Origin: Bacteroidota bacterium
GTDB lineage: Bacteria > Bacteroidota > Bacteroidia > B-17B0 > Aurantibacillaceae
Length of the DNA: 64,000 nt
Direction of reading: 5' to 3'
NCBI GenBank assembly: GCA_030681615.1
Contig: JAUXSA010000089.1
Span: forward strand, 26,857-90,856
Shown here: in pieces, positions 1-64,000 of the stretch
Layout of the letters: the number at the start of each line of letters is the position of its first letter
Position numbering within the stretch: the first letter of the stretch is position 1
Translations under genes and position numbers: made by a program
Notes under the pieces: model-generated
Seen by the model: only the letters and a program-made list of their open reading frames with translations
What the model was told of the DNA's origin: nothing
Databases searched by the model: none

Positions 1-236
1 ATAACTCTGCTTTTTTTCTTTCACCTTCTTTTATTTTTTCGAATAACTCATTCGTGAATTTTACAAGGTTAGCTTTCTTTTGTACGGCTTTTGCCCAAAG
101 CTCTACTTTCTCTTTTTCGTTAGTTGAGATGGTCTTAACTAAATTACGGGTATACCATAACGACGCAATAATTATCACCAAAGCCGATGCGGCAAGGCCT
201 AATTTCCAACGTTGTTTTTTGTTATAGATATTCACT
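1..236 (-). CDS. Sensor histidine kinase, N-terminal fragment (runs off left edge)
   Basis: Too short and edge-cut for the ORF track. Reading the minus strand from GTG at 236 gives MNIYNKKQRWKLGLAASALV followed by a membrane segment (ALVIIIASLWYT) and a charged helix (NEKEKVELWAKAVQKKANLV). This resembles the N-terminus of a group of Bacteroidota membrane histidine kinases, but the kinase core is outside the window. An in-frame TAA lies four codons upstream of the GTG, so GTG is the only usable start. An AGGA abuts it directly, too close for a normal ribosome-binding site. It lies 31 bp downstream of the AsmA-like gene on the same strand and is probably co-transcribed with it. The kinase assignment comes from recalled family resemblance of the first ~75 residues. 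Confidence 0.6.
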
Positions 237-267
237 CCTAAAAAATAATTAATTAAAGATACGATTT

Positions 268-2859
268 TTAGAAATCATCATCGTCATCTTTCTTCTTTTT
301 TGGTTCTAACGTTTTTTTAGGCTGATTATTGTTGGGTTTCTCCAATTCAAAGGCCTGGTCTGCCTTATCTTTCTTTTTTGCAGAAACAGAGTCTTTTTTA
401 AACAGCCCAAATTCTTCTTTCAGCAACTGTTTTAAATTTTGTTTCTCTTCTTTCAGGTCTTTTTTAATGTTCTCTTTTAAACCTTTTCTGTCGTACTTTA
501 TGATAGGTTTATCAACTGTACCGGTCATTAATATAAAAGCACTGCGTTTGTTGTCAGGATCATTCTCTATCGGACCAAACTCTTCGTCTTTGTTTTTGCG
601 TTTTTTAGCAAGCAACTCGCTTATCAATAATTCTATGTGATAATTAATATCATTATTAAATGTATGTGTGCCCCAGAAAATAATATTTAAAGCAGAATTT
701 TTTATAGTCGTACTTGGCAAAATAATGGTTTGATTGTTTATTTCGATGGTGCTTTGCAGGTTTGAGAATTTTATTTTTTGAAGATCCTGTATATCCACAA
801 ATTTTGATAAACTCAATAAAGGTTTAAAATCTATCAACTCGCCTCTATCTATATTTAAATTGATATTTGATCTTACAGAATTAAGATCCGATTCAAGGGC
901 ATTGCTCCAGCTCCCTGAAAACTCCACAGTAGCAGTAGCCAAACCTTTAATGTTCTTTTCCTGCAACGTATTTTGACCAAAATTATTGAGTTGGTCAAAC
1001 ATGCTGTTTATGTTTATGTTCTTTAGTTTACTTTGCATCACCACATCCAGCTTGCTTCCGGAATTATCGGCAAAGGCATCTATCTCTGCTTCGCCCTGCA
1101 TGGTATTCAATTTCATATCGCTTACAATTGCCTTTTGATCTTTAATTTCAATCTCACCTGTTACAGATTGCGCCTCAAACTTTGCGTAGCTGAATTTTAA
1201 AATTGCCGCGTTTAACTTAAATTGAATATTTTTTGGGATCAGTGGCGCAGTTTTATCTTCAGAAGATTTGTACTTCATCATAAAATCTTCCAGCTTAATA
1301 TAATTAGAGAATAAATTTCCCGTAATAATTAGTGGCGCGGTTTTATCCGATAAATAATTAAATATACCCGGCAGTTTGCCATTTAAAACTATATCCGAAC
1401 TTCCACGTTTTAATTTAAGATCCTTCACCTCAACCTCACGGTCTTTTGCAGTTACAGAACAGTTTTCAACTGCAAAAATATTTTCGTCTCCTTTAAATTG
1501 TGCTTCCAGGTTTGTAACTGTTGCATCTAAATTCAATTTTACTTTGGTTGAAAATGTCTGGTCTTTCAAGTCGCTTAACAACCCTTCTATCTCAGAATTT
1601 ATTTTTAGCTTTCCTTTTAATTTACTCAAAGTATCTATTGGCCAAAAATTCTGTAGTGTTTCAAGATCCGAAGTTGCATCTACCAATAAATGTATAAAAG
1701 GGTTTGAAAAATCATTTATCGAAAGGCTGCCTTTTAGCTCATCATTATTTAATTTTAAATAAACGTTTGTAAGGTCGAGCCTGGATGTAGAATTTGTGTA
1801 CACTAACTTCCCATCCATATTAATATTTTTTGCAGTTGTAGAAGTAGGCTTGTAGGTTACTTCTGCTTTCTTTATACCAAAATCGCTTCGCAATTCAAAA
1901 TTTGTTTTACTCGCATAATTAAAACTTCCTTTAGTATAAAACCCGCCATCACTTTTATAATCGTTGGCTTTTTGTTTTTGATCTTCGGGTAATAAAGATA
2001 GAACGGTTGCTATATCAAGATCTGATGCCTCGTAATCGATCTTCATTTTTTGCAAACTATCGCCATACAAAAAATTGCCATTTAAATTAAACAGCATAGA
2101 GTTTAAACTAAAACTTGTTTCTTCGAGTAAATAATTATTACCGTTTACTTTAAGGTTAATGTTTAAGTTACAGTTTTTGTTCTTTAAAAAACTTCTTTTG
2201 CTTGCTGCAATTTGATTAATTACCAATTTACCTTTTGAGCTCATGTCGTATTCAACATCGCTAAAATTTCCTTTAAAGCTTAATTCTTTTATTAAAAGAT
2301 CGGTCTTAAAAATTCTTGATCGGTCTCTATAAACAACATGACAGTTTTCAAGTTGAATTAACTCGAGATTGAAGTTAATAGAGTCGTTTTTATTTTCACC
2401 GCTTGATTCTTCCCAAAAAATATAATTTGGTTTTCCTGCTTTTGTTAAGCCCGGTTTTGCTATTGCATTTTTTAGTGTGATCTTTTTAATATCGTACTTT
2501 TTATTCCAGAGGTCGCTGATATTAAAATGCAGGTTAAGCTGTTCGGCAAACAACAGTGTATCGCGCTTTTTAATTTTTAGTGCCTCCAGCATTAAAACAT
2601 TTTTAAACTCCATCGAACAATCAGGAAATGTTTTTAGAATTGTTAGATCAATATTTTTCGGGTCTATAGTAACCTCCGACTTAAGGTGTTTATTGATCTC
2701 TCCAAGCAAAGCTGCTTTTACTTCATCCTGGTAAATAAACAAAAGACTAACTAACGTCACGCAAATTAAAACAAAGGTAAGGGCCAGGTAAAAAATGGTT
2801 TTTACTATCCGTTTAAGTACGGACTTCTTTTTAGGGGCTATTTCTGGGGTATTTTCCAA
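268..2859 (-). CDS. AsmA-like family envelope protein
   Basis: An 863-aa protein with a Lys-rich cytoplasmic N-terminus, one transmembrane helix at about residues 18-43 (IFYLALTFVLICVTLVSLLF) and a long beta-rich periplasmic region of repeated short strands. That is the architecture of AsmA/YhdP-like proteins, thought to bridge the inner and outer membranes and affect lipid or outer-membrane protein homeostasis. The AsmA C-terminal-type region lies around residues 600-760 (IKNININSMFDQ, LNLNIDRGELIDFKPL). The tail is low-complexity and highly charged (Lys-rich, ending DDDDDF), probably disordered. No catalytic motif is visible. It is followed by the partial kinase gene. Family call is fairly secure; the exact role is unknown. 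Confidence 0.78.
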   Translation of the reverse strand: MENTPEIAPKKKSVLKRIVKTIFYLALTFVLICVTLVSLLFIYQDEVKAALLGEINKHLKSEVTIDPKNIDLTILKTFPDCSMEFKNVLMLEALKIKKRDTLLFAEQLNLHFNISDLWNKKYDIKKITLKNAIAKPGLTKAGKPNYIFWEESSGENKNDSINFNLELIQLENCHVVYRDRSRIFKTDLLIKELSFKGNFSDVEYDMSSKGKLVINQIAASKRSFLKNKNCNLNINLKVNGNNYLLEETSFSLNSMLFNLNGNFLYGDSLQKMKIDYEASDLDIATVLSLLPEDQKQKANDYKSDGGFYTKGSFNYASKTNFELRSDFGIKKAEVTYKPTSTTAKNINMDGKLVYTNSTSRLDLTNVYLKLNNDELKGSLSINDFSNPFIHLLVDATSDLETLQNFWPIDTLSKLKGKLKINSEIEGLLSDLKDQTFSTKVKLNLDATVTNLEAQFKGDENIFAVENCSVTAKDREVEVKDLKLKRGSSDIVLNGKLPGIFNYLSDKTAPLIITGNLFSNYIKLEDFMMKYKSSEDKTAPLIPKNIQFKLNAAILKFSYAKFEAQSVTGEIEIKDQKAIVSDMKLNTMQGEAEIDAFADNSGSKLDVVMQSKLKNININSMFDQLNNFGQNTLQEKNIKGLATATVEFSGSWSNALESDLNSVRSNINLNIDRGELIDFKPLLSLSKFVDIQDLQKIKFSNLQSTIEINNQTIILPSTTIKNSALNIIFWGTHTFNNDINYHIELLISELLAKKRKNKDEEFGPIENDPDNKRSAFILMTGTVDKPIIKYDRKGLKENIKKDLKEEKQNLKQLLKEEFGLFKKDSVSAKKKDKADQAFELEKPNNNQPKKTLEPKKKKDDDDDF

Positions 2860-2982
2860 TAAGGTAAATTTCAGTAAAACTATAACTCCTATTAAGGTTT
2901 AAGTTACTAGAAATAAACAATTGGCTTTTTATAAAATTATAGTGTGAAACGCCTAAATTCTCACAATTTAATACAAAAAACT

Positions 2983-4158
2983 TTAATCAATGATGAGTTT
3001 TTGCGAAAAAGTATCTTGTGGGTCAGATCCCGAAATGAGATAAATTCCTTTTACAAATTCTGCTTTTGAAATTTCGATCATTGCAGGAGCATCAGCATTC
3101 AAGCTGATCTCTTTCACCAGCCGCCCGGTGATATCATAAATAGCAGCGGTTTTACTCAGCGGTTTTTTTTCGTAGCCTATCTTTATTGCATCAGCTGTTT
3201 GATTTACCCATATGGCCGAAGCCGCTTTGTTTTTGAAGTTGATCGTTATTGTTTTATGAATATCCACTGAACCATCTCTGTCAACATTCTTTAACCGGTA
3301 ATAGTTTATGCCCTGATCGGGCGCATAGTCATAATTAAAGTAGGACAGATTATTTTCTCCATTCACATTTGCAAGTGAATAAACGGTGTTCAGCGGTACG
3401 AATACAATTCCATCTACACTTTTTTCCAGCAAATAATACTCAACATTCCTTTCGCTTGCAACACTCCACTTTAACAAAACTTTGTCTTCTAAAGGTTCTG
3501 CATAAAAATCTTTTAAACTTATTGGAAGAACGCCATTGCAACCAGGGCCACAAGTACCGCTTAGGTTTACAGTAAAAGTAATGAGTTCGTCAGAGCGATT
3601 AGATTGTCCGCCGATATTAAAAGAGCCGCCTGTTAAGATCATTTGCACCGTGCCGTCGGAATTAGCGCAACCCCCAATTAAACTGGAAACGCCTGTGGTG
3701 TATGTTCCGAGCGCAGTATATGCGCCGCATGTACCAACATTTACAATCATAGTTGAACCCTGAGCAATAACAAGGCCGCCCGTGTTTGTAATAAAAATAT
3801 CGTCACCCGAATCCATACCACAATTGCTGCATCCGGTGCCTGAAGGGTTTATAGGGGCGCCAAAATAGTTTCTCTTCATGAATTGTGCAGTAATTGTAGC
3901 TGTGCAGCCGGCGGGCAATGAATAATTTGTTGAATAATTATCTGTTGTACCGCCCCCAAGTACAGAAGTACCGCATGCTGTTGGCGAAAACGCAGGAACA
4001 TACAGCGAGGCTAAATTGCAATAATTAGCGCCATTACCACAACCAGCCAAAGCATTTTGATTTATCATAGCCCCACTTATATTGCAACCAGAAAAAGAGA
4101 CCTGGCAGAAGGAATGGGTAACTATCAAAAATAAAAATATAATATAAACTTTTCTCAT
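2983..4158 (-). CDS. Secreted T9SS type A sorting domain protein
   Basis: A 391-aa exported protein. The N-terminal signal peptide is MRKVYIIFLFLIVTHSFCQ. Residues ~20-205 are a Gly/Asn/Cys-rich beta region with many cysteines (CGNGANYC, CSNCGMDSGDD), probably disulfide-stabilised outside the cell. Around residues 215-300 there is a fibronectin-like stretch common in Bacteroidota surface proteins (LLKWSVASERNVEYYLLEKS). The last ~80 residues are a type IX secretion C-terminal sorting domain (AAIYDITGRLVKEI, FVKGIYLISG, KLIID end). The protein is therefore probably passed through the T9SS to the surface or medium. The ligand or substrate of the Cys-rich domain is not recognisable. It stands alone, 123 bp upstream of the AsmA-like gene. 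Confidence 0.82.
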   Translation of the reverse strand: MRKVYIIFLFLIVTHSFCQVSFSGCNISGAMINQNALAGCGNGANYCNLASLYVPAFSPTACGTSVLGGGTTDNYSTNYSLPAGCTATITAQFMKRNYFGAPINPSGTGCSNCGMDSGDDIFITNTGGLVIAQGSTMIVNVGTCGAYTALGTYTTGVSSLIGGCANSDGTVQMILTGGSFNIGGQSNRSDELITFTVNLSGTCGPGCNGVLPISLKDFYAEPLEDKVLLKWSVASERNVEYYLLEKSVDGIVFVPLNTVYSLANVNGENNLSYFNYDYAPDQGINYYRLKNVDRDGSVDIHKTITINFKNKAASAIWVNQTADAIKIGYEKKPLSKTAAIYDITGRLVKEISLNADAPAMIEISKAEFVKGIYLISGSDPQDTFSQKLIID

Positions 4159-4425
4159 TCTGTTTTTATAACAGTAAATTAAAAAAGCGGTTAAGGTTTA
4201 CTTTGATTTCGAGACGAAAGATCAAATTCCTTTAGGGTGTTCACTTCTTGTTTAAGTGCAGATCAAATTTAGGACTTTTAGGTAAGATACATTGTTTAGA
4301 TATATTAAGTAAATATTAACTTTTTTCCTTAATATTTACTAAAACATGATCTTATTTCATGCTTTTATTGTTAAAATTGGCTTTTGTAATTTTCAATCTG
4401 TTGCAAATTTTGTAAATTTAATGCT

Positions 4426-5037
4426 ATGAAAAAAGCAGCATTATTTCTATCCCTTATTATTGTTTCGGTATTAACTTTTTCGTTCGTTAATTCTCCTCCT
4501 GAAGAGCTGGCTATTAACGCCCCCATCCCACAAGGCGATTATAAAATGAAAGATGTAAGTGGTAAAACGGTTTCTTTGAACGAAATTAAAACCGCAAAAG
4601 GGTTATTGGTTATTTTTAGTTGCAATACCTGCCCTTATGTAAAGTTAAGTGAAACCCGTATTAAAGAATATTCAGATTATTGTTTAGCAAATGGTATTGG
4701 TTGTGCTTTAATTAACAGTAATGAAGCGCAGCGTACCGAAGATGATAGTTTTGATAAAATGTCGGCATACTTTGCTGCACAAAAATTAAAATGTACTTAT
4801 GCGGTTGACGAAAAAAGTCAATTGGCAAACGCTTTTGGTGCAACACGCACTCCTCAATGTTTTTTATTTAATGCAAAAGGTTTAGTTTATAAGGGTGCTA
4901 TTGATGATAATGTAAAAGATGCAGCAGCAGTTAAAGCGCCATATCTTAAAGAGGCTTTGGCTTCTTTACTTAAGAACGAAACTCCTAAAACACAGGAAAC
5001 CAAATCTATTGGCTGTACTATTAAACGTGTAGAATAA
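4426..5037 (+). CDS. Exported redoxin (AhpC/TSA-thioredoxin fold) protein
   Basis: A 203-aa protein with an N-terminal signal sequence (MKKAALFLSLIIVSVLTFSFVNS) followed by a thioredoxin-fold redoxin domain. The redox motif is CNTC (FSCNTCPYVK, around residue 65). The cis-proline region appears as RTPQCFLF near residue 146. It matches periplasmic or secreted thioredoxin-family proteins of Bacteroidota that handle thiol redox or peroxide chemistry; the substrate cannot be inferred. A third cysteine lies near the C-terminus (SIGCTIK). The ATG follows a 267-bp divergent intergenic region shared with the T9SS gene, and no strong Shine-Dalgarno site is present. Confidence 0.82.
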   Translation: MKKAALFLSLIIVSVLTFSFVNSPPEELAINAPIPQGDYKMKDVSGKTVSLNEIKTAKGLLVIFSCNTCPYVKLSETRIKEYSDYCLANGIGCALINSNEAQRTEDDSFDKMSAYFAAQKLKCTYAVDEKSQLANAFGATRTPQCFLFNAKGLVYKGAIDDNVKDAAAVKAPYLKEALASLLKNETPKTQETKSIGCTIKRVE

Positions 5038-5049
5038 TCCTACAAGTTT

Positions 5050-5395
<346 letters not shown>

Positions 5396-5404
5396 ATCCG
5401 AATT

Positions 5405-7417
5405 ATGTCAGCAATAACAGGTGTTTCATTTAAAGAATTAATATTACAGGGCATACCGGAACAGTTACCGGAAGCAAAACCCTACGACAGCAATATCAAC
5501 CACGCGCCAAAACGTAAAGACAGTTTAAATGCTGAAGAAAAAAAATTAGCTATCCGCAACGCATTACGTTATTTCGATCCAAAACATCATGCAGTTTTAG
5601 CAAAAGAATTTGCGTACGAATTAAAAACATATGGCCGTGTTTACATGCACCGTTTTAGACCCGACTATAAAATTTACGCACGACCAATTAATGAGTATCC
5701 GCATAAAAGCATACAGGCAGCGGCTATTATGCACATGCTTAGTAATAATTTAGATCATGCTGTTGCACAACATCCGCACGAATTAATTACATATGGTGGT
5801 AATGGTTCTGTTTTTCAGAACTGGGCGCAGTATTTATTAACCATGCAATATTTAGCAATAATGACCAACGAACAAACCTTAGTTCTATACAGCGGTCATC
5901 CTATGGGTTTATTTCCATCGCACAAAGATGCGCCAAGGGTTGTTGTTACAAATGGTATGATGATACCAAATTATAGCAAGCCTGATGACTGGGAAAAATT
6001 TAACGCTTTAGGCGTAACACAATACGGGCAAATGACTGCCGGTAGTTTTATGTATATTGGCCCACAAGGCATTGTACACGGCACAACCATAACCGTTATG
6101 AATGCGGCCCGTAAAAAATTCCATACCGAAGAAGAACGTAAAGGTAAATTATTTGTTACCTGTGGTCTTGGTGGTATGAGCGGCGCGCAGCCTAAAGCCG
6201 CAAAAATTGCCGGACTGGTTTCTGTTACTGCGGAGATAAATCCAAAAGCAGTTGTGACAAGACACAGCCAGGGTTGGGTAGACGAAGTTTTTCCTGATCT
6301 TGATAAATTGATAGTTCGCATTAAAAACGCACAAAAAAATAAAGAAGCGGTAAGTTTAGCTTACCAGGGAAATGCCGTTGACCTTTGGGAAAAATTATTA
6401 AAGGAAAATATTTTAGTGGATATTGGTACCGATCAATCGTCGCTACACAATCCGTGGGCGGGTGGTTATTATCCACAAGGGCTTAGCTATGAAGAATCAA
6501 ACAAACTCATGGCAGAGAACCCTGCTAAATTTAAAGAAGAAGTTCAAAAAACATTACGCGCACATGCCGATTGTATAAATAAATTTGCCGCAAAAGGCAT
6601 GTACTTTTTTGATTATGGTAATGCCTTTTTATTAGAAGCAAGCCGTGCCGGTGCAGATATTTTAGAAAAGAACGGCGACTTTAAATACAAAAGTTATGTT
6701 CAGGATATTTTAGGGCCTATGTGTTTTGATTATGGCTTTGGTCCGTTCCGTTGGGTGTGTACCAGTGCAAACGAGAACGACCTTAGAAAAACAGATGAGT
6801 TAGCATTAACTGTATTAGAAGAAATTTATAAAACAGCACCAAAAGAAATTCAACAACAGTTAATGGATAATATTTTGTGGATAAAGAATGCCATGCAAAA
6901 TAATTTAGTTGTTGGTTCGCAGGCGCGTATCTTATACGCCGATAGTGAAGGCAGAATTAAAGTTGCAAAAGCAATTAACAAGGCCATTAAAGAGGGAAAA
7001 ATTACTGCGCCGGTTGTTTTAGGAAGAGATCATCATGATGTGAGTGGAACTGATAGTCCTTACAGAGAAACCTCTAATATTTATGATGGCAGTAAGTTTA
7101 CTGCAGACATGGCCGTGCAAAATTTTGTAGGTGATGCGTTTAGAGGCGCAACATGGATAAGTTTACATAATGGTGGTGGTGTTGGTTGGGGCGAAGTTAT
7201 AAACGGTGGTTTTGGTCTGGTGTTGGATGGAACCGATGATGCCGAAAGAAGATTAGAACAAATGTTATTCTGGGATGTAAATAACGGGATCTCGAGAAGA
7301 GCCTGGGCGCGTAATGATGAAGCTCTTTTTGCCATTAAACGCGAAATGGAACGAACACCGAATTTGAAGGTTACGCTTCCGAATTTGGTAGACGATAGTT
7401 TGTTGGAAGGATTATAG
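5405..7417 (+). CDS. hutU: Urocanate hydratase
   Basis: A 670-aa urocanase that hydrates urocanate to imidazolonepropionate, the second step of histidine degradation, in the cytosol with tightly bound NAD. The NAD-binding signature CGLGGMSGAQPKAA is near residue 250. Other family blocks are ITYGGNGSVFQNWAQY, LYSGHPMGLFPSH, RWVCTSANENDLRKTDEL and ISLHNGGGVGWGEVINGGFG. The length fits the long (~670 aa) class rather than the ~555-aa proteobacterial enzymes. No hutH, hutI or hutG gene is in the window, so the rest of the pathway must lie elsewhere. Confidence 0.96.
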   Translation: MSAITGVSFKELILQGIPEQLPEAKPYDSNINHAPKRKDSLNAEEKKLAIRNALRYFDPKHHAVLAKEFAYELKTYGRVYMHRFRPDYKIYARPINEYPHKSIQAAAIMHMLSNNLDHAVAQHPHELITYGGNGSVFQNWAQYLLTMQYLAIMTNEQTLVLYSGHPMGLFPSHKDAPRVVVTNGMMIPNYSKPDDWEKFNALGVTQYGQMTAGSFMYIGPQGIVHGTTITVMNAARKKFHTEEERKGKLFVTCGLGGMSGAQPKAAKIAGLVSVTAEINPKAVVTRHSQGWVDEVFPDLDKLIVRIKNAQKNKEAVSLAYQGNAVDLWEKLLKENILVDIGTDQSSLHNPWAGGYYPQGLSYEESNKLMAENPAKFKEEVQKTLRAHADCINKFAAKGMYFFDYGNAFLLEASRAGADILEKNGDFKYKSYVQDILGPMCFDYGFGPFRWVCTSANENDLRKTDELALTVLEEIYKTAPKEIQQQLMDNILWIKNAMQNNLVVGSQARILYADSEGRIKVAKAINKAIKEGKITAPVVLGRDHHDVSGTDSPYRETSNIYDGSKFTADMAVQNFVGDAFRGATWISLHNGGGVGWGEVINGGFGLVLDGTDDAERRLEQMLFWDVNNGISRRAWARNDEALFAIKREMERTPNLKVTLPNLVDDSLLEGL

Positions 7418-7448
7418 TTTTGGCATAAAGATTGAACGACATTAATTA

Positions 7449-8258
7449 ATGACAGCTTCAAAAAGCATAATCGAGATCTATAAGGAAGAGCAAAACTCTT
7501 TTTTAAAACATCTTCGTAAGGCTAAGGATCTTGAGGAGTCTCAAGTTCATAAATTGCGGGTAGATATTAAAAACCTACGCGTGTTAGCGGCACTTTTAAA
7601 AATTATTGCGCCTAAAAAAAGGTTTAGTCCAAAACCTTTACTCCTTTTATTATCCCCTGTTTTTAAAAAAGCAGGAAAAATAAGGACCGCTACACTTAAT
7701 CTTAAACTAATACAGCATTACAAGTCGCCGGCAATGCTAACGTTTAAAGCACACATTAAAGATCAGATAAAGGGTGCAGAAGTGGGTTTGGTAAAGGAAA
7801 TTAAAAGCTTCAAAAAAAAGAAATTACAAGCGCTTAGCAAAACACATGTTTCACTTTTTAAAAAGCAAAAGGCCGAAAAAATTAACCAAAAAATTAAATT
7901 GCTTTTTGAAGATGAGTTAGTAAAAGTAAAATCTCATTTACTAGAAATGAATAATGATGAGAATCTTCATTCAATTAGAAAAGAACTGAAAATAATAAAA
8001 AACCTTGCTTCTATTTTAAAAAAGATCGCCCCGGAAAACCCTATACCGGCTTCCATAAAAAAAATTGAAAGTACTTATGAAAAAATAGGTAAATGGCATG
8101 ATGATACAGTATTAATAGAAGCTATTGAAAAGTTTGTGAATTCCCATAATAAAATAAAACCACAGTTAAAAACCATAACTGCTCTTGAGAAATTAAAAGA
8201 AAAAAACCACATGGATAGACTTTACATTACAAAAAAACTGAGGGCTGGCCTGTTATGA
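7449..8258 (+). CDS. CHAD domain protein
   Basis: A 269-aa, very Lys-rich, all-helical protein with two halves that each carry the CHAD signature: VHKLRVDIKNLRVL near residue 32 and LHSIRKELKIIKNL near residue 178. CHAD domains carry conserved His/Lys/Arg residues and bind polyphosphate; many associate with polyphosphate granules. There is no CYTH triphosphatase domain here, so this is the stand-alone form. It follows hutU by 31 bp and is closed by a clear terminator. A role in polyphosphate binding is a family-based inference. The phosphate porin/PiT pair lies just beyond the terminator on the opposite strand. Confidence 0.82.
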   Translation: MTASKSIIEIYKEEQNSFLKHLRKAKDLEESQVHKLRVDIKNLRVLAALLKIIAPKKRFSPKPLLLLLSPVFKKAGKIRTATLNLKLIQHYKSPAMLTFKAHIKDQIKGAEVGLVKEIKSFKKKKLQALSKTHVSLFKKQKAEKINQKIKLLFEDELVKVKSHLLEMNNDENLHSIRKELKIIKNLASILKKIAPENPIPASIKKIESTYEKIGKWHDDTVLIEAIEKFVNSHNKIKPQLKTITALEKLKEKNHMDRLYITKKLRAGLL

Positions 8259-8270
8259 ATTCTTTAAACA

Positions 8271-8303
8271 AAAAACCCGCTCACGTGTAGTAAGCGGGTT
8301 TTT
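8271..8303 (+). terminator. Rho-independent terminator after the CHAD gene
   Basis: AAAAACCCGCT and AAGCGGGTTTTT form a stem closing a ~10-nt loop and end in a T run, 13 bp after the CHAD stop codon. The A-tract on the other side could let it act in both directions, for the 48-aa ORF on the minus strand. Confidence 0.88.
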
Positions 8304-8351
8304 GATTTGTCCAGTTCGCTATTTTTGAGATAGCAAAATTGACGGTATTTA

Positions 8352-8498
8352 TTATTTACGCTTTTGTGTTAGATCTTTTTTAAGATCAGCGTTTTGTTTT
8401 TTATTCTTATCCGTTTCTTTTTGATGCGTTGTTGCGTCGTGTGATGGAGCCGCTTTCTTAATGCGTTCTCTTGCATCATCTCTTCCTTGTCTTGGCAT
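8352..8498 (-). CDS. Small highly charged hypothetical protein (48 aa)
   Basis: This ORF is below the track cut-off. ATG at 8498 reads MPRQGRDDARERIKKAAPSH, continues with DATTHQKETDKNKKQNADLK and ends KRK-stop at 8352. It is rich in Lys, Arg, Asp and Gln, has no hydrophobic segment, and is likely disordered or nucleic-acid/polyphosphate binding in character. It occupies an otherwise gene-free gap of 350 bp between two terminators, which fits a separate small transcription unit. I do not recognise a family, and a chance ORF cannot be excluded. Confidence 0.5.
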   Translation of the reverse strand: MPRQGRDDARERIKKAAPSHDATTHQKETDKNKKQNADLKKDLTQKRK

Positions 8499-8590
8499 AT
8501 TTTCTATTTTTAATTGTTTCTTATACTAATGCCGGCAAGAAGCAGGCCAAAAATATATTTTATTATTAATCAATAAGTTAAATATTGGGC

Positions 8591-8624
8591 AAAAAAAGAT
8601 CTGTGTATTTACATACACAGATCT
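8591..8624 (-). terminator. Rho-independent terminator after the PiT gene
   Basis: A perfect 11-bp stem, AGATCTGTGTA (8597-8607) against TACACAGATCT (8614-8624), closes a 6-nt loop. On the minus strand it is followed by a run of seven T, 30 bp past the PiT stop codon. Confidence 0.9.
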
Positions 8625-8653
8625 GTAAAGCATTTCTACAATAAACAATAAAA

Positions 8654-10057
8654 TTATAGAATAGCGCGGAACAATAAGAACAAGCCTCCCGATAAAATAA
8701 TTGTTACCGGTAAGGTAAGTAACCATGCCAAAGCAATGGTTTTAATAGTTCCTTTTTGTAAATTCTTTAATCCTTTTTTAGCAACCATTGAGCCGGCAAT
8801 ACCCGAAGATAACATGTGCGTGGTTGAAACAGGAACGCCATACGCTGATGCCATACCAATACCCATTGATGCAACTAACTCGGCGCTGGCGCCTTGCGCG
8901 TAACTCATGTGTTGTTTACCAATTTTTTCGCCAACTGTTTTTACAATACGTTTCCAACCCACCATTGTACCAAGCCCTAAACATAAAGAGACAATTATAA
9001 TTACCCATGACGGCGCATACTCTATTAATTTTTTAGTGGCTTTTATTTCGTGGTTTAGTTCTTTTATTTCGTTGGCGCTTAAGGTTAAGTTGCCGCCTTT
9101 AATTATTTTATCGGTATTCTTGGTGATCTTGATAACATCTTTTCTTAAAGAAAAACGTTCCTTCAAACCAACTTCATCGGAGTTAAATTTATTAACTGTA
9201 ACTTCTTCAAAATGGTCGGAGTACTTCATGACCTCAGCATACAGTATCTTTTCTTTTTTTGCAAGTACCGTAGTGTCGGCTTTTGCCATTAATAATTCTA
9301 TTTTATTTACATTACCGTTAACGCTTTGCAGATTGACGCTCGCGTCTATTGCAAACTGGCCTGGTAAAATGGCAATTAAGATGAGCATAATTAAACCCAC
9401 ACCTTTTTGTCCATCGTTCTGCCCATGAAAAAAACTTACCAGTCCACAAGTGATCCATAATAACATGCGGATCCAGATAGGCGGCATTTTTCCGGGAATT
9501 GGTTCTTTATATATTATTTCATTTTTTATAAAACGCTTAAAAATAAACATCATAATAATAGCCACTGAAAAACCAATTAATGGCGATAACAATAATGCCA
9601 AACCGGTGTCTTTTGCTTTATCCCAGTTAACAGCTGTAAGACCAAGATCGCCGGGCAGGAAAGCAAAGGCCAAACCAATTCCTAAAATTGAACCAATTAA
9701 TGTGTGTGAGCTGGATGAAGGAATGCCAAAATACCAGGTACCAAAATTCCATATAATAGCACTTATTAATAATGCCAATATCATTGCAACACCATGATAT
9801 GGATTGCTATCTACCAAAGCATCCATTGGTAATAAGTTTACAATGCCCATAGCCACTGCAATACCACCTAACATAACTCCTGTAAAATTTAAGATACCGC
9901 TGTATACTACGGCTACAGTAGGTTTCATTGAGTTTGTATAAATAACAGTGGCTACCGCGTTTGCAGTATCATGAAAACCATTAATAAATTCAAAAAAACA
10001 GGCTGCTAAAAGGCAAATTATTAATAAAACAGTAAGTGTAGTATCTAATCCAAACAT
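8654..10057 (-). CDS. pit: PiT family inorganic phosphate transporter
   Basis: A 467-aa inner-membrane protein of the PiT (Pho-4) family, which imports metal-phosphate complexes by ion symport. The two PiT signature halves are visible: GFHDTANAVATVIYTNSMKP near residue 27 and a second FFHGQNDGQKGVGLIML near residue 208. SSSHTLIGSILGIG and PVSTTHMLSSGIAGSMV are the paired re-entrant segments. Between the halves, at about residues 240-345, is a hydrophilic coiled domain longer than in minimal PiT proteins (MAKADTTVLAKKEKILYAEV), as seen in other Bacteroidota members. It lies 65 bp downstream of a phosphate-porin-like gene and is probably transcribed with it. Confidence 0.93.
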   Translation of the reverse strand: MFGLDTTLTVLLIICLLAACFFEFINGFHDTANAVATVIYTNSMKPTVAVVYSGILNFTGVMLGGIAVAMGIVNLLPMDALVDSNPYHGVAMILALLISAIIWNFGTWYFGIPSSSSHTLIGSILGIGLAFAFLPGDLGLTAVNWDKAKDTGLALLLSPLIGFSVAIIMMFIFKRFIKNEIIYKEPIPGKMPPIWIRMLLWITCGLVSFFHGQNDGQKGVGLIMLILIAILPGQFAIDASVNLQSVNGNVNKIELLMAKADTTVLAKKEKILYAEVMKYSDHFEEVTVNKFNSDEVGLKERFSLRKDVIKITKNTDKIIKGGNLTLSANEIKELNHEIKATKKLIEYAPSWVIIIVSLCLGLGTMVGWKRIVKTVGEKIGKQHMSYAQGASAELVASMGIGMASAYGVPVSTTHMLSSGIAGSMVAKKGLKNLQKGTIKTIALAWLLTLPVTIILSGGLFLLFRAIL

Positions 10058-10122
10058 AAACGGAAATTTTAGCTAAAAGTATTTATTAATAATCGTGACA
10101 ATGTTAATTTATTGTTACCATT

Positions 10123-11349
10123 TTAAAAATTTAGCTGGGCCTGTAAGCGTAAAAAAGAACCAAACTGGTAGTTATTTTCTTTTGCTTTATCCGATGTTGT
10201 TCTATCAGAATACAGATAGGTTGCAGTAAACTCAAAATTCTTAATTGGCTGATATTCAACGCCTCCTTCAATTTCCATAACTTTGTAAGACCGCGCATCT
10301 AATTCATGTTTTTTGCCTCCTTCATACATTAAACCCCTTACAAAAGGAATAATAACATGTTTTTTAACTTTAACCAGGTAACTTAACGTAACATAACCTC
10401 CTTTTAGGTTTTTCGTCATTATTGAGTCTTTTTGTACATCATACTCAGGGCCTTTGCCAATGTTATATTCGGCTTGTATTCCAAATGGTTTTGGATAAAG
10501 AACTAAAGTAGCTGCATAACGTTCATCCAAATATTCATAGTTTTTTACCACTTTAGTTGCAGCCGTTAACTGATCTTTTGGTACCACAAACATGCCCGTG
10601 TAACCTTGAATGCCCGGCTCAATAATTTGTTTTCCTATTGTAAATGGGTATGAAAGGCGGGCAACAAAATGTGAGTTATTGTTAAGCTCAGGTTTGTTTG
10701 CGGTTTGGCCATTATATAATCCACAAGCAAAAACTCCATAATCTCCCGATCCTTTATAGCCATCATTAACTAAACTACTATATAACTCTCTCACTTTTTT
10801 AGGTGCATACATAAAAAATATTCCCAGATCGCGCTCGTTTGATACAGCGCTATTTAAAGCATCGTTACGATCTAAGGCCAAACGATTCTGGCTCGATTGC
10901 ATATTCTCAAAACCGAAAGGAACTTTACTTTGACCTATACGAAATCTATACTCGCGTTTTTTATCAATAGAAACATCAAAATAAGCATCTCTCAATTGCG
11001 CAAAGTGCAGGCTTGTAGATGATGCGGATGAAGCAATGTCGGGTTGTACATAAAAGTAAACATGGTCGGATACCTGGCCAAAAAAGATAATACGCATACG
11101 GCGTATAAAAAAGCCCCCCAGATTGCCAATAGATTTATCTCCCTGTTCGCTTTTTAGATTGGGGTTAGTTTCAAAAAGGCGGTTATACCTTACTTGTGTG
11201 TAGCCCCTGATAGATATTTTATCATACCAATGTGCTTTTTTTTCCTCAGCCTTAGGGGGCTCTACAGTTACTGTTTTTACAATACTATCCTGTGATTGTA
11301 AATTTAATATTAAAAAAACCGGAAATAATACGAGTATAGATCTAAACAT
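10123..11349 (-). CDS. OprO/OprP-like porin
   Basis: A 408-aa outer-membrane beta-barrel with signal peptide MFRSILVLFPVFLILNLQSQ. The mature part begins with a short linker, then barrel strands with alternating aromatic and polar residues (ISIRGYTQVRYNRLFETN, GGFFIRRMRIIFFGQVSDHV, YFYVQPDIAS, FRIGQSKVPFGFENMQSSQNR). This is the pattern of the phosphate-selective porin O/P family. The last residue is Phe, as expected for BAM substrates. Directly upstream of a PiT transporter, it plausibly supplies phosphate across the outer membrane. Selectivity is inferred from family and context; related proteins pass other anions. Confidence 0.83.
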   Translation of the reverse strand: MFRSILVLFPVFLILNLQSQDSIVKTVTVEPPKAEEKKAHWYDKISIRGYTQVRYNRLFETNPNLKSEQGDKSIGNLGGFFIRRMRIIFFGQVSDHVYFYVQPDIASSASSTSLHFAQLRDAYFDVSIDKKREYRFRIGQSKVPFGFENMQSSQNRLALDRNDALNSAVSNERDLGIFFMYAPKKVRELYSSLVNDGYKGSGDYGVFACGLYNGQTANKPELNNNSHFVARLSYPFTIGKQIIEPGIQGYTGMFVVPKDQLTAATKVVKNYEYLDERYAATLVLYPKPFGIQAEYNIGKGPEYDVQKDSIMTKNLKGGYVTLSYLVKVKKHVIIPFVRGLMYEGGKKHELDARSYKVMEIEGGVEYQPIKNFEFTATYLYSDRTTSDKAKENNYQFGSFLRLQAQLNF

Positions 11350-11447
11350 AAAGTAAATTAATTGTCATTTAAAGACAAAATAAATGTTACTTTATTAAAG
11401 TAAGGTGTTTTTAATGTTATGTAATTGTTAAGATGTTAAATAAAAAA

Positions 11448-11834
11448 TTATTGCTTTTTAAGAGAATCTCTTATTTCCATCAACAATTTTTCTGTGTTAC
11501 TTGGTTCCGGATCAACTGCCGCTTTGGCCTCTTCTTTTTTCTTCATCCTGTTAATGCCTTTTATCAATAGAAACAAGGCAAAAGCAACAAAAATAAATGA
11601 AATTATTTGCGAAAGAAAATTACCATACTTAATGGCAGTGCCCGGAATTACCAATTGAGAAAGGTCGGCAATATGTGCTGCTTTTAACGCCGGCGTTAAT
11701 ATGGCCGGTGTAATAATATCATCTACCAATGATTTTACGATGCCACTAAAAGCCGCGCCAACTACAACCCCAATAGCCAGATCAATAACATTGCCCTTTA
11801 CAGCAAAGTCTTTAAATTCTTTTATCATTCCCAT
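11448..11834 (-). CDS. mscL: Large-conductance mechanosensitive channel
   Basis: A 128-aa MscL, the stretch-activated inner-membrane pore that vents solutes during hypo-osmotic shock. The N-terminal amphipathic helix and TM1 are FKDFAVKGNVIDLAIGVVVGAAFSGIVKSLV. A periplasmic loop follows, and TM2 is IISFIFVAFALFLLIKGINR, then a charged cytoplasmic helix (KKKEEAKAA, LLMEIRDSL). Length and order fit the family. It starts only 11 bp after the stop of the OmpA lipoprotein gene and is probably co-transcribed with it. Confidence 0.96.
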   Translation of the reverse strand: MGMIKEFKDFAVKGNVIDLAIGVVVGAAFSGIVKSLVDDIITPAILTPALKAAHIADLSQLVIPGTAIKYGNFLSQIISFIFVAFALFLLIKGINRMKKKEEAKAAVDPEPSNTEKLLMEIRDSLKKQ

Positions 11835-11845
11835 ACTATTAGTTT

Positions 11846-12850
11846 TTAGTTGTTATTACCCAATACTTTTAAAAGCTCATCCAGCTTAGGCGTTAAAATA
11901 ATTTCTGTACGGCGGTTTTTCTTTCTTGCCTCGGCTGTTTTACCATTATCCAAAGGGAAGAATTCGCCGCGGCCTGCTGCAGTAATGCGTTGCGATTCTA
12001 TTTTTGCAGCTGATAACATTATTTTTGTAACAGAGGTTGCTCTCATTACGCTCAGGTCCCAATTATCTTTTATTTCGCCAGCGCCTTTCATTGGCACATC
12101 ATCTGTATGACCTTCCACCAAAACATTTATATCCGGATTTTGCTCTAATACTTTCGCAACACTTTTTAAAGCTTCAACACCTTTTGCTTCTACATTGGTT
12201 TTTCCACTGGCAAATAAAAGACTCTCATCCATACTCACATAAACTTTACCATTCTTTTGCGTAATGGTTAATCCTTTACCTTCAAAACCAATTAAAGCAT
12301 CGCTTAGTTTTTTCTTTAGGTCTGCCGCAGCCTGATCTTTCTTTTTAAGAATTTCTTCCAGTTCCGTAACACGGGCCTCACGTTTTTTTAATTCTGCATT
12401 AAGCATATCAAGATCTATTTTTTGTAGCGTTAATTTTGCCTCAAGCGCTTTTAACTCGTCTTGTTTTTTTAATAATTGTTCCTGGGTCAATTGAAGATCG
12501 CCACTTAATTTACTGTTATCTTTTTCGCTACCGCTTAATAATTTATTCAAGCGGTCCATTAACTGTTGATTCAACTGATCTAACTTATCGTATTTAGAGG
12601 TTAAATTCCTGTAGCTGCTTCCAACTATGCTCGTATCTCTTTTTAGACCAACGTTTTCTTTTTCGTATTTTGTAAATTGCTCTTTTAGCTCGGCTAATTT
12701 TGCTTCCGCTTCTTGAGTTGATTTTTTAAGTGAAGCTCGTTCTGTATCACATTCGTTTAATTTTGCTTTCGATTCATCCAACAATCTTGCGGGCACACAA
12801 GCGTACACCAAAAATAAGGCCGATACGGCTATTACTAAATATTTTTTCAT
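11846..12850 (-). CDS. OmpA-domain peptidoglycan-binding lipoprotein with coiled coil
   Basis: The chosen start, MKKYLVIAVSALFLVYAC, puts a lipoprotein signal with lipobox at the N-terminus; the track's start is seven codons upstream. The mature protein has a long heptad-rich coiled coil at about residues 30-180 (LAELKEQFTKYEKEN, LTQEQLLKKQDELKALEAK). A C-terminal OmpA/MotB-type peptidoglycan-binding domain follows at about residues 190-325 (VLVEGHTDDVPMKG, RITAAGRGEFFPL, NRRTEIILTP). The likely role is anchoring the outer membrane to the cell wall with a long spacer. It is transcribed divergently from the TPR gene, with a possible minus-strand -7 box (TATTTTTG, 12926-12933) in the gap, and is followed by mscL. 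Confidence 0.86.
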   Translation of the reverse strand: MKKYLVIAVSALFLVYACVPARLLDESKAKLNECDTERASLKKSTQEAEAKLAELKEQFTKYEKENVGLKRDTSIVGSSYRNLTSKYDKLDQLNQQLMDRLNKLLSGSEKDNSKLSGDLQLTQEQLLKKQDELKALEAKLTLQKIDLDMLNAELKKREARVTELEEILKKKDQAAADLKKKLSDALIGFEGKGLTITQKNGKVYVSMDESLLFASGKTNVEAKGVEALKSVAKVLEQNPDINVLVEGHTDDVPMKGAGEIKDNWDLSVMRATSVTKIMLSAAKIESQRITAAGRGEFFPLDNGKTAEARKKNRRTEIILTPKLDELLKVLGNNN

Positions 12851-12958
12851 CATGGTTAAAGATAAGTCCATTTTTTAATATATATAGTGTTTTAAACGCC
12901 GCGTTTTTAACAATGCAATTGTTTACAAAAATACTTATCTTGTGGGTATTATATTCCA

Positions 12959-14458
12959 TTGAAAACCCGGCTATTTATATCACTTTTCATGTTCAAAACG
13001 TTACTGTTTTTTGCGCAAAGCAACTTAAAAGATTCGGCTGTATACAACAAACTTTTTAAAGAATATGAGGCCGTAACCAGCACTGACAGGTCAAAGGCAT
13101 TTACTGCGCTTAATAAGATAGAGAAAAAAAGTACAGCCGAAAACAACTTTTATTATTTATCAGAGGCTCTCGTTTATAAAGCCATTTTATATTATTACGA
13201 TAACAATTATGATAGCGCTAAATTCTTTATTAACAGATCTCTTGCATTAGCGCCAAAGGGAAATAACGCTAAGGCGCAAATGCGTGCTTATAATTTATTA
13301 GGCGCCATTTATTATAACCAGGGCGATTTTAAGAACACCGAAAAATATTATAATGAAAAAATTAAGGTTGCCGAAAAAAATAATGATACTGCGGCTATTT
13401 ACGGCACCTATTATAATATGGGTCTCGTTTATTTTCAACAAGGCAATTATTTAAAGTCTGCTGATTATAATTTTAAAGCGCTCCCCTATTTTGAAAGGAT
13501 GAAAGATACATTTAATACCATTTCTTCGCTACAGTCAATTGGATTTACATATATGAATTTAGATGACGTGCCCTCTTCTATAAAATTTTATACTAAAGCT
13601 CTTTCTTTGGCAAGGGCTTATAAAGATAAATATCAACTCGCCGGAATTTATATCGACCTTGCGGCAGCGCAGGGCACTGTGAATAAACCTGATTCTGAAT
13701 TATATTACCTTGATCTTGCCCTTAAATTATCTTCTAAAGAAAAAGATGATTTTCATTTTACAATTGCGCTAAACAATAAAGCTGACCATTACCTGAGAGA
13801 AAAAAATTATTCGCAGGCCCTTATTTTGTCAAAGGAGGCCGAAAAATTAAATTTAAAAAACGATCGTAAATTAATGCTTTGCGAGGTTTATAGTAATATA
13901 TCAAACGTATATTACCATTTGAATAAGTTTGACAGCGCTTTAAAATATGCCAATAAGGGCTATGTTATGGGCGTTGAGGTGCAGCAGGCAAAAATGGTAC
14001 GTTTGTGTGCCAAAACTCTTGCTTTTATTTATGAGGGCAAGAAAAACTCCGATAGTGCTTTAAAATACTACAAAATGTATTCTGCATTTAACGATACGCT
14101 TAAAAAAGAAAGCCAGTTACGTGGCATTGCACAAAAAGAATTTTTACTCGAAAAACAAAACCAGGAAACGCTTCGCGCACAGGAAAAACTTTTAGCTGAT
14201 ACCCGCCTCGAAAAACAGAAACAAATAAACTTAATTGTAATTGTCGCCTCAATACTACTTACCATCTTTTTAATAATTGGTGTTGTTAATTACAGTCAAA
14301 AACAAAAAGCAAACGCTTTAGTATTAGCTCAAAAAAAATTACTCGAAGAAAAACAAAAAGAAATTTTGGATTCCATTAATTATGCAAGCCGCATTCAAAA
14401 CAGCTTAATGCCAACCGATAAATATATAGAAAAGAGTTTGAAAAAGTTAAAGCCATGA
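12959..14458 (+). CDS. Exported/membrane TPR protein ending at a phosphatase linker
   Basis: A 499-aa protein read from TTG 12959. That start preserves a signal peptide (MKTRLFISLFMFKTLLFFAQ), whereas the first ATG (12989) would cut it short. Residues ~30-390 are tetratricopeptide repeats (LLGAIYYNQGDFKNTEKYYN, YYNMGLVYFQQGNYLKSADY). A transmembrane helix is near residue 425 (INLIVIVASILLTIFLIIG), followed by a coiled helix. The protein stops after DSINYASRIQNSLMPTDKYI. In this TPR family that segment is the linker that leads into a SpoIIE/PP2C phosphatase domain (compare the gene at 47606-49723), but no phosphatase follows. It is 4 bp upstream of acetyl-CoA synthetase. Truncated paralogue or a phosphatase-less sensor. 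Confidence 0.75.
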   Translation: MKTRLFISLFMFKTLLFFAQSNLKDSAVYNKLFKEYEAVTSTDRSKAFTALNKIEKKSTAENNFYYLSEALVYKAILYYYDNNYDSAKFFINRSLALAPKGNNAKAQMRAYNLLGAIYYNQGDFKNTEKYYNEKIKVAEKNNDTAAIYGTYYNMGLVYFQQGNYLKSADYNFKALPYFERMKDTFNTISSLQSIGFTYMNLDDVPSSIKFYTKALSLARAYKDKYQLAGIYIDLAAAQGTVNKPDSELYYLDLALKLSSKEKDDFHFTIALNNKADHYLREKNYSQALILSKEAEKLNLKNDRKLMLCEVYSNISNVYYHLNKFDSALKYANKGYVMGVEVQQAKMVRLCAKTLAFIYEGKKNSDSALKYYKMYSAFNDTLKKESQLRGIAQKEFLLEKQNQETLRAQEKLLADTRLEKQKQINLIVIVASILLTIFLIIGVVNYSQKQKANALVLAQKKLLEEKQKEILDSINYASRIQNSLMPTDKYIEKSLKKLKP

Positions 14459-14462
14459 CAAC

Positions 14463-16352
14463 ATGCAAATTAAAACATTAGAAGAATATAAAACAGCTTA
14501 CCAAAAAAGTGTAGATGCGCCGGAAGATTTTTGGGCCGAAATAGCTTCTGAATTTTTGTGGACAAAAAAATGGGATAAAGTTTTAGACTGGAATTTTACC
14601 GGGCCAAAAATAAACTGGTTCATTAATGGCAAATTAAATATTACCGAAAATTGTATTGACAGGCATTTAGAAAAGAACGGAAATAATACTGCTTTTATTT
14701 GGGAACCAAACGAACCGGGAGATAAGAACAGAACTATTACTTATAAAGAATTATCTGAAGAAGTAAACAGACTGGCCAACGTTTTAAAAAGTTTTAATAT
14801 TAAAAAAGGCGACCGTGTTTGTATATACATGCCCATGATCCCTGAAGCGGTTTATGCAATGTTAGCCTGCGCGCGCGTTGGCGCCATTCACTCTGTGGTA
14901 TTTGGTGGTTTTAGTGCGCAATCTATTCAGGACCGAATAAACGATTCGCAATGCAAAGTAGTGTTAACAAGCGATGGTGCTTATCGCGGCAATAAACAAT
15001 TGCCTATGAAAGTTACTGTTGATGATGCGGTAAAAAATTGTCCTTCAATTACAAATGTTTTGGTTTACAAGCGCACAGGCGAAAAAGTAAATATGCAAAG
15101 CGGCAGGGACTTTGATTGGGAAACAGAATGCAAAAAACAATCAGTTGATTGTAAAGCTGAAATAATGGATAGCGAAGACCCCTTATTTATTCTTTATACT
15201 TCGGGTAGCACCGGCAAACCCAAAGGCGTTGTGCACAGTTGTGGCGGGTTTATGGTTTATACTGCTTATTCTTTTCAAAATGTTTTCCAGTATCAGCCAC
15301 ACGAATTGTATTGGTGCACCGCCGATGTTGGCTGGATAACCGGTCACTCTTATATTACTTATGGCCCGTTACTATCCGGTGCTACTTCTATTATTTTTGA
15401 AGGGGTTCCTAATTATCCCGATAGCGGACGGTTTTGGCAGGTAGTAGATAAACATAACGTAAATATTTTTTATACAGCGCCAACCGCAATTCGTGCGTTA
15501 GAAGCAGCGGGTTTGGATTTTGTAAAACCTTATAAACTTGATAGCCTTCGTGTTTTAGGAAGTGTGGGCGAACCAATAAACGAAGAAGCCTGGCAATGGT
15601 ATCACAAAAATATTGGGAAAGAAAAATGCCCGATAGTTGATACCTGGTGGCAAACCGAAACCGGAGGTATTTTAATTTCTCCTTTGGCAAACATTACAGC
15701 ATTAAAACCAGGCTTTGCAACATTGCCCTTGCCGGGTGTGCAGCCTATTTTGGTAGATGAAAAAGGAAAAGAAATTTTAGGTAATGGCGTAGAAGGAAAT
15801 CTTTGTATTAAATTTCCATGGCCATCCATTATCCGCACAACTTATGGCGATCACGAGCGTTGCCGCACAACTTATTTTGCAACCTATCCCAATTTATATT
15901 TTACAGGTGATGGTTGCAGGCGCGACGAAGATGGTTATTACAGAATTACCGGCAGGGTTGATGATGTAATAAATGTTAGCGGTCACAGAATAGGAACTGC
16001 CGAAGTGGAAAGCGCTATTAACGAACAGGTAGATGTTGTTGAATCAGCTGTTGTTGGTTATCCGCACGATATAAAAGGACAAGGCCTTTATGCTTTTTGT
16101 ATTGTTCCTAAAACAACAAAAACAAACGAGCAAATAAAAAAAGAAATTAATGATTGCGTTAACAAAATAATTGGGGCTATTGCAAAACCTGATAAAATTC
16201 AAATTGTAAGTGGCTTACCAAAAACACGGAGCGGAAAAATTATGCGCCGCATTTTACGAAAAGTTGCCGAAGGTGAATTGACGAATTTAGGTGACACTTC
16301 AACACTTTTAGATCCATCGGTAGTGGAAGAAATAATAAAAGGAAGGGTTTAA
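14463..16352 (+). CDS. acs: Acetyl-CoA synthetase (AMP-forming)
   Basis: A 629-aa adenylate-forming enzyme that converts acetate, ATP and CoA to acetyl-CoA. Signature blocks are FILYTSGSTGKPKGVVHS (phosphate loop, near residue 240), VDTWWQTETGGILISP (near 390), YFTGDGCRRDEDGYYRITGR and VDDVINVSGHRIGT. The C-terminal SGKIMRRILRKVAEGE contains the catalytic lysine whose acetylation normally inhibits the enzyme. Length is normal for Acs. It starts 4 bp after the TPR gene and its TAA shares a base with the ATG of ogt, so the genes form one operon. Confidence 0.95.
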   Translation: MQIKTLEEYKTAYQKSVDAPEDFWAEIASEFLWTKKWDKVLDWNFTGPKINWFINGKLNITENCIDRHLEKNGNNTAFIWEPNEPGDKNRTITYKELSEEVNRLANVLKSFNIKKGDRVCIYMPMIPEAVYAMLACARVGAIHSVVFGGFSAQSIQDRINDSQCKVVLTSDGAYRGNKQLPMKVTVDDAVKNCPSITNVLVYKRTGEKVNMQSGRDFDWETECKKQSVDCKAEIMDSEDPLFILYTSGSTGKPKGVVHSCGGFMVYTAYSFQNVFQYQPHELYWCTADVGWITGHSYITYGPLLSGATSIIFEGVPNYPDSGRFWQVVDKHNVNIFYTAPTAIRALEAAGLDFVKPYKLDSLRVLGSVGEPINEEAWQWYHKNIGKEKCPIVDTWWQTETGGILISPLANITALKPGFATLPLPGVQPILVDEKGKEILGNGVEGNLCIKFPWPSIIRTTYGDHERCRTTYFATYPNLYFTGDGCRRDEDGYYRITGRVDDVINVSGHRIGTAEVESAINEQVDVVESAVVGYPHDIKGQGLYAFCIVPKTTKTNEQIKKEINDCVNKIIGAIAKPDKIQIVSGLPKTRSGKIMRRILRKVAEGELTNLGDTSTLLDPSVVEEIIKGRV

Positions 16353-16855
16353 TGGAAACGCTTATTTATAATTATTACAATTCTCCAATTGGTGAAATTG
16401 AATTAGCAGCTGATGATGAAGGGTTGCTGTGGGCAAAATTTTTGGAAACAGAAAAAAACAAAAAAACAAAACAAGCCGAAACAGATTCAGCGCTTTTTAC
16501 AAAAGCCAAAGAACAGCTTACAAAATACTTTAACAACGAATTAGAAAATTTTGATCTTCCTTTAACTATTCACGGTACAGATTTTCAAAAAACCGTTTGG
16601 CAAAAATTAACGTTAATACCATATGGCAAAACAATAAGCTACTTAACTTTGAGCAAACAAATTGGCGATGTAAAGGCAATACGTGCTGTTGCATCTACAA
16701 ATGGAAAAAATCGTTTTTGTATTATTATTCCCTGCCATAGAGTTATTGGAACAGATGGTTCTTTAACCGGTTATGCAGGAGACTTGTGGCGCAAAAAATG
16801 GTTGTTGGAACACGAATCAAAAAACAAAAATTTTCAAACAGATCTTTTTGCATGA
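16352..16855 (+). CDS. ogt: Methylated-DNA-[protein]-cysteine S-methyltransferase
   Basis: A 167-aa suicide repair protein that moves the alkyl group from O6-alkylguanine in DNA to its own cysteine. The acceptor site IIPCHRVIGTDG is near residue 128. The winged-helix DNA-binding part is GTDFQKTVWQKLTLIPYGKT with the recognition helix IRAVASTNGKNR. There is no AdaA zinc domain, so this is the Ogt-type stand-alone form. Its start overlaps the acs stop (TAATG) and its stop overlaps the next start (ATGA), indicating translational coupling. Confidence 0.95.
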   Translation: METLIYNYYNSPIGEIELAADDEGLLWAKFLETEKNKKTKQAETDSALFTKAKEQLTKYFNNELENFDLPLTIHGTDFQKTVWQKLTLIPYGKTISYLTLSKQIGDVKAIRAVASTNGKNRFCIIIPCHRVIGTDGSLTGYAGDLWRKKWLLEHESKNKNFQTDLFA

Positions 16856-17442
16856 AAAAATACATTGATAAATCTATTAACTATCAGGAATACATGGATA
16901 TTCTTGATAAATTAATGTCTGAAGGAAAAACAACCGGCACAAACCAAAGTGAGGATTATTTAAATTATGCGAAGCTAAATTTAGCGCGCATGCACCGTTT
17001 AAATAAAACGGCAACTTTAACAAATGAATTAAAAACTGTTTTACAAAAAGTAAATTCGAAATTTATTTTTTTAGTGTTAACCGAAGGTTGGTGTGGCGAT
17101 GCGGCACAAAACATTCCGATCTTGCATTTAATAGAACTCGAAAATAAAAACATAGAATTGAAATTAATTTTACGAGATGAAAACTTAGATCTGATGGATC
17201 AGTATTTAACAAATGGTGGAAGATCTATCCCCAAATTAATTTGTCTGGAAAAAGAAAGTCTGAAAGAGCTATTTACCTGGGGCCCCAGGCCCGAAGCTGT
17301 TCAACAAACTGTTCTTGAATTAAAAGAGAAGAATGTTTCGTTAATGGAAAAAGCAGAGATCGTTCACAAATGGTATGCTGTAGATAAAACGTTGAGCTTA
17401 CAGGGAGAATTGAAAGCGTTGATCGAGCAACATTTGAGTTGA
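16852..17442 (+). CDS. Thioredoxin-fold protein with CxxA motif
   Basis: The track starts at 16786 inside ogt. The ATG at 16852, overlapping the ogt TGA as ATGA, gives 196 aa starting MKKYIDKSINYQEYMDILDK. A thioredoxin fold is centred on LVLTEGWCGDAAQNIPILHL near residue 80, and the cis-Pro region is GGRSIPKLICLE. The redox motif is CGDA rather than CxxC: the first cysteine is kept and the second is Ala. I believe this variant occurs in related thioredoxin-family proteins. Dithiol-disulfide exchange is therefore unlikely, but a monothiol role is possible. It is the last gene of the acs-ogt operon and converges on dprA 16 bp away. Confidence 0.77.
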   Translation: MKKYIDKSINYQEYMDILDKLMSEGKTTGTNQSEDYLNYAKLNLARMHRLNKTATLTNELKTVLQKVNSKFIFLVLTEGWCGDAAQNIPILHLIELENKNIELKLILRDENLDLMDQYLTNGGRSIPKLICLEKESLKELFTWGPRPEAVQQTVLELKEKNVSLMEKAEIVHKWYAVDKTLSLQGELKALIEQHLS

Positions 17443-17458
17443 AATTGTTGTTGTTTAC

Positions 17459-18568
17459 TTAAGCCAACTCGTACATCTTTCCAGGGCGGGATTTAATAAG
17501 GTAACTAAATTCTAATTGTAACAATAAAGCAGAGGTCTTGCCAACGGTAAACTCTGTTGCCTGGCAAATTTCATCTACATGCAAGATTGGTTTTTTAGCA
17601 AATACATCTATTACCTTTTTTTCTTCATCACTTAAATTTATTTGTAGCGGAACTTGTTTCGTTACTTGGGTTTTCTTTTCGGTTTCCTGCCATTGCATAG
17701 CATATAAAAGATCGGCAGCGTTTTCAATTAACACGGCGCGGTTTTGTTTTATTAAACCATTACAACCTTCGGCCAAGGGTTCACCTGCTCTCCCCGGAAA
17801 AGCAAACACATCTTTATTATAACTGTTTGCAATTGTTGCAGTAATTAAACTTCCGCCACCGCGTTTACTTTCAATTACAACTAAAGCATCGCACAAGCCC
17901 GCAACAATTCTATTTCGTTTGGGAAAATTAACCGCATCCGGATTTGTGCCACTCATAAAATCAGTCAGTATCCCTCCCTGCCCTATCATGCGTTTTGCAA
18001 TTTTATCATGTATCTGTGGATATATCCTGTCAAGGCCATGCGCTACAACACCAACCGTTTTTAAATTATTGTTCAAAGCCGTTTTATGTGCAAGCACATC
18101 TACACCATACGCAAGGCCGCTTAAAATTAAAATGCCTGTATCTTTTATTTCAGAAATAAATTCTTCGGTTTTTTCCTTTCCGTAGCTACTGGGTTTTCGT
18201 GTGCCCACTACAGAAATTATTCTATCGTGGTTTAGATCGGCATTGCCTTTGTAATACATTAACACCGGACTATCGCTGCAATACTTTAATCGTGAGGGAT
18301 AATCTTCATCGGTAAAGAACAAAGGTTGTATCTTATATTTTTGAATGAATTCAATTTCTTCTTCGGCTCTTTTTAATACGTTTTTACTGTTAACTATAGA
18401 GTTGGCCCAGATCGAACCGATGCCCGGAATTTTTAATAGGTGCGCCTGTTTTTGTTTAAACACTTCGCTTGCGCTGCCACAATACGCCAATAAAGATTTT
18501 GCATTAACATCCCCTATCCCTTCTATTAGGGTTAATCCGATCTGGTAAGGCAATTCGTCTAAATTCAT
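17459..18568 (-). CDS. dprA: DNA-processing protein DprA
   Basis: A 369-aa protein that binds incoming single-stranded DNA during natural transformation and loads RecA. An N-terminal HhH/SAM-like region (IGLTLIEGIGDVNAKSLLAY) precedes the Rossmann-fold core. The core shows VVGTRKPSSYGKE, ILSGLAYGVDVLAHKTAL, GTNPDAVNFPKRNRIVAGL and ESKRGGGSLITATIANSYNKDVFAFPG. A C-terminal winged-helix (DML1-like) domain spans about residues 300-369. Length and order are typical of Bacteroidota DprA. It is divergent from the TonB receptor gene, with a 71-bp shared upstream region. Confidence 0.95.
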   Translation of the reverse strand: MNLDELPYQIGLTLIEGIGDVNAKSLLAYCGSASEVFKQKQAHLLKIPGIGSIWANSIVNSKNVLKRAEEEIEFIQKYKIQPLFFTDEDYPSRLKYCSDSPVLMYYKGNADLNHDRIISVVGTRKPSSYGKEKTEEFISEIKDTGILILSGLAYGVDVLAHKTALNNNLKTVGVVAHGLDRIYPQIHDKIAKRMIGQGGILTDFMSGTNPDAVNFPKRNRIVAGLCDALVVIESKRGGGSLITATIANSYNKDVFAFPGRAGEPLAEGCNGLIKQNRAVLIENAADLLYAMQWQETEKKTQVTKQVPLQINLSDEEKKVIDVFAKKPILHVDEICQATEFTVGKTSALLLQLEFSYLIKSRPGKMYELA

Positions 18569-18639
18569 TTATTGGGTATAAATTTTGTTTTAAAATAAAA
18601 AAACCATTTACTATATTGTAAATTTATTCTTAACTAAAC

Positions 18640-21009
18640 ATGAACAAATCTACGGCCAAACTTATAGTAGTTCTTGCTTTGTTTTGTAGTATTTTAAAAG
18701 CGCAAACCAACAGCGGTTCTATTAAAGGATTTGTTACCGATGCCAAAACCGGTGACACACTTATTGGCGCCATTGTGAGTGTTGATATTAAAAATGCAGT
18801 AGCAACCGATCTTCGTGGGTTTTTTGAATTAAAAATGCCTCCGGGTTCGTATACGCTGCAATGTAATATGGCTGGTTATGCTTTGTTTAAAAAACCAATA
18901 CAGGTTAACGAAAATGAAACATTCGGTATTTTTATTTTAATGCAGGACGCCAATACTTCGCTTGATGAAGTGGTGATAAGTGCCGGAAAATTTGAGCAAA
19001 AATTAAGCGATGTTACTGTGAGTATGGATATTATAAAACCATCTTTAATAGAAAATAAAAATGCAACCAATCTTGATGTGATCATTAACCAGGTGCCCGG
19101 TGTTACCGTGTCCGACGGGCAAGCCAGCATACGGGGTGGCAGTGGTTTTAGTTATGGTGCCGGTAGCCGCGTGTTAATGTTGGTTGACGAAATGCCTATG
19201 ATAAGTGCCGATGCCGGAGATATTAAATGGAATTATTTACCGCTAGAAAATATTGAACAGGTAGAGGTTATTAAAGGTGCTTCTTCTGCATTATTTGGTT
19301 CGAGTGCGCTTAACGGTGTAATTAATTTGCGCACCATTTATCCAAAAGACAAACCAATGACGAGCATTATTTCTTTTTTTGGAAGTTTTGATGCACCAAG
19401 TAAAACCTATAAATGGTGGCAGGGCACTACGCAATTTCAAAAAGGAATTAATCTTTCGCACGCGCAAAAAATTGGGAGGTTTGATCTTGTTTTGGGTGGA
19501 CATCTTTTTACGGATGACGGATTTAGAATGTTGGAAACCGAAGAAAGAAAACGTTTTAATTGCAACTTAAAATATAATTTCAAAAAAATTCAAGGCCTTG
19601 CTGTTGGCGTAAATACAAACATGATGAATACCGTTGGCGGTTTATTTTTCTTATGGCAGAGTTATGATTCTGCTTACATTCCGCAAGGCCGTACCATACA
19701 AAAATATAATAACGATCGTTTTAATATTGACCCTTTTGTAACTTATTTTTGGAAGAACAATAAATTAAGTTTACGCAACCGATATTTTAAAACCGTTAAT
19801 CGAAACGATAAAGGCCAGGGCAGCAGCGCCGAATTATATTATAGCGAATTGCAATATCAAAAACGTTTTGCCAATAATTTAAATATCACAACAGGTGCTG
19901 TGTATATGGAGCAACAAGTTTTGGGAGATTCATTGTACGGTAAACATAGCGGACAAAATATTGCAGGTTATGTGCAGGCCGATAAAAAATTCTTTGATAA
20001 GTTAACGGTCTCTGTTGGTTTAAGAGGCGAGTTTTATAAATTAGATACAGCAAAAACAAATGGCTATTTATTTCCGCACGATCGTAAAGTGCCATTGCCT
20101 TTTCAACCGGTTGCGCGTATTGGTTTAAATTATCATGCGTTTGAATATACTTTTTTCAGGGCATCGTTTGGGCAGGGTTATCGTTTTCCGAGTGTGGCCG
20201 AAAAATTTGTGAGCACGGCCGTAAGTTCATTAAAGATCTATCCCAACAGTTCTTTACAGCCTGAGCGCGGCTACAGCGCAGAAGTTGGAGTAAAGCAGGG
20301 TTTTAAATTAGGTGGCTTTAAAGGCTTTTTAGATCTTGCTGCGTTTTATACCAAATATGAAAGCATGGTAGAATTTGTATTTGATATTTATAAACCGGGT
20401 GGAGCAACAGGCATTTTTTACCAGGATATTGCTTATGCAGGTTTTAAATCGCAGAACATTGGCGAAGCGCAAATTACAGGTTACGAAGCTTCGGTAAGTG
20501 GTACAGGAAAAATTGGTCCCATAAAAGTCACTTTATTTTCCGGTTACACGTTTATGAATCCTATCAATCCAAATTTTGATCCTGCAAAAGATACACTTGG
20601 TTTGCCGGGTATAAATGTTTTAAAGTACCGAAGCAAGCATTTATTAAAGAACGATATACAATTAGATTATAAATTTCTTTCTTTAGGATACAGCACACGT
20701 TTTCAAAGCAAGACGGAAAATATTGACAGGCGTTTTACACAAAGTATTTTGCACGAGTATAACGATATTGCGAATGGTGTTAACTGGGATGAAGTAGATG
20801 CCACTTATATTTTGCCGGGCTTAAATAAAAATTTTGGCGAATTTCAAAAAAGCGTTTGGGTGCACGATGCGCGTATCTCTTGCAAAATAGGTAAATATGT
20901 AAAGATCTCTTTTATTATAAATAATTTTACCAACGTATCTTACCAGGCAAGGCCGGGCGATCTGCGAGCACCCACACAGTATGTGGGGCAGTTAGCCTTG
21001 AAGTTTTGA
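18640..21009 (+). CDS. TonB-dependent outer-membrane receptor
   Basis: A 789-aa receptor with signal peptide MNKSTAKLIVVLALFCSILKAQ. A carboxypeptidase-regulatory-like domain follows at about residues 25-110 (GSIKGFVTDAKTGDTLIGAI). The plug domain is at about 120-230 (VIINQVPGVTVSDGQASIRG, VEVIKGASSALFGSSALNGV), and a 22-strand-type barrel ends FVGQLALKF-like with terminal Phe (YVGQLALKF). It imports a ligand across the outer membrane using TonB energy. No SusD partner or substrate gene is adjacent, so the ligand is unknown. The next ORF overlaps its stop in the track, but the corrected start of that gene lies 23 bp downstream. Confidence 0.92.
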   Translation: MNKSTAKLIVVLALFCSILKAQTNSGSIKGFVTDAKTGDTLIGAIVSVDIKNAVATDLRGFFELKMPPGSYTLQCNMAGYALFKKPIQVNENETFGIFILMQDANTSLDEVVISAGKFEQKLSDVTVSMDIIKPSLIENKNATNLDVIINQVPGVTVSDGQASIRGGSGFSYGAGSRVLMLVDEMPMISADAGDIKWNYLPLENIEQVEVIKGASSALFGSSALNGVINLRTIYPKDKPMTSIISFFGSFDAPSKTYKWWQGTTQFQKGINLSHAQKIGRFDLVLGGHLFTDDGFRMLETEERKRFNCNLKYNFKKIQGLAVGVNTNMMNTVGGLFFLWQSYDSAYIPQGRTIQKYNNDRFNIDPFVTYFWKNNKLSLRNRYFKTVNRNDKGQGSSAELYYSELQYQKRFANNLNITTGAVYMEQQVLGDSLYGKHSGQNIAGYVQADKKFFDKLTVSVGLRGEFYKLDTAKTNGYLFPHDRKVPLPFQPVARIGLNYHAFEYTFFRASFGQGYRFPSVAEKFVSTAVSSLKIYPNSSLQPERGYSAEVGVKQGFKLGGFKGFLDLAAFYTKYESMVEFVFDIYKPGGATGIFYQDIAYAGFKSQNIGEAQITGYEASVSGTGKIGPIKVTLFSGYTFMNPINPNFDPAKDTLGLPGINVLKYRSKHLLKNDIQLDYKFLSLGYSTRFQSKTENIDRRFTQSILHEYNDIANGVNWDEVDATYILPGLNKNFGEFQKSVWVHDARISCKIGKYVKISFIINNFTNVSYQARPGDLRAPTQYVGQLALKF

Positions 21010-21032
21010 TATTATCAACTCGATTTAAATAT

Positions 21033-21479
21033 ATGACTACAAATTCTAACCGTGAAATCTTTAGTTCGAGAGTATTAAATGCGCCGTTGGAAATATCCTA
21101 TCAAGCGTTTGCTGATCCTCTACACTTAAAAAAATGGTGGGGGCCGGAAGGCTTTACTAATACTTTTCACGAATTTGACCTCCGGCCCGGGGGGAAGTGG
21201 ATTCTTACAATGCATGGTCCTGAAAAAGGTAACTACGAAAACTCATCTATATTTAAACTTGTTGAACCAAAAAAATTAATTACGTGGACAAGAGTTTCCC
21301 AACCGTTGTTTGATATGGAAGTTGAATTTAAAAGACTTAACGAATCAAAAACTATTATATCATTCCGAATGATTTTTGATAAAACCGAAGAATGCGAGAA
21401 AATTAAACGTTTTGCGGGACCAAAAAATGAAGAAAACTTTGACAGGTTAGAAAGAGAACTTTTAAATATAATTAAATGA
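21033..21479 (+). CDS. SRPBCC/AHSA1-type domain protein
   Basis: The track start (21006) overlaps the receptor stop; ATG 21033 gives 148 aa beginning MTTNSNREIFSSRVLNAPLE. The fold is the helix-grip AHSA1/START type. Conserved features are AFADPLHLKKWWGPEGFTNT, FDLRPGGKWILTMHGP, WTRVSQPLFDMEVEF and the C-terminal long helix ENFDRLERELLNII. Such proteins bind small hydrophobic ligands in a central cavity, but the ligand here is unknown. They are also common as mobile cassette genes, and an attC-like sequence lies about 20 bp after the stop. Confidence 0.83.
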   Translation: MTTNSNREIFSSRVLNAPLEISYQAFADPLHLKKWWGPEGFTNTFHEFDLRPGGKWILTMHGPEKGNYENSSIFKLVEPKKLITWTRVSQPLFDMEVEFKRLNESKTIISFRMIFDKTEECEKIKRFAGPKNEENFDRLERELLNIIK

Positions 21480-21637
21480 ATACACGTTATAAAATAGAAC
21501 CACAAGCCGCTAACGGCAACTTAGGTGTCATTTTTCGGGTTACTAATAAATCGCTGTTTTTTTGACAACCTGTCGAAAATCATACTTCTTACGATTCTTT
21601 TTATACAAATTAAGGTGGGCTTGGTTAGGAAATTAAC

Positions 21638-21645
21638 TATCTTTG
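21638..21645 (+). promoter_or_regulatory. Bacteroidota -7 box upstream of the metal-efflux locus
   Basis: TATCTTTG matches the TAnnTTTG -7 consensus exactly. The only -33-like TTGG (21621) is spaced too closely to be convincing. A short dyad, GACA-ACC-TGTC, lies further upstream near 21564 and could be an operator. Transcription would start at about 21649-21652, right at the ATT start proposed for the next gene or ~40 nt before the TTG alternative. Confidence 0.5.
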
Positions 21646-21649
21646 TTAT

Positions 21650-22036
21650 ATTAAAAAATCGTTTTCAATATTTCTTTTATCAATATTTTTGATTTCATCT
21701 ACTGAATTAAATCAGTTGATGAAACTACCTTTGTTTGTAAAACACTTTATTGAACACAAAAGTATGGATTCACATTTATCTTTATCCGGCTTTATTGAAA
21801 TGCATTATGCGCACAATGATACAAAGGATGCTGACAATGATGAGGATATGAAATTGCCTTTCAAAACACATGATGCTTGTTCGGGCATTACAGGTGTTTC
21901 TTTTATTTCTAATAACTTTGCCGACCTATCAATCCAACCTCTGCGTTCAGCAGAAAATTCTTACTCTAATTACCAGGAGAAATTTTTAACTCCCTCCTGC
22001 CTTTCTTCTATTTGGCAACCGCCTAAGACTTGTTGA
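21650..22036 (+). CDS. Small exported protein of the metal-efflux locus, possible ATT start
   Basis: The track begins at TTG 21689, which would lack a signal peptide. In the same frame, with no stop back to a TAG at 21626, the upstream codons read ATT AAA AAA TCG..., i.e. (M)KKSFSIFLLSIFLISS, a textbook signal peptide. The full product is then 128 aa. The mature part has TELNQLMKLPLFVKHFIEHK, FIEMHYAHNDTKDADNDEDM and KLPFKTHDACSG, rich in His and Asp. I recall similar small proteins of unknown function next to CusA-type genes in other Bacteroidota. Metal binding in the periplasm is an inference. It lies 89 bp upstream of the pump gene. Confidence 0.6.
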   Translation: MKKSFSIFLLSIFLISSTELNQLMKLPLFVKHFIEHKSMDSHLSLSGFIEMHYAHNDTKDADNDEDMKLPFKTHDACSGITGVSFISNNFADLSIQPLRSAENSYSNYQEKFLTPSCLSSIWQPPKTC

Positions 22037-22125
22037 TTATAGTTTGATCGCTTGTATAATTGTACATATGCTTTTTAGCGTGTATAATATGGCGCCATTT
22101 TTAATTAACAATTTAATTCAAAATT

Positions 22126-25100
22126 ATGCTAAATAAAATAATTGAGTTTTCCATTCGGAATAAACTCATCATTGGGCTGTTTGTGATAGGCCTTATTGGT
22201 TACGGCGCTTATGAAGTAACTAAGTTACCTATTGATGCAGTGCCTGATATTACTAACAATCAAGTGCAGGTAATAACAGTTGCTCCATCATTTGGCGCCA
22301 CTGATATAGAAAGACTTGTTACCTTTCCCATTGAGCAAGCCAACACTAATATTTCAGGTTTAAAAGAGATCCGAAGTTTTTCGCGTTTTGGCTTGTCTTT
22401 AGTAACGCTTGTATTTGATGATGAAACAGATGTTTATTGGGCAAGACAACAAGTTGCCGAACGCTTGCAAAACATACAATCACAAATACCACAAAGTATT
22501 GGCACTCCTGAACTTGGACCGGTATCTACTGGTTTAGGAGAAATTTACCAATATGTAGTTAGGGCAAAAGAAGGCTACGAAAAAAAATACGATCAAACAG
22601 AACTAAGAACTATTCAGGATTGGCTGGTGCGAAGACAATTGTTAGGCATAAAAGGTGTGGCTGAAGTAAGTAGTTTTGGGGGTAAGCTAAAACAATTTGA
22701 AATTGCGATCGATCCGAATAAATTGCAATCCTATAATATTACCATCCATGATGTATTTAACGCTGTAGAAAAGAATAACCAAAATACTGGTGGAACGTAT
22801 ATCGAAAAAGGACCAACGGTTTTATTTATCAGAAGCGAAGGTTTAATTGGAAGTACAAAAGACATTGAAGACATCTCCATTAAAGCAATGGACGACGGAC
22901 AGCCTTTATTTATAAGAGATGTTGCTGATGTTAAAATTGGTTTCGCAACGCGATATGGTGCCATGTGCTTTAATGATAAAGGCGAAGTTTCTGGCGCTGT
23001 TGTTATGATGCTAAAAGGCGCAAATAGCAGCGATGTAATTAAAAGCGTAAGGGAGCGGGTTGTTCAGATACAAAAAACTTTGCCCGAAGGCGTTATCATT
23101 GAACCTTTTTTAGACAGAACCAAGATGGTAAATAATGCCATTGGAACTGTGGAACAAAACCTTTTAGAAGGTGCGTTGATCGTAATTTTTGTACTAGTGC
23201 TTTTTTTAGGAAATGTCAGGGCAGGGTTATTAGTTGCCTCCGTAATTCCGCTCGCCATGCTGTTTGCAATTATTTTAATGAACACGTTTGGTGTAAGCGG
23301 AAATTTAATGAGTTTAGGCGCTTTAGATTTTGGTCTCATCGTAGACGGTGCCGTTATTATTGTGGAGGCGGTTATGCATCAACTCACGCATGGAAAAAAA
23401 TTCAGAACAGTTTCTCAGTTAGATCAGGCGCAAATGGATAGTGAGGTGAAACTATCTGCCGGCAAAATGATGAATAGCGCTGTTTTTGGACAAGTGATTA
23501 TTCTTGTCGTTTATTTGCCCATATTTACTTTGCAGGGTATTGAAGGAAAAATGTTTAAGCCTATGGCGCAAACAGTTGCCTTTGCTTTATTAGGAGCTTT
23601 TGTTTTGTCACTTACCTACATTCCAATGATGAGTGCCTTGTTTTTAAGTAAAAAAACCAAACATAAACCAAACATATCAGACAAATTGATGACACGAATT
23701 GAACGCGGGTATCAGCACGCTTTAGCAAAGGTGCTTCGTTATCCAAAAGTAGTGGTCTCCATCGTTATCCTTTTATTTGCTTCTGCTATTCTAACACTAA
23801 CAACCTTAGGTGGTGAATTTATCCCCGCTTTGGAGGAAGGCGATTTTGCTCTTGAAATGCGTGTGTTACCAGGCAGTAATTTAAATACAACGATAGAAAG
23901 TGCTACAAAAGCAGCGGCTATTTTAAAACAAAAATTTCCTGAAGTTATAAAAGTTGTAACCAAAATTGGGAGTGGCGAAGTGCCAACAGATCCTATGCCG
24001 ATTGACGCGGCAGATGTGATGATAATTCTAAAAGATAAATCGGAATGGACTTCGGCAAACTCTTTTTCTGAATTAGCCGAAAAAATGGGAAAAGAATTAG
24101 AGGTTGTATTAGGAACTACATTTAGTTTCCAATTTCCTGTCCAAATGCGGTTCAACGAATTGATGACTGGTGCCAAGCAAGATGTAGTGTGTAAAATTTT
24201 TGGCGAAAATTTAGATACACTGGCAACTTATGCTCAAAAGTTGGGCGAAATTGTAAATCATGTAGACGGTGCAAAAAACTTATATGTTGAGCCGGTAACA
24301 GGCATGCCACAAATTATTATTGATTATAACCGCGCCGCTATTGCCCAGTATAATTTAAATATATCCGACATCAATAAAGCCGTTAATACCGCTTTTTCCG
24401 GACAAAGTACGGGACAACTATTTGAAGGAGAAAAACGTTTTGAAGTTGTTGTAAGATTAAATACTGAAAAAAGAAAAGATCTGGAGGATGTAAAAAATCT
24501 ACTGATCCCAACATCGCAAGGATCTCAAATTCCCTTGTATCAATTAGCTGACGTAAGTATTAAAAACGGACCAAATCAAATACAAAGAGAAGATGCCAAA
24601 CGACGTATAGTAGTTGGCTTTAATGTAAGAGGACGAGATGTACAAACTATTGTAAATGAATTACAACAAAAAGTAGAGTCGCAGATCAAATTTCCTTCCG
24701 GCTATTATGTAACCTATGGAGGAGCCTTTGAGAACTTAAATGCGGCGAAGCAACGTTTAATGATAGCCGTTCCTGTTTCGCTAATATTAATTTTTCTTTT
24801 ATTATTTTTTGCTTTTAATTCAGTTAGGCAGGGTTTACTTATCTACTCGGCTATTCCGCTTTCTGCTATCGGTGGGATCTTCTTTTTAGCACTGCGTGGA
24901 ATGCCTTTTAGTATTAGTGCCGGCGTAGGTTTTATTGCTTTATTTGGAGTTGCTGTTTTAAACGGTATTGTACTTATTGCCGAATTTAACCGGTTAAAAA
25001 AAGAAGGAGCAAAAAATCTTCACCGAATAGTTTTGATGGGAACTAAAGTACGATTACGTCCGGTAATGATGACCGCTTTTGTTGCGTCTCTCGGATTTTT

Positions 25101-26484
25101 ACCAATGGCTATTAGCAATGGAGCCGGTGCAGAAGTGCAGCGCCCGTTGGCAACAGTTGTGATTGGTGGTTTAATGATCGCCACTTTTCTAACCTTATTT
25201 GTACTTCCCATTCTTTACATTCTTTTTGAAAAAGGAGGGAAAACAAAATCAATAAGTAAACACAAATTTGCCAGTATTCTAATGGTTCCCTTTTTTATAC
25301 TGTTGTATAATACCAGCAACGCTCAAGTGCCGATAAATTTACAAACTGCCATAGATACCGCACTTAAAAATAACCTGACAATTAAAAATGAAAAACTAAA
25401 AGCAGAGTATCAGAAAAAAATGATAAAATCTTCTGTCAACATTCCCCAGGCAACTGTTTTTGGTGAGTATGGCCAAATTAATAGTTATTACAGCGATAAT
25501 CGTTTTGGCGCATCGCAGTCCTTTAACTTTCCAACAGTTTATACAAATCAAAAGCAATTACTTAATGAAGAGTTGAATACTTCATTGATAAATGTTTCGA
25601 TGAAAGAAGCCGAAACAAAAAAAATGGTTTACGATATTTTTTACACGTTTATCTACCTAACCGAAAAAGAAAAGTTGCTTTTGAAGAATGATAGTATGTA
25701 TTCTGTTTTTCTGGCAAAAACAATCTTAAGGCTTTCGAAAGGAGAAAGTAATATTCTGGAAAAAACAACGGCTGAATCCCAGCGTGGGGCTATTGCCATT
25801 CAATTAAAACAAGTGCAGCAAGATCTTGAATTTGTGAAACTACAATTTGCACTGACACTTAATACCACAACGAATTTTATCCCTACAGAGAACAGCATGA
25901 AACTAACGCTACTGGTTAGTGAAGCAACAACCAGCCTCGATCAACACCCTATGATTAAAATTATGGAACATCAGAAAAAAATATCGTTGCTTTCCAGCAA
26001 GCTTGAAAGAGCAAAACTTCTTCCTGATTTTAGTGTGGGCTATTACAACATGACAATGAAGGGCTCCGGTTCAGATAACAAGACTTACTCCTCCTCCACA
26101 AGGTTTCAATCTGTACAGTTGGGATTGGGGATCCCTTTATTTTTTGGCGCTCAAAAATCCAAAGTAAATGCGGCGCGAATAAATCAAACTATCGCCGATA
26201 ACCTTTACCAACTTGAAAAGAACAAGCTTCAAAATCAATATCAATCACTACTCGTTAAACATCAGTCTAATTTGGCTACCATCAATTATTTTGAGTCTGT
26301 GGCTCTTAAAAACGCCCTGATAATTTTTGAAACATCTAACAAACAGTTTTTAAATGGCGATATTAATTATTTGGATTGGGTTATGCTTACCAATCAGGCA
26401 ATAAATATTCAATCAAGTTACATCGATGCGGTTAGAAACTTAAATGAAACAATCATCCAAATTAATTATTTAAATACAAAATAA
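22126..26484 (+). CDS. CusA/CzcA heavy-metal RND pump fused to a TolC-like domain
   Basis: A 1452-aa fusion. Residues 1 to ~1040 are a complete HME-type RND transporter: N-terminal TM1 (NKLIIGLFVIGLIGYGAYEV), a TM4 motif with conserved acidic residues (GALDFGLIVDGAVIIVE, near 400-417), and a second half with GVAVLNGIVLIAEFNRL and LRPVMMTAFVASLGFLPMAI. Residues ~1045-1066 form a signal-peptide-like helix (SILMVPFFILLYNTSNAQ). From ~1067 on there is a TolC-type outer-membrane factor domain with heptad-rich hairpins (LQTAIDTALKNNLTIKNEKL, LLPDFSVGYYNMTM). RND and outer-membrane channel are thus one polypeptide, as I recall for other Bacteroidota CusA proteins. It exports metal cations, probably Cu/Ag or Co/Zn/Cd; the substrate cannot be fixed here. 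The adaptor gene follows 11 bp later. Confidence 0.92.
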   Translation: MLNKIIEFSIRNKLIIGLFVIGLIGYGAYEVTKLPIDAVPDITNNQVQVITVAPSFGATDIERLVTFPIEQANTNISGLKEIRSFSRFGLSLVTLVFDDETDVYWARQQVAERLQNIQSQIPQSIGTPELGPVSTGLGEIYQYVVRAKEGYEKKYDQTELRTIQDWLVRRQLLGIKGVAEVSSFGGKLKQFEIAIDPNKLQSYNITIHDVFNAVEKNNQNTGGTYIEKGPTVLFIRSEGLIGSTKDIEDISIKAMDDGQPLFIRDVADVKIGFATRYGAMCFNDKGEVSGAVVMMLKGANSSDVIKSVRERVVQIQKTLPEGVIIEPFLDRTKMVNNAIGTVEQNLLEGALIVIFVLVLFLGNVRAGLLVASVIPLAMLFAIILMNTFGVSGNLMSLGALDFGLIVDGAVIIVEAVMHQLTHGKKFRTVSQLDQAQMDSEVKLSAGKMMNSAVFGQVIILVVYLPIFTLQGIEGKMFKPMAQTVAFALLGAFVLSLTYIPMMSALFLSKKTKHKPNISDKLMTRIERGYQHALAKVLRYPKVVVSIVILLFASAILTLTTLGGEFIPALEEGDFALEMRVLPGSNLNTTIESATKAAAILKQKFPEVIKVVTKIGSGEVPTDPMPIDAADVMIILKDKSEWTSANSFSELAEKMGKELEVVLGTTFSFQFPVQMRFNELMTGAKQDVVCKIFGENLDTLATYAQKLGEIVNHVDGAKNLYVEPVTGMPQIIIDYNRAAIAQYNLNISDINKAVNTAFSGQSTGQLFEGEKRFEVVVRLNTEKRKDLEDVKNLLIPTSQGSQIPLYQLADVSIKNGPNQIQREDAKRRIVVGFNVRGRDVQTIVNELQQKVESQIKFPSGYYVTYGGAFENLNAAKQRLMIAVPVSLILIFLLLFFAFNSVRQGLLIYSAIPLSAIGGIFFLALRGMPFSISAGVGFIALFGVAVLNGIVLIAEFNRLKKEGAKNLHRIVLMGTKVRLRPVMMTAFVASLGFLPMAISNGAGAEVQRPLATVVIGGLMIATFLTLFVLPILYILFEKGGKTKSISKHKFASILMVPFFILLYNTSNAQVPINLQTAIDTALKNNLTIKNEKLKAEYQKKMIKSSVNIPQATVFGEYGQINSYYSDNRFGASQSFNFPTVYTNQKQLLNEELNTSLINVSMKEAETKKMVYDIFYTFIYLTEKEKLLLKNDSMYSVFLAKTILRLSKGESNILEKTTAESQRGAIAIQLKQVQQDLEFVKLQFALTLNTTTNFIPTENSMKLTLLVSEATTSLDQHPMIKIMEHQKKISLLSSKLERAKLLPDFSVGYYNMTMKGSGSDNKTYSSSTRFQSVQLGLGIPLFFGAQKSKVNAARINQTIADNLYQLEKNKLQNQYQSLLVKHQSNLATINYFESVALKNALIIFETSNKQFLNGDINYLDWVMLTNQAINIQSSYIDAVRNLNETIIQINYLNTK

Positions 26485-26495
26485 CATTAGAGCAA

Positions 26496-27626
26496 ATGAA
26501 AAACATAATTATTATAATAGCAGTGCTGTCGCTGGTTTTGTCATGTTCAACAAACAACAACGAAAAATCAGATACAGTAATAGTTAACGAGAGTGTTGTT
26601 ACCCTTACAGATGAACAATACAAAAGTGCTAATATTCAAACAGAACCATTAAAAAGGCGTGAAATTTCGACGACTTTAAAATTGAATGGAAAAATTGATG
26701 TGCCACCTCAAAACATGGTATCGGTTAGTACACCATTTGGTGGCTTTTTAAACTCCTCTAAATTGTTGCCAGGAATGCACGTGAAAAAAGGAGAAATAGT
26801 GGCAACCATGCAAGACCAACAGTACATTCAATTGCAGCAGGATTATTTAACAGCGAAATCAAAATTAATTTATTCTGAAAACGAATACAATCGTCAGAAA
26901 GAATTAAATCAAAGCAAAGCAAGCAGTGATAAGGTTTTCCAGCAAACCGAAATGGATTACAAAACCCAAAGAATATCTGTAAGCGCCTTAGCTGAAAAAC
27001 TGAGACTGATCAATATAGATCCTGAGTCTTTAAATGAAGCAAATATATCAAGGGCTATAAATGTGTATTCATCCATTGATGGCTTCGTTTCAAAAGTGAA
27101 CATCAACATAGGTAAATACGTTAATCCATCAGATGTTATGTTTGAATTAATTAATCCGGAGGATATACACTTAAATTTAAAGGTATTCGAAAAAGACCTC
27201 GATAAAATTTCGATAGGCCAGAAACTCCTTGCGTTTAATAACAATCAGCCGGATAAAAAGCATCCCTGTGAGATTATCTTAATTAGCCAGGATCTATCCG
27301 CTGACAGAAGTGCCGACGTTCATTGCCATTTTGAGGATTACGATAAAACGCTACTACCAGGTATGTATATGAATGCAGAGGTGGAAATTAATTTAACGAA
27401 TGCCTTAACTATCATTACAGAAGCGATTGTTAGTTTTGAAGGAAAAGACTTTGTATTTACTACAGACGATAAACGTAACTTCCGGTTAATGGAAATTTTA
27501 AAAGGAAGTTCCGCAAATGGATACACTGAGATTAATGCAATTGGTAGCGACTCATTAAAAAGTTTACCTATTGTTACTAAAGGAGCATATTCTTTATTAA
27601 TGCAATTAAAAAATAAATCAGAATAA
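26496..27626 (+). CDS. Efflux RND periplasmic adaptor (CusB/CzcB-like) lipoprotein
   Basis: A 376-aa membrane-fusion protein with lipoprotein signal MKNIIIIIAVLSLVLSC. It has a barrel-sandwich (lipoyl-like) half at about residues 70-105 (VSVSTPFGGFLNSSKLLPGM, VKKGEIVATMQDQQYI). A helical hairpin spans ~110-175, and the second lipoyl half is INVYSSIDGFVSKVNINIGKYV. Beta-barrel and membrane-proximal domains follow (LLPGMYMNAEVEINL). It links the pump's RND and TolC parts in the periplasm. It is the last gene of the 21.6-27.6 kb metal-efflux operon, and the VIT1-type gene follows after 55 bp. Confidence 0.92.
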   Translation: MKNIIIIIAVLSLVLSCSTNNNEKSDTVIVNESVVTLTDEQYKSANIQTEPLKRREISTTLKLNGKIDVPPQNMVSVSTPFGGFLNSSKLLPGMHVKKGEIVATMQDQQYIQLQQDYLTAKSKLIYSENEYNRQKELNQSKASSDKVFQQTEMDYKTQRISVSALAEKLRLINIDPESLNEANISRAINVYSSIDGFVSKVNINIGKYVNPSDVMFELINPEDIHLNLKVFEKDLDKISIGQKLLAFNNNQPDKKHPCEIILISQDLSADRSADVHCHFEDYDKTLLPGMYMNAEVEINLTNALTIITEAIVSFEGKDFVFTTDDKRNFRLMEILKGSSANGYTEINAIGSDSLKSLPIVTKGAYSLLMQLKNKSE

Positions 27627-27681
27627 TTTTTATTTCTTTGAAAAGTATTAACGATTTAATAAACAAATTAAAATCCGTTTT

Positions 27682-28779
27682 ATGATAGACCTAAAAAATA
27701 TACAAACAGAAGTTGATGCAGGTTTTTTGTATGGTTTACTTGCAGACCATGAAGAGGATGAGCATGTGGCTAACGTGTTTAGGCAAATGAGTGACATTGA
27801 AAAAAGCCACGCCATGGCGTTTTTAAAAAAGAATAACATAAATGATACTCAACTACCTCAACCGTCTAACAGGGCTAAAGTACTTAAAACAATAGGCAAA
27901 ATATTTGGCTATAACTATGTGTTAGGCGTTTTATTAGATACAGAAAAGAGTATTTCAAATTCAATTGCAGGGGCGCGAAAAAAAAGCAAAACTTCTAATT
28001 CCATTTCCGATACGGCGCATGTTACTATTTTAAAGAATATATTAAACAGTAACACAAAAATCTCAGGCTCTAATCTGGCGCGTTTTGAAAAAAGACATCG
28101 CTCTGTTGGTGGAAATGCATTAAGGGCCGCAGTGCTTGGTGGTAACGATGGTTTGGTTTCAAATTTTAGTTTGGTAATGGGCGTCGCTGGCGCTACAAGT
28201 GGCCAAACAGGTGTTTTGCTGGCGGGCCTTGCAGGACTTTTGGCTGGTGCGTTATCTATGGCTTTAGGCGAGTGGATCTCTGTTAAAAGCTCGCAGGAAC
28301 TTTATGAGAATCAAATGCAACTAGAGATGGATGAAATTGAAACAAATCCAGAAGGTGAAGAAAGAGAATTGGCATTGATCTACTTATCAAAAGGCATTAA
28401 AGAATCTCAAGCAAAAGAAATGGCAAAAGAAATTATGCTGAGTAAAGATCGCGCCCATGAAGTTTTAATAAAAGAAGAGTTAGGGATCAATCCTGAAGAC
28501 CTAAAAGGCTCTGCTATGGAAGCCGCAATAACATCGTTTATTTTGTTTTCAGTTGGAGCTGTAATACCTGTTATTCCTTTCTTCTTTCTAAATGGAATAA
28601 AGGCTATTCTGCTAAGTACTCTATTAAGTGCTTGCGGCCTCTTTTTGATCGGGGCAGCAATTACTTTGTTTACAGGTAAAAGTGTTTGGTTTTCTGGCTT
28701 CAGGCAGGTGTTATTTGGTCTTTTAGCCGCAGCTATAACATTTGGTATTGGAAAATTAATAGGCGTATCGGTTAGCTAA
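27682..28779 (+). CDS. VIT1/CCC1 transporter with ferritin-like N-terminal domain
   Basis: A 365-aa protein. Residues 1 to ~135 form a rubrerythrin/ferritin-like helical domain (LLADHEEDEHVANVFRQM, then EKSHAMAFLKK, an ExxH motif). A second candidate motif is DTAH near residue 112 with Asp in place of Glu. Residues ~140-365 are the VIT1/CCC1 membrane domain with the signature LRAAVLGGNDGLVSNFSLVM, then SMALGEWISVKSSQELYENQ and three further TM segments. The architecture resembles MbfA-type iron exporters. Likely substrates are Fe2+ or Mn2+, which fits the neighbouring metal pump. Whether it exports or sequesters metal cannot be told from sequence. Confidence 0.87.
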   Translation: MIDLKNIQTEVDAGFLYGLLADHEEDEHVANVFRQMSDIEKSHAMAFLKKNNINDTQLPQPSNRAKVLKTIGKIFGYNYVLGVLLDTEKSISNSIAGARKKSKTSNSISDTAHVTILKNILNSNTKISGSNLARFEKRHRSVGGNALRAAVLGGNDGLVSNFSLVMGVAGATSGQTGVLLAGLAGLLAGALSMALGEWISVKSSQELYENQMQLEMDEIETNPEGEERELALIYLSKGIKESQAKEMAKEIMLSKDRAHEVLIKEELGINPEDLKGSAMEAAITSFILFSVGAVIPVIPFFFLNGIKAILLSTLLSACGLFLIGAAITLFTGKSVWFSGFRQVLFGLLAAAITFGIGKLIGVSVS

Positions 28780-28826
28780 AATACCACAAACCTTAATACG
28801 ACTGGCTGTGGGTAAACCAAGCACAT

Positions 28827-28857
28827 TTTGCAAAAATATAAAAAACAGTTATCTTTA
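28827..28857 (+). promoter_or_regulatory. Bacteroidota-type promoter upstream of the hydrolase gene
   Basis: TTTG at 28827-28830 is separated by 19 bp from TATCTTTA at 28850-28857, close to the TTTG-N19-TAnnTTTG consensus with one mismatch in the last base. Initiation near 28863 would give a ~78-nt leader containing the inverted repeat 28875-28919. Confidence 0.55.
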
Positions 28858-28874
28858 AATTAAGCTTTTGGCAA

Positions 28875-28919
28875 ATAACGTTTCATTAACCTTCCAAACG
28901 ACAAGCCGCCAAACGTTAT
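28875..28919. repeat. Inverted repeat, attC-like, in the hydrolase gene leader
   Basis: The 9-bp perfect arms ATAACGTTT (28875-28883) and AAACGTTAT (28911-28919) are separated by 27 bp containing ACAAGCCGCC. It lies 21 bp before the ATG of the hydrolase gene. Similar fragments occur after that gene (AACGCTATTGGTA near 30048) and after the AHSA1 gene (ACAAGCCGCTAACGG near 21512). The layout resembles integron attC sites, although the canonical GTTRRRY core is not matched. It could instead be an mRNA leader stem. Confidence 0.45.
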
Positions 28920-28940
28920 AGGTAATTTGAAATTAAAATT

Positions 28941-29942
28941 ATGATCAAATCCGTCTTATTACTCTCTGTATTTTTTAGCGCGCTTACCATTTACTTTTTT
29001 AAAGGCCCGATCAAGGGTGTGCCGTACAATTCTAACGGTATTGCATCAACACCCACTGACACAATAATTAAAGTTGACCGAAACCCTGAATTAGGCTTTA
29101 ATTTTCCCTATTACTTGCGAATCCCAAAAGGATTAAATCAAAATGAAATTCAGTATCTTCTTGTTGAGACAAATAATTCTGGTGTTAACGACACCTTACT
29201 GCATCACGAAAAGGAGACTTTTTTAGAAACAACCCGAAAATCCCTTGGCGGCAGTCTTTGTAGTAAACTTAAGACCCCATTTTTAATTCCTGTTTTTCCA
29301 AGGCCGGCAAAAGAATGGAGAATATATACTCATGCCTTTGACAGAGACGCCGCATGGATAAAAGAGGGTGAGATGAAAAGATTAGATCTGCAACTTATTG
29401 CAATGATAGAGAACGCGAAAATCGTATTAAAAAAATACGGTATAAATTCTAAAGATAAGTTTTTAATGAATGGCTTTTCTGCCTCTGGAACTTTTTGCAA
29501 TAGATTTACTCTGATACATCCAACGCTGGTGGCCGCAACGGCTTGTGGAGGGATAAATGCTATTCCTATTTTATGCATTAATAAATTAGAAAAAACCGAA
29601 TTAAAATATCCAATAGGAACCAGCGATTTTAAGTCGCTTTTTGGAACCGATGTTAACCTGGAAGAATATAAAAAAGTTCCACAATTTATCTACATGGGAG
29701 AAAATGATAAGAATGATGCGGTGTTATTTGATGATGCCTATAGCAACTCTGAAAGAAAAATAATTTTTAAGTTGTTGGGTAAGCAATTGATACCTGACAG
29801 GTTCAGCAAATGTGAGTCAATATATATTCAAAATAAAGTAAACAGCACTTTTAAAGTTTACCCTGGTATTGGACATGAAACCGACAAAAAGGTATGTGAT
29901 GAGGTTGTTGAATTTTTCACCAAAATCATCTCGCAAAAATAA
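28941..29942 (+). CDS. Exported alpha/beta hydrolase-like protein
   Basis: A 333-aa protein with an N-terminal signal or anchor (MIKSVLLLSVFFSALTIYFF). The alpha/beta hydrolase triad can be proposed from visible motifs: nucleophile Ser180 in LMNGFSASGTF, an Asp in IYMGENDKNDAVLFDDAY, and His in YPGIGHETDKKV near residue 312. The oxyanion region may be FLIPVFPRPAKEW. It resembles exported PHB-depolymerase/esterase-like enzymes; the substrate is unknown. It has its own promoter and no same-function neighbours. The flanking repeats on both sides suggest it could be an acquired cassette. Confidence 0.7.
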   Translation: MIKSVLLLSVFFSALTIYFFKGPIKGVPYNSNGIASTPTDTIIKVDRNPELGFNFPYYLRIPKGLNQNEIQYLLVETNNSGVNDTLLHHEKETFLETTRKSLGGSLCSKLKTPFLIPVFPRPAKEWRIYTHAFDRDAAWIKEGEMKRLDLQLIAMIENAKIVLKKYGINSKDKFLMNGFSASGTFCNRFTLIHPTLVAATACGGINAIPILCINKLEKTELKYPIGTSDFKSLFGTDVNLEEYKKVPQFIYMGENDKNDAVLFDDAYSNSERKIIFKLLGKQLIPDRFSKCESIYIQNKVNSTFKVYPGIGHETDKKVCDEVVEFFTKIISQK

Positions 29943-30151
29943 AAACATGTTTATAAACACAGAGGGGCTCTAAAAAAGGATGCCTGTTAAAACAATCAAC
30001 GCGCATTTGTGGCTTCAAAAGGAGCGTTTCGCTACCCTGCTTTAACTAACGCTATTGGTACACCTATTGGCTAATTGGTGGTTTTTTACTTGTTGCAACA
30101 CTTAATAAACCCCTTATGAACCAAGCGTTCGCTAAAATAAGTAGAATTAAC

Positions 30152-30169
30152 GTTGTTCAGTAGAACAAC
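30152..30169. promoter_or_regulatory. Palindrome upstream of the histidine kinase operon
   Basis: GTTGTTC-AGTA-GAACAAC is a perfect 7-bp dyad ending 18 bp before the ATG of the kinase gene, in a 245-bp intergenic region. It could be a protein-binding operator (for example autoregulation by the NarL-type regulator) or a short mRNA stem near the start codon. There is no T tract, so it is not a terminator. Confidence 0.45.
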
Positions 30170-30187
30170 TATGCTTAATTTAGATAT

Positions 30188-32500
30188 ATGAAGGGCTTTA
30201 ATTTGCCGATAATTGGAACACCCGTTTTGAATGGAATAACCGTTTTTATTATAACGGCACTTTTAACCTTTGGAGTTGCTTACCAAAGTTATTTAATTAG
30301 CGAAAACGAAAAACAAAGCGAAGTCCTCAAAGAAATCAATTCCGTTAATTACAATTTAAAAACCGCTATAAGCAATGGCTTAACTGCTTCAAAAACGCTG
30401 GCTTTTATAATTAACAAGTATGGTGTTCCTCAGGATTTTGACAGTATTGCAAAGAAGATCTTAGAGAACAATAAATATATTGACGCGCTTGAGTTAACCA
30501 AAAAAGGGCTTATAACTAATGTTTATCCCTTAAAGGGTAATGAAGCTGCAATAGGCTTTGATGTTTTAGAAGATAGCATTGTAAGCAAAGAAGCTTACAA
30601 AACTATACAGAAAAAGGAACTTTATTTTGCTGGTCCCTTAAAGTTAAAACAAGGTGGCATGGCCGTGGTTGGAAGACTTCCCTTCTTTGTAGACGATAAA
30701 TTTGAAGGGTTTTCTGTGGTTATAATAAAACTCTCAACGCTTCTAAAAGCTGCAGGCATATCACTTCAAAACAAGCAATTTGTTTACCAATTATCAAAAA
30801 TTGACCCTACTACTTTGCAGGAAGATTTTTTTCTACCTGCGCCTTTTTCTTCCGATTCATCGCAATCAATTTCTGTAATGGTGCCTGATGGAGAGTGGAA
30901 ATTATATGTAATGCAAAAAGAACAAGAAATACCATTTGAGATAATCGCGTTTTCTTTTCTTGGATTTATTTTTTCCCTAACCGCTGGATTATTTTCCTGG
31001 CATCTAACACGCCAGCCCAACAAGTTGAACAAATTAGTAGACAAAAAAACAGCAGAACTTATTAATATACAGAATAGTATTTCATATAGTGAAGCCCGAT
31101 TAGCCGAAGCCCAGGAAGTTGCAAAAGTTGGTAGCTGGGAAACCGACCTTGTAACTTTAAACGTAAATTGGTCTAAAGAAACTTTTAGAATTTTTGAGGT
31201 TGAAGAATTAAATTACAAAACCTCACATCCAAATTTTTTGAAGTTTGTGCATCCAAAAGACCGCGAAAAGGTAGAAACGGCCTTTACAAAATCCTTAAAC
31301 AAGAAGGGATTAAATAGCATAGAACATAGAATTGTAACGAGTGGGGGTCAGGTTAAATATGTAGAAGAGCGCTGGCGAATTTTTCAAAATGAAAAAGAAG
31401 AACCGGTAAGGGCAATAGGAACGTGCCAGGACATAACCGAACGCGTACAGGCAGAAAAAGCCTTAAAGGAAAGTGAAAAAAAATACAAGTACCTTTTTGA
31501 AAACAATCCTATGCCCATGTTGCTATGGGATTTTGAAACACTAAAAATTATTGACTGTAACATGGAAGCCTTAATAAAATATGGGTATTCGAGGGATGAG
31601 TTTTTAAGCCTGACCATGAAAGATATAAGGCCCCCTGAAGATATTCCGCTTATGGAAGACCAAGTGAAGTCTGAAGAGGTTTATGGCAAAATACATAAGA
31701 AGGTTTGGAGGCACAAGAAAAAAAACGGAGAGTTAATGTTTGTTAGTGTTAACGCACATATAATAGATTATGAAGGAAAAAGGGTTTCGTTAGTGATGAT
31801 CGATGATGTGACTGAAAAGTTAAAAGCAGAAGCAGAACTTATTTCTTCATACAATCAGTTACAGGAGTTAACCGCCCATCTCCAGGTTATACGAGAGGAA
31901 GAGAGAACAAGAATTGCGCGTGAAATACATGATGAACTCGGACAGCAACTAACTGCATTAAAAATGGATACTTCAATGCTTAGTAAAAAAATAAATGTTG
32001 CTGATGAGCTTGTTACAGAAAAATTATCAAATATGATTAGCCTTATAGATGATACAGTTAAAACAGTAAGAAGAATCTCCTCCGATCTCCGTCCGGGAAT
32101 CCTTGACGACCTTGGGCTAATTCCCGCGCTCGAATGGCAGGGAGAAGAATATGAGAAACGCACTGGTATTAAATTACTCTTTCAAACAAACATAAATGAC
32201 CTGGTATTAGAACGGGAAATTTCAACTAATGTTTTTCGGATCTTCCAGGAAGCATTAACAAATATTATCCGGCACTCCAGTGCTACAGAAACAAACATTT
32301 TAATAGAAAAAAAAGAACAAGATCTTTTACTTATTATAAAAGACAACGGCCAAGGGTTTGAGGTGGATAACCTTAAAAAGAAACAGTCCTGGGGAATTGT
32401 TGGAATGAAAGAAAGAGCTATTCTTTTGAAAGGTGAGTTAATTATTGAAAGTAAAAAATTACAGGGTACTACAATAACGTTAAAAGTGCCAATACATTAA
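30188..32500 (+). CDS. CHASE-PAS-PAS sensor histidine kinase (HisKA_3/NarX type)
   Basis: A 770-aa membrane kinase. TM1 is at ~14-36 (LNGITVFIITALLTFGVAYQ). The extracytoplasmic CHASE domain, at about residues 40-245, carries the family block ITNVYPLKGNEAAIGFDVL. TM2 is near 260 (IIAFSFLGFIFSLTAGLFSW). Two PAS domains follow (~315-420, and ~435-545 with YLFENNPMPMLLWDFETLKI). The HisKA_3 dimerisation helix is EEERTRIAREIHDELGQQLT with the phospho-acceptor His near residue 580, and the ATPase domain shows EALTNIIRHSSA, IKDNGQGFEV and WGIVGMKERA. CHASE domains bind small ligands outside the cytoplasm; the ligand is unknown. The cognate NarL-type regulator starts 7 bp downstream. Confidence 0.93.
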   Translation: MKGFNLPIIGTPVLNGITVFIITALLTFGVAYQSYLISENEKQSEVLKEINSVNYNLKTAISNGLTASKTLAFIINKYGVPQDFDSIAKKILENNKYIDALELTKKGLITNVYPLKGNEAAIGFDVLEDSIVSKEAYKTIQKKELYFAGPLKLKQGGMAVVGRLPFFVDDKFEGFSVVIIKLSTLLKAAGISLQNKQFVYQLSKIDPTTLQEDFFLPAPFSSDSSQSISVMVPDGEWKLYVMQKEQEIPFEIIAFSFLGFIFSLTAGLFSWHLTRQPNKLNKLVDKKTAELINIQNSISYSEARLAEAQEVAKVGSWETDLVTLNVNWSKETFRIFEVEELNYKTSHPNFLKFVHPKDREKVETAFTKSLNKKGLNSIEHRIVTSGGQVKYVEERWRIFQNEKEEPVRAIGTCQDITERVQAEKALKESEKKYKYLFENNPMPMLLWDFETLKIIDCNMEALIKYGYSRDEFLSLTMKDIRPPEDIPLMEDQVKSEEVYGKIHKKVWRHKKKNGELMFVSVNAHIIDYEGKRVSLVMIDDVTEKLKAEAELISSYNQLQELTAHLQVIREEERTRIAREIHDELGQQLTALKMDTSMLSKKINVADELVTEKLSNMISLIDDTVKTVRRISSDLRPGILDDLGLIPALEWQGEEYEKRTGIKLLFQTNINDLVLEREISTNVFRIFQEALTNIIRHSSATETNILIEKKEQDLLLIIKDNGQGFEVDNLKKKQSWGIVGMKERAILLKGELIIESKKLQGTTITLKVPIH

Positions 32501-32507
32501 AAAACAG

Positions 32508-33125
32508 ATGAAATTTTTAATAGCTGACGATCACGCCATTGTGCGAAAAGGATTAGTGCAGGTTTTGCTCGAAGAGTTTCCTGATGCAGAAATTACCGAA
32601 GTTGCAAACAGCGCAGAAGTATTTGATCAACTGAGCAAGCAAATATGGGATGTTATTTTATTGGATATCTCAATGCCAGGAAAAAATGGGCTTGAAATTC
32701 TGAAACAAGTAAGAACAAATGGAATTAAGGCCCCAATACTCATGATCAGCATGCACTCTGAGGAACAGTACGCGCTAAGAGCATTAAAGGCAGGTGCTTC
32801 AGGATTTTTAAATAAAGAAAGCGCGACCGAAGAGCTGTTAGCAGCTGTGCGCAAAGTACTCTCCGGAAAAAAATATATTTCAACCACCGTGGCCGAAAAA
32901 TTAGCTGAAAATTTGGGAGCAAAACAAGGACACGAACTCCTTTCTGACAGGGAAATGGAGGTACTTCAACTCATCGCCTCGGGTAAAATTGTATCAGAAA
33001 TTGCGGAAGAAATATCGCTTAGTGTAAACACCATTAGTACGTATCGTGCACGCATACTTGAAAAACTAAACCTGAACAATAATTCAGAGCTTACAAGATA
33101 TGCTTTAGATAATAACCTCATCTAA
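32508..33125 (+). CDS. NarL/LuxR-family response regulator
   Basis: A 205-aa regulator. The receiver (residues 1-120) has acidic pair ADDH, phospho-acceptor Asp53 in VILLDISMPGKNG, the Ser/Thr switch in LMISMHS and Lys in FLNKESA. The C-terminal LuxR helix-turn-helix is LLSDREMEVLQLIASGKIVS and EISLSVNTISTYRARILEKL. It is the evident partner of the upstream kinase, in the classic HisKA_3/NarL pairing. Targets are unknown; the palindrome ahead of the kinase gene is a candidate. Confidence 0.95.
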   Translation: MKFLIADDHAIVRKGLVQVLLEEFPDAEITEVANSAEVFDQLSKQIWDVILLDISMPGKNGLEILKQVRTNGIKAPILMISMHSEEQYALRALKAGASGFLNKESATEELLAAVRKVLSGKKYISTTVAEKLAENLGAKQGHELLSDREMEVLQLIASGKIVSEIAEEISLSVNTISTYRARILEKLNLNNNSELTRYALDNNLI

Positions 33126-33219
33126 ATTTTAGTTTGTAGTACCAACCACTACAAGTTTTTGGCGCTTTAAACTATATTGTGCACAATTTCAAATTCGGTA
33201 ATTTGTAAAAACAAATACC

Positions 33220-33624
33220 TTGAACCCAAATACAATTGCACCTTTCTTAAAAGTAGTAACAGTAGATGACTCGCCGCTTATAGCGGAACGGATGGCTTCC
33301 GTTCTCCTGGAAATTGAGGGCTTAGCGTTTTTAGGAAACGCCTTCAGCATTTCATCGGCACAAAATTTAATAACTACTGTTAATCCCGATGTTGTTATTC
33401 TTGACATTCATCTTGAACAAGATGAACAGGCCCCAACGGGAATAGACCTGCTCACGGAGATCCGTCAGAACTATCCCGAAATGAAGGTCATCATTTTTAC
33501 CAATCATAACGAGTTGCATTACCGGCTTGCCTGTCTTGCAAAAGGTGCAAATTTCTTTTTCGACAAATCAAATGATTTGCACAAAATCTCTGAAATATTA
33601 AAACAATGGACAATCAGAAAATAA
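33220..33624 (+). CDS. Single-domain response regulator
   Basis: A 134-aa stand-alone receiver. It starts at TTG 33220 (MNPNTIAPFLKVVTVDDSPL). An in-frame TAA at 33199 and the absence of ATG or GTG before the first beta strand leave TTG as the only option. The acceptor Asp62 is in VVILDIHLEQDEQAPTGIDL, the switch Thr is in IIFTNHN, and the conserved Lys is in FFFDKSND. With no output domain it probably works by protein-protein contact or phosphate shuttling. It lies 94 bp after the NarL-type regulator. Confidence 0.83.
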   Translation: MNPNTIAPFLKVVTVDDSPLIAERMASVLLEIEGLAFLGNAFSISSAQNLITTVNPDVVILDIHLEQDEQAPTGIDLLTEIRQNYPEMKVIIFTNHNELHYRLACLAKGANFFFDKSNDLHKISEILKQWTIRK

Positions 33625-33794
33625 AAATTTTACTGCTTGAGGATAATCCGGACGATGCCCGGCAAATTTCCAACGTCTTAAAAAAAGACGGTCTTCAATT
33701 TGAACTCTCTTTAGTGGACACGAAAGCCCAATATACAAAGCAACTCACCGACTCATTTACAACCAGAATTAAAACCAATGCCCAAAAATCGTAG
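33606..33794 (+). pseudogene. Truncated receiver domain
   Basis: A 62-aa ORF starting inside the last codons of the preceding receiver gene. It begins like a normal receiver (MDNQKIKILLLEDNPDDARQ, ISNVLKKDGLQFELSLVDTK) but ends after about 45 receiver-like residues. It lacks the beta-3 strand with the phospho-acceptor Asp, and also the Thr and Lys positions. In full-length relatives a segment like LILSDHSLP should follow. I see no continuation in the other frames before the next gene starts 2 bp later. It is most likely a deletion remnant; a short expressed peptide cannot be excluded. Confidence 0.7.
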
Positions 33795-33796
33795 TT

Positions 33797-34213
33797 ATGA
33801 ATAACACAAGCGTTAAATACAAATACAACAATGTATTGCTAATTGATGACAGTGAACTGGATAATTTTATAAATGAAAAAATTGTTGAGGCCCATTGTTA
33901 TGCCAGGCAGGTACATGTTAGTACCGATGGCAAAAGCGCGCTTGAGTTTATTAATAATCTTCTAATTACGGGCGGTTCGGATAATGGAACTTTCCCGGAA
34001 GTAATGTTTGTTGATCTTAACATGCCGATAATGGGTGGTTTCGAATTTATAGAACACTTCAAAAAAATAAACGATCCAAAAATACTGGCCTGTAAGCTTG
34101 TTATCTTAACGTCATCCATCAGTAATTCTGATAAAGTTAGGGCTCAAAAAATTGGAAATGATATTATTTTCTTAAATAAACCGCTCACTCATCAGAAACT
34201 CGATCAAATATAG
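33797..34213 (+). CDS. Single-domain response regulator (Rcp1-like)
   Basis: A 138-aa receiver. The acidic pair is LLIDDSE, the acceptor Asp73 is in VMFVDLNMPIMGGFEFIEHF, the Ser/Thr switch is LVILTSSIS and the Lys is in FLNKPLTHQKL. The loop before beta-3 is extended (ITGGSDNGTFPEV), typical of Rcp1/CheY-like receivers of Bacteroidota. It follows the receiver remnant by 2 bp and closes the signalling cluster. No output domain. Confidence 0.9.
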   Translation: MNNTSVKYKYNNVLLIDDSELDNFINEKIVEAHCYARQVHVSTDGKSALEFINNLLITGGSDNGTFPEVMFVDLNMPIMGGFEFIEHFKKINDPKILACKLVILTSSISNSDKVRAQKIGNDIIFLNKPLTHQKLDQI

Positions 34214-34373
34214 TTGTACTCTAAACCTTGAAGCTGATCATATACAAATTTTGAATAATTTAATTATGGTTTAATTAATTTTTCTCAAATTTAAACTATT
34301 TGGCCTTGTTCCTATTCTTAGAACGCTCTGAAATTTTGGAGCGCATTGAAAAACAATTTTACATGCGTTTTTA

Positions 34374-34381
34374 TATATTTG
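34374..34381 (+). promoter_or_regulatory. Bacteroidota -7 box
   Basis: TATATTTG fits TAnnTTTG exactly and lies 18 bp before the ATG of the 110-aa gene. No convincing -33 TTTG is seen at the usual spacing. Confidence 0.4.
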
Positions 34382-34399
34382 TAAAATAAAATCTACCGC

Positions 34400-34732
34400 A
34401 TGAAAGTTACAATCACATCCATTGAATTAAAAGGCCCATTAAAATTCTTTGCGCTTTCTTCATCTGCGTTAAAAATACTTAAGCAGTTAAAAACAAGCAA
34501 CAGCGTAGGTTTTAAAAAGAAAGGTATCTGGACAAAACATTACACCATGAGCCTTTGGAATAACGAAGAGGAAATGAGAGCGTTCGCTATGAGCGGCGCT
34601 CATTTGGAAGCCATGAAAACAAGTAAAAAAATTGCTAAAGAAATAAGGACCGTTACTATTGAAGCAGATAAACTCCCTGATTGGAAAACGGCGTTATCGC
34701 TTCTAGAAAAAGGGAAAGTGCTTAAGTTTTAA
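34400..34732 (+). CDS. Small DUF3291-like / dimeric alpha-beta barrel protein
   Basis: A 110-aa cytosolic protein. Visible features are a first strand MKVTITSIELKGPLKFFAL, a basic segment (NSVGFKKKGIWTKHYTMSLW), NEEEMRAFAMSGAHLEAMKT and a last strand RTVTIEADKLPDW. The order strand, Trp-containing strand, then FAMSGAHLEAM helix resembles ABM/DUF3291-type dimeric barrels with a His in the helix. I assign the fold only tentatively and no function. It stands alone between the signalling cluster and the convergent TPR-CHAT gene, with a good -7 box upstream. Confidence 0.6.
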   Translation: MKVTITSIELKGPLKFFALSSSALKILKQLKTSNSVGFKKKGIWTKHYTMSLWNNEEEMRAFAMSGAHLEAMKTSKKIAKEIRTVTIEADKLPDWKTALSLLEKGKVLKF

Positions 34733-34805
34733 TTATAGTTCATTCTATTATAATAATCTCAATCGGTTGAAAAAATCTTAGCCAGAAAAAAGCATTTTAA
34801 TTTAT

Positions 34806-37628
34806 CTATTTACTTAACATAACAAATGCACTCCAATAAAACGGTTCTTTATACTTAACTTTTAATTGTTTTATGGCGTCAGAAAAAGCCTGTTGTTTGT
34901 TTCCGCTTTTTGCATAGTTGGTATAAAACAAGGTCATTAATTCCATTGTTGCAGCATCGCTCACGCTCCATAAACTCATAATAATACTTTTTGCCCCTGC
35001 TATTAAAAAAGCGCGTTGTAACCCATAAACTCCTTCACCCTGCTTTACACTACCTAAGCCGGTTTCGCAAGCACTTAAAACTACAAGGTCTGTCTTATCT
35101 AAATTTAAACTCATGGCTTCATAGGCTGTTAAAATTCCATTCTCACTATTTGGTGATGGGTGAAAATCCTCGTCAAATACGTTCTCACAATTTGCTAAAA
35201 GTACACCGCTTCTTAATAACGGGTTCTCCTTTGCCGCAGAAACATCCACACCCAATACTTTAGTAGTTTCTAGTTTACTTAGATCCGCTAAAAAGTAACC
35301 GTGTGTGGCAATGTGTAAAATACTTGGTGAGCTAATATCTTTTACTTTTGCCTCGGTTGCGCTTGCCCCAAATAATGCCGTTGCTTTTACTTTGTAAGTG
35401 GTTAATAATTTAGTAATGTTCTTAACTTCGATCTCAGTACCCGGCAGCTGTTCAACAATACCGTTTTTTCCATATTTAGGATTGCCAATTAAAAACGCAG
35501 TAGTTGGTTTTTTAGAGGCGCTTTCGGTTTGCTTAACATCTAAAAGGTCTTTGGTGTTACCAGTAAATTGTAACGCATATTTATCTACCAGATATTTTCC
35601 TTCAACATCTTTTAAAGCGTTGATGCTTAATTGATGATAAGCACCATCCAAAGAAAGATACAACTTATTAACTCCCTTTATTTGTTCGTCCAAAACTTTC
35701 CAGGTAACAGCGTATGCTTCGTTCTCGGGCTGTTGGTCAATGGTCTTTTTCCTGAATTCACTAATGGCGTCGTTAATTGTTTTTACACTACCAAGGTCAA
35801 TTATTCTCAGATCGTTAGTCGTTAAAAGTAAAGCCAGATAATTTCCGTTTGCTGTAAAACCATTTTTGTATTCGTTCAATTCTAAAATTTCAACCGCCGC
35901 TTCGCCGTCTTTTAATTGTTTCTGAATGGTTCCATAAGTAATGCTTTGCGCCGTGTTGCTTTCTTTAAACAAAGAGCTTTTTTGTGAGAGCTCGCGCTCT
36001 AATTCATTTGCCCTTGTTTTTAAACTATCAATGTTTAATTTTTCATTTGCTAATTCTTCTTTACTTAACTGATAAGCTTGATTTAAATTCTCTTTTGTCT
36101 CTAACCAATGTTTATAAGCTATTTTTAAAGACTGGTCATTACTTGCAGCAATAATATTCCTGATCTTGGAAGAGTTACTTAATAAAAAACCTTTTGTATT
36201 AATTACTGCATTATACAATTGTTTTGAAAGACTTGTATCTGTTGCCGAATTAGCATAAGCAAAAGAGTAAAAACGTTGCAAACGGTTATTTGTCTTTTCC
36301 CAATACAATGTTTTTTCATTATCATTTAACGAATTAAAAAAAGTAGTAATGTAGTTTAAGGTATTATCAATTACCGTTTTATAATTATCCCTGGCTTCTG
36401 TAATTTTTTGGTTTTGCCATTGCGCCAAAGCAAGATCTTCTAATGCCTGTGTGTAGTTTGGATGGCTCTCGCCATAAATTACTTTTTTTAGTTCAACCAC
36501 TTTTAACATGAGCTCAAGTGCTTTTGTTGGATTATTGTTGAAGCGGTAAAAATTAGCAAGTTCTTGTTGTGTTGAAACCGTTGCGGGATTGTTGTTGCTG
36601 AGCTTGCGTTTATATATATCAATAGCGCTTAATAATAATTGTTCTACTTTACTATTCCGTCCGCCCATTTCCATATACAATTGCGCCAGACCGGTTTTTA
36701 GATGCGCCAGATCAGGGTGAGCTCCTAATTTTTTTTCTTTAATTTCAATAGCTTTTAAATATAATTTTTCTGATTCTTCATACTTTTTCTCGAAACGATA
36801 AATGTTTGCAAGATTAATTTGTAACTTAATATAATTGCTATAATAATCTTTTAATACAGTTGAGGCCTCTGTAATGCTTGTGTTCATTTGACTTTCTGCA
36901 TCTTTTAATTTGTTCATGTCCAGATAGGTCATAGCAAGATTATTACAGATAAGGGCTTTTGCCAAAGGGTCGTTTTGTGTTTTTGCCAATTCTAAGGCTT
37001 TTTTAAGATCGCTTTCGGCTTCAGTATAAAAACCTGTTTCTTTTTTTAGAACAGCATTGTTGTTTATTGAAACGATAAGTTTGCCTTTATTTGAAAGCTT
37101 TTCGCGAAGCGCGATGGCTTCTTCACTATAGGATTTTGCTTTTATGAACCTTCCACCCGATTGATACACCAATGCAAGATCACTTATTGCCTGCGCGTAA
37201 TTTTCTGAAGTATCCTTCCCGGCTTTTATATATAATTCTTTTGCCTGGAGAAAACATTGCTCGGCCAGGTTTAATTTATTACTCGCCATTAAGATCTCGC
37301 CATTTTTTAAATTAGTGTAGGCTCGTTCTTCTTTTGTTATTTCACCCGCCCTGGCAATTTTTGTAGCGCTTAATAAATTCCCGGTAAACGTTCCGCCTTT
37401 TTCTTCGGCCTCAAAAAGTCCGCTGTTATCTAAAAAAGAAATGGCGTAATTAAAGTTACTGGCATCATAATCCTGTTGTTGTTTTTCCCATACATCAGTG
37501 GTCTTTTCCCTGGTCTTTTCTCTTAATTTATCAGTCTTTTCTTTTAAGTATCCTCCCACATTGATCTGGGAAAAGCCATGCGTAGCATAAAAAACCAATA
37601 TAAAAACGGTAAAAAGCTGCTTCTTCAT
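34806..37628 (-). CDS. Exported TPR-CHAT protein (caspase-like peptidase domain)
   Basis: The start is moved from 37646 to ATG 37628 so that the signal peptide MKKQLFTVFILVFYATHGFS is at the N-terminus (940 aa). About ten TPR units, many of the kinesin-light-chain type, cover residues ~85-430 (AICNNLAMTYLDMNKLKDAE, HPDLAHLKTGLAQLYMEMGG). Helical linkers follow, then a CHAT domain over the last ~330 residues. Both catalytic positions are kept: His in SILHIATHGYF and Cys in VVLSACETGLGSVKQGEGVY. CHAT is a clan CD (caspase/separase-like) fold. A -7-like box TACCTTTA (37673-37680, minus) lies upstream. The export signal suggests action in the periplasm or at the surface; the target is unknown. 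Confidence 0.87.
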   Translation of the reverse strand: MKKQLFTVFILVFYATHGFSQINVGGYLKEKTDKLREKTREKTTDVWEKQQQDYDASNFNYAISFLDNSGLFEAEEKGGTFTGNLLSATKIARAGEITKEERAYTNLKNGEILMASNKLNLAEQCFLQAKELYIKAGKDTSENYAQAISDLALVYQSGGRFIKAKSYSEEAIALREKLSNKGKLIVSINNNAVLKKETGFYTEAESDLKKALELAKTQNDPLAKALICNNLAMTYLDMNKLKDAESQMNTSITEASTVLKDYYSNYIKLQINLANIYRFEKKYEESEKLYLKAIEIKEKKLGAHPDLAHLKTGLAQLYMEMGGRNSKVEQLLLSAIDIYKRKLSNNNPATVSTQQELANFYRFNNNPTKALELMLKVVELKKVIYGESHPNYTQALEDLALAQWQNQKITEARDNYKTVIDNTLNYITTFFNSLNDNEKTLYWEKTNNRLQRFYSFAYANSATDTSLSKQLYNAVINTKGFLLSNSSKIRNIIAASNDQSLKIAYKHWLETKENLNQAYQLSKEELANEKLNIDSLKTRANELERELSQKSSLFKESNTAQSITYGTIQKQLKDGEAAVEILELNEYKNGFTANGNYLALLLTTNDLRIIDLGSVKTINDAISEFRKKTIDQQPENEAYAVTWKVLDEQIKGVNKLYLSLDGAYHQLSINALKDVEGKYLVDKYALQFTGNTKDLLDVKQTESASKKPTTAFLIGNPKYGKNGIVEQLPGTEIEVKNITKLLTTYKVKATALFGASATEAKVKDISSPSILHIATHGYFLADLSKLETTKVLGVDVSAAKENPLLRSGVLLANCENVFDEDFHPSPNSENGILTAYEAMSLNLDKTDLVVLSACETGLGSVKQGEGVYGLQRAFLIAGAKSIIMSLWSVSDAATMELMTLFYTNYAKSGNKQQAFSDAIKQLKVKYKEPFYWSAFVMLSK

Positions 37629-37750
37629 GAGCCTAAAATTAGACATTAAATTTAGGAAATAATAGCCATAAGTAAAGGTAAGAAGCCTTTAAGAACTTAT
37701 TTTTTAATATTTCAAATAATATTTTATATTTAGTGTTTTAATCTCCAAAG

Positions 37751-38806
37751 ATGAAACATAACTATTATTTAGCCTTCCTGGTTTTTTTAATGTTTACAGC
37801 CCGCTCGCAGGACACTGTAAAAGTGGCGAGCAATCTAACCCCTGAGCAACTTGCCGAGCAGGATTACAACTCGGGTCTTGCGGCACTTAAAAAAAATGAA
37901 TGCGCCGCAGCAGTTGAACTCTTTAATAAATCATTGTTAGCGAAACCAAATTTTGATAAAGCGCTTGCTAACCGTGCCATTGCCTATATACATTTAAAAA
38001 AACATTCAGAAGCTTTAAGTGATATTAACAGTGCCATTAAACTTAACCCACAAAATCCTGAATTTTATTTTAATAAAAGTTTGATCTTTTACGATCTGAG
38101 CCAAACAGACAGCCAAGCTGTAGCACTTGACAATTGTCTTAGAATAAATCCTGCTCATGCCGAAGGTTGTTATTACAAAGGTATTGCATTATATGGCTCT
38201 GCTGAGTATGATAAATCGGTGGAGTTCTTTACAAAAGCAATTACTGCCAATCCAAATTATGTGTACGCTTATAACGACAGGGCCAGCGCAAAACGAGCAA
38301 AGGCAGATTACGCAGGCGCTATTGCAGATTATGAAAAAGCCATTAGTCTTGACGCGTCGTTGGTTTTTATTCACAACAACCTTGGTTCTGCTTATCGTTT
38401 AAATAAAAATTATGCAAAGGCTATTGAGGCCTATACAAAGGCTTTACAGGCCAATCCAAATTATTTAGTGGCGTTAAATAACAGGGGTTCGGCAAATTTT
38501 GAGAACAATAATCTTAAAGCGGCACAAAGCGATTTTGAAGACGTGTTAAAAAAAGATCCGAAAAATTCTTTTGCCTATAACAACTTATCTTCTATTGCCA
38601 TAAAAAATAAAGATTACAAAAAAGCAAAAGATATGGCCAACCGCTCTATAGAAAGCGATCCGAAAAATGGTCCTGCTTATTACAACCGTGGCATTGCCCG
38701 CCAAATGCTACGCGAAGAAGCAGATTGCTGCAACGATTGGAAAAAAGCTTATGAACTTGGTGTTAGTAACGCTAAAACATTTATTAACGCATCTTGCTTA
38801 GATTAA
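37751..38806 (+). CDS. Exported TPR protein
   Basis: A 351-aa protein with signal peptide MKHNYYLAFLVFLMFTARSQ and about nine canonical 34-residue TPR units (ALANRAIAYIHLKKHSEALS, AHAEGCYYKGIALYGSAEYD, YVYAYNDRASAKRAKADYAG). It ends with a Cys-containing Sel1-like tail (ADCCNDWKKAYELGVSNAKT). It is a scaffold by family, with no enzymatic motif. It heads a run with the PorE-like OmpA protein 17 bp downstream, so both may act at the cell envelope. A -7-like TATATTTA lies at 37725-37732. Confidence 0.82.
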   Translation: MKHNYYLAFLVFLMFTARSQDTVKVASNLTPEQLAEQDYNSGLAALKKNECAAAVELFNKSLLAKPNFDKALANRAIAYIHLKKHSEALSDINSAIKLNPQNPEFYFNKSLIFYDLSQTDSQAVALDNCLRINPAHAEGCYYKGIALYGSAEYDKSVEFFTKAITANPNYVYAYNDRASAKRAKADYAGAIADYEKAISLDASLVFIHNNLGSAYRLNKNYAKAIEAYTKALQANPNYLVALNNRGSANFENNNLKAAQSDFEDVLKKDPKNSFAYNNLSSIAIKNKDYKKAKDMANRSIESDPKNGPAYYNRGIARQMLREEADCCNDWKKAYELGVSNAKTFINASCLD

Positions 38807-38823
38807 TTTTATTTATTGATACT

Positions 38824-40962
38824 ATGAAAAAATTATTACTTACAATAACCGTCCTTTACTTTTCTTTTTTATCATTTTCGCAATCGATAGAATTTGAAAA
38901 AGATAATTTTCCTGGTAAAAAAGATGAAATGAAAGCCGCACGAAAACTGTTAGATATTGGCACAGAATTTTATCTACAAGGCCGAAAAGAGTTTGATGAT
39001 TTTAAAAAATCATATATGTCAGAGCACCGTTACTGCCCTGTAAGCCATTACGATTATCAAAAAGCGGGTTACCAGAATTTCAGAGATGCTCTTTCGCCAT
39101 TATCAACAGCGCAGGCATTTAATCCAAACAATGCGCGTTTAAATTACATGTTGGGCTTTATTTCTTTTATTACAGATCCAACCACGCCACAAACATTAAA
39201 ATATTTTGAGACAGCTTATAAGTTAGATCCCCTGGCGGAACCCGACATGGCTTTTTGGTTAGCCTGGAGTTATCATTTAAATAGTCGTTGGGATGACGCC
39301 ATAAAATATTATCAGATCTATCTTCAAGCCGGTAAAAAAAACGCGATGGAAGCTGAAGATGTAAATAAAAAAATTGCAGAGTGCAACAGCGGTAAAAAAT
39401 TTAGCGCCAATCCTGAACGTGTTTTTGTAGATAACCTTGGTACTGCTATTAATAGTAGTTTCCCTGAATACGGTCCGTCGATATCGGCCGATGAAGAAAC
39501 GATCATCTTTACCGCAAGAAGGGATAACTCAACCGGTGCAAAGCGAGACGAAAATGATAACGGCTATTTTGAAGATGTTTATTCATCTGTAAAATTAAAT
39601 GGCAAATGGCAACCCTCAAAACAATTAAGTAAAAATGTAAATACAGAAAATCATGATGCTGCAGCCGGACTTTCTTCTGATGGAAGCAAACTTTATGTTT
39701 ATAGACATTCGGGCAAAGACGGTGGTGATCTTTACGAATCGGTTTTGTTTGGTGCCGACTGGGAAGAGCCGGTTCACATGAATAAATACATCAATACAAA
39801 ATATCACGAATCGAGTGTAAGTTTAAGTTTTGATGGCAAGCGTTTATATTTTGTGAGTGATAAAGAATCTGGTCTTGGTGACAGGGATATTTATTACAGC
39901 GATATGGATGTAAAAGGCGAATGGGGTGTTTCAAAAAACATTGGCCCAATAGTAAATACAAAATATGGTGATGAAGCCGTGTTCATGCACCCTGATGGTG
40001 TTACTTTATATTTCAGTAGTAAAGGACACAATACCATGGGTGGTTACGATATTTTTAAAACCACTTTGGTTAACGGCGTTTGGTCGGCTCCTGAAAATTT
40101 AGGTTATCCAATTAACGGACCCGATGATGATGTGTTTTTTGTGGTGAGTGGTAGCGGTAGCCGTGCCTATTTTGCTTCTTCAAAAACAGGCGGCTTTGGC
40201 GAAAAAGATCTTTACAAAATTACTTTCTTAGGCCCCGAAAAACATCCTTTGTTAAATACACAGGATCAATTAATGGCGATGGCAGCAAACCCGGTAAGCA
40301 ATTTAAAAGTTGAGAATGCGGTGGAAGTGGCCTCTGCAAAATTAACTATTTTAAAAGGTGTTGTTACAGATGCTAAAACCACACAACCGTTAGAGTCATC
40401 TATTGATTTGATAGATAACGATAAGAACATTGTGTTAGCTACCTTTAAATCAAACAGCAGCTCCGGAAAATATTTGGTAACATTGCCAAGCGGGAAAAAC
40501 TATGGCATCGCTGTAAAACGTGATGGCTATTTATTTCACTCTGAGAATTTTAATATTCCTGATAACGCCGCCTTCCAGGAATTTACAAAAGACGTTGCCT
40601 TAAAGAAGATCGAAATTGGAAGTACCATCGTATTACGTAATATTTTCTTTGATTTTGATAAAGCAACTATTCGTCCCGAATCTGCTAATGAGTTAGAGCG
40701 TTTAATTAAATTATTGAATGATAATCCAACGCTTAAGATCGAGTTAGGTAGCCATACAGATAGCAAAGGTTCTGATGACTATAATATGAAGTTAAGTGAT
40801 AGCCGTTCTAAATCGGTTGTTGATTATTTGATTGCCAAAGGCATCAACACATCGCGTTTAGTGGCAAAAGGTTATGGTGAAACAAAACCCATTGATACGA
40901 ACGAAACAGACGATGGCCGTCAGAATAACAGGAGAACAGAATTTAAGATCTTAGAGAAATAA
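38824..40962 (+). CDS. PorE-like OmpA protein with PD40 repeats and carboxypeptidase-regulatory domain
   Basis: The track start is 10 codons too early; ATG 38824 gives signal peptide MKKLLLTITVLYFSFLSFS and 712 aa. Order: TPR-like N-terminus (~60-200), WD40/PD40 beta-propeller repeats (~215-475; PSISADEETIIFTARR, VSLSFDGKRLYFVSD), a carboxypeptidase-regulatory-like domain (~515-600; LKGVVTDAKTTQPLESS), and a C-terminal OmpA domain (~605-712; FFDFDKATIRPESANELERL, ELGSHTDSKGSDDYNM, NRRTEFKILEK). This matches PorE-type proteins, which tether the T9SS outer-membrane machinery to peptidoglycan. Whether it is the true PorE or a paralogue cannot be decided here, because a second copy occurs at 55463-57508. 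Confidence 0.83.
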   Translation: MKKLLLTITVLYFSFLSFSQSIEFEKDNFPGKKDEMKAARKLLDIGTEFYLQGRKEFDDFKKSYMSEHRYCPVSHYDYQKAGYQNFRDALSPLSTAQAFNPNNARLNYMLGFISFITDPTTPQTLKYFETAYKLDPLAEPDMAFWLAWSYHLNSRWDDAIKYYQIYLQAGKKNAMEAEDVNKKIAECNSGKKFSANPERVFVDNLGTAINSSFPEYGPSISADEETIIFTARRDNSTGAKRDENDNGYFEDVYSSVKLNGKWQPSKQLSKNVNTENHDAAAGLSSDGSKLYVYRHSGKDGGDLYESVLFGADWEEPVHMNKYINTKYHESSVSLSFDGKRLYFVSDKESGLGDRDIYYSDMDVKGEWGVSKNIGPIVNTKYGDEAVFMHPDGVTLYFSSKGHNTMGGYDIFKTTLVNGVWSAPENLGYPINGPDDDVFFVVSGSGSRAYFASSKTGGFGEKDLYKITFLGPEKHPLLNTQDQLMAMAANPVSNLKVENAVEVASAKLTILKGVVTDAKTTQPLESSIDLIDNDKNIVLATFKSNSSSGKYLVTLPSGKNYGIAVKRDGYLFHSENFNIPDNAAFQEFTKDVALKKIEIGSTIVLRNIFFDFDKATIRPESANELERLIKLLNDNPTLKIELGSHTDSKGSDDYNMKLSDSRSKSVVDYLIAKGINTSRLVAKGYGETKPIDTNETDDGRQNNRRTEFKILEK

Positions 40963-40964
40963 TA

Positions 40965-41156
40965 ATGAAAGAGTTTGCAAAACTTACACTTTTCACGTTG
41001 ATCATTATAATCATCATCAGCGCGTATTTTGAATATTTCGTAAACAGGCCTATGAATATTTATATTCAATATGCGGCAACGGGTTTAGTAATTATTATTG
41101 CCGCTTTTTATTTAAACTACACCGTTAAAAAAATTATAAAATTATTAAATCCATAA
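40965..41156 (+). CDS. Small two-TM membrane protein
   Basis: A 63-aa protein with two hydrophobic helices, LTLFTLIIIIIISAYFEYFV and IQYAATGLVIIIAAFYLNYT, and a basic C-terminus (KKIIKLLNP). I recognise no family. It sits 2 bp after the PorE-like gene and 3 bp before the prohibitin gene, so it is translated as part of that operon. It could be a small partner of the prohibitin-like protein. Confidence 0.68.
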   Translation: MKEFAKLTLFTLIIIIIISAYFEYFVNRPMNIYIQYAATGLVIIIAAFYLNYTVKKIIKLLNP

Positions 41157-41159
41157 GGC

Positions 41160-42080
41160 ATGATATCACTTTATATTTTTCTTACTTTTTTATTAATAGC
41201 TCTTGCTATACTTTTTAGAACAAGAAAAAATTTTAATTTAAAAACGGAAGCGGGCAAATGGCTTGTTAAGCCAATACTGATTTTAGTTGTTGGTATTATT
41301 GTGAGTTTGGTAAACCCATTTAATTTAGAGCGCGTAGATGCGGGGCACATTGGCTTAAAAGTAAATTTAACCGGTGATGAGCGTGGTGTTTCTGATTACG
41401 TTTACAAAACAGGCTGGGTTGTTTTTAATTCGTGGACAGAAAAACTTTATGAATTTCCTACATTTCAACAGCACATTGACTACAATGTGCAAACCGTTAT
41501 AACAAAAGGAGGCTTTAGCGCCGACATCAGGCCATCGTTTAATTATGCGCTGGTATCAACAACTGTTGGTGATATGTTTCAAAATCTTCGTTTACCAATA
41601 AAAGAGGTAGAGCAAGGCTGGTTAAAAACAGCAATTGTTGGCTCTGTAAATGATGTGGCAAACAAATGGGCGGTTGACAGTATTTTTAATCACCGCGAGT
41701 TATTTGAATCATCTATAATTATAGAATGTAATAAGCGTATTTCGAAATGGTTTACAGTAAGTCAGCTAAGAACAAATATAACACCACCCCCTGCTCTTCA
41801 ATCAGCTATTGAGGCAAAAACAAAAGCATTGCAAGATGTTCAGGTTGCAGATAATCAAAAACAAGTTGCGGTAGCCGAAGCTCTTAGAAAAATTGCAATT
41901 GCCAGGGGCGATTCTGCACAAATGGTTATTGAAGCTTCGGGTGAAGCGGAAGCAATTAAAAGAAAACAGCTAACCTTAAGCAATATGTACATTGAATATT
42001 TAAAGATCCAGAAATGGGATGGCAAAAATCCAACTACAGTTTTAGGAAAAGAAGGAAGTACAATTATTTCGGTTAAATAA
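41160..42080 (+). CDS. Prohibitin-family (SPFH/Band 7) membrane protein
   Basis: A 306-aa protein with two N-terminal hydrophobic segments (MISLYIFLTFLLIALAILF, WLVKPILILVVGIIVSLVNP). An SPFH/Band 7 domain follows at about residues 60-200 (ERVDAGHIGLKVNLTGDERG, GWVVFNSWTEKLYEFPTFQQ). The long C-terminal coiled helix is Ala/Glu/Lys-rich (VAEALRKIAIARGDSAQMVI, EASGEAEAIKRKQLTLSN). Such proteins form ring-like membrane scaffolds that regulate membrane proteases or organise lipids. It ends exactly where the convergent murI stop begins. Confidence 0.9.
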   Translation: MISLYIFLTFLLIALAILFRTRKNFNLKTEAGKWLVKPILILVVGIIVSLVNPFNLERVDAGHIGLKVNLTGDERGVSDYVYKTGWVVFNSWTEKLYEFPTFQQHIDYNVQTVITKGGFSADIRPSFNYALVSTTVGDMFQNLRLPIKEVEQGWLKTAIVGSVNDVANKWAVDSIFNHRELFESSIIIECNKRISKWFTVSQLRTNITPPPALQSAIEAKTKALQDVQVADNQKQVAVAEALRKIAIARGDSAQMVIEASGEAEAIKRKQLTLSNMYIEYLKIQKWDGKNPTTVLGKEGSTIISVK

Positions 42081-42914
42081 TTAAAGTGCCAAATGTTTTG
42101 ATCGCACTTCTTTGCCATAAAACAAAGTAGCCGCTTTATCAAAAGTTTCAGGTAGATCGGTCGTATAAAAACTAACGCTTTGCGACTTACTGCATTTTTT
42201 CTCCATCTCAGGATGGCGCTGTAAATAATCTTTAAGGCCTTGTGCAACAATTGTTCCTTGGGAAAGCAACTGAACATCGGCGGGTAAATATTTTTTTATT
42301 TTATCAATTATCAGGGGGTAATGTGTGCAACCTAAAATGATCGCGTCAATTTTCGGCTCTTGTTGCATTAAATTGGTAACATGCTTTTTAATGAAATAAT
42401 CTGCGCCTTCATTATTATACTCGTTGTTCTCTATTAATGGCACCCACATAGGGCAGGCTTCCTGGTACACTTTTAAGTTGGGAAAGAATTTTTCTATCTC
42501 TACTAAATAAGATCCAGAACTAACGGTTCCGGCAGTGCCTAAAACACCAACGTTTCCTGTTTTACTGTAATTACCAATAATTTCTGTTGTTGGTCTTATT
42601 ACCCCTAACACTCTTTTTGCCGGATCAATTTTTGGAAGATCTTTTTGTTGAATGGTTCTTAAAGCCTTTGCAGATGCTGTGTTACAGGCTAACACAACCA
42701 GTTCGCAACCCATTGCAAACAGATGATTAACACACTCTAATGTGTACTCATAAACAGTTTCAAAACTTCTTGAGCCGTAGGGCGCGCGGGCATTATCGCC
42801 TAAATATAAATAATCATATTGCGGCATTTCGCTTACAATTTCTTTTAAAACCGTTAAGCCGCCAAAACCGCTGTCAAAAACACCTATAGGTTTATATGAA
42901 GTTTTTTTATCCAT
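42081..42914 (-). CDS. murI: Glutamate racemase
   Basis: It converts L- to D-glutamate for peptidoglycan synthesis. I place the start at ATG 42914 (MDKKTSYKPIGVFDSGFGGL, 277 aa); ATGs at 42920 and 42935 are also in frame. Both catalytic cysteines are visible: VVLACNTASAKALR near residue 80 and IILGCTHYPLIID near residue 194. The N-terminal IGVFDSGFGGLTVL holds the catalytic Asp and Ser. Its stop abuts the stop of the convergent prohibitin gene, with no room for a separate terminator. Confidence 0.95.
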   Translation of the reverse strand: MDKKTSYKPIGVFDSGFGGLTVLKEIVSEMPQYDYLYLGDNARAPYGSRSFETVYEYTLECVNHLFAMGCELVVLACNTASAKALRTIQQKDLPKIDPAKRVLGVIRPTTEIIGNYSKTGNVGVLGTAGTVSSGSYLVEIEKFFPNLKVYQEACPMWVPLIENNEYNNEGADYFIKKHVTNLMQQEPKIDAIILGCTHYPLIIDKIKKYLPADVQLLSQGTIVAQGLKDYLQRHPEMEKKCSKSQSVSFYTTDLPETFDKAATLFYGKEVRSKHLAL

Positions 42915-43158
42915 ACTCATCACAAATCTAATCAAAGATCAAACGCTTTATTTATGTTTTAAATTTATTTATGTTTCGTTTTCTCAAAAAAGGGCAAAAA
43001 ATATGCTTTTTAACAGAAAAAGGCTCGGTTTTGACTGAAAATTGACAAAAAATGCATAAAAACGACTGGATTTTAAACATTCATAATCTCACATATTACT
43101 TCTTTTTAAAACAAAAGGGGCAATAAATCCGTTATTTTTACGTTTTACTATTTGATTT

Positions 43159-43893
43159 ATTAAAAAGTGTCTCACATATTTATTATGCCTAACGGTTTTA
43201 AGTAATGTTGCGCAGCTAACAAAGCGTAATTTTCGTCAGCGCGAAATTGGGTTATTTGGAGGAGCCTCTTATTACATTGGTGATCTTAATCCGCGCGGAC
43301 ATTTTTTATTATCAAAACCGGCGGCGGGTATTTTTTTTAGATATACAACGCATTACCGTTATGCTTTTCGTTTTGGTTTTAATTATGGGAAAATAGCGGG
43401 CGACGACTCGCGAAGTAAAGACCTTGACCAATTAGAACGGAATGTAAATTTTACATCTTCTGTTTACGACCTTCATGCTATAGCAGAATTTAATTTTGTA
43501 GACTACAGGATCGGAAATGACAAACATTATTTTACCATGTTTATTTTTGCAGGCATAGGCGCGTTTCATTTTGATCCGAAATCTGGTGTTGGTCCAAACA
43601 GACCATCAGCAGCTAATTTACATGGTGGTGTTGTCATAAAAAGTTATCCAAGATACCAGGTAAACGTTCCTTATGGCCTTGGTTTAAAATGGCACCTTAC
43701 CAGCATTTTTGGATTGGGTATAGAATGGAGCCCGCGTAAATTATTTACAGATTATTTAGATAATGTTAGTTCGGAATATGCTGACGGCTATATGCAAGGC
43801 AATCCGCGCACTAAAGATTGGTATTTCTTTTATGGAATGACCTTAACAATGAGACTGCCAAATCCGAACAGACCGTGTTTCCAAAACAATTAA
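43159..43893 (+). CDS. DUF6089-like outer-membrane beta-barrel protein with an ATT start
   Basis: The ORF track shows only the last 118 codons (from 43537). The same frame is open back to a TGA at 43153. From ATT 43159 it reads (M)KKCLTYLLCLTVLSNVAQ, a clear signal peptide, then LTKRNFRQREIGLFGGASYY and IGDLNPRGHFLLSKPAAGIF. The mature part is typical of ~240-aa DUF6089 barrels (FGFNYGKIAGDDSRSKDLDQ, FGLGIEWSPRKLFTDYLDNV). There is no ATG, GTG or TTG between 43156 and 43537, so initiation at ATT, or loss of the start by mutation, has to be assumed. The product would be 244 aa. Function unknown, likely outer membrane. Confidence 0.8.
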   Translation: MKKCLTYLLCLTVLSNVAQLTKRNFRQREIGLFGGASYYIGDLNPRGHFLLSKPAAGIFFRYTTHYRYAFRFGFNYGKIAGDDSRSKDLDQLERNVNFTSSVYDLHAIAEFNFVDYRIGNDKHYFTMFIFAGIGAFHFDPKSGVGPNRPSAANLHGGVVIKSYPRYQVNVPYGLGLKWHLTSIFGLGIEWSPRKLFTDYLDNVSSEYADGYMQGNPRTKDWYFFYGMTLTMRLPNPNRPCFQNN

Positions 43894-43907
43894 GTTTAGA
43901 TAAAAAC

Positions 43908-43943
43908 AAAAAAGCCGTTTCAATATTCTTGAAACGGCTTTTT
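43908..43943. terminator. Bidirectional terminator between the DUF6089 and sdhB genes
   Basis: AAAAAAGCCGTTTCAA and TTGAAACGGCTTTTT pair around a 5-nt loop, with A and T tracts on either side. It lies between two convergent genes and can serve both. Confidence 0.9.
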
Positions 43944-43957
43944 GATTTATAAAAAAA

Positions 43958-44725
43958 TTACGCTTTGTTTTGCGTGAAACTTGCGCCTAAATATTCGCGG
44001 TTCATGCGCGCAATATTTTCTAACGAAATACTTTTTGGGCATTCTGCTTCGCAAGCACCAGTGTTCGTGCAGTTACCAAATCCCTCTTCGTCCATTTGTT
44101 TTACCATATTCAAAACACGGTCTTGTTTTTCGATCTTACCTTGTGGTAATAAAGATAATTGAGAAACTTTTGCGCTTACAAACAACATGGCACTTGAATT
44201 TTTACAAGCTGCAACGCAGGCGCCGCAACCAATACAGGCCGCTGCATCAAAAGCAGTATCAGCATCATCTTTAGGGATTAAAATATTATTTGCGTCTTTT
44301 GCATTACCTGTGTTTACAGAAACGAAACCACCGGCAGACATAATTCTGTCAAACGAAGAACGATCAACTGCAAGATCTTTAATTACAGGGAAAGCGGCGC
44401 TTCTCCATGGCTCTACAACAATTGTATCACCATTTTTAAAACTACGCATGTGTAACTGGCAAGTTGTAATGCCATCTTTTGGTCCGTGTGGACGGCCATT
44501 GATGTACATACTGCACATACCACAAATACCTTCGCGGCAATCGTGGTCAAATGCAATTGGTTCTTTACCACTGCTGATCAGTTGCTCGTTAACCACATCA
44601 AACATTTCTAAAAAACTCATGTCAGGCGAAATGCCTTTTGCGTCATACGTTTCAAAACGTCCTTTAGTATCTTTATTTTTTTGTTTCCAAACCTTTAAGG
44701 TCAGATTCATATTTCCGTGACTCAT
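43958..44725 (-). CDS. sdhB: Succinate dehydrogenase/fumarate reductase iron-sulfur subunit
   Basis: A 255-aa electron-transfer subunit that passes electrons between the flavoprotein and the membrane cytochrome. The [2Fe-2S] ligands are in [20 protein letters not shown], with a further Cys in GITTCQLHM. The [4Fe-4S]/[3Fe-4S] ligands are in [17 protein letters not shown] and [20 protein letters not shown]. It is the last gene of sdhCAB, 12 bp after sdhA, and is closed by the bidirectional terminator. Confidence 0.96.
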
Positions 44726-44737
44726 AGTATACTGTGT

Positions 44738-46726
44738 TTATGCGTAATTACGTTGTGCTAATTTAATATTTTCGAATTTTAATTCTTCTTTGTGCAATTC
44801 AAAATTGCTTTCGCCTTTGTATTCCCAAGCGGCAACGTAAGCAAAATTGTCATCATCGCGTAAAGCTTCGCCTTCAGCGGTTTGGTATTCTTCGCGGAAG
44901 TGACCGCCACAACTTTCATTACGGTTCAATGCATCTTTACACATTAATTCTCCCAGCTCAATAAAATCTGCAACACGATGCGCTTTTTCTAATTCTGTAT
45001 TAAATTCATGTTGTTCTCCCGGCACACGAACATTGCTCCAGAAATCTTTTTTCAATTGTTGAATTTCTGTAATTGCTTCTGTTAAACCTTTTGCATTACG
45101 GGCCATACCACATTTTTCCCACATAATGCGGCCTAATGCTTTATGGAAATAATCTACAGATTTTGTTCCTTTAATAGAAAATAATTTATTTATGCGTTCC
45201 TGAACTTCAGCTTCTGCTTTTACAAAAGCTTCGTTATCGGTTGGAATTGCTTTGGTACGAATTTCTTCAGATAGATATTCGCCAATAGTGTAAGGAATTA
45301 CAAAATAACCATCGGCCAAACCTTGCATTAATGCAGAAGCCCCTAAACGGTTAGCGCCGTGATCTGAAAAGTTTGCTTCACCTAAAGCATACAATCCCGG
45401 AACCGTTGTCATTAAGTTATAATCAACCCAAAGGCCACCCATTGTATAGTGAACAGCAGGATAGATACGCATTGGCATTTCATAAGGATCTTCATCGGTA
45501 ATTTGTTTGTACATATCAAACAGGTTACCATATTTTTCTTTCACTACATCTTTTCCTAATGCGCGAATCGTTTCTTTAGTTGGATTATGTAGGTTTTTCT
45601 TGTTAGCTTCTATTTGTCCATAACGCATCATGTTGGCTTCAAAATCAAGATACACCGCCATTTTTGATGCTCCTACTCCGTAACCTGCATCGCAACGCTC
45701 TTTGGCTGCGCGGCTCGCAACGTCACGCGGCACTAAGTTACCAAATGCAGGATAACGTCTTTCCAAATAATAATCTCTTTCTTCCTCAGGAATATCTTTT
45801 GCTTTACGTTTATCGTCTTTTTGTTTTGGAACCCAAATCCTTCCATCATTACGCAATGATTCTGACATCAACGTTAACTTTGATTGGTGATCTCCTGAAA
45901 CAGGAATACAGGTTGGGTGAATTTGTGTGTAACAAGGGTTTCCGAAAAAAGCGCCTTTTTTATGTGCTTTCCATGCAGCTGTAACATTACAGCCCATGGC
46001 GTTTGTAGATAAATAAAATACGTTACCATATCCACCGGTACATAATAAAACCGCGTGGCCAAAATGGCGTTGAAGTTTTCCGGTAACTAAGTCGCGGGCA
46101 ATAATTCCGCGGGCTTTGCCATCAATAGTAACCACATCCATCATTTCGTGGCGTGCCATTAATGTAACAGCACCCATACCTACCTGGCGTTGTAACGCGC
46201 TATAAGCTCCTAATAATAATTGTTGTCCTGTTTGTCCGGCAGCGTAGAATGTACGTTGTACCTGGGTTCCACCAAATGAACGGTTACTTAACGTTCCGCC
46301 ATATTCACGGGCAAATGGCACACCTTGTGCCACACACTGATCAATAATATTTCCCGAAACCTCAGCTAAGCGATGAACGTTGGCTTCGCGGGCACGGTAA
46401 TCTCCACCTTTAATTGTATCGTAAAATAAACGGTAAACGCTGTCGCCATCGTTTTGATAATTTTTTGCGGCATTAACGCCACCCTGTGCTGCGATACTAT
46501 GGGCACGACGTGGCGAATCCTGGAAACAAAATACTTTTACTTTATATCCCATTTCGGCTAATGATGCTGCGGCTGAAGAGCCTGCAAGCCCTGAACCCAC
46601 AACAATAATTTCAAGGCTGCGTTTGTTGGCAGGGTTAACTAAGTGAACAGTAGAACGGTATTTTGTCCACTTATTCTCTAAGATACCTTCAGGAATTTTT
46701 GCATTTAATTTTGATGAAGAAGCCAT
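44738..46726 (-). CDS. sdhA: Succinate dehydrogenase/fumarate reductase flavoprotein subunit
   Basis: A 662-aa catalytic subunit with covalently bound FAD. The dinucleotide fold is [20 protein letters not shown]. The flavinylation His is in [18 protein letters not shown]. Active-site blocks are [28 protein letters not shown] and [37 protein letters not shown] lies in the capping region. The length fits the larger (b558-type) flavoproteins of Bacteroidota and epsilonproteobacteria. It is the middle gene of the operon. Confidence 0.96.
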
Positions 46727-46757
46727 AGTATTGTATTTACAATTTTTTAATTGACAA

Positions 46758-47426
46758 TTATTTTATTATTCCTAAGAACATAGTTATTGGCATTGCAGCA
46801 AATAAAGCGCAAACAATAATAGAGAACCAAATACCGGTTTTTTTAATTAGAGGAGTATACTTTTTGTGATTTAATCCTAAAGACTGAAACGCCGATTGGA
46901 AGCCGTGTAACAAGTGATACAACAAACTTATTACTCCAACCAAATAAATAACAACAAAATACCATTGAGCAAACACTTCTTTCATACCAGCAAATGTATT
47001 GTGCTCGGTGTGGTTAAACACCGCTATTTTTGTTGGTACCCAAAAGTTACTTAAATGCACGACTAAGAATAATAAAAGTAAAGATCCTAAAATGCCCATA
47101 GAGCGGGAATACCAGCTGCTGTTAGCGCCGCCGTTAACTACTTCGTAAGGTGTTGGGCGGGCTTTGCGATTCTCCATAGTTAAAAGCAACGCCTGGAAAA
47201 TGTGCAATAGCAAGCCTGCAAATAAACCAATTTCCAATATTCTTATAACAGGGTTGTGTGCCATAAAATCAGCACCCGCATTATAGCTTACGCCACCGTC
47301 GTTAAAGAAAATAAAGCTGTTTAAAGTTACGTGTATTACTAAAAATGAAACAAGGAATAAGCCGGTTAGTCCCATTAAAAATTTTTTCCCGATCGAGGAA
47401 GATAAAAATCCTGTTTTTTTACTCAT
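46758..47426 (-). CDS. sdhC: Succinate dehydrogenase cytochrome b subunit
   Basis: The start is moved to ATG 47426 ([20 protein letters not shown], 222 aa); the track's 18 extra codons cover the promoter. Five membrane helices are visible, with candidate haem-ligand histidines in [41 protein letters not shown] and [20 protein letters not shown]. This matches the single-subunit b558 anchors that bind two haems and react with menaquinone. It is the first gene of sdhCAB, with a strong promoter upstream. Confidence 0.92.
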
Positions 47427-47459
47427 AATGGTATAAAATAAATACTTGAAATTGTGCGT

Positions 47460-47491
47460 CAAAGGTATTAAGCAAAACACTCACAATCAAG
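47460..47491 (-). promoter_or_regulatory. sdhCAB promoter
   Basis: On the minus strand the -7 box is TACCTTTG (47467-47460), a full match to TAnnTTTG. A CTTG (47491-47488) lies 20 bp upstream as a -33 element. Transcription from about 47454 leaves a ~28-nt leader before the sdhC ATG, which also supports the corrected sdhC start. Confidence 0.65.
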
Positions 47492-47605
47492 TTTTAAAGT
47501 AAATGTTTTCAACTTTTATAAAACCAAGGTTGACCCCAAGTCGCTCATTAGTAGTGTTAAGGCGAAAAACCCTTATTTAGAAACGTTTTAAATATCTGTT
47601 TACTC

Positions 47606-49723
47606 TTATACTCGAAAGCCCAGCACGGTAACATCATCAACCTGGCCCAGTTTTCCTTTCCAGCCCGTAAAGTTGTCTTTTACCACATTAAACTGTTTAT
47701 CGGTGGGTAATTCTGCAATATCTATGAAAAGTTTTTGCATGTTCTTTTTCATCATTTTTTTCCCTCTTTCGCCGCCAAACTGATCGGCATAACCATCGGT
47801 TCCCATGTAGATCATGTCATTCTTCTCAACCTTAACTATTTGCTGTGTGAATTTATAATTGCTTTCGAATGCCATTTTCCCTAGCCCCATTTTATCGGGT
47901 TTTAGTTCTATCAGTATTTTATTTCTTACAATATAAATAGATGTGTTTGCTGCACCAAAATGCAATTCCATTTTTGAAGGATAAAAAACACAAATAGCAA
48001 GGTCCATGCCATCCGATGCTGTTTTTTGTGATATGTTCTGCTTTAAAGAAAAATAGAGTTCTGTATTTAATTCCTGCAAAATTTGAGAGGGCTGGTTTAG
48101 TTTTTTTTCGCGCACCACTTTATTTAAAAGATTATTAGCTACCATGCTCATGATTGCCCCTGGTACTCCATGGCCCGTACAGTCAACAACAGAAACAACA
48201 ACAGAATCATCTGCTTTTTCAATAAAATAAAAATCACCGCTTACAATATCTTTAGGTTCAAAATATATAAAAAAAGCCGGCAAGGCTTGCTTAAATTCTT
48301 CTTCGGCTGGTAATAAAATTTGCTGTAGACGTTGTGCGTAATTAATACTATCAATAATATCTTTATTTTTTTCTTCGATAATAGAGCTTTGCTCTTCTAC
48401 TTTTTTATTTTTAATGTTTAATTCCGAATTAATAAGTTTGTTTACTCTTAAGCTTTTTAAAATAAAAAACACAAACACAGCTATTAACAGAACAATAACA
48501 ACAAGGCCATAATTAAAAAAACGTTGTCGTTTTATTTCGAGATCTTTTATTGCCTGATTCTTTTGAAGTAACTCAAGATCTTTTTTTCGGTTTTGGTTCG
48601 AGATATCGTTCTCCATTTTTGAGATCTTTTCTGAGAGGTCTGTAGAAAAAATGGAATCGTTAAGTCTATATTTTTCTTCGTACAACTCAAGGGCCTCTTT
48701 AAAATTACCGCCCGATTTAAGAAAATCTACTTTTAAATTTAATAGTGCTAACCTGGTTTTTGTATCCTTGTTTTTTGATAAATTTTGCACTGCTAAATTA
48801 TAATATTTGTCTGCAAGAAATTCCTTACCCCATTGTTTATAAAGCAGGGCAAGGCTTTCATACATAGATGCCAAAACAGATTGGTTGCCGATCTCTGATT
48901 CAAATTCAAACCTTTTTAAATAATATTGTTCGGCCTTTGGATAGTTTTTTTCGTGAAAATAGATCCCGGCAATAATTTCGTATAAATTAAACGCTCCACT
49001 ATTTTTAGAACCATTAAGCTCAATTATCTTTTGAGTGTGTATTCCAAGGATTTTAGCCTCTTCGTATTTACCAAATTCTTTTAGTGCGGTACATGTATTA
49101 ACATTATTTTTAATTATGCCCGCTGTATCTTTTAAAATTTGATACAGAGAATCGCAGCTTTTATAATAATCCAAGGCGCGTTTAGGGTTTTTTAAATTCC
49201 GGTACACAATTCCAATATTCATATAAATTGTGGCATACCTCCCCTTATCTTTTTCTTTATCTAAGGGCTCTATTGCTTTGTAATAATATTCTAGTGATTT
49301 AATAAAGTTGTTCCTGTTCTTTTCTAAAATACCAAGGCCGTTATATGCTAAAGAAATACCGCGTTTGTCATTTATTTTTTGATACAGTTTTAATCCTGCC
49401 TTTTGGTACTTCTCGCAAGAATCATATTCTTTAATGTTTTTATAGGTAGTGCCAATTACACACAACATGCCAGCATAAATTTTTTCCGTCCGCTTATCAC
49501 TTGGTTTAATGCTGAGTGCTTTGTCTTTAAACTCTAAAATAAGTTTTTCGTTCTTACCGTTAAGAGCCCTAAAATAGTCTTCGTAAAGCTTAAGCTTTAC
49601 ACTGTCTTCTTTTTCCTGCGAAATGTTTTGAAACATCTGCGCTGTAATTTCGTTTTGTGAATAAGTATTAAACGAAAAAAGGAGAAAAATTACAGCGTAA
49701 AAAGTAACTCTAAAAGATCGAAT
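47606..49723 (-). CDS. TPR-SpoIIE (PP2C-type) phosphatase with signal peptide and non-standard start
   Basis: The track begins at ATG 49636, but the frame is open upstream to a TAA and encodes RSFRVTFYAVIFLLFSFNTY-SQ, a signal peptide. No ATG, GTG or TTG occurs there, so initiation at ATT 49723 (or ATA 49729, or ATT 49741) is proposed, giving ~705 aa. TPR units cover ~45-330 (LAYNGLGILEKNRNNFIKSL). A TM helix is near 405 (FFNYGLVVIVLLIAVFVFFI), then a coiled coil and the linker DSINYAQRLQQILLPAEEEF. The C-terminal SpoIIE domain has metal-binding Asp in DIVSGDFYF, VVDCTGHGVPGAIMSMVANN and IYMGTDGYADQFGGERGKKM. It dephosphorylates Ser/Thr in an unknown target. Confidence 0.82.
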   Translation of the reverse strand: MRSFRVTFYAVIFLLFSFNTYSQNEITAQMFQNISQEKEDSVKLKLYEDYFRALNGKNEKLILEFKDKALSIKPSDKRTEKIYAGMLCVIGTTYKNIKEYDSCEKYQKAGLKLYQKINDKRGISLAYNGLGILEKNRNNFIKSLEYYYKAIEPLDKEKDKGRYATIYMNIGIVYRNLKNPKRALDYYKSCDSLYQILKDTAGIIKNNVNTCTALKEFGKYEEAKILGIHTQKIIELNGSKNSGAFNLYEIIAGIYFHEKNYPKAEQYYLKRFEFESEIGNQSVLASMYESLALLYKQWGKEFLADKYYNLAVQNLSKNKDTKTRLALLNLKVDFLKSGGNFKEALELYEEKYRLNDSIFSTDLSEKISKMENDISNQNRKKDLELLQKNQAIKDLEIKRQRFFNYGLVVIVLLIAVFVFFILKSLRVNKLINSELNIKNKKVEEQSSIIEEKNKDIIDSINYAQRLQQILLPAEEEFKQALPAFFIYFEPKDIVSGDFYFIEKADDSVVVSVVDCTGHGVPGAIMSMVANNLLNKVVREKKLNQPSQILQELNTELYFSLKQNISQKTASDGMDLAICVFYPSKMELHFGAANTSIYIVRNKILIELKPDKMGLGKMAFESNYKFTQQIVKVEKNDMIYMGTDGYADQFGGERGKKMMKKNMQKLFIDIAELPTDKQFNVVKDNFTGWKGKLGQVDDVTVLGFRV

Positions 49724-49761
49724 ATTTATATAGTAAATAATAGTTGTTAAAGTTACTAAAA

Positions 49762-50307
49762 TTAAAGGTTATTAAACGAAAATGTCTTTAACACTTCCCA
49801 CTTTTTTTCGAGTTTTAACAATGAGAAATTGCTGCAGGTAAATGTTCCTGAAAGTTTTTCGTCCTCGAAATAATTTTTAAGTTCAAAGAACAAAGGTTTT
49901 TTAAGATCGCGCGAAGCAACCGTTATATGTGGATGATAACCGCGCGAATCATTTACTTCATTAAACAACTTTAACTCTTTTTTAGCATGCATTTTTAAAG
50001 CATCATGCAAGGCTAAAAGCTGGTTATTGGGCAAAACATCTACATAAATAACCCGTGGTTCGAAAAAAGAAAAATTGTTAAGTTCAATATTAAAATCAGG
50101 CGAAAAATTAAACACATTTAGTTGTTCAATCAATACATTTTCTTTTTCTTCTTTCCATTCAAACGGTCTGTGTAATGTAATGTGGGCAGGGCTTCTAAGA
50201 GCCCCTTTTAAATCATGTTGCACAAACAGGTTCTGTTTAACCGCCTCCACCTTTTCAAATAATGGTGTTGGAATTACAATAGCCAAAAAGTATTTTTTAA
50301 CGGTCAT
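49762..50307 (-). CDS. 2H phosphoesterase (2'-5' RNA ligase-like)
   Basis: A ~181-aa cytosolic protein; I use ATG 50307 (MTVKKYFLAIVIPTPLFEKV), and ATG 50316 is also possible. The two HxT-type motifs that define the 2H superfamily are SPAHITLHRPFEW near residue 40 and GYHPHITVASRDLKKP near residue 125. Members hydrolyse or ligate cyclic or 2'-5' phosphodiesters in RNA or nucleotides; the substrate here is unknown. It is divergent from the nucleotidyltransferase operon. Confidence 0.85.
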   Translation of the reverse strand: MTVKKYFLAIVIPTPLFEKVEAVKQNLFVQHDLKGALRSPAHITLHRPFEWKEEKENVLIEQLNVFNFSPDFNIELNNFSFFEPRVIYVDVLPNNQLLALHDALKMHAKKELKLFNEVNDSRGYHPHITVASRDLKKPLFFELKNYFEDEKLSGTFTCSNFSLLKLEKKWEVLKTFSFNNL

Positions 50308-50335
50308 TTTCCCCATTTACATCAGTAAATTATGC

Positions 50336-50343
50336 TATTTTTG
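50336..50343 (+). promoter_or_regulatory. Bacteroidota -7 box of the envelope operon
   Basis: TATTTTTG fits TAnnTTTG and lies 17 bp before the ATG of the nucleotidyltransferase gene. The -33 region (CATTTAC) is a poor match. Confidence 0.42.
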
Positions 50344-50360
50344 TGAGATTATAAAATTAT

Positions 50361-51371
50361 ATGCAAATTATTATACCTATGGCTGGTAAGGGTAAGCGCA
50401 TGCGCCCTCACACATTAACCACCGCAAAACCTTTAATACCAGTGGCCGGCAAGCCCATCGTGCAACGCCTGGTAGAAGATATTACGAAGGTTTGTGGACA
50501 AAAAGTGAACGAAATTGCTTTTATTATTGGCCCTGATTTTGGCGCTGAAGTGGAGCAGAATTTAATAAAAGTAGCCGAAAGTCAGGGTGCTAAAGGAAGC
50601 ATTTATTACCAGGATGTTGCCTTAGGAACCGCGCACGCCATAATGTGTGCTAAAGATGCTATAAAAGGCAAAACGGTTGTAGCATTTGCTGATACTTTAT
50701 TTAAAGCAGATTTTGTAATGGATACAGAACAAGAAGGCGTTATATGGGTACAAAAAATTGATGATCCCAGCCAGTTTGGTGTTGTAAAATTAGACAGTAA
50801 TGGTGCGATCACAGACTTTGTAGAAAAACCGCAAACTTTTATTAGTGATCTTGCTATTATTGGTATTTATTATTTTAAAGATGGCGATTATTTAAAAAGC
50901 GAGTTACAATATTTATTGGATAACAAGATCACCGAAAAAGGAGAGTACCAACTTACCAATGCTTTAGAAAACATGAAAAGCAAGGGCACTAAATTTATGC
51001 CGGGCCAGGTAACAGAATGGTTGGATTGCGGAAACAAAAACGCCACTGTTTATACCAACCAACGTGTATTAGAATTTGATAAAGGAAAAACGCATCTTAA
51101 AGAAAATAACATTAAAAACAATAACAGTATAATTATTGAGCCGTGTTATATTGGCGAGAATGTAGAATTAACTAATTCAATAATTGGTCCGCACGCCAGC
51201 ATTGGCGGTAACTCAAAAGTTAAGAACAGTATTGTTCAAAACTCCATCGTTCAAAAAGAATCTAAAATAAATAACGCTAACATTTCAAACAGCATGCTTG
51301 GCATTGGTGCCGAAGTAACAGGCAAGGCATTGGACTTGAGTATTAGCGATTACACACAATTATTTGTTTAA
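50361..51371 (+). CDS. Sugar-1-phosphate nucleotidyltransferase with left-handed beta-helix tail
   Basis: A 336-aa enzyme that activates a sugar phosphate with NTP. The nucleotide-binding signature is PMAGKGKRMRPHTLTTAKPL. Other family blocks are VPVAGKPIVQRLVEDI-like (IPVAGKPIVQRLVED), GTAHAIMCAKDAIKGKTVVA, FADTLFKADFVMD and VTEWLDCGNKNATVYTNQRV. Residues ~255-336 form hexapeptide-type repeats (IGENVELTNSIIGPHASIGG, VKNSIVQNSIVQKESKINNA). It is close to glucose-1-phosphate thymidylyl/uridylyltransferases, but the exact nucleotide and sugar cannot be set. It is the first gene of a tightly overlapping four-gene envelope operon. Confidence 0.88.
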   Translation: MQIIIPMAGKGKRMRPHTLTTAKPLIPVAGKPIVQRLVEDITKVCGQKVNEIAFIIGPDFGAEVEQNLIKVAESQGAKGSIYYQDVALGTAHAIMCAKDAIKGKTVVAFADTLFKADFVMDTEQEGVIWVQKIDDPSQFGVVKLDSNGAITDFVEKPQTFISDLAIIGIYYFKDGDYLKSELQYLLDNKITEKGEYQLTNALENMKSKGTKFMPGQVTEWLDCGNKNATVYTNQRVLEFDKGKTHLKENNIKNNNSIIIEPCYIGENVELTNSIIGPHASIGGNSKVKNSIVQNSIVQKESKINNANISNSMLGIGAEVTGKALDLSISDYTQLFV

Positions 51372-53136
51372 ACCTATAAAATATTTTTTTGCATTACTAA
51401 CGGTTACCGGATTGGTTACTGCTGTTTCCTGCAAAAGTAAAAAACAAACGGTTTCAACACCAAGTATTAAAGATTTTGGCGATCCTACAAAACCAAGCGC
51501 ACAAGCAAACGAAATAAAATTTACAAGTCTTTTTATTGATGGCTGCGCGGCCTTGCAACCTCAAAAACAAAACTTACAGGAAGCCTTACGGTTGTTTACT
51601 GAGTGTAAAAAAATAGATCCAACTAATATTCCACTTAAATACGAGTTAGGTAAAACCTACAAACTTATGGGTGCCTATGAGCTTGCCATTCAAAATGCGA
51701 AGGCATGTGCAGAGGCCAACCCAAAAAACGAGTGGTATCAATTATTGCTTATTGAATGTTATGCATCTATAAAACAATACAATCAATCTATTAAATTAAG
51801 AGAACAACTTGTAAAGAACTTTCCGGGAAAAGCAGAGTTTAAAGAAGACCTGGCTATTGAATATTCTATTATTGGTGAGTACGATAAATCGTATAAAATT
51901 TATGATGAACTGGAACTTACTTATGGCATTAACGAACAAATAACTTTAAACAAAATAAAACTTTTAAAAAGTCAGAAAAAATATAAAGAGACCGAAGAAG
52001 AGCTTTTAAGATTATCTGGTTCTAATAAAAATGAGCCCAGATATTATGCTTACCTGGCCGACTTTTATATTGAACAGAACAAACTGGATAAAGCAAAAGA
52101 AATGTACGATAAGATCTTAACGATCGATCCGAACAATCCTTCTATTAATTTAGCGCTACACGATTATTATAGCGCCCAGGGGAAAAATGACGAAGCTTTT
52201 GATTGTTTGAAAAAAGCATTCCAAAACCCGGATCTTGAAGTAGAATATAAAATTGATGCCGCCAGATATTATTTTGCCCGCGCCGAAAAACAACCCGAGT
52301 CAAATTTTTATTCGCGCGGTATGGAATTGTGTGAGTTGCTTGTTAAAGTTCATCCAAAAGAAGCAAGAGGCAACGAAGTATATGCGGATTTTTTATTGTT
52401 GGGAGGTAAACTTAAAGAAGCGTCACTCTTTTATTACAAAGCCGCTTTAAACGAATCTATCGACTACAAGATATGGAGCCAACTATTATTTACCGATAGC
52501 GAATTAAAACAATACGACTCTTTAGAACATCATAGCGCAAAAGCGATCGAGCTTTTTCCAAGCCAGGCCATCCCTTATTTTTTTAATGGCGTGGCAAATA
52601 TGCAATTGAGAAATCATAAAAAGGCGGCACAATCTTTAAAGGACGGCTTAGAGTTTGTTACAGATAATAAGGCTCTGATGATGGATTTTTATACAAACCT
52701 GGGCGACGCATACTTTTATGCTAAAGATTATGGAAAGTCTGACAAAGCTTTTGACGATGCTTTAAAAATTGACGCGGATAATACCTATGTTTTAAACAAT
52801 TACGCTTATTACTTGTCATTACGAAATGAAAGCCTGGATAAGGCGGAAAAACTTTCGAGAAAAGCAAATGAGTTAGTGCATGATAACCGTAACTATATGG
52901 ATACTTATGGCTGGATATTGTATCAGCAAAAAAAGTATAAAGAAGCGGAAGAGTGGTTGTCGAACGCCGCTAAAATGGGACCTCCAAAAGCAGATATCTT
53001 AGAACATTATGGTGATGTATTATACAAACTAAATAAAGTAGATGAAGCAATAGCTCAATGGACCCTTGCAAGACAAGCGGGGGGAAACTCAGAAGCTTTA
53101 TTGACGAAACTTAAATTGAAAAAATTAAATGATTAA
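51364..53136 (+). CDS. TPR lipoprotein
   Basis: A 590-aa protein starting at TTG 51364, which overlaps the preceding stop by 8 bp. The N-terminus MFKPIKYFFALLTVTGLVTAVSC is a lipoprotein signal with lipobox. TPR units run through most of the protein (LKYELGKTYKLMGAYELAIQ, YYAYLADFYIEQNKLDKAKE, DFYTNLGDAYFYAKDYGKSD), ending AEEWLSNAAKMGPPKADILE. The gene order nucleotidyltransferase, TPR, DUF4292, EnvC-like is one I recall from many Bacteroidota, suggesting a conserved envelope function. The precise role is unknown. Confidence 0.85.
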   Translation: MFKPIKYFFALLTVTGLVTAVSCKSKKQTVSTPSIKDFGDPTKPSAQANEIKFTSLFIDGCAALQPQKQNLQEALRLFTECKKIDPTNIPLKYELGKTYKLMGAYELAIQNAKACAEANPKNEWYQLLLIECYASIKQYNQSIKLREQLVKNFPGKAEFKEDLAIEYSIIGEYDKSYKIYDELELTYGINEQITLNKIKLLKSQKKYKETEEELLRLSGSNKNEPRYYAYLADFYIEQNKLDKAKEMYDKILTIDPNNPSINLALHDYYSAQGKNDEAFDCLKKAFQNPDLEVEYKIDAARYYFARAEKQPESNFYSRGMELCELLVKVHPKEARGNEVYADFLLLGGKLKEASLFYYKAALNESIDYKIWSQLLFTDSELKQYDSLEHHSAKAIELFPSQAIPYFFNGVANMQLRNHKKAAQSLKDGLEFVTDNKALMMDFYTNLGDAYFYAKDYGKSDKAFDDALKIDADNTYVLNNYAYYLSLRNESLDKAEKLSRKANELVHDNRNYMDTYGWILYQQKKYKEAEEWLSNAAKMGPPKADILEHYGDVLYKLNKVDEAIAQWTLARQAGGNSEALLTKLKLKKLND

Positions 53137-54019
53137 ATCCGCATCAGCAATAAAAATTTTCTCTTTTGTTCTTTTGCTGCTGTGCCTGTTCTCGGTATCC
53201 TGCAAACAAAAAAAGAAGATCCAGCGCACTCAAACAGAAGTTATAGTTAGTGATACCTTAGCCGGGCGTTGCAGGTTAGATTTTAAAAGTGCAAAAACGT
53301 TAAGCCGCAATGTAAAAGAAAACGAGTTTAGTTTTATTTGGCTTACTGCAAAAGCAAATGTAGAAACGCTTATTGATGGTAAAGAAGAAAGTTTTGATAT
53401 TAAGGTAAATATCCGTAAGGATAGTGCTATGCTTATTACCATACAATACCTATTAGGTTTGCAGGTAGCCAAGATCTTAATTACCAAAGATTCGGTTAAA
53501 ATGGTCAACTACATTCAAAAGAATTATTTTAAGGGCGATTTTAATTACATAAACGATATGTTAAATGCCGACCTGGATTTTAACGTATTACAGGCTGTTT
53601 TGTTTGGAAACAGTGCCGAATTTTATGAAGACGACGATTTAAAGTTAAAACCTGTAACCGATAGGCAAAATTGTCATTATTTACTTAGTACCGAAAGAAA
53701 ACGAAGATTAAAGCGCTTACAGGCCGGTGATAACGGGCTTAAAAAGGCCTTACAGATACTTACATTAAATCCGGATAACTATAAGATCATTAAAAATGAG
53801 TTCTCCGATCCTGCAACCAACCGTACTTTTATAGCCAATTATAAAAACTTTACTCAAAAAGACAGTGTTTATGCACCATACCATGTTGATATTGATATAG
53901 TGGCAGAGAAAAAAGCAACCGTGAAAATTGACTATGTTCGCATAGAGAAAAATACACCTCAAAAACTTAGCTTAAATATACCGGCAAAATATGAACCTTT
54001 GGAAATACAAAAAAAATAA
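53129..54019 (+). CDS. DUF4292 lipoprotein
   Basis: A 296-aa protein with lipoprotein signal (IFSFVLLLLCLFSVSCKQKK). The mature part is beta-rich (FSFIWLTAKANVETLIDGKE, SFDIKVNIRKDSAMLITIQY, LLGLQVAKILITKDSVKMVN), as in DUF4292 proteins. The half-barrel pattern recalls LolA/LolB lipoprotein carriers; that comparison is mine and unproven. Its ATG overlaps the TPR stop by 8 bp and its 3' end overlaps the next gene by 29 bp, so translation is coupled. Confidence 0.83.
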   Translation: MIKSASAIKIFSFVLLLLCLFSVSCKQKKKIQRTQTEVIVSDTLAGRCRLDFKSAKTLSRNVKENEFSFIWLTAKANVETLIDGKEESFDIKVNIRKDSAMLITIQYLLGLQVAKILITKDSVKMVNYIQKNYFKGDFNYINDMLNADLDFNVLQAVLFGNSAEFYEDDDLKLKPVTDRQNCHYLLSTERKRRLKRLQAGDNGLKKALQILTLNPDNYKIIKNEFSDPATNRTFIANYKNFTQKDSVYAPYHVDIDIVAEKKATVKIDYVRIEKNTPQKLSLNIPAKYEPLEIQKK

Positions 54020-55379
54020 ACTGTCGCTCGTTTTTGCGCTATTATTTTCTATTGTATTAATTCCTTCTTTTTATTCGCAAACGGGTTCAAAAAATTCCAA
54101 AAAAGATCTCGAAAACAAAAAGAAAAAAATTAACGACGAGATCAACGAGATCAACTCTATGTTGAGCGAAACAAAAGCCAACAAAAGATCTTCAATTGGT
54201 GCTTTAGTAAATATTAATATGAAGCTGGAAAAACGCCAGGACCTTATTAATACCATTAATGCCGAGATACAGGAATTGAACCGTGACATTAAACAAAACG
54301 AAAAACAAGTTACGCAGCTTAAAACCAATTTAGAAAAGCTAAAAGGAGATTACGCGCGCATGATAATTTTTGCACAGCGCAATCAGGATGCTTATAGTAA
54401 AATAATGTTTGTGTTTGCGGCCGATAATTTTAACCAGGCCTATGCGCGTTTAAAATACATGCAACAGTATTCTGAATTCCGGAAAAAACAAGCAGTAGAA
54501 ATAATTGCAACACAAACAAATCTAATAGCTAAATTAAAAGAGCTAAAAGACCAGCGTCATGAAAAAAATCTGTTGTTAGGTAACGAAGAGGTTGAAAAAG
54601 AAAACCTCAGCAGCGAAAAACAAGAACAGGAACAAGTGTTGACCGAGCTTCAGAAGAAAGAAAAAGAATTAAAGGTTGAATTGGATAAAAAGAAACAAGA
54701 CGCAATTGAATTACAATTGGCTATTAAACGTTTAATTGAAGCAGAGATAAAACGTAAATTGGAAGAAGCAAGAAAAGCAGAAGAAGCTGCTATTGCAGCT
54801 AAAAAAGCCAAAGAAGAAAAAGAGGCTAAAGAAAATAAAACAAAAACGCCAAAAGAAAAAACGCCAAAAGAAAAAATTATTGTGGCCGATCTTAAGCCAG
54901 AAAAAGTAAAAAAGGAAAATTTATTTATGCCAGCATTAACCGAAGAAACGGAAGCCTTAAGTGCTGATTTTTCTAACAACCGTGGTAAATTACCATGGCC
55001 TGTGGGTAAAGGCGTTATTTGTGAAACTTATGGCGAACATGAGCATCCTGCAATTAAAGGCTTTATGATGTTCAATAACGGCGTTGAGATTTGCGCTACA
55101 AAAGGTACTCAGGCACGTGCTGTTTTTGATGGTGAAGTAACAGGTATTGCCGTATCGCCAACCGGTGGTAAATTGGTTATTATCCGTCATGGTGAATATT
55201 TAAGTGTTTACAGTAACCTTACAGATGTGCTTGTAAAAACAGGGCAAAAAGTAAAGGTTAAACAGGTTATAGGAACCGTTGCCCACGATGAGGAAGAGGG
55301 AAAAACATCCATGAATCTGCAGATCTGGAAAGGCCAAAAAACAATGGATCCCAGCGGTTGGTTATATAACGCGCATTAG
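53991..55379 (+). CDS. EnvC-like murein hydrolase activator with degenerate LytM domain
   Basis: A 462-aa exported protein (signal NKLSLVFALLFSIVLIPSFYS). A long coiled coil spans ~30-270 (ENKKKKINDEINEINSMLSE, QELNRDIKQNEKQVTQLKTN) with an Ala/Lys/Glu-rich stretch. A Pro/Lys linker (TKTPKEKTPKEKII) follows, then a C-terminal M23/LytM domain (~335-462). All expected zinc ligands are replaced: GMFNNGVEI-type sequence in place of HxGxD (MMFNNGVEICATKG), VYSNLTDVL in place of YAHL, and SMNLQIWKG in place of HLHFEIW. It is thus non-catalytic and, like EnvC or NlpD, probably activates an amidase during cell division. Confidence 0.85.
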   Translation: MNLWKYKKNKLSLVFALLFSIVLIPSFYSQTGSKNSKKDLENKKKKINDEINEINSMLSETKANKRSSIGALVNINMKLEKRQDLINTINAEIQELNRDIKQNEKQVTQLKTNLEKLKGDYARMIIFAQRNQDAYSKIMFVFAADNFNQAYARLKYMQQYSEFRKKQAVEIIATQTNLIAKLKELKDQRHEKNLLLGNEEVEKENLSSEKQEQEQVLTELQKKEKELKVELDKKKQDAIELQLAIKRLIEAEIKRKLEEARKAEEAAIAAKKAKEEKEAKENKTKTPKEKTPKEKIIVADLKPEKVKKENLFMPALTEETEALSADFSNNRGKLPWPVGKGVICETYGEHEHPAIKGFMMFNNGVEICATKGTQARAVFDGEVTGIAVSPTGGKLVIIRHGEYLSVYSNLTDVLVKTGQKVKVKQVIGTVAHDEEEGKTSMNLQIWKGQKTMDPSGWLYNAH

Positions 55380-55462
55380 CGCTTTAACATTTACATTTAT
55401 AGACTGTTAAATATCAATTATTTCTTTGTCCCCGCTTAAGAACTCCGTAATTTTAATAAAGA

Positions 55463-57508
55463 ATGAAAAACATAAAATTTATTTTTCTTTTTTTTACAGC
55501 GTTTCTTTTTTTATCGTTTACCCCCGAAGATAAATATGTGCGCCAGGCTTTAAGACAATTAGAAAAAGGTAATTTAAGAGAAGCCAAATCACTTTACCTA
55601 AAAGCCATAGAAAAAAATCCGGATCATTTTAAAGCCAATGTTGGTATTGGATTATTATTTTCTGAACTGCTTGATAATTATACAAGCGCCTTACCATATC
55701 TCGAAAAAGCATATAACATTACAAAGAAAGATACATTGATACAATTAATGTATTCGCTCGCAAAATGTTACCAGCATAATGGCCAATACGAAAAGGCCAT
55801 TGGATTCTTTGATCGCCTTAACGGTTATGAAGATCTTGAAGAGGAGTTTGATTTTTCGAAAGATGTAAAAAAAAGAAAAGAAGATTGTCAGTATGCCATG
55901 GCACATAGTGCTTATGCTCCGGCAACGGGCTGGTATATTGTTAATGCTGGTAAAACTATTAATACAGACATGCCCGAATACGTTCCGGTATTAACACCAC
56001 AAAATGAATTGATATTTACATCGCGCAGGCAAGACGATAAAAAAGAACAATTAAGTTATTTGGACGGTAAATATTTTGAAAGTATGTACATCTCAAAAAT
56101 TGAGAATGGGAATTTTAATGCGCCAAGGCGATATACACTTCCTGATCAATTAATGAGATCACATTATTTAAAGAAACACGAATCGGTGGTATCTATGAGT
56201 CCGGATGGTAAAAAATTATTCACCTTTCGCGATAATAAAATTTACGAGATCAATATGGACGAACGCGCTTCCAAAAAACCAAAAAAACTATTAAAGACAA
56301 TTAATTTCGATTTTTACCAGGATCATGCCTTTGTAACCAAAGACGGAAACACGCTTTATTTTACAAGTGAGGCCGATGGTGGAATTGGCGGAATTGACAT
56401 TTACTATGCAACTAAAATTAAAGAAGGCGAATGGAGCAAGCCCGTAAACATTGGCGCGCCTATAAATACAGAGTTTGACGAAGACGCTCCTTTTATTTCT
56501 GATGATGGCAAGACCATGTATTTTGCGAGTAAAGGGCACGAGGGTTATGGTAATTTTGATATTTACAAAAGCGAACTGGTGAATGGCAAATGGACGAAGC
56601 CTGAAAATCTTGGTCAGCCAATAAATTCATCGGGGCATGATATTTTTATGGTGAAAGATAGTAAACAAACTGTTGGATACTTTTCTTCATCGCGTAATGG
56701 TGGTTATGGCGATATGGATATTTATAAAATAAATTATCTTGATGATTTGAATAAAGAATGTCCTACAGAAAAAACGACATTGTTTTCTCTTAATATTAAT
56801 GACTCAGAGCCGTACGATCTTAAAAACAAGGTTGAAGTAAAGGTCCCCGAAAACTTTAAAGTACTTTCGTATTCGTGGAAGGTAAATGATCTAAATGTTG
56901 ACAACCCTGGCGCTACCTTTGATTACGATTATAAACAACAGGGCAATTATACTGTATCATCAAAAGTTATTGCTTATTGTGATACTTGTTTGTCGGTGGT
57001 GGTTGCCTGCAACAGTATTGAAAACAGATTTGATAAATTGAAATTAAACGTTGATACAACCACTGCAACAGTAATTAAATCAACTGTAGTTCCTGCGGTT
57101 GACCTCAGCAAGGTAAAAGGCGAGTTAAGTAATGAACAATTAGCGGCTATTGGTTTTAACACCACTCCAATTCTTTTTGATTTTGATAAAAGTAATTTAA
57201 GAGAAGATGCTGAAGAGATCTTAAAAACAAATAATGAAGTATTAAAAAAATACCCAAGCCTTAAAGTAGAAATTATAGGTTACACCGATTCGAGGGGAAC
57301 CGAAAATCACAACATAGCACTTTCTGCACAACGTGCTAAAACTGTAAAAAATTATCTGGCTAAAGCAAAAGTAAAAAGCTCGCAATTAAAATTCACTATA
57401 GGAAAAGGCTCCAGCAATCTTGTTAATGATTGCGATAAAGGTAAAGACTGCGATAATTATATGCACTTGCAAAACAGAAGGGTTGTTTTTAAAGTGTACA
57501 ATAAATAA
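55463..57508 (+). CDS. PorE-like OmpA protein with TPR, PD40 and PKD-like domains
   Basis: A 681-aa exported protein (signal MKNIKFIFLFFTAFLFLSFT). TPR units occupy ~28-135 (ALRQLEKGNLREAKSLYLKA), then a PD40 propeller at ~165-430 (EYVPVLTPQNELIFTSRRQD, AFVTKDGNTLYFTSEADGGI). A PKD-like domain is at ~465-520 (FKVLSYSWKVNDLNVDNPGA), and a C-terminal OmpA domain at ~565-681 (ILFDFDKSNLREDAEEILKT, VEIIGYTDSRGTENHNIALS, NRRVVFKVYNK). It is a paralogue of 38824-40962, with PKD in place of the carboxypeptidase-like domain. It is probably a peptidoglycan-anchored outer-membrane component. It has its own terminator. Confidence 0.82.
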   Translation: MKNIKFIFLFFTAFLFLSFTPEDKYVRQALRQLEKGNLREAKSLYLKAIEKNPDHFKANVGIGLLFSELLDNYTSALPYLEKAYNITKKDTLIQLMYSLAKCYQHNGQYEKAIGFFDRLNGYEDLEEEFDFSKDVKKRKEDCQYAMAHSAYAPATGWYIVNAGKTINTDMPEYVPVLTPQNELIFTSRRQDDKKEQLSYLDGKYFESMYISKIENGNFNAPRRYTLPDQLMRSHYLKKHESVVSMSPDGKKLFTFRDNKIYEINMDERASKKPKKLLKTINFDFYQDHAFVTKDGNTLYFTSEADGGIGGIDIYYATKIKEGEWSKPVNIGAPINTEFDEDAPFISDDGKTMYFASKGHEGYGNFDIYKSELVNGKWTKPENLGQPINSSGHDIFMVKDSKQTVGYFSSSRNGGYGDMDIYKINYLDDLNKECPTEKTTLFSLNINDSEPYDLKNKVEVKVPENFKVLSYSWKVNDLNVDNPGATFDYDYKQQGNYTVSSKVIAYCDTCLSVVVACNSIENRFDKLKLNVDTTTATVIKSTVVPAVDLSKVKGELSNEQLAAIGFNTTPILFDFDKSNLREDAEEILKTNNEVLKKYPSLKVEIIGYTDSRGTENHNIALSAQRAKTVKNYLAKAKVKSSQLKFTIGKGSSNLVNDCDKGKDCDNYMHLQNRRVVFKVYNK

Positions 57509-57511
57509 AAC

Positions 57512-57544
57512 AAAAAAGCCGTTCTTGTTGGAACGGCTTTTTTT
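57512..57544. terminator. Bidirectional terminator between the OmpA and tig genes
   Basis: AAAAAAGCCGTTC and GAACGGCTTTTTT pair around a 6-nt loop, with A and T tracts, between convergent genes. Stem sequence and layout closely resemble the terminator at 43908-43943. Confidence 0.9.
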
Positions 57545-57561
57545 ATTAGTTGGTTTTTTTC

Positions 57562-58896
57562 TTATGCTTTAAAGAAATCTTCGTAGCTCACTTCTTTTGT
57601 TTGAAGCGTACATTTTTCTTTAATAAGATCTAATACTTTTTTGCTGTAAAGATTTTCGAAAATACGTTGCGCTTCTTTTTCTTTACTTAAAATATCTTTT
57701 GAGATCTTCTCTAAGTCTTCTTCTGTAGCTGCTTGTCCGTAACGGGCATATTCGCTTTTAATAAACGCTTTTGCTTCTTCTTTAGCTTCATCGGCATTTA
57801 CTTTAATTTCGTTATCCTTAATGATCTTGTTCTCTATTAATTTCCATTTCATAGATTTAGAATAGTTTGGATAATCTTTTTCTAATTCCTCTTGTGTAAT
57901 TGGTTTTTCGTTAGCCATCATTAACCAACGTTTTAAGAACGAATCTGGCAATTGAATGTTTACTTTTTCAACTAAATTATTTTCTACTTCTGTTCTTAAG
58001 AATTTTTCGGAATCAGCATTAAACATCAACCCTAATTCTTCACGGATTTTATTTCTGAATTCTTCTTCGCTGGTAACTTTTCCTTCACCATAAACTTTAT
58101 CAAACAATTCCTGGTTAAGTTCTGCATCTTCTAAACGCGCAATGTTTTTTACGATCAGTTGTAAGTTACAGTCAATTGTTTCTGCCGTTTCTTTATCAAT
58201 ACCTAACGATACACTTTTATCCAAGGCATTATCATATAAAGCATTTACATTTAAAACTAATTTATCTTCTTTTTTAACGCCTAATATTTTTGTTTTTGCG
58301 TCTTCGTTCTTTAAGCGCTCGTAGCTTATGCTCGTGCTTTTAAAGATGCCGCCCGGCTTAATGTTTCCGCTTGCATCTAATTCATTAATATCAACAAACA
58401 CAACGTCTTTTTCGCCGGCTACATCAGGGTTTAATGGTTTGCCAAAATTACGCTTAACATCCTTCACATATTTTTCAACTAACTCATCATCAATTTTCAC
58501 TGTTTTGTAAGTGAAGGTATGTTTATCGTTAAGATCGATATTGAATTTAGGAGCTAAACCAACCTGGTAAATAAATTCAAAATCTTTTTGATTCTCAAAA
58601 TCTACTTTTTCCTGATCTTTCGGTAATGGGTTACCTAAGATCTCTATATTGTTTTCCTGTATGTAATTATAAATCGTTGAATCCAATAATTTATTTAGTT
58701 CGTCCACTAAGATCTGGGTACCATATTGTTTTTTTACTAAACCCACAGGTACTTTACCTGGTCTGAAACCCGGCATAGAAATTTGCTTTTGCGCTTTTTT
58801 TAAAGCATCTGTTACTTTTGTTTCGTAATCAGCTGGTGTTACAGAAATCGAGATCTCTGCGTTCAGGCTATCAATATCTTTCTTAATAATGTTCAT
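57562..58896 (-). CDS. tig: Trigger factor (ribosome-associated chaperone and PPIase)
   Basis: The start is moved to ATG 58896 (MNIIKKDIDSLNAEISISVT, 444 aa); the track's 29 extra codons precede the conserved N-terminus. The ribosome-binding domain carries the signature MPGFRPGKVPVGLVKKQYG near residue 45. A degenerate FKBP-type domain lies at ~150-240 and the helical C-terminal chaperone arms at ~250-444. It binds nascent chains at the exit tunnel. Length is normal. It follows the aldose-epimerase-like gene after 87 bp and ends at a strong terminator. Confidence 0.93.
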   Translation of the reverse strand: MNIIKKDIDSLNAEISISVTPADYETKVTDALKKAQKQISMPGFRPGKVPVGLVKKQYGTQILVDELNKLLDSTIYNYIQENNIEILGNPLPKDQEKVDFENQKDFEFIYQVGLAPKFNIDLNDKHTFTYKTVKIDDELVEKYVKDVKRNFGKPLNPDVAGEKDVVFVDINELDASGNIKPGGIFKSTSISYERLKNEDAKTKILGVKKEDKLVLNVNALYDNALDKSVSLGIDKETAETIDCNLQLIVKNIARLEDAELNQELFDKVYGEGKVTSEEEFRNKIREELGLMFNADSEKFLRTEVENNLVEKVNIQLPDSFLKRWLMMANEKPITQEELEKDYPNYSKSMKWKLIENKIIKDNEIKVNADEAKEEAKAFIKSEYARYGQAATEEDLEKISKDILSKEKEAQRIFENLYSKKVLDLIKEKCTLQTKEVSYEDFFKA

Positions 58897-58983
58897 TCTT
58901 CTAAAATTTTGGACTGCGAAAATAGGGATTTTTCTTTGTTTTTCATAGAAAAATGGCTCAAAAAAAGCTTGAAAAACAGGCAA

Positions 58984-59850
58984 TTAACTAAAAATAAGAG
59001 AAAACTGTGCTGTAAACTCTGAGTTTGCGGCCAATTGAATGACCCCGTGCTTTTTGAGTAATTCGTTGGTTGAATTTTCATGGTCGGTAATTCCATACCA
59101 GGGCTCCAGACAAACAAATTGTTGGTTACCTTTTTTTGTCCAGATGCCAAAATATGGCCAGCCTTTACAATGCATTGTTATCTTATGTTTTGAAACAGAT
59201 GAACAAAGACTAACGGTGTTTATTTGTCGATCCTCAAAAACCAGGGCGTCCTTATCAAAAATTTCTTTTGTGAGAAACAGTTTTTGGTCTTTTAATTTTA
59301 AATTAGTTTTTGCGTCAGTTCGTAAACCGTTATTTAATTGGGTTTGAAAAAAAGAACCGGTTTCAAATTCTAAATAATAATTCTCAAAGGTTTCGTTTGG
59401 CAATAACGGACAATTAAAGCCCGGGTGAGCGCCAACACTAAAATAAATTATTTTGCCGGAGGGATTAATTATTTTGTACTGTGTTTCTAATCTATTCTCA
59501 ATGACCGAATAGTTTATTTGTAATTTAAACTCAAAGGGAAATTTTGCTTTTGTTTCGTTATTTGATACTAACTGAAATGTACTGGAGTTGTCGTTTTGTT
59601 CTATCGCCTCAAACTCCATATCGCGCGCAAAACCATGCTGGGGCAATTCATACCTTTTTCCTTCGTGAACAAAAAAATTATCTTTTAGTTTTCCTACAAT
59701 AGGAAAAAGAACAGGCGTGTGTCTGGCCCAAACGTCTTTGTTGGCTTGCCAGATAAATTCAACGCCATTATTGTTTTTAACGCTACAAACCTCAGCGCCA
59801 AAGGAGTTGATCTTAACTGAAAGTAAATTTGATCCGATCTCTGTTTGCAT
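58984..59850 (-). CDS. Aldose 1-epimerase family protein
   Basis: A 288-aa galactose-mutarotase-like beta-sandwich protein. Visible blocks are NSFGAEVCSVKNNNGVEFIW, RHTPVLFPIVGKLKDNFFVH, YELPQHGFARDMEFEAIEQN (with a conserved His), FSVGAHPGFNCPL (second His) and CLEPWYGITDHENST (carboxylate). This fits the LacX/YihR-like cytosolic subgroup more than classic GalM. It probably interconverts anomers of a hexose or hexose phosphate; the substrate is not defined. It starts 8 bp after the DUF493 gene. Confidence 0.88.
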   Translation of the reverse strand: MQTEIGSNLLSVKINSFGAEVCSVKNNNGVEFIWQANKDVWARHTPVLFPIVGKLKDNFFVHEGKRYELPQHGFARDMEFEAIEQNDNSSTFQLVSNNETKAKFPFEFKLQINYSVIENRLETQYKIINPSGKIIYFSVGAHPGFNCPLLPNETFENYYLEFETGSFFQTQLNNGLRTDAKTNLKLKDQKLFLTKEIFDKDALVFEDRQINTVSLCSSVSKHKITMHCKGWPYFGIWTKKGNQQFVCLEPWYGITDHENSTNELLKKHGVIQLAANSEFTAQFSLIFS

Positions 59851-59858
59851 AACAGAAC

Positions 59859-60131
59859 TTATAAGAAGAGGATTCCTTTTATGTTAGAAGCTTTTTTATA
59901 CACTTCCATTATTTCTTCTACGTTAACAACTACCTGCATGCCCGTAATACTTGTGTATTTACCGTTGCCGCTTTCTTTAGTGTGAATGTCTGTTTCGGGA
60001 TCGAAAAGGTTTTCTACTAAAGCGATCGACCTGTTCTCGCTTGGCACAATAAATTTAAACATGTACACACTTGGGAAAGTTGTAGTCTCAACGATCTTTT
60101 CTTTAAATTTTCTAAGTTCTTCTTCTGTCAT
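59859..60131 (-). CDS. DUF493 family protein
   Basis: A 90-aa cytosolic protein. Features are FPSVYMFKFIVPSENRSIAL, an acidic middle (FDPETDIHTKESGNGKYTSI) and the second half TGMQVVVNVEEIMEVYKKAS. This is the small ferredoxin-like (ACT-like) fold of DUF493/YbeD proteins, possibly an allosteric regulator; function unknown. Its ATG overlaps the LysE stop as ATGA. Confidence 0.83.
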   Translation of the reverse strand: MTEEELRKFKEKIVETTTFPSVYMFKFIVPSENRSIALVENLFDPETDIHTKESGNGKYTSITGMQVVVNVEEIMEVYKKASNIKGILFL

Positions 60132-60769
60132 GCGTGATCAAAAAAATGCTTGTAAATAAGTACTACTCCAAAAACAACCAATAGGCTGCCTGTAATTATA
60201 TTTACCGCACGCATTGTTTTTGGTGTTAAAATTTGTTTTAATTTATTTGCAGCAGAAACTTTTCCTAATTCCACCAAAAGCACAAGGCTCAACGTGATAC
60301 TAAAATAAAGGATCATATATGGGATAGAGTAATACAATGTTTTACTAACTATGGCTACGTTACCCAACCACAATATCCAAACGGCGGGATTTAAACTATT
60401 AAGGAAAAATCCTTTAAAGATCATGGCGCTTGCCGACGGCACTTTGATCTCAATAGTTGCGTCCTTACTTTTATCAACAGGCTCTCTAAAATGCAACACA
60501 CCAAAAACTATTAAAATAATGCCGGCAATAATGCCCATAAAGCGCTGGCTTTTTTCGTCTTGTATAAAATTAGTAGCGCCGTAATGGGCTAAAAAGATAA
60601 TGAGTATACAAACAATAAAATCGCTTAATACAACACCAACCGCTAATAACGAAGCGGTTTTATATCCATGTCTGATGCCGGTATTTATTAAAGCAAAAAA
60701 GGCCGGCCCAAACGAAAAGGTGAGTAGTAAAACAATTACAAACGTTTGATATATTAAGGTTCCTATCAG
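60128..60769 (-). CDS. LysE-family exporter with a non-standard start
   Basis: The track shows only the last 136 codons (from ATG 60538). The same frame runs upstream as LIGTLIYQTFVIVLLLTFSF-GPAFFALINTG and RHGYKTASLLAVGVVLSDFI, the expected first two helices of a LysE transporter. An in-frame TAG precedes it, and no ATG, GTG or TTG exists in the first ~75 codons. CTG 60769 gives the family's usual ~213 aa; ATA 60784 is the alternative. CTG lies 4 bp after the GH3 stop, suggesting coupled re-initiation. LysE proteins export amino acids or similar small molecules; the substrate is unknown. Confidence 0.8.
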   Translation of the reverse strand: MIGTLIYQTFVIVLLLTFSFGPAFFALINTGIRHGYKTASLLAVGVVLSDFIVCILIIFLAHYGATNFIQDEKSQRFMGIIAGIILIVFGVLHFREPVDKSKDATIEIKVPSASAMIFKGFFLNSLNPAVWILWLGNVAIVSKTLYYSIPYMILYFSITLSLVLLVELGKVSAANKLKQILTPKTMRAVNIITGSLLVVFGVVLIYKHFFDHA

Positions 60770-60773
60770 AAAA

Positions 60774-62303
60774 TTATTTTTTATAGGTTTCTAAAAATGC
60801 CAGCCACTCGTTTAATTGTTTACCTTTTAAAACCCGCGGAAATTTACTTTGGCCCCCCAATTTATTTTTGCTCCCTAAAAAATCTATAAAGGCCTGGTTG
60901 GGCAATAATGTAACAAGCACATCATTTAAAGCGTGATTACGTTCAGTCGCATAATCATCATTTAATTGTTTTAAATAACCATCCAGTTTTTCTACAACAA
61001 TTTTTTGATCAATTTCTTTATCAGTACCAATATACCAATGATGAGCAAATAAACCTTTGTTTGGTTTACCAACAACACAATATTCATTAATGTTCAGATC
61101 AAGATCTTTAGCGGTTAATCTAATGGCCTTGTTCATATTATCTACGCTTAAATGTTCGCCACACAAACTCAAAAAATGTTTTGTTCTACCCGTTACAATA
61201 ATTTCGCAACGCTTAAGATCTGTAAATTTTATAGTGTCGCCAATTAAATAACGCCAGGCGCCGGCACAATTTGTTATAAGTAATGCGTATTCCTGGTTTA
61301 ATTTTACTTCTGTAATATCAATTGCCTTAGCGTTTGGTTTTACGTTTCCATCGCCGTCAAAATTCTCCTCATTAAACGGAATGAACTCGAAGAACATAGA
61401 ATTGTCGGTTAACAATTTCATGGCTTGTTGATCGTTCGGTCTTTCCTGATAGGCTATAAAGCCCTCGGAGGCCATATAAGTATCCAGGAATATTAATTTT
61501 TTTGCACAAAGTGCATTAATACTATTCTTATATGGTTGCACCGAAACGCCGCCGTGTACAAACACAGCCAGGTTGGGCCATACATCATGAATGGTTTTTA
61601 CATTATAATGTTTTATAATACGTTCAAACAAAATTTGGATCCATGCAGGTACGCCACAAATAAATCCAACATTCCATTTTTTAGCATTCACCACAAGATC
61701 CTCCAGCTTTTGTTCCCAATTAGATTGAGAACGGATCTCCGGACCCGGCAATGTAAAATTCTGGAACCAGCGCGGCTGGGTGCCTGTAGTAATGCCGCTC
61801 AGGTCGCCACTAAAATAAGTCCCGTTGTAATTTAAGTTCGTGCTTCCGCCAACAAACAAAGCCTCTGTTTCGTATTGTTCTTCCGAAAAATCAAAATGTT
61901 TTGTAGACAGGATCTGCCTTATGGTTCCTTTCTGAATGGCCTTGATCATCTCTTTTGTAACGGGAATATGTTTACTTGCCGATTCGGATGTGCCAGAGCT
62001 TAAAGCAAAGTAATTTATTTTTCCGGGCCAGCAAACATCTTTCTCGCCCTGAAGTGCGCGATACCACCATAATTCAAAAATAGATTGGTAATCGTTAATG
62101 GGTACTTTATTTTTAAATGCAGTTATTACATTTTCGCTTAATAAGATCTCGCTAAAATCGTATTGCGTTCCAAAAGAAGTAAATTGTGCTTTGCTTAAAA
62201 GTTTATTAAGCTGTTTTATTTGTTGCTTATAAACATTCTTCCGTGCAGGTATTCTTCCACGGATGGTAATTGCTTGTTTTATGATAGAGCCCAGTATGGC
62301 CAT
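60774..62303 (-). CDS. GH3-family acyl-adenylate-forming protein
   Basis: A 509-aa member of the GH3 family, named after plant auxin-amido synthetases. Recognisable blocks are SFGTQYDFSEIL, VPINDYQSIFELWWYRALQG, NYFALSSGTSESASKHIPVT (nucleotide loop), LFVGGSTNLNYNG, PNLAVFVHGGVSVQPYKNSI, DTYMASEGFIAYQERPNDQQ and YLIGDTIKFTDLKRCEIIVTGR. Plant members join amino acids to acyl acids via an acyl-AMP. The bacterial substrates are not established. The LysE exporter follows directly, so export of a conjugated product is a possible but unproven link. Confidence 0.88.
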   Translation of the reverse strand: MAILGSIIKQAITIRGRIPARKNVYKQQIKQLNKLLSKAQFTSFGTQYDFSEILLSENVITAFKNKVPINDYQSIFELWWYRALQGEKDVCWPGKINYFALSSGTSESASKHIPVTKEMIKAIQKGTIRQILSTKHFDFSEEQYETEALFVGGSTNLNYNGTYFSGDLSGITTGTQPRWFQNFTLPGPEIRSQSNWEQKLEDLVVNAKKWNVGFICGVPAWIQILFERIIKHYNVKTIHDVWPNLAVFVHGGVSVQPYKNSINALCAKKLIFLDTYMASEGFIAYQERPNDQQAMKLLTDNSMFFEFIPFNEENFDGDGNVKPNAKAIDITEVKLNQEYALLITNCAGAWRYLIGDTIKFTDLKRCEIIVTGRTKHFLSLCGEHLSVDNMNKAIRLTAKDLDLNINEYCVVGKPNKGLFAHHWYIGTDKEIDQKIVVEKLDGYLKQLNDDYATERNHALNDVLVTLLPNQAFIDFLGSKNKLGGQSKFPRVLKGKQLNEWLAFLETYKK

Positions 62304-62339
62304 TGTTTAGTTTTAGATTTATGAAATTAGGTTTAAGAT

Positions 62340-63431
62340 CTATTTTAAATATCTGAAATCCTGGTTATTCTTAATTGCTTTTATACTGTGATAAATTAAT
62401 TTTATTACTTCTTCAACATCTTGTTTATGCACACTCTCAACGGTAGTATGCATATAACGCAGTGGCAGAGAAATTAATGCCGATGCAATTCCGTCTGTTG
62501 CGTAAGCAAAAGCGTCTGTGTCTGTTCCCGTAGCCCTTGATGCGGCGAGACGTTGAAAGGTAATTTTATTTTTCTTGGCTGCCTCAACAATTAATTTTAA
62601 TAAATTGTTTTGCACTGCAGGGGCGTAACTTAATACTGGTCCGGCACCACAAGAAAGATCGCCACTTACAATCTTACTCATCATAGGCGTTTGTGTATCG
62701 TGACAAACGTCGGTAACAATGGCCACATTAGGGTTTATTTTGCGTGCTATCATTGTTGCGCCATTTAAACCAACTTCTTCCTGAACGGCATTTACAATAT
62801 ATAAACCAAATGGTAATTTATCTTTATTCTCTTTTAGCAAACGCGCCACTTCTGCTATCATGAAGCCTCCTATCCTGTTATCCAGTGCGCGGCCAACATA
62901 ATAACGGTCGTTTAACTCCATTAACTCATCTTCGTATGTAACCACACAACCCACATGCACGCCAAGCGCTTCAACTTCTTTATCGGATTTACAACCGAGA
63001 TCTAAAAATATATTCTTTAAACTTGGGCTTTCTTCTTTAGCAGCATCGCGCACGTGAATGGCCGGCCAGCCAAAAACAGCTTTTACTATGCCTTTGTCGG
63101 TATGAATATTAACGCGCATTGATGGCGCTATCTGGTGATCGCTGCCGCCATTACGCTTTAAATAAATAAAACCATCTTTTGTAATATAGCTCACAAACCA
63201 ACTTATCTCATCGGCGTGGGCCTCAATAACAACTTTGAATTCTGCTTTTGGGTTAATAACACCAACAACCGTTCCATAAGTATCTACAAAATAATCGTCT
63301 ATGTATGGTTTTAAGTAGTTTAACCAGATCTTTTGGCCTGAACTTTCGAAGCCGGTTGGAGAAGCGTTGTTTAAGTATTCGTATAAAAAATCGGTAGATC
63401 TTTTGTTTAATATAGATTTAGTTTTAGCCAT
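62340..63431 (-). CDS. M42-family metalloaminopeptidase
   Basis: A 363-aa di-metal aminopeptidase of the glutamyl aminopeptidase/FrvX type. Visible metal ligands and active-site blocks are VVIEAHADEISWFVSYI, RYYVGRALDNRIGGFMIAEV, NAVQEEVGLNGATMIA (catalytic Glu pair) and VAIVTDVCHDTQTPMM. The C-terminal His ligand is probably LPLRYMHTTVESVHKQDVEE. It assembles as a large cytosolic dodecamer in known members and trims peptides. It precedes GH3 by 36 bp, and tandem repeats lie upstream. Confidence 0.92.
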   Translation of the reverse strand: MAKTKSILNKRSTDFLYEYLNNASPTGFESSGQKIWLNYLKPYIDDYFVDTYGTVVGVINPKAEFKVVIEAHADEISWFVSYITKDGFIYLKRNGGSDHQIAPSMRVNIHTDKGIVKAVFGWPAIHVRDAAKEESPSLKNIFLDLGCKSDKEVEALGVHVGCVVTYEDELMELNDRYYVGRALDNRIGGFMIAEVARLLKENKDKLPFGLYIVNAVQEEVGLNGATMIARKINPNVAIVTDVCHDTQTPMMSKIVSGDLSCGAGPVLSYAPAVQNNLLKLIVEAAKKNKITFQRLAASRATGTDTDAFAYATDGIASALISLPLRYMHTTVESVHKQDVEEVIKLIYHSIKAIKNNQDFRYLK

Positions 63432-63478
63432 ATTTAATAATTAAAGAACTTTAAAGCTACTAATTTTTACGAATAATT

Positions 63479-63541
63479 ACTACCAATCTCTACGAAAATT
63501 ACGAATTAATAGACTACCAATCTCTACGAAAATTACGAATT
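63479..63541. repeat. 34-bp tandem repeat upstream of the M42 gene
   Basis: ACTACCAATCTCTACGAAAA continuing TTACGAATT is a 29-bp unit present exactly twice (63479-63507 and 63513-63541), separated by 5 bp. A decayed third unit (ACTAATTTTTACGAATAATT) lies at about 63460. The repeats fill the 146-bp gap between the M42 and PaaY-like genes. Their spacing is too short, and copies too few, for CRISPR. Confidence 0.7.
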
Positions 63542-63577
63542 GATACAAATCCGAACAAACAAAACCCAGGCTAGAAA

Positions 63578-64000
63578 TTATTTCGCCTTTTTGGCTTTTT
63601 CTTTTTGCCAGGTTTTATATTCATCCTGCTGCTGAGGCCTAAAGGCGGGTATCCTTCGTAATGGTTCACAAGGTTTTAGCGTTGCATAACAATCCGCTGG
63701 TAATTGCTGATACAGTTTTGTGCCTTTGGTTTTCCAGGCTATCATATCGTCGCTTACGTCTTTTATTGGCTTTGCGGGGTTGCCAACCACAACTTTTCTT
63801 TTTTCAATAATGGTATCCGCTGCAACAAATGACAATGCGCCTATAATACACTCATCGCCAACAACAACATTATCCATAATAACAGAGTTCATACCCACTA
63901 AAACATTTTTCCCAATGGTGGCGCCGTGTATAATTGCCCCATGGCCAACGTGCGCGTTTTCTTTTAATAATACCGTTGTGCCCGGAAACATGTGAATGGT
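63578..64000 (-). CDS. PaaY-like gamma-carbonic-anhydrase-type hexapeptide protein (cut at right edge)
   Basis: The ORF is open to the window edge (the track's ATG 63991 is internal), and the visible 140 residues are the C-terminal part. Hexapeptide repeats of a left-handed beta-helix are visible (VLLKENAHVGHGAIIHGATI, IGKNVLVGMNSVIMDNVVVG) with metal-ligand-type histidines in AHVGHGAIIHG. The tail TKGTKLYQQLPADCYATLKP followed by CEPLRRIPAFRPQ is characteristic of PaaY of phenylacetate degradation, a thioesterase-like member. No other paa gene is visible, so the pathway link rests on the tail alone. Confidence 0.75.
   Translation of the reverse strand, partial: TIHMFPGTTVLLKENAHVGHGAIIHGATIGKNVLVGMNSVIMDNVVVGDECIIGALSFVAADTIIEKRKVVVGNPAKPIKDVSDDMIAWKTKGTKLYQQLPADCYATLKPCEPLRRIPAFRPQQQDEYKTWQKEKAKKAK

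Follow-up and report, generated by a model that had tools for sequence, protein, structure and literature searches.

In Escherichia coli, infC and pcnB carry AUU start codons; infC has a Shine-Dalgarno (SD) sequence and is under autoregulation by IF3. Few bacterial genes are known to start with AUU, and a strong SD is present in the best-described cases. In Staphylococcus aureus, cvfC1 (AUU) and ccpN (AUA) have near-cognate starts which rely on an extended SD motif (PMC13009471). Initiation in Bacteroidota generally proceeds without SD pairing and is helped by low structure and by A at positions -3, -6, -12, and -13 (PMC8710568; PMC6847099). Literature searches on AUU starts in Bacteroidota found no paper.

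PorG is an eight-stranded outer-membrane protein with one or more cysteines in its C-terminal tail. It is disulfide-linked to GldK in Flavobacterium johnsoniae and is essential for type IX secretion in Porphyromonas gingivalis (PMC12635249). In the uncultured Bacteroidota species described here, this single-copy core secretion gene appears to rely on AUU in a lineage without SD pairing.

The porG frame and its product

The window (the whole stretch of DNA analyzed, 64,000 nucleotides) comes from a 199-contig draft assembly, the one genome for its species. On the forward strand, a TGA stop (43153-43155) closes the frame 5' of porG and is followed by TTT (43156-43158) and ATT (43159-43161), the codons after the stop reading TTT ATT AAA AAG TGT CTC ACA TAT. 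The frame (43156-43893) has 245 codons and is terminated by TAA at 43891-43893. Its earliest in-frame ATG, GTG, or TTG is the ATG at 43537, codon index 127, and the open reading frame (ORF) list gives for this region only a 118-aa ORF from that ATG. A standard gene caller would therefore drop the first half of the barrel together with the signal peptide. ATT 43159, which lies directly 5' of a conserved Lys-Lys, is the sole ATT, ATC, ATA, or CTG in the frame before 43246 and thus the only near-cognate codon in reach; from this likeliest start, porG (43159-43893, forward strand) encodes 244 aa. The initial annotation had read the frame in the same way, and its coordinates, the 126 codons free of ATG, GTG, and TTG, the loss of half the gene to a caller, and ATT as the only possible start all agree with the sequence and its translation.

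The divergent neighbor at 42081-42911 on the reverse strand, present in the ORF list, is identified from its sequence as murI (glutamate racemase). Downstream, a self-complementary match at 43908-43943 forms a hairpin with a T-run, which is probably a terminator common to porG and a converging sdhB-like gene.

The earlier assignment to DUF6089 was confirmed (PF19573, E 1.9e-32) and can now be made more specific, as the protein scored 171.1 bits against the NCBIfam model NF052316 (T9SS_PorG), exceeding its curated equivalog cut-off of 130. An AlphaFold2 model built from 18 genus sequences (mean pLDDT 77) has eight strands and an N-terminal helix at residues 2-23, with a pLDDT of 91 across the first ten residues. 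The protein is thus predicted to be an eight-stranded outer-membrane barrel with a signal peptide (43159-43212, forward strand). Cleavage likely falls before Gln19 (VA|Q), by analogy with the Bacteroidota Q-rule as outlined in PMC10653852. A solved PorG structure was sought by sequence with phmmer and a profile, and none was found. In the C-terminal tail, Cys240 (codon 43876-43878, forward strand) is invariant in 42 orthologues and is the counterpart of the cysteine through which PorG is joined to PorK/GldK; by analogy, the same linkage would form here. The two other DUF6089 genes of the genome end in KMRKIRAKF and RARLRSKF and have no C-tail cysteine, and therefore neither would be a substitute PorG. 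In genomes of the class that are more distant, the best-matching gene lies directly 5' of uppS and bamA (L108, L050), the usual porG position in the reference species; unlike this class-level placement, porG of the genus is divergent from murI.

Type IX secretion is encoded in the genome, as judged from SprA (2389 bits) and at least 150 matches to type IX secretion C-terminal domains. With SprA and so many secretion tails, porG should be needed. Comparison with the nearest genome (G019, UBA2475, DDPF01000004.1) gave a dS of 0.55, a dN of 0.018, and a dN/dS of 0.033, with four residue changes on the window branch, which indicates strong purifying selection on PorG. A 245-codon frame whose protein is 97.5% identical at a dS of about 0.55 is not explicable by chance. 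Together with the modeled helix and eight strands, the low dN/dS upholds the intact gene with signal peptide and barrel proposed in the initial annotation. On this sequence evidence, both the lack of a canonical start and the standing of the gene as a conserved porG are considered firm.

The leader and the history of the start codon

A conserved 5' element, CAATAAA-N9-TTTTTACGTT (43121-43144, forward strand), is recognizable in the alignment of almost all of the 40 genus orthologues, where it keeps a near-constant spacing of about 11-18 nt to the porG start codon. The element is intact in the window and is probably the porG promoter, with TATTTTTACG as its -7 region (compare the Bacteroidota TAnnTTTG). 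If so, the A+T-rich porG leader is probably short. The element may possibly serve a special sigma factor. Only two exact copies were found in the genome, one of them at porG, and since this count does not exceed that of the backward control, a CAATAAA/ACGTT regulon was rejected. No SD was found in the 20 nt 5' of the porG ATT, where the longest SD-like match is 3 nt, compared with GGAGG at the species' own infC. The A at -3 and -6, favored in Flavobacterium (PMC8710568), is also missing at this ATT.

porG was found in all 40 genus genomes examined. At the homologous site, which as a rule lies 38 codons 5' of a YYIGDLN motif, the start was TTG in 33 genomes, ATG in three, and GTG in two, and was absent in two, under an automatic assignment which met more than one candidate start in a few genomes. 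AUU is therefore not conserved among porG orthologues, which have TTG, ATG, GTG, and one ATC. The two genomes without a canonical start are the window species and G023. In G023 the homologous place (L022, G023:C54) reads TAA AAA GAC ATC CAA AAG, and as ATC is the only near-cognate choice, porG of this genome probably starts at AUC. Since the G023 protein is only about 55% identical, the ATC would be an independent event.

The initial annotation had implied a point mutation from ATG to ATT and had proposed aligning upstream regions to see which of the two the orthologues carry. The answer was mostly neither. From the TTG of relatives, the ancestral porG start was UUG rather than AUG, with ATT as a newly formed triplet, and a weak start is the norm for this gene. 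The start region of G019 reads ...TTGATTTG TTT AAA AAG and that of the window ...TTTGATTT ATT AAA AAG. Relative to G019 and G006, one substitution and a 1-nt deletion destroyed the TTG and left ATT before Lys-Lys; owing to the same 1-nt difference, the TGA at 43153-43155 is out of frame in these two genomes. This comparison indicates that ATT arose by indel and substitution, one base out of register with the former TTG, and dates the change to the lineage of the window species, later than its divergence from G019.

Probable initiation at AUU and its alternatives

The explanation that we favor, and consider probable, is that a functional porG is translated from AUU without an SD, one weak start having taken the place of another. 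In the genus ancestor, porG would have had an SD-independent UUG start just 3' of the conserved promoter. In the window species, one substitution and a one-base deletion then removed UUG and placed AUU directly ahead of the signal-peptide Lys-Lys. Initiation at this AUU is likely; a ribosome with fMet-tRNA would start there inefficiently, and the little PorG made would be exported, fold in the outer membrane, and join the PorK/GldK ring through its C-tail cysteine. Most of the genus retains UUG, as would suit a protein required at low copy number, and GldK has been reported to be in large molar excess over PorG (PMC12635249). AUU in place of UUG would hold PorG output low without abolishing it. 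Against initiation at AUU, this codon is a poor start, and the experimentally supported S. aureus cases were described with an SD (PMC13009471), which porG lacks.

It is unlikely that the true genome has a canonical porG start hidden by an assembly or consensus error. The assembly is a draft of 199 contigs and stands alone for its species, and one miscalled base could suffice; however, over about 42 kb of aligned coding sequence, no net frameshift relative to G019 was found inside the other window genes. Base quality therefore appears good, and a frameshift error as the cause was rejected on this ground. Moreover, two differences separate the window from G019 and G006, and reverting either alone does not give the in-frame TTG of relatives. 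ATT, ATC, and CTG starts also recur in other assemblies.

A fresh start-loss mutation, with little or no PorG made and type IX secretion on its way out, is quite unlikely. It would suit a change that came about in the window lineage once G019 had split off. In an annotation-based survey, switches to AUU were found once among 61,358 ancestral AUG starts, once among 5,080 GUG starts, and never among 2,468 UUG starts (PMC5622118), and this last figure also speaks for start loss; surveys of this kind are built on gene calls, in which AUU is seldom put forward as a start. Nevertheless, the promoter element and the whole frame are intact, SprA and the 150 or more secretion-tail genes are likewise intact, and ATT sits exactly at the start position. 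A pseudogene was rejected from the dN/dS of 0.033 and the intact promoter element, an argument which is weaker against recent loss.

Indirect initiation, in which ribosomes would start at the out-of-frame UUG at 43152 (UUG AUU UAU UAA) and then reinitiate at the AUU overlapping the stop, is speculative and highly improbable, for although this mini-frame is present and many relatives have a TTG about 7 nt 5' of the start, the upstream TTG of relatives belongs to a different frame that lacks this early stop, and the mini-frame is thus not a conserved arrangement.

Candidate near-cognate starts in the genus and comparison with known systems

Initiation of porG at AUU can be set beside a census of starts in orthologue pairs, which covered 72 G000 genes against G019, 61 against G006, and 544 G019 genes against G006. 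A canonical start was common to 526 of the 544 G019-G006 pairs. prfB, which is the expected RF2 programmed frameshift, and over-extended frames were taken out, and some of the remaining items may have other explanations. An apparent ATT case in G006, the counterpart of the window gene at 55460-57508, was also dropped, as each genome has a usable ATG. The near-cognate count is a lower bound since genes with a chance ATG, GTG, or TTG nearby are missed.

Conserved ATT codons were found in a TPR-SpoIIE phosphatase frame (47606-49768, reverse strand). In six species (L165-L170), the stretch that begins at the upstream stop and reaches into or past the signal peptide has no ATG, GTG, or TTG. Of 32 aligned codons, the only ones identical in 6/6 species are a single ATT and an adjoining AAT ATT pair elsewhere in the stretch, the rest being variable, and therefore one of the two ATT codons (49723-49721 and 49741-49739) is the likely start. 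AUU is probably the conserved start codon of this gene.

A PorP/SprF-like gene of G006 (G006:C14 217703, L155) begins ATT AGT AAA AAG, in place of the ATG AGT AAA AAG of its homologue in G019, and no other canonical start occurs in the G006 gene for 73 codons. A LysE-type transporter gene of the window (60128-60769 within the frame 60128-60790, reverse strand) has CTG at 60769-60767, where G019, G006, and G061 have TTG. This CTG lies a few nt 3' of the preceding gene's stop; a CUG start with translational coupling is possible. A gene of 1066 aa has CTG in G006 and TTG in G019. For a signal-peptide gene (G019:C1 69982-71277) and its orthologue on G006:C6, the best start candidate is CTG (CTG TCG AAG/AAA AAA TAC). 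infC has an ATC or ATT start in most genus members examined (loci L081-L100). The genus infC has a strong SD (GCGGAGG/ACGGAGG) although Bacteroidota rarely use SD. Taken more broadly, it can be tentatively proposed that AUU, AUC, and CUG serve the genus as routine SD-free starts for low-level translation, perhaps in about 1% of genes, core secretion genes included, and that automated annotation systematically truncates or misses these genes. If initiation at the porG AUU is real, start-codon choice would be looser under SD-independent initiation, weak starts may tune low-copy secretion parts, and gene callers would halve such proteins.

Compared with F. johnsoniae PorG (Fjoh_1692) and P. gingivalis PorG (PG0189), the window protein shares the predicted eight-strand barrel, the C-tail cysteine, and a genome with type IX secretion, and its single C-tail cysteine is like that of PG0189. 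Its gene differs from both in being divergent from murI and, in the window species, in lacking a canonical start codon. The S. aureus genes cvfC1 and ccpN are similar in having a near-cognate start on the ATN list that was found after re-annotation, whereas porG has no SD and Bacteroidota ribosomes generally ignore this signal.

The initial annotation had likened porG to infC of E. coli, and AUU initiation remains the best-supported reading, while the analogy itself is limited, as in the window species the ATC of infC is preceded by a strong SD (GCGGAGG) and porG has no SD. The recurrence of AUU-type starts in the genus, with a further gene in the window itself, goes beyond that annotation. 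porG resembles E. coli pcnB and infC in having a near-cognate AUU in place of the usual start, no canonical start at or near the conserved N-terminus, and an expected low level of translation. It departs from infC in that neither IF3 autoregulation nor an SD is in evidence and in that its relatives use UUG rather than AUU; conservation of AUU among orthologues is found instead in the TPR-SpoIIE phosphatase gene.
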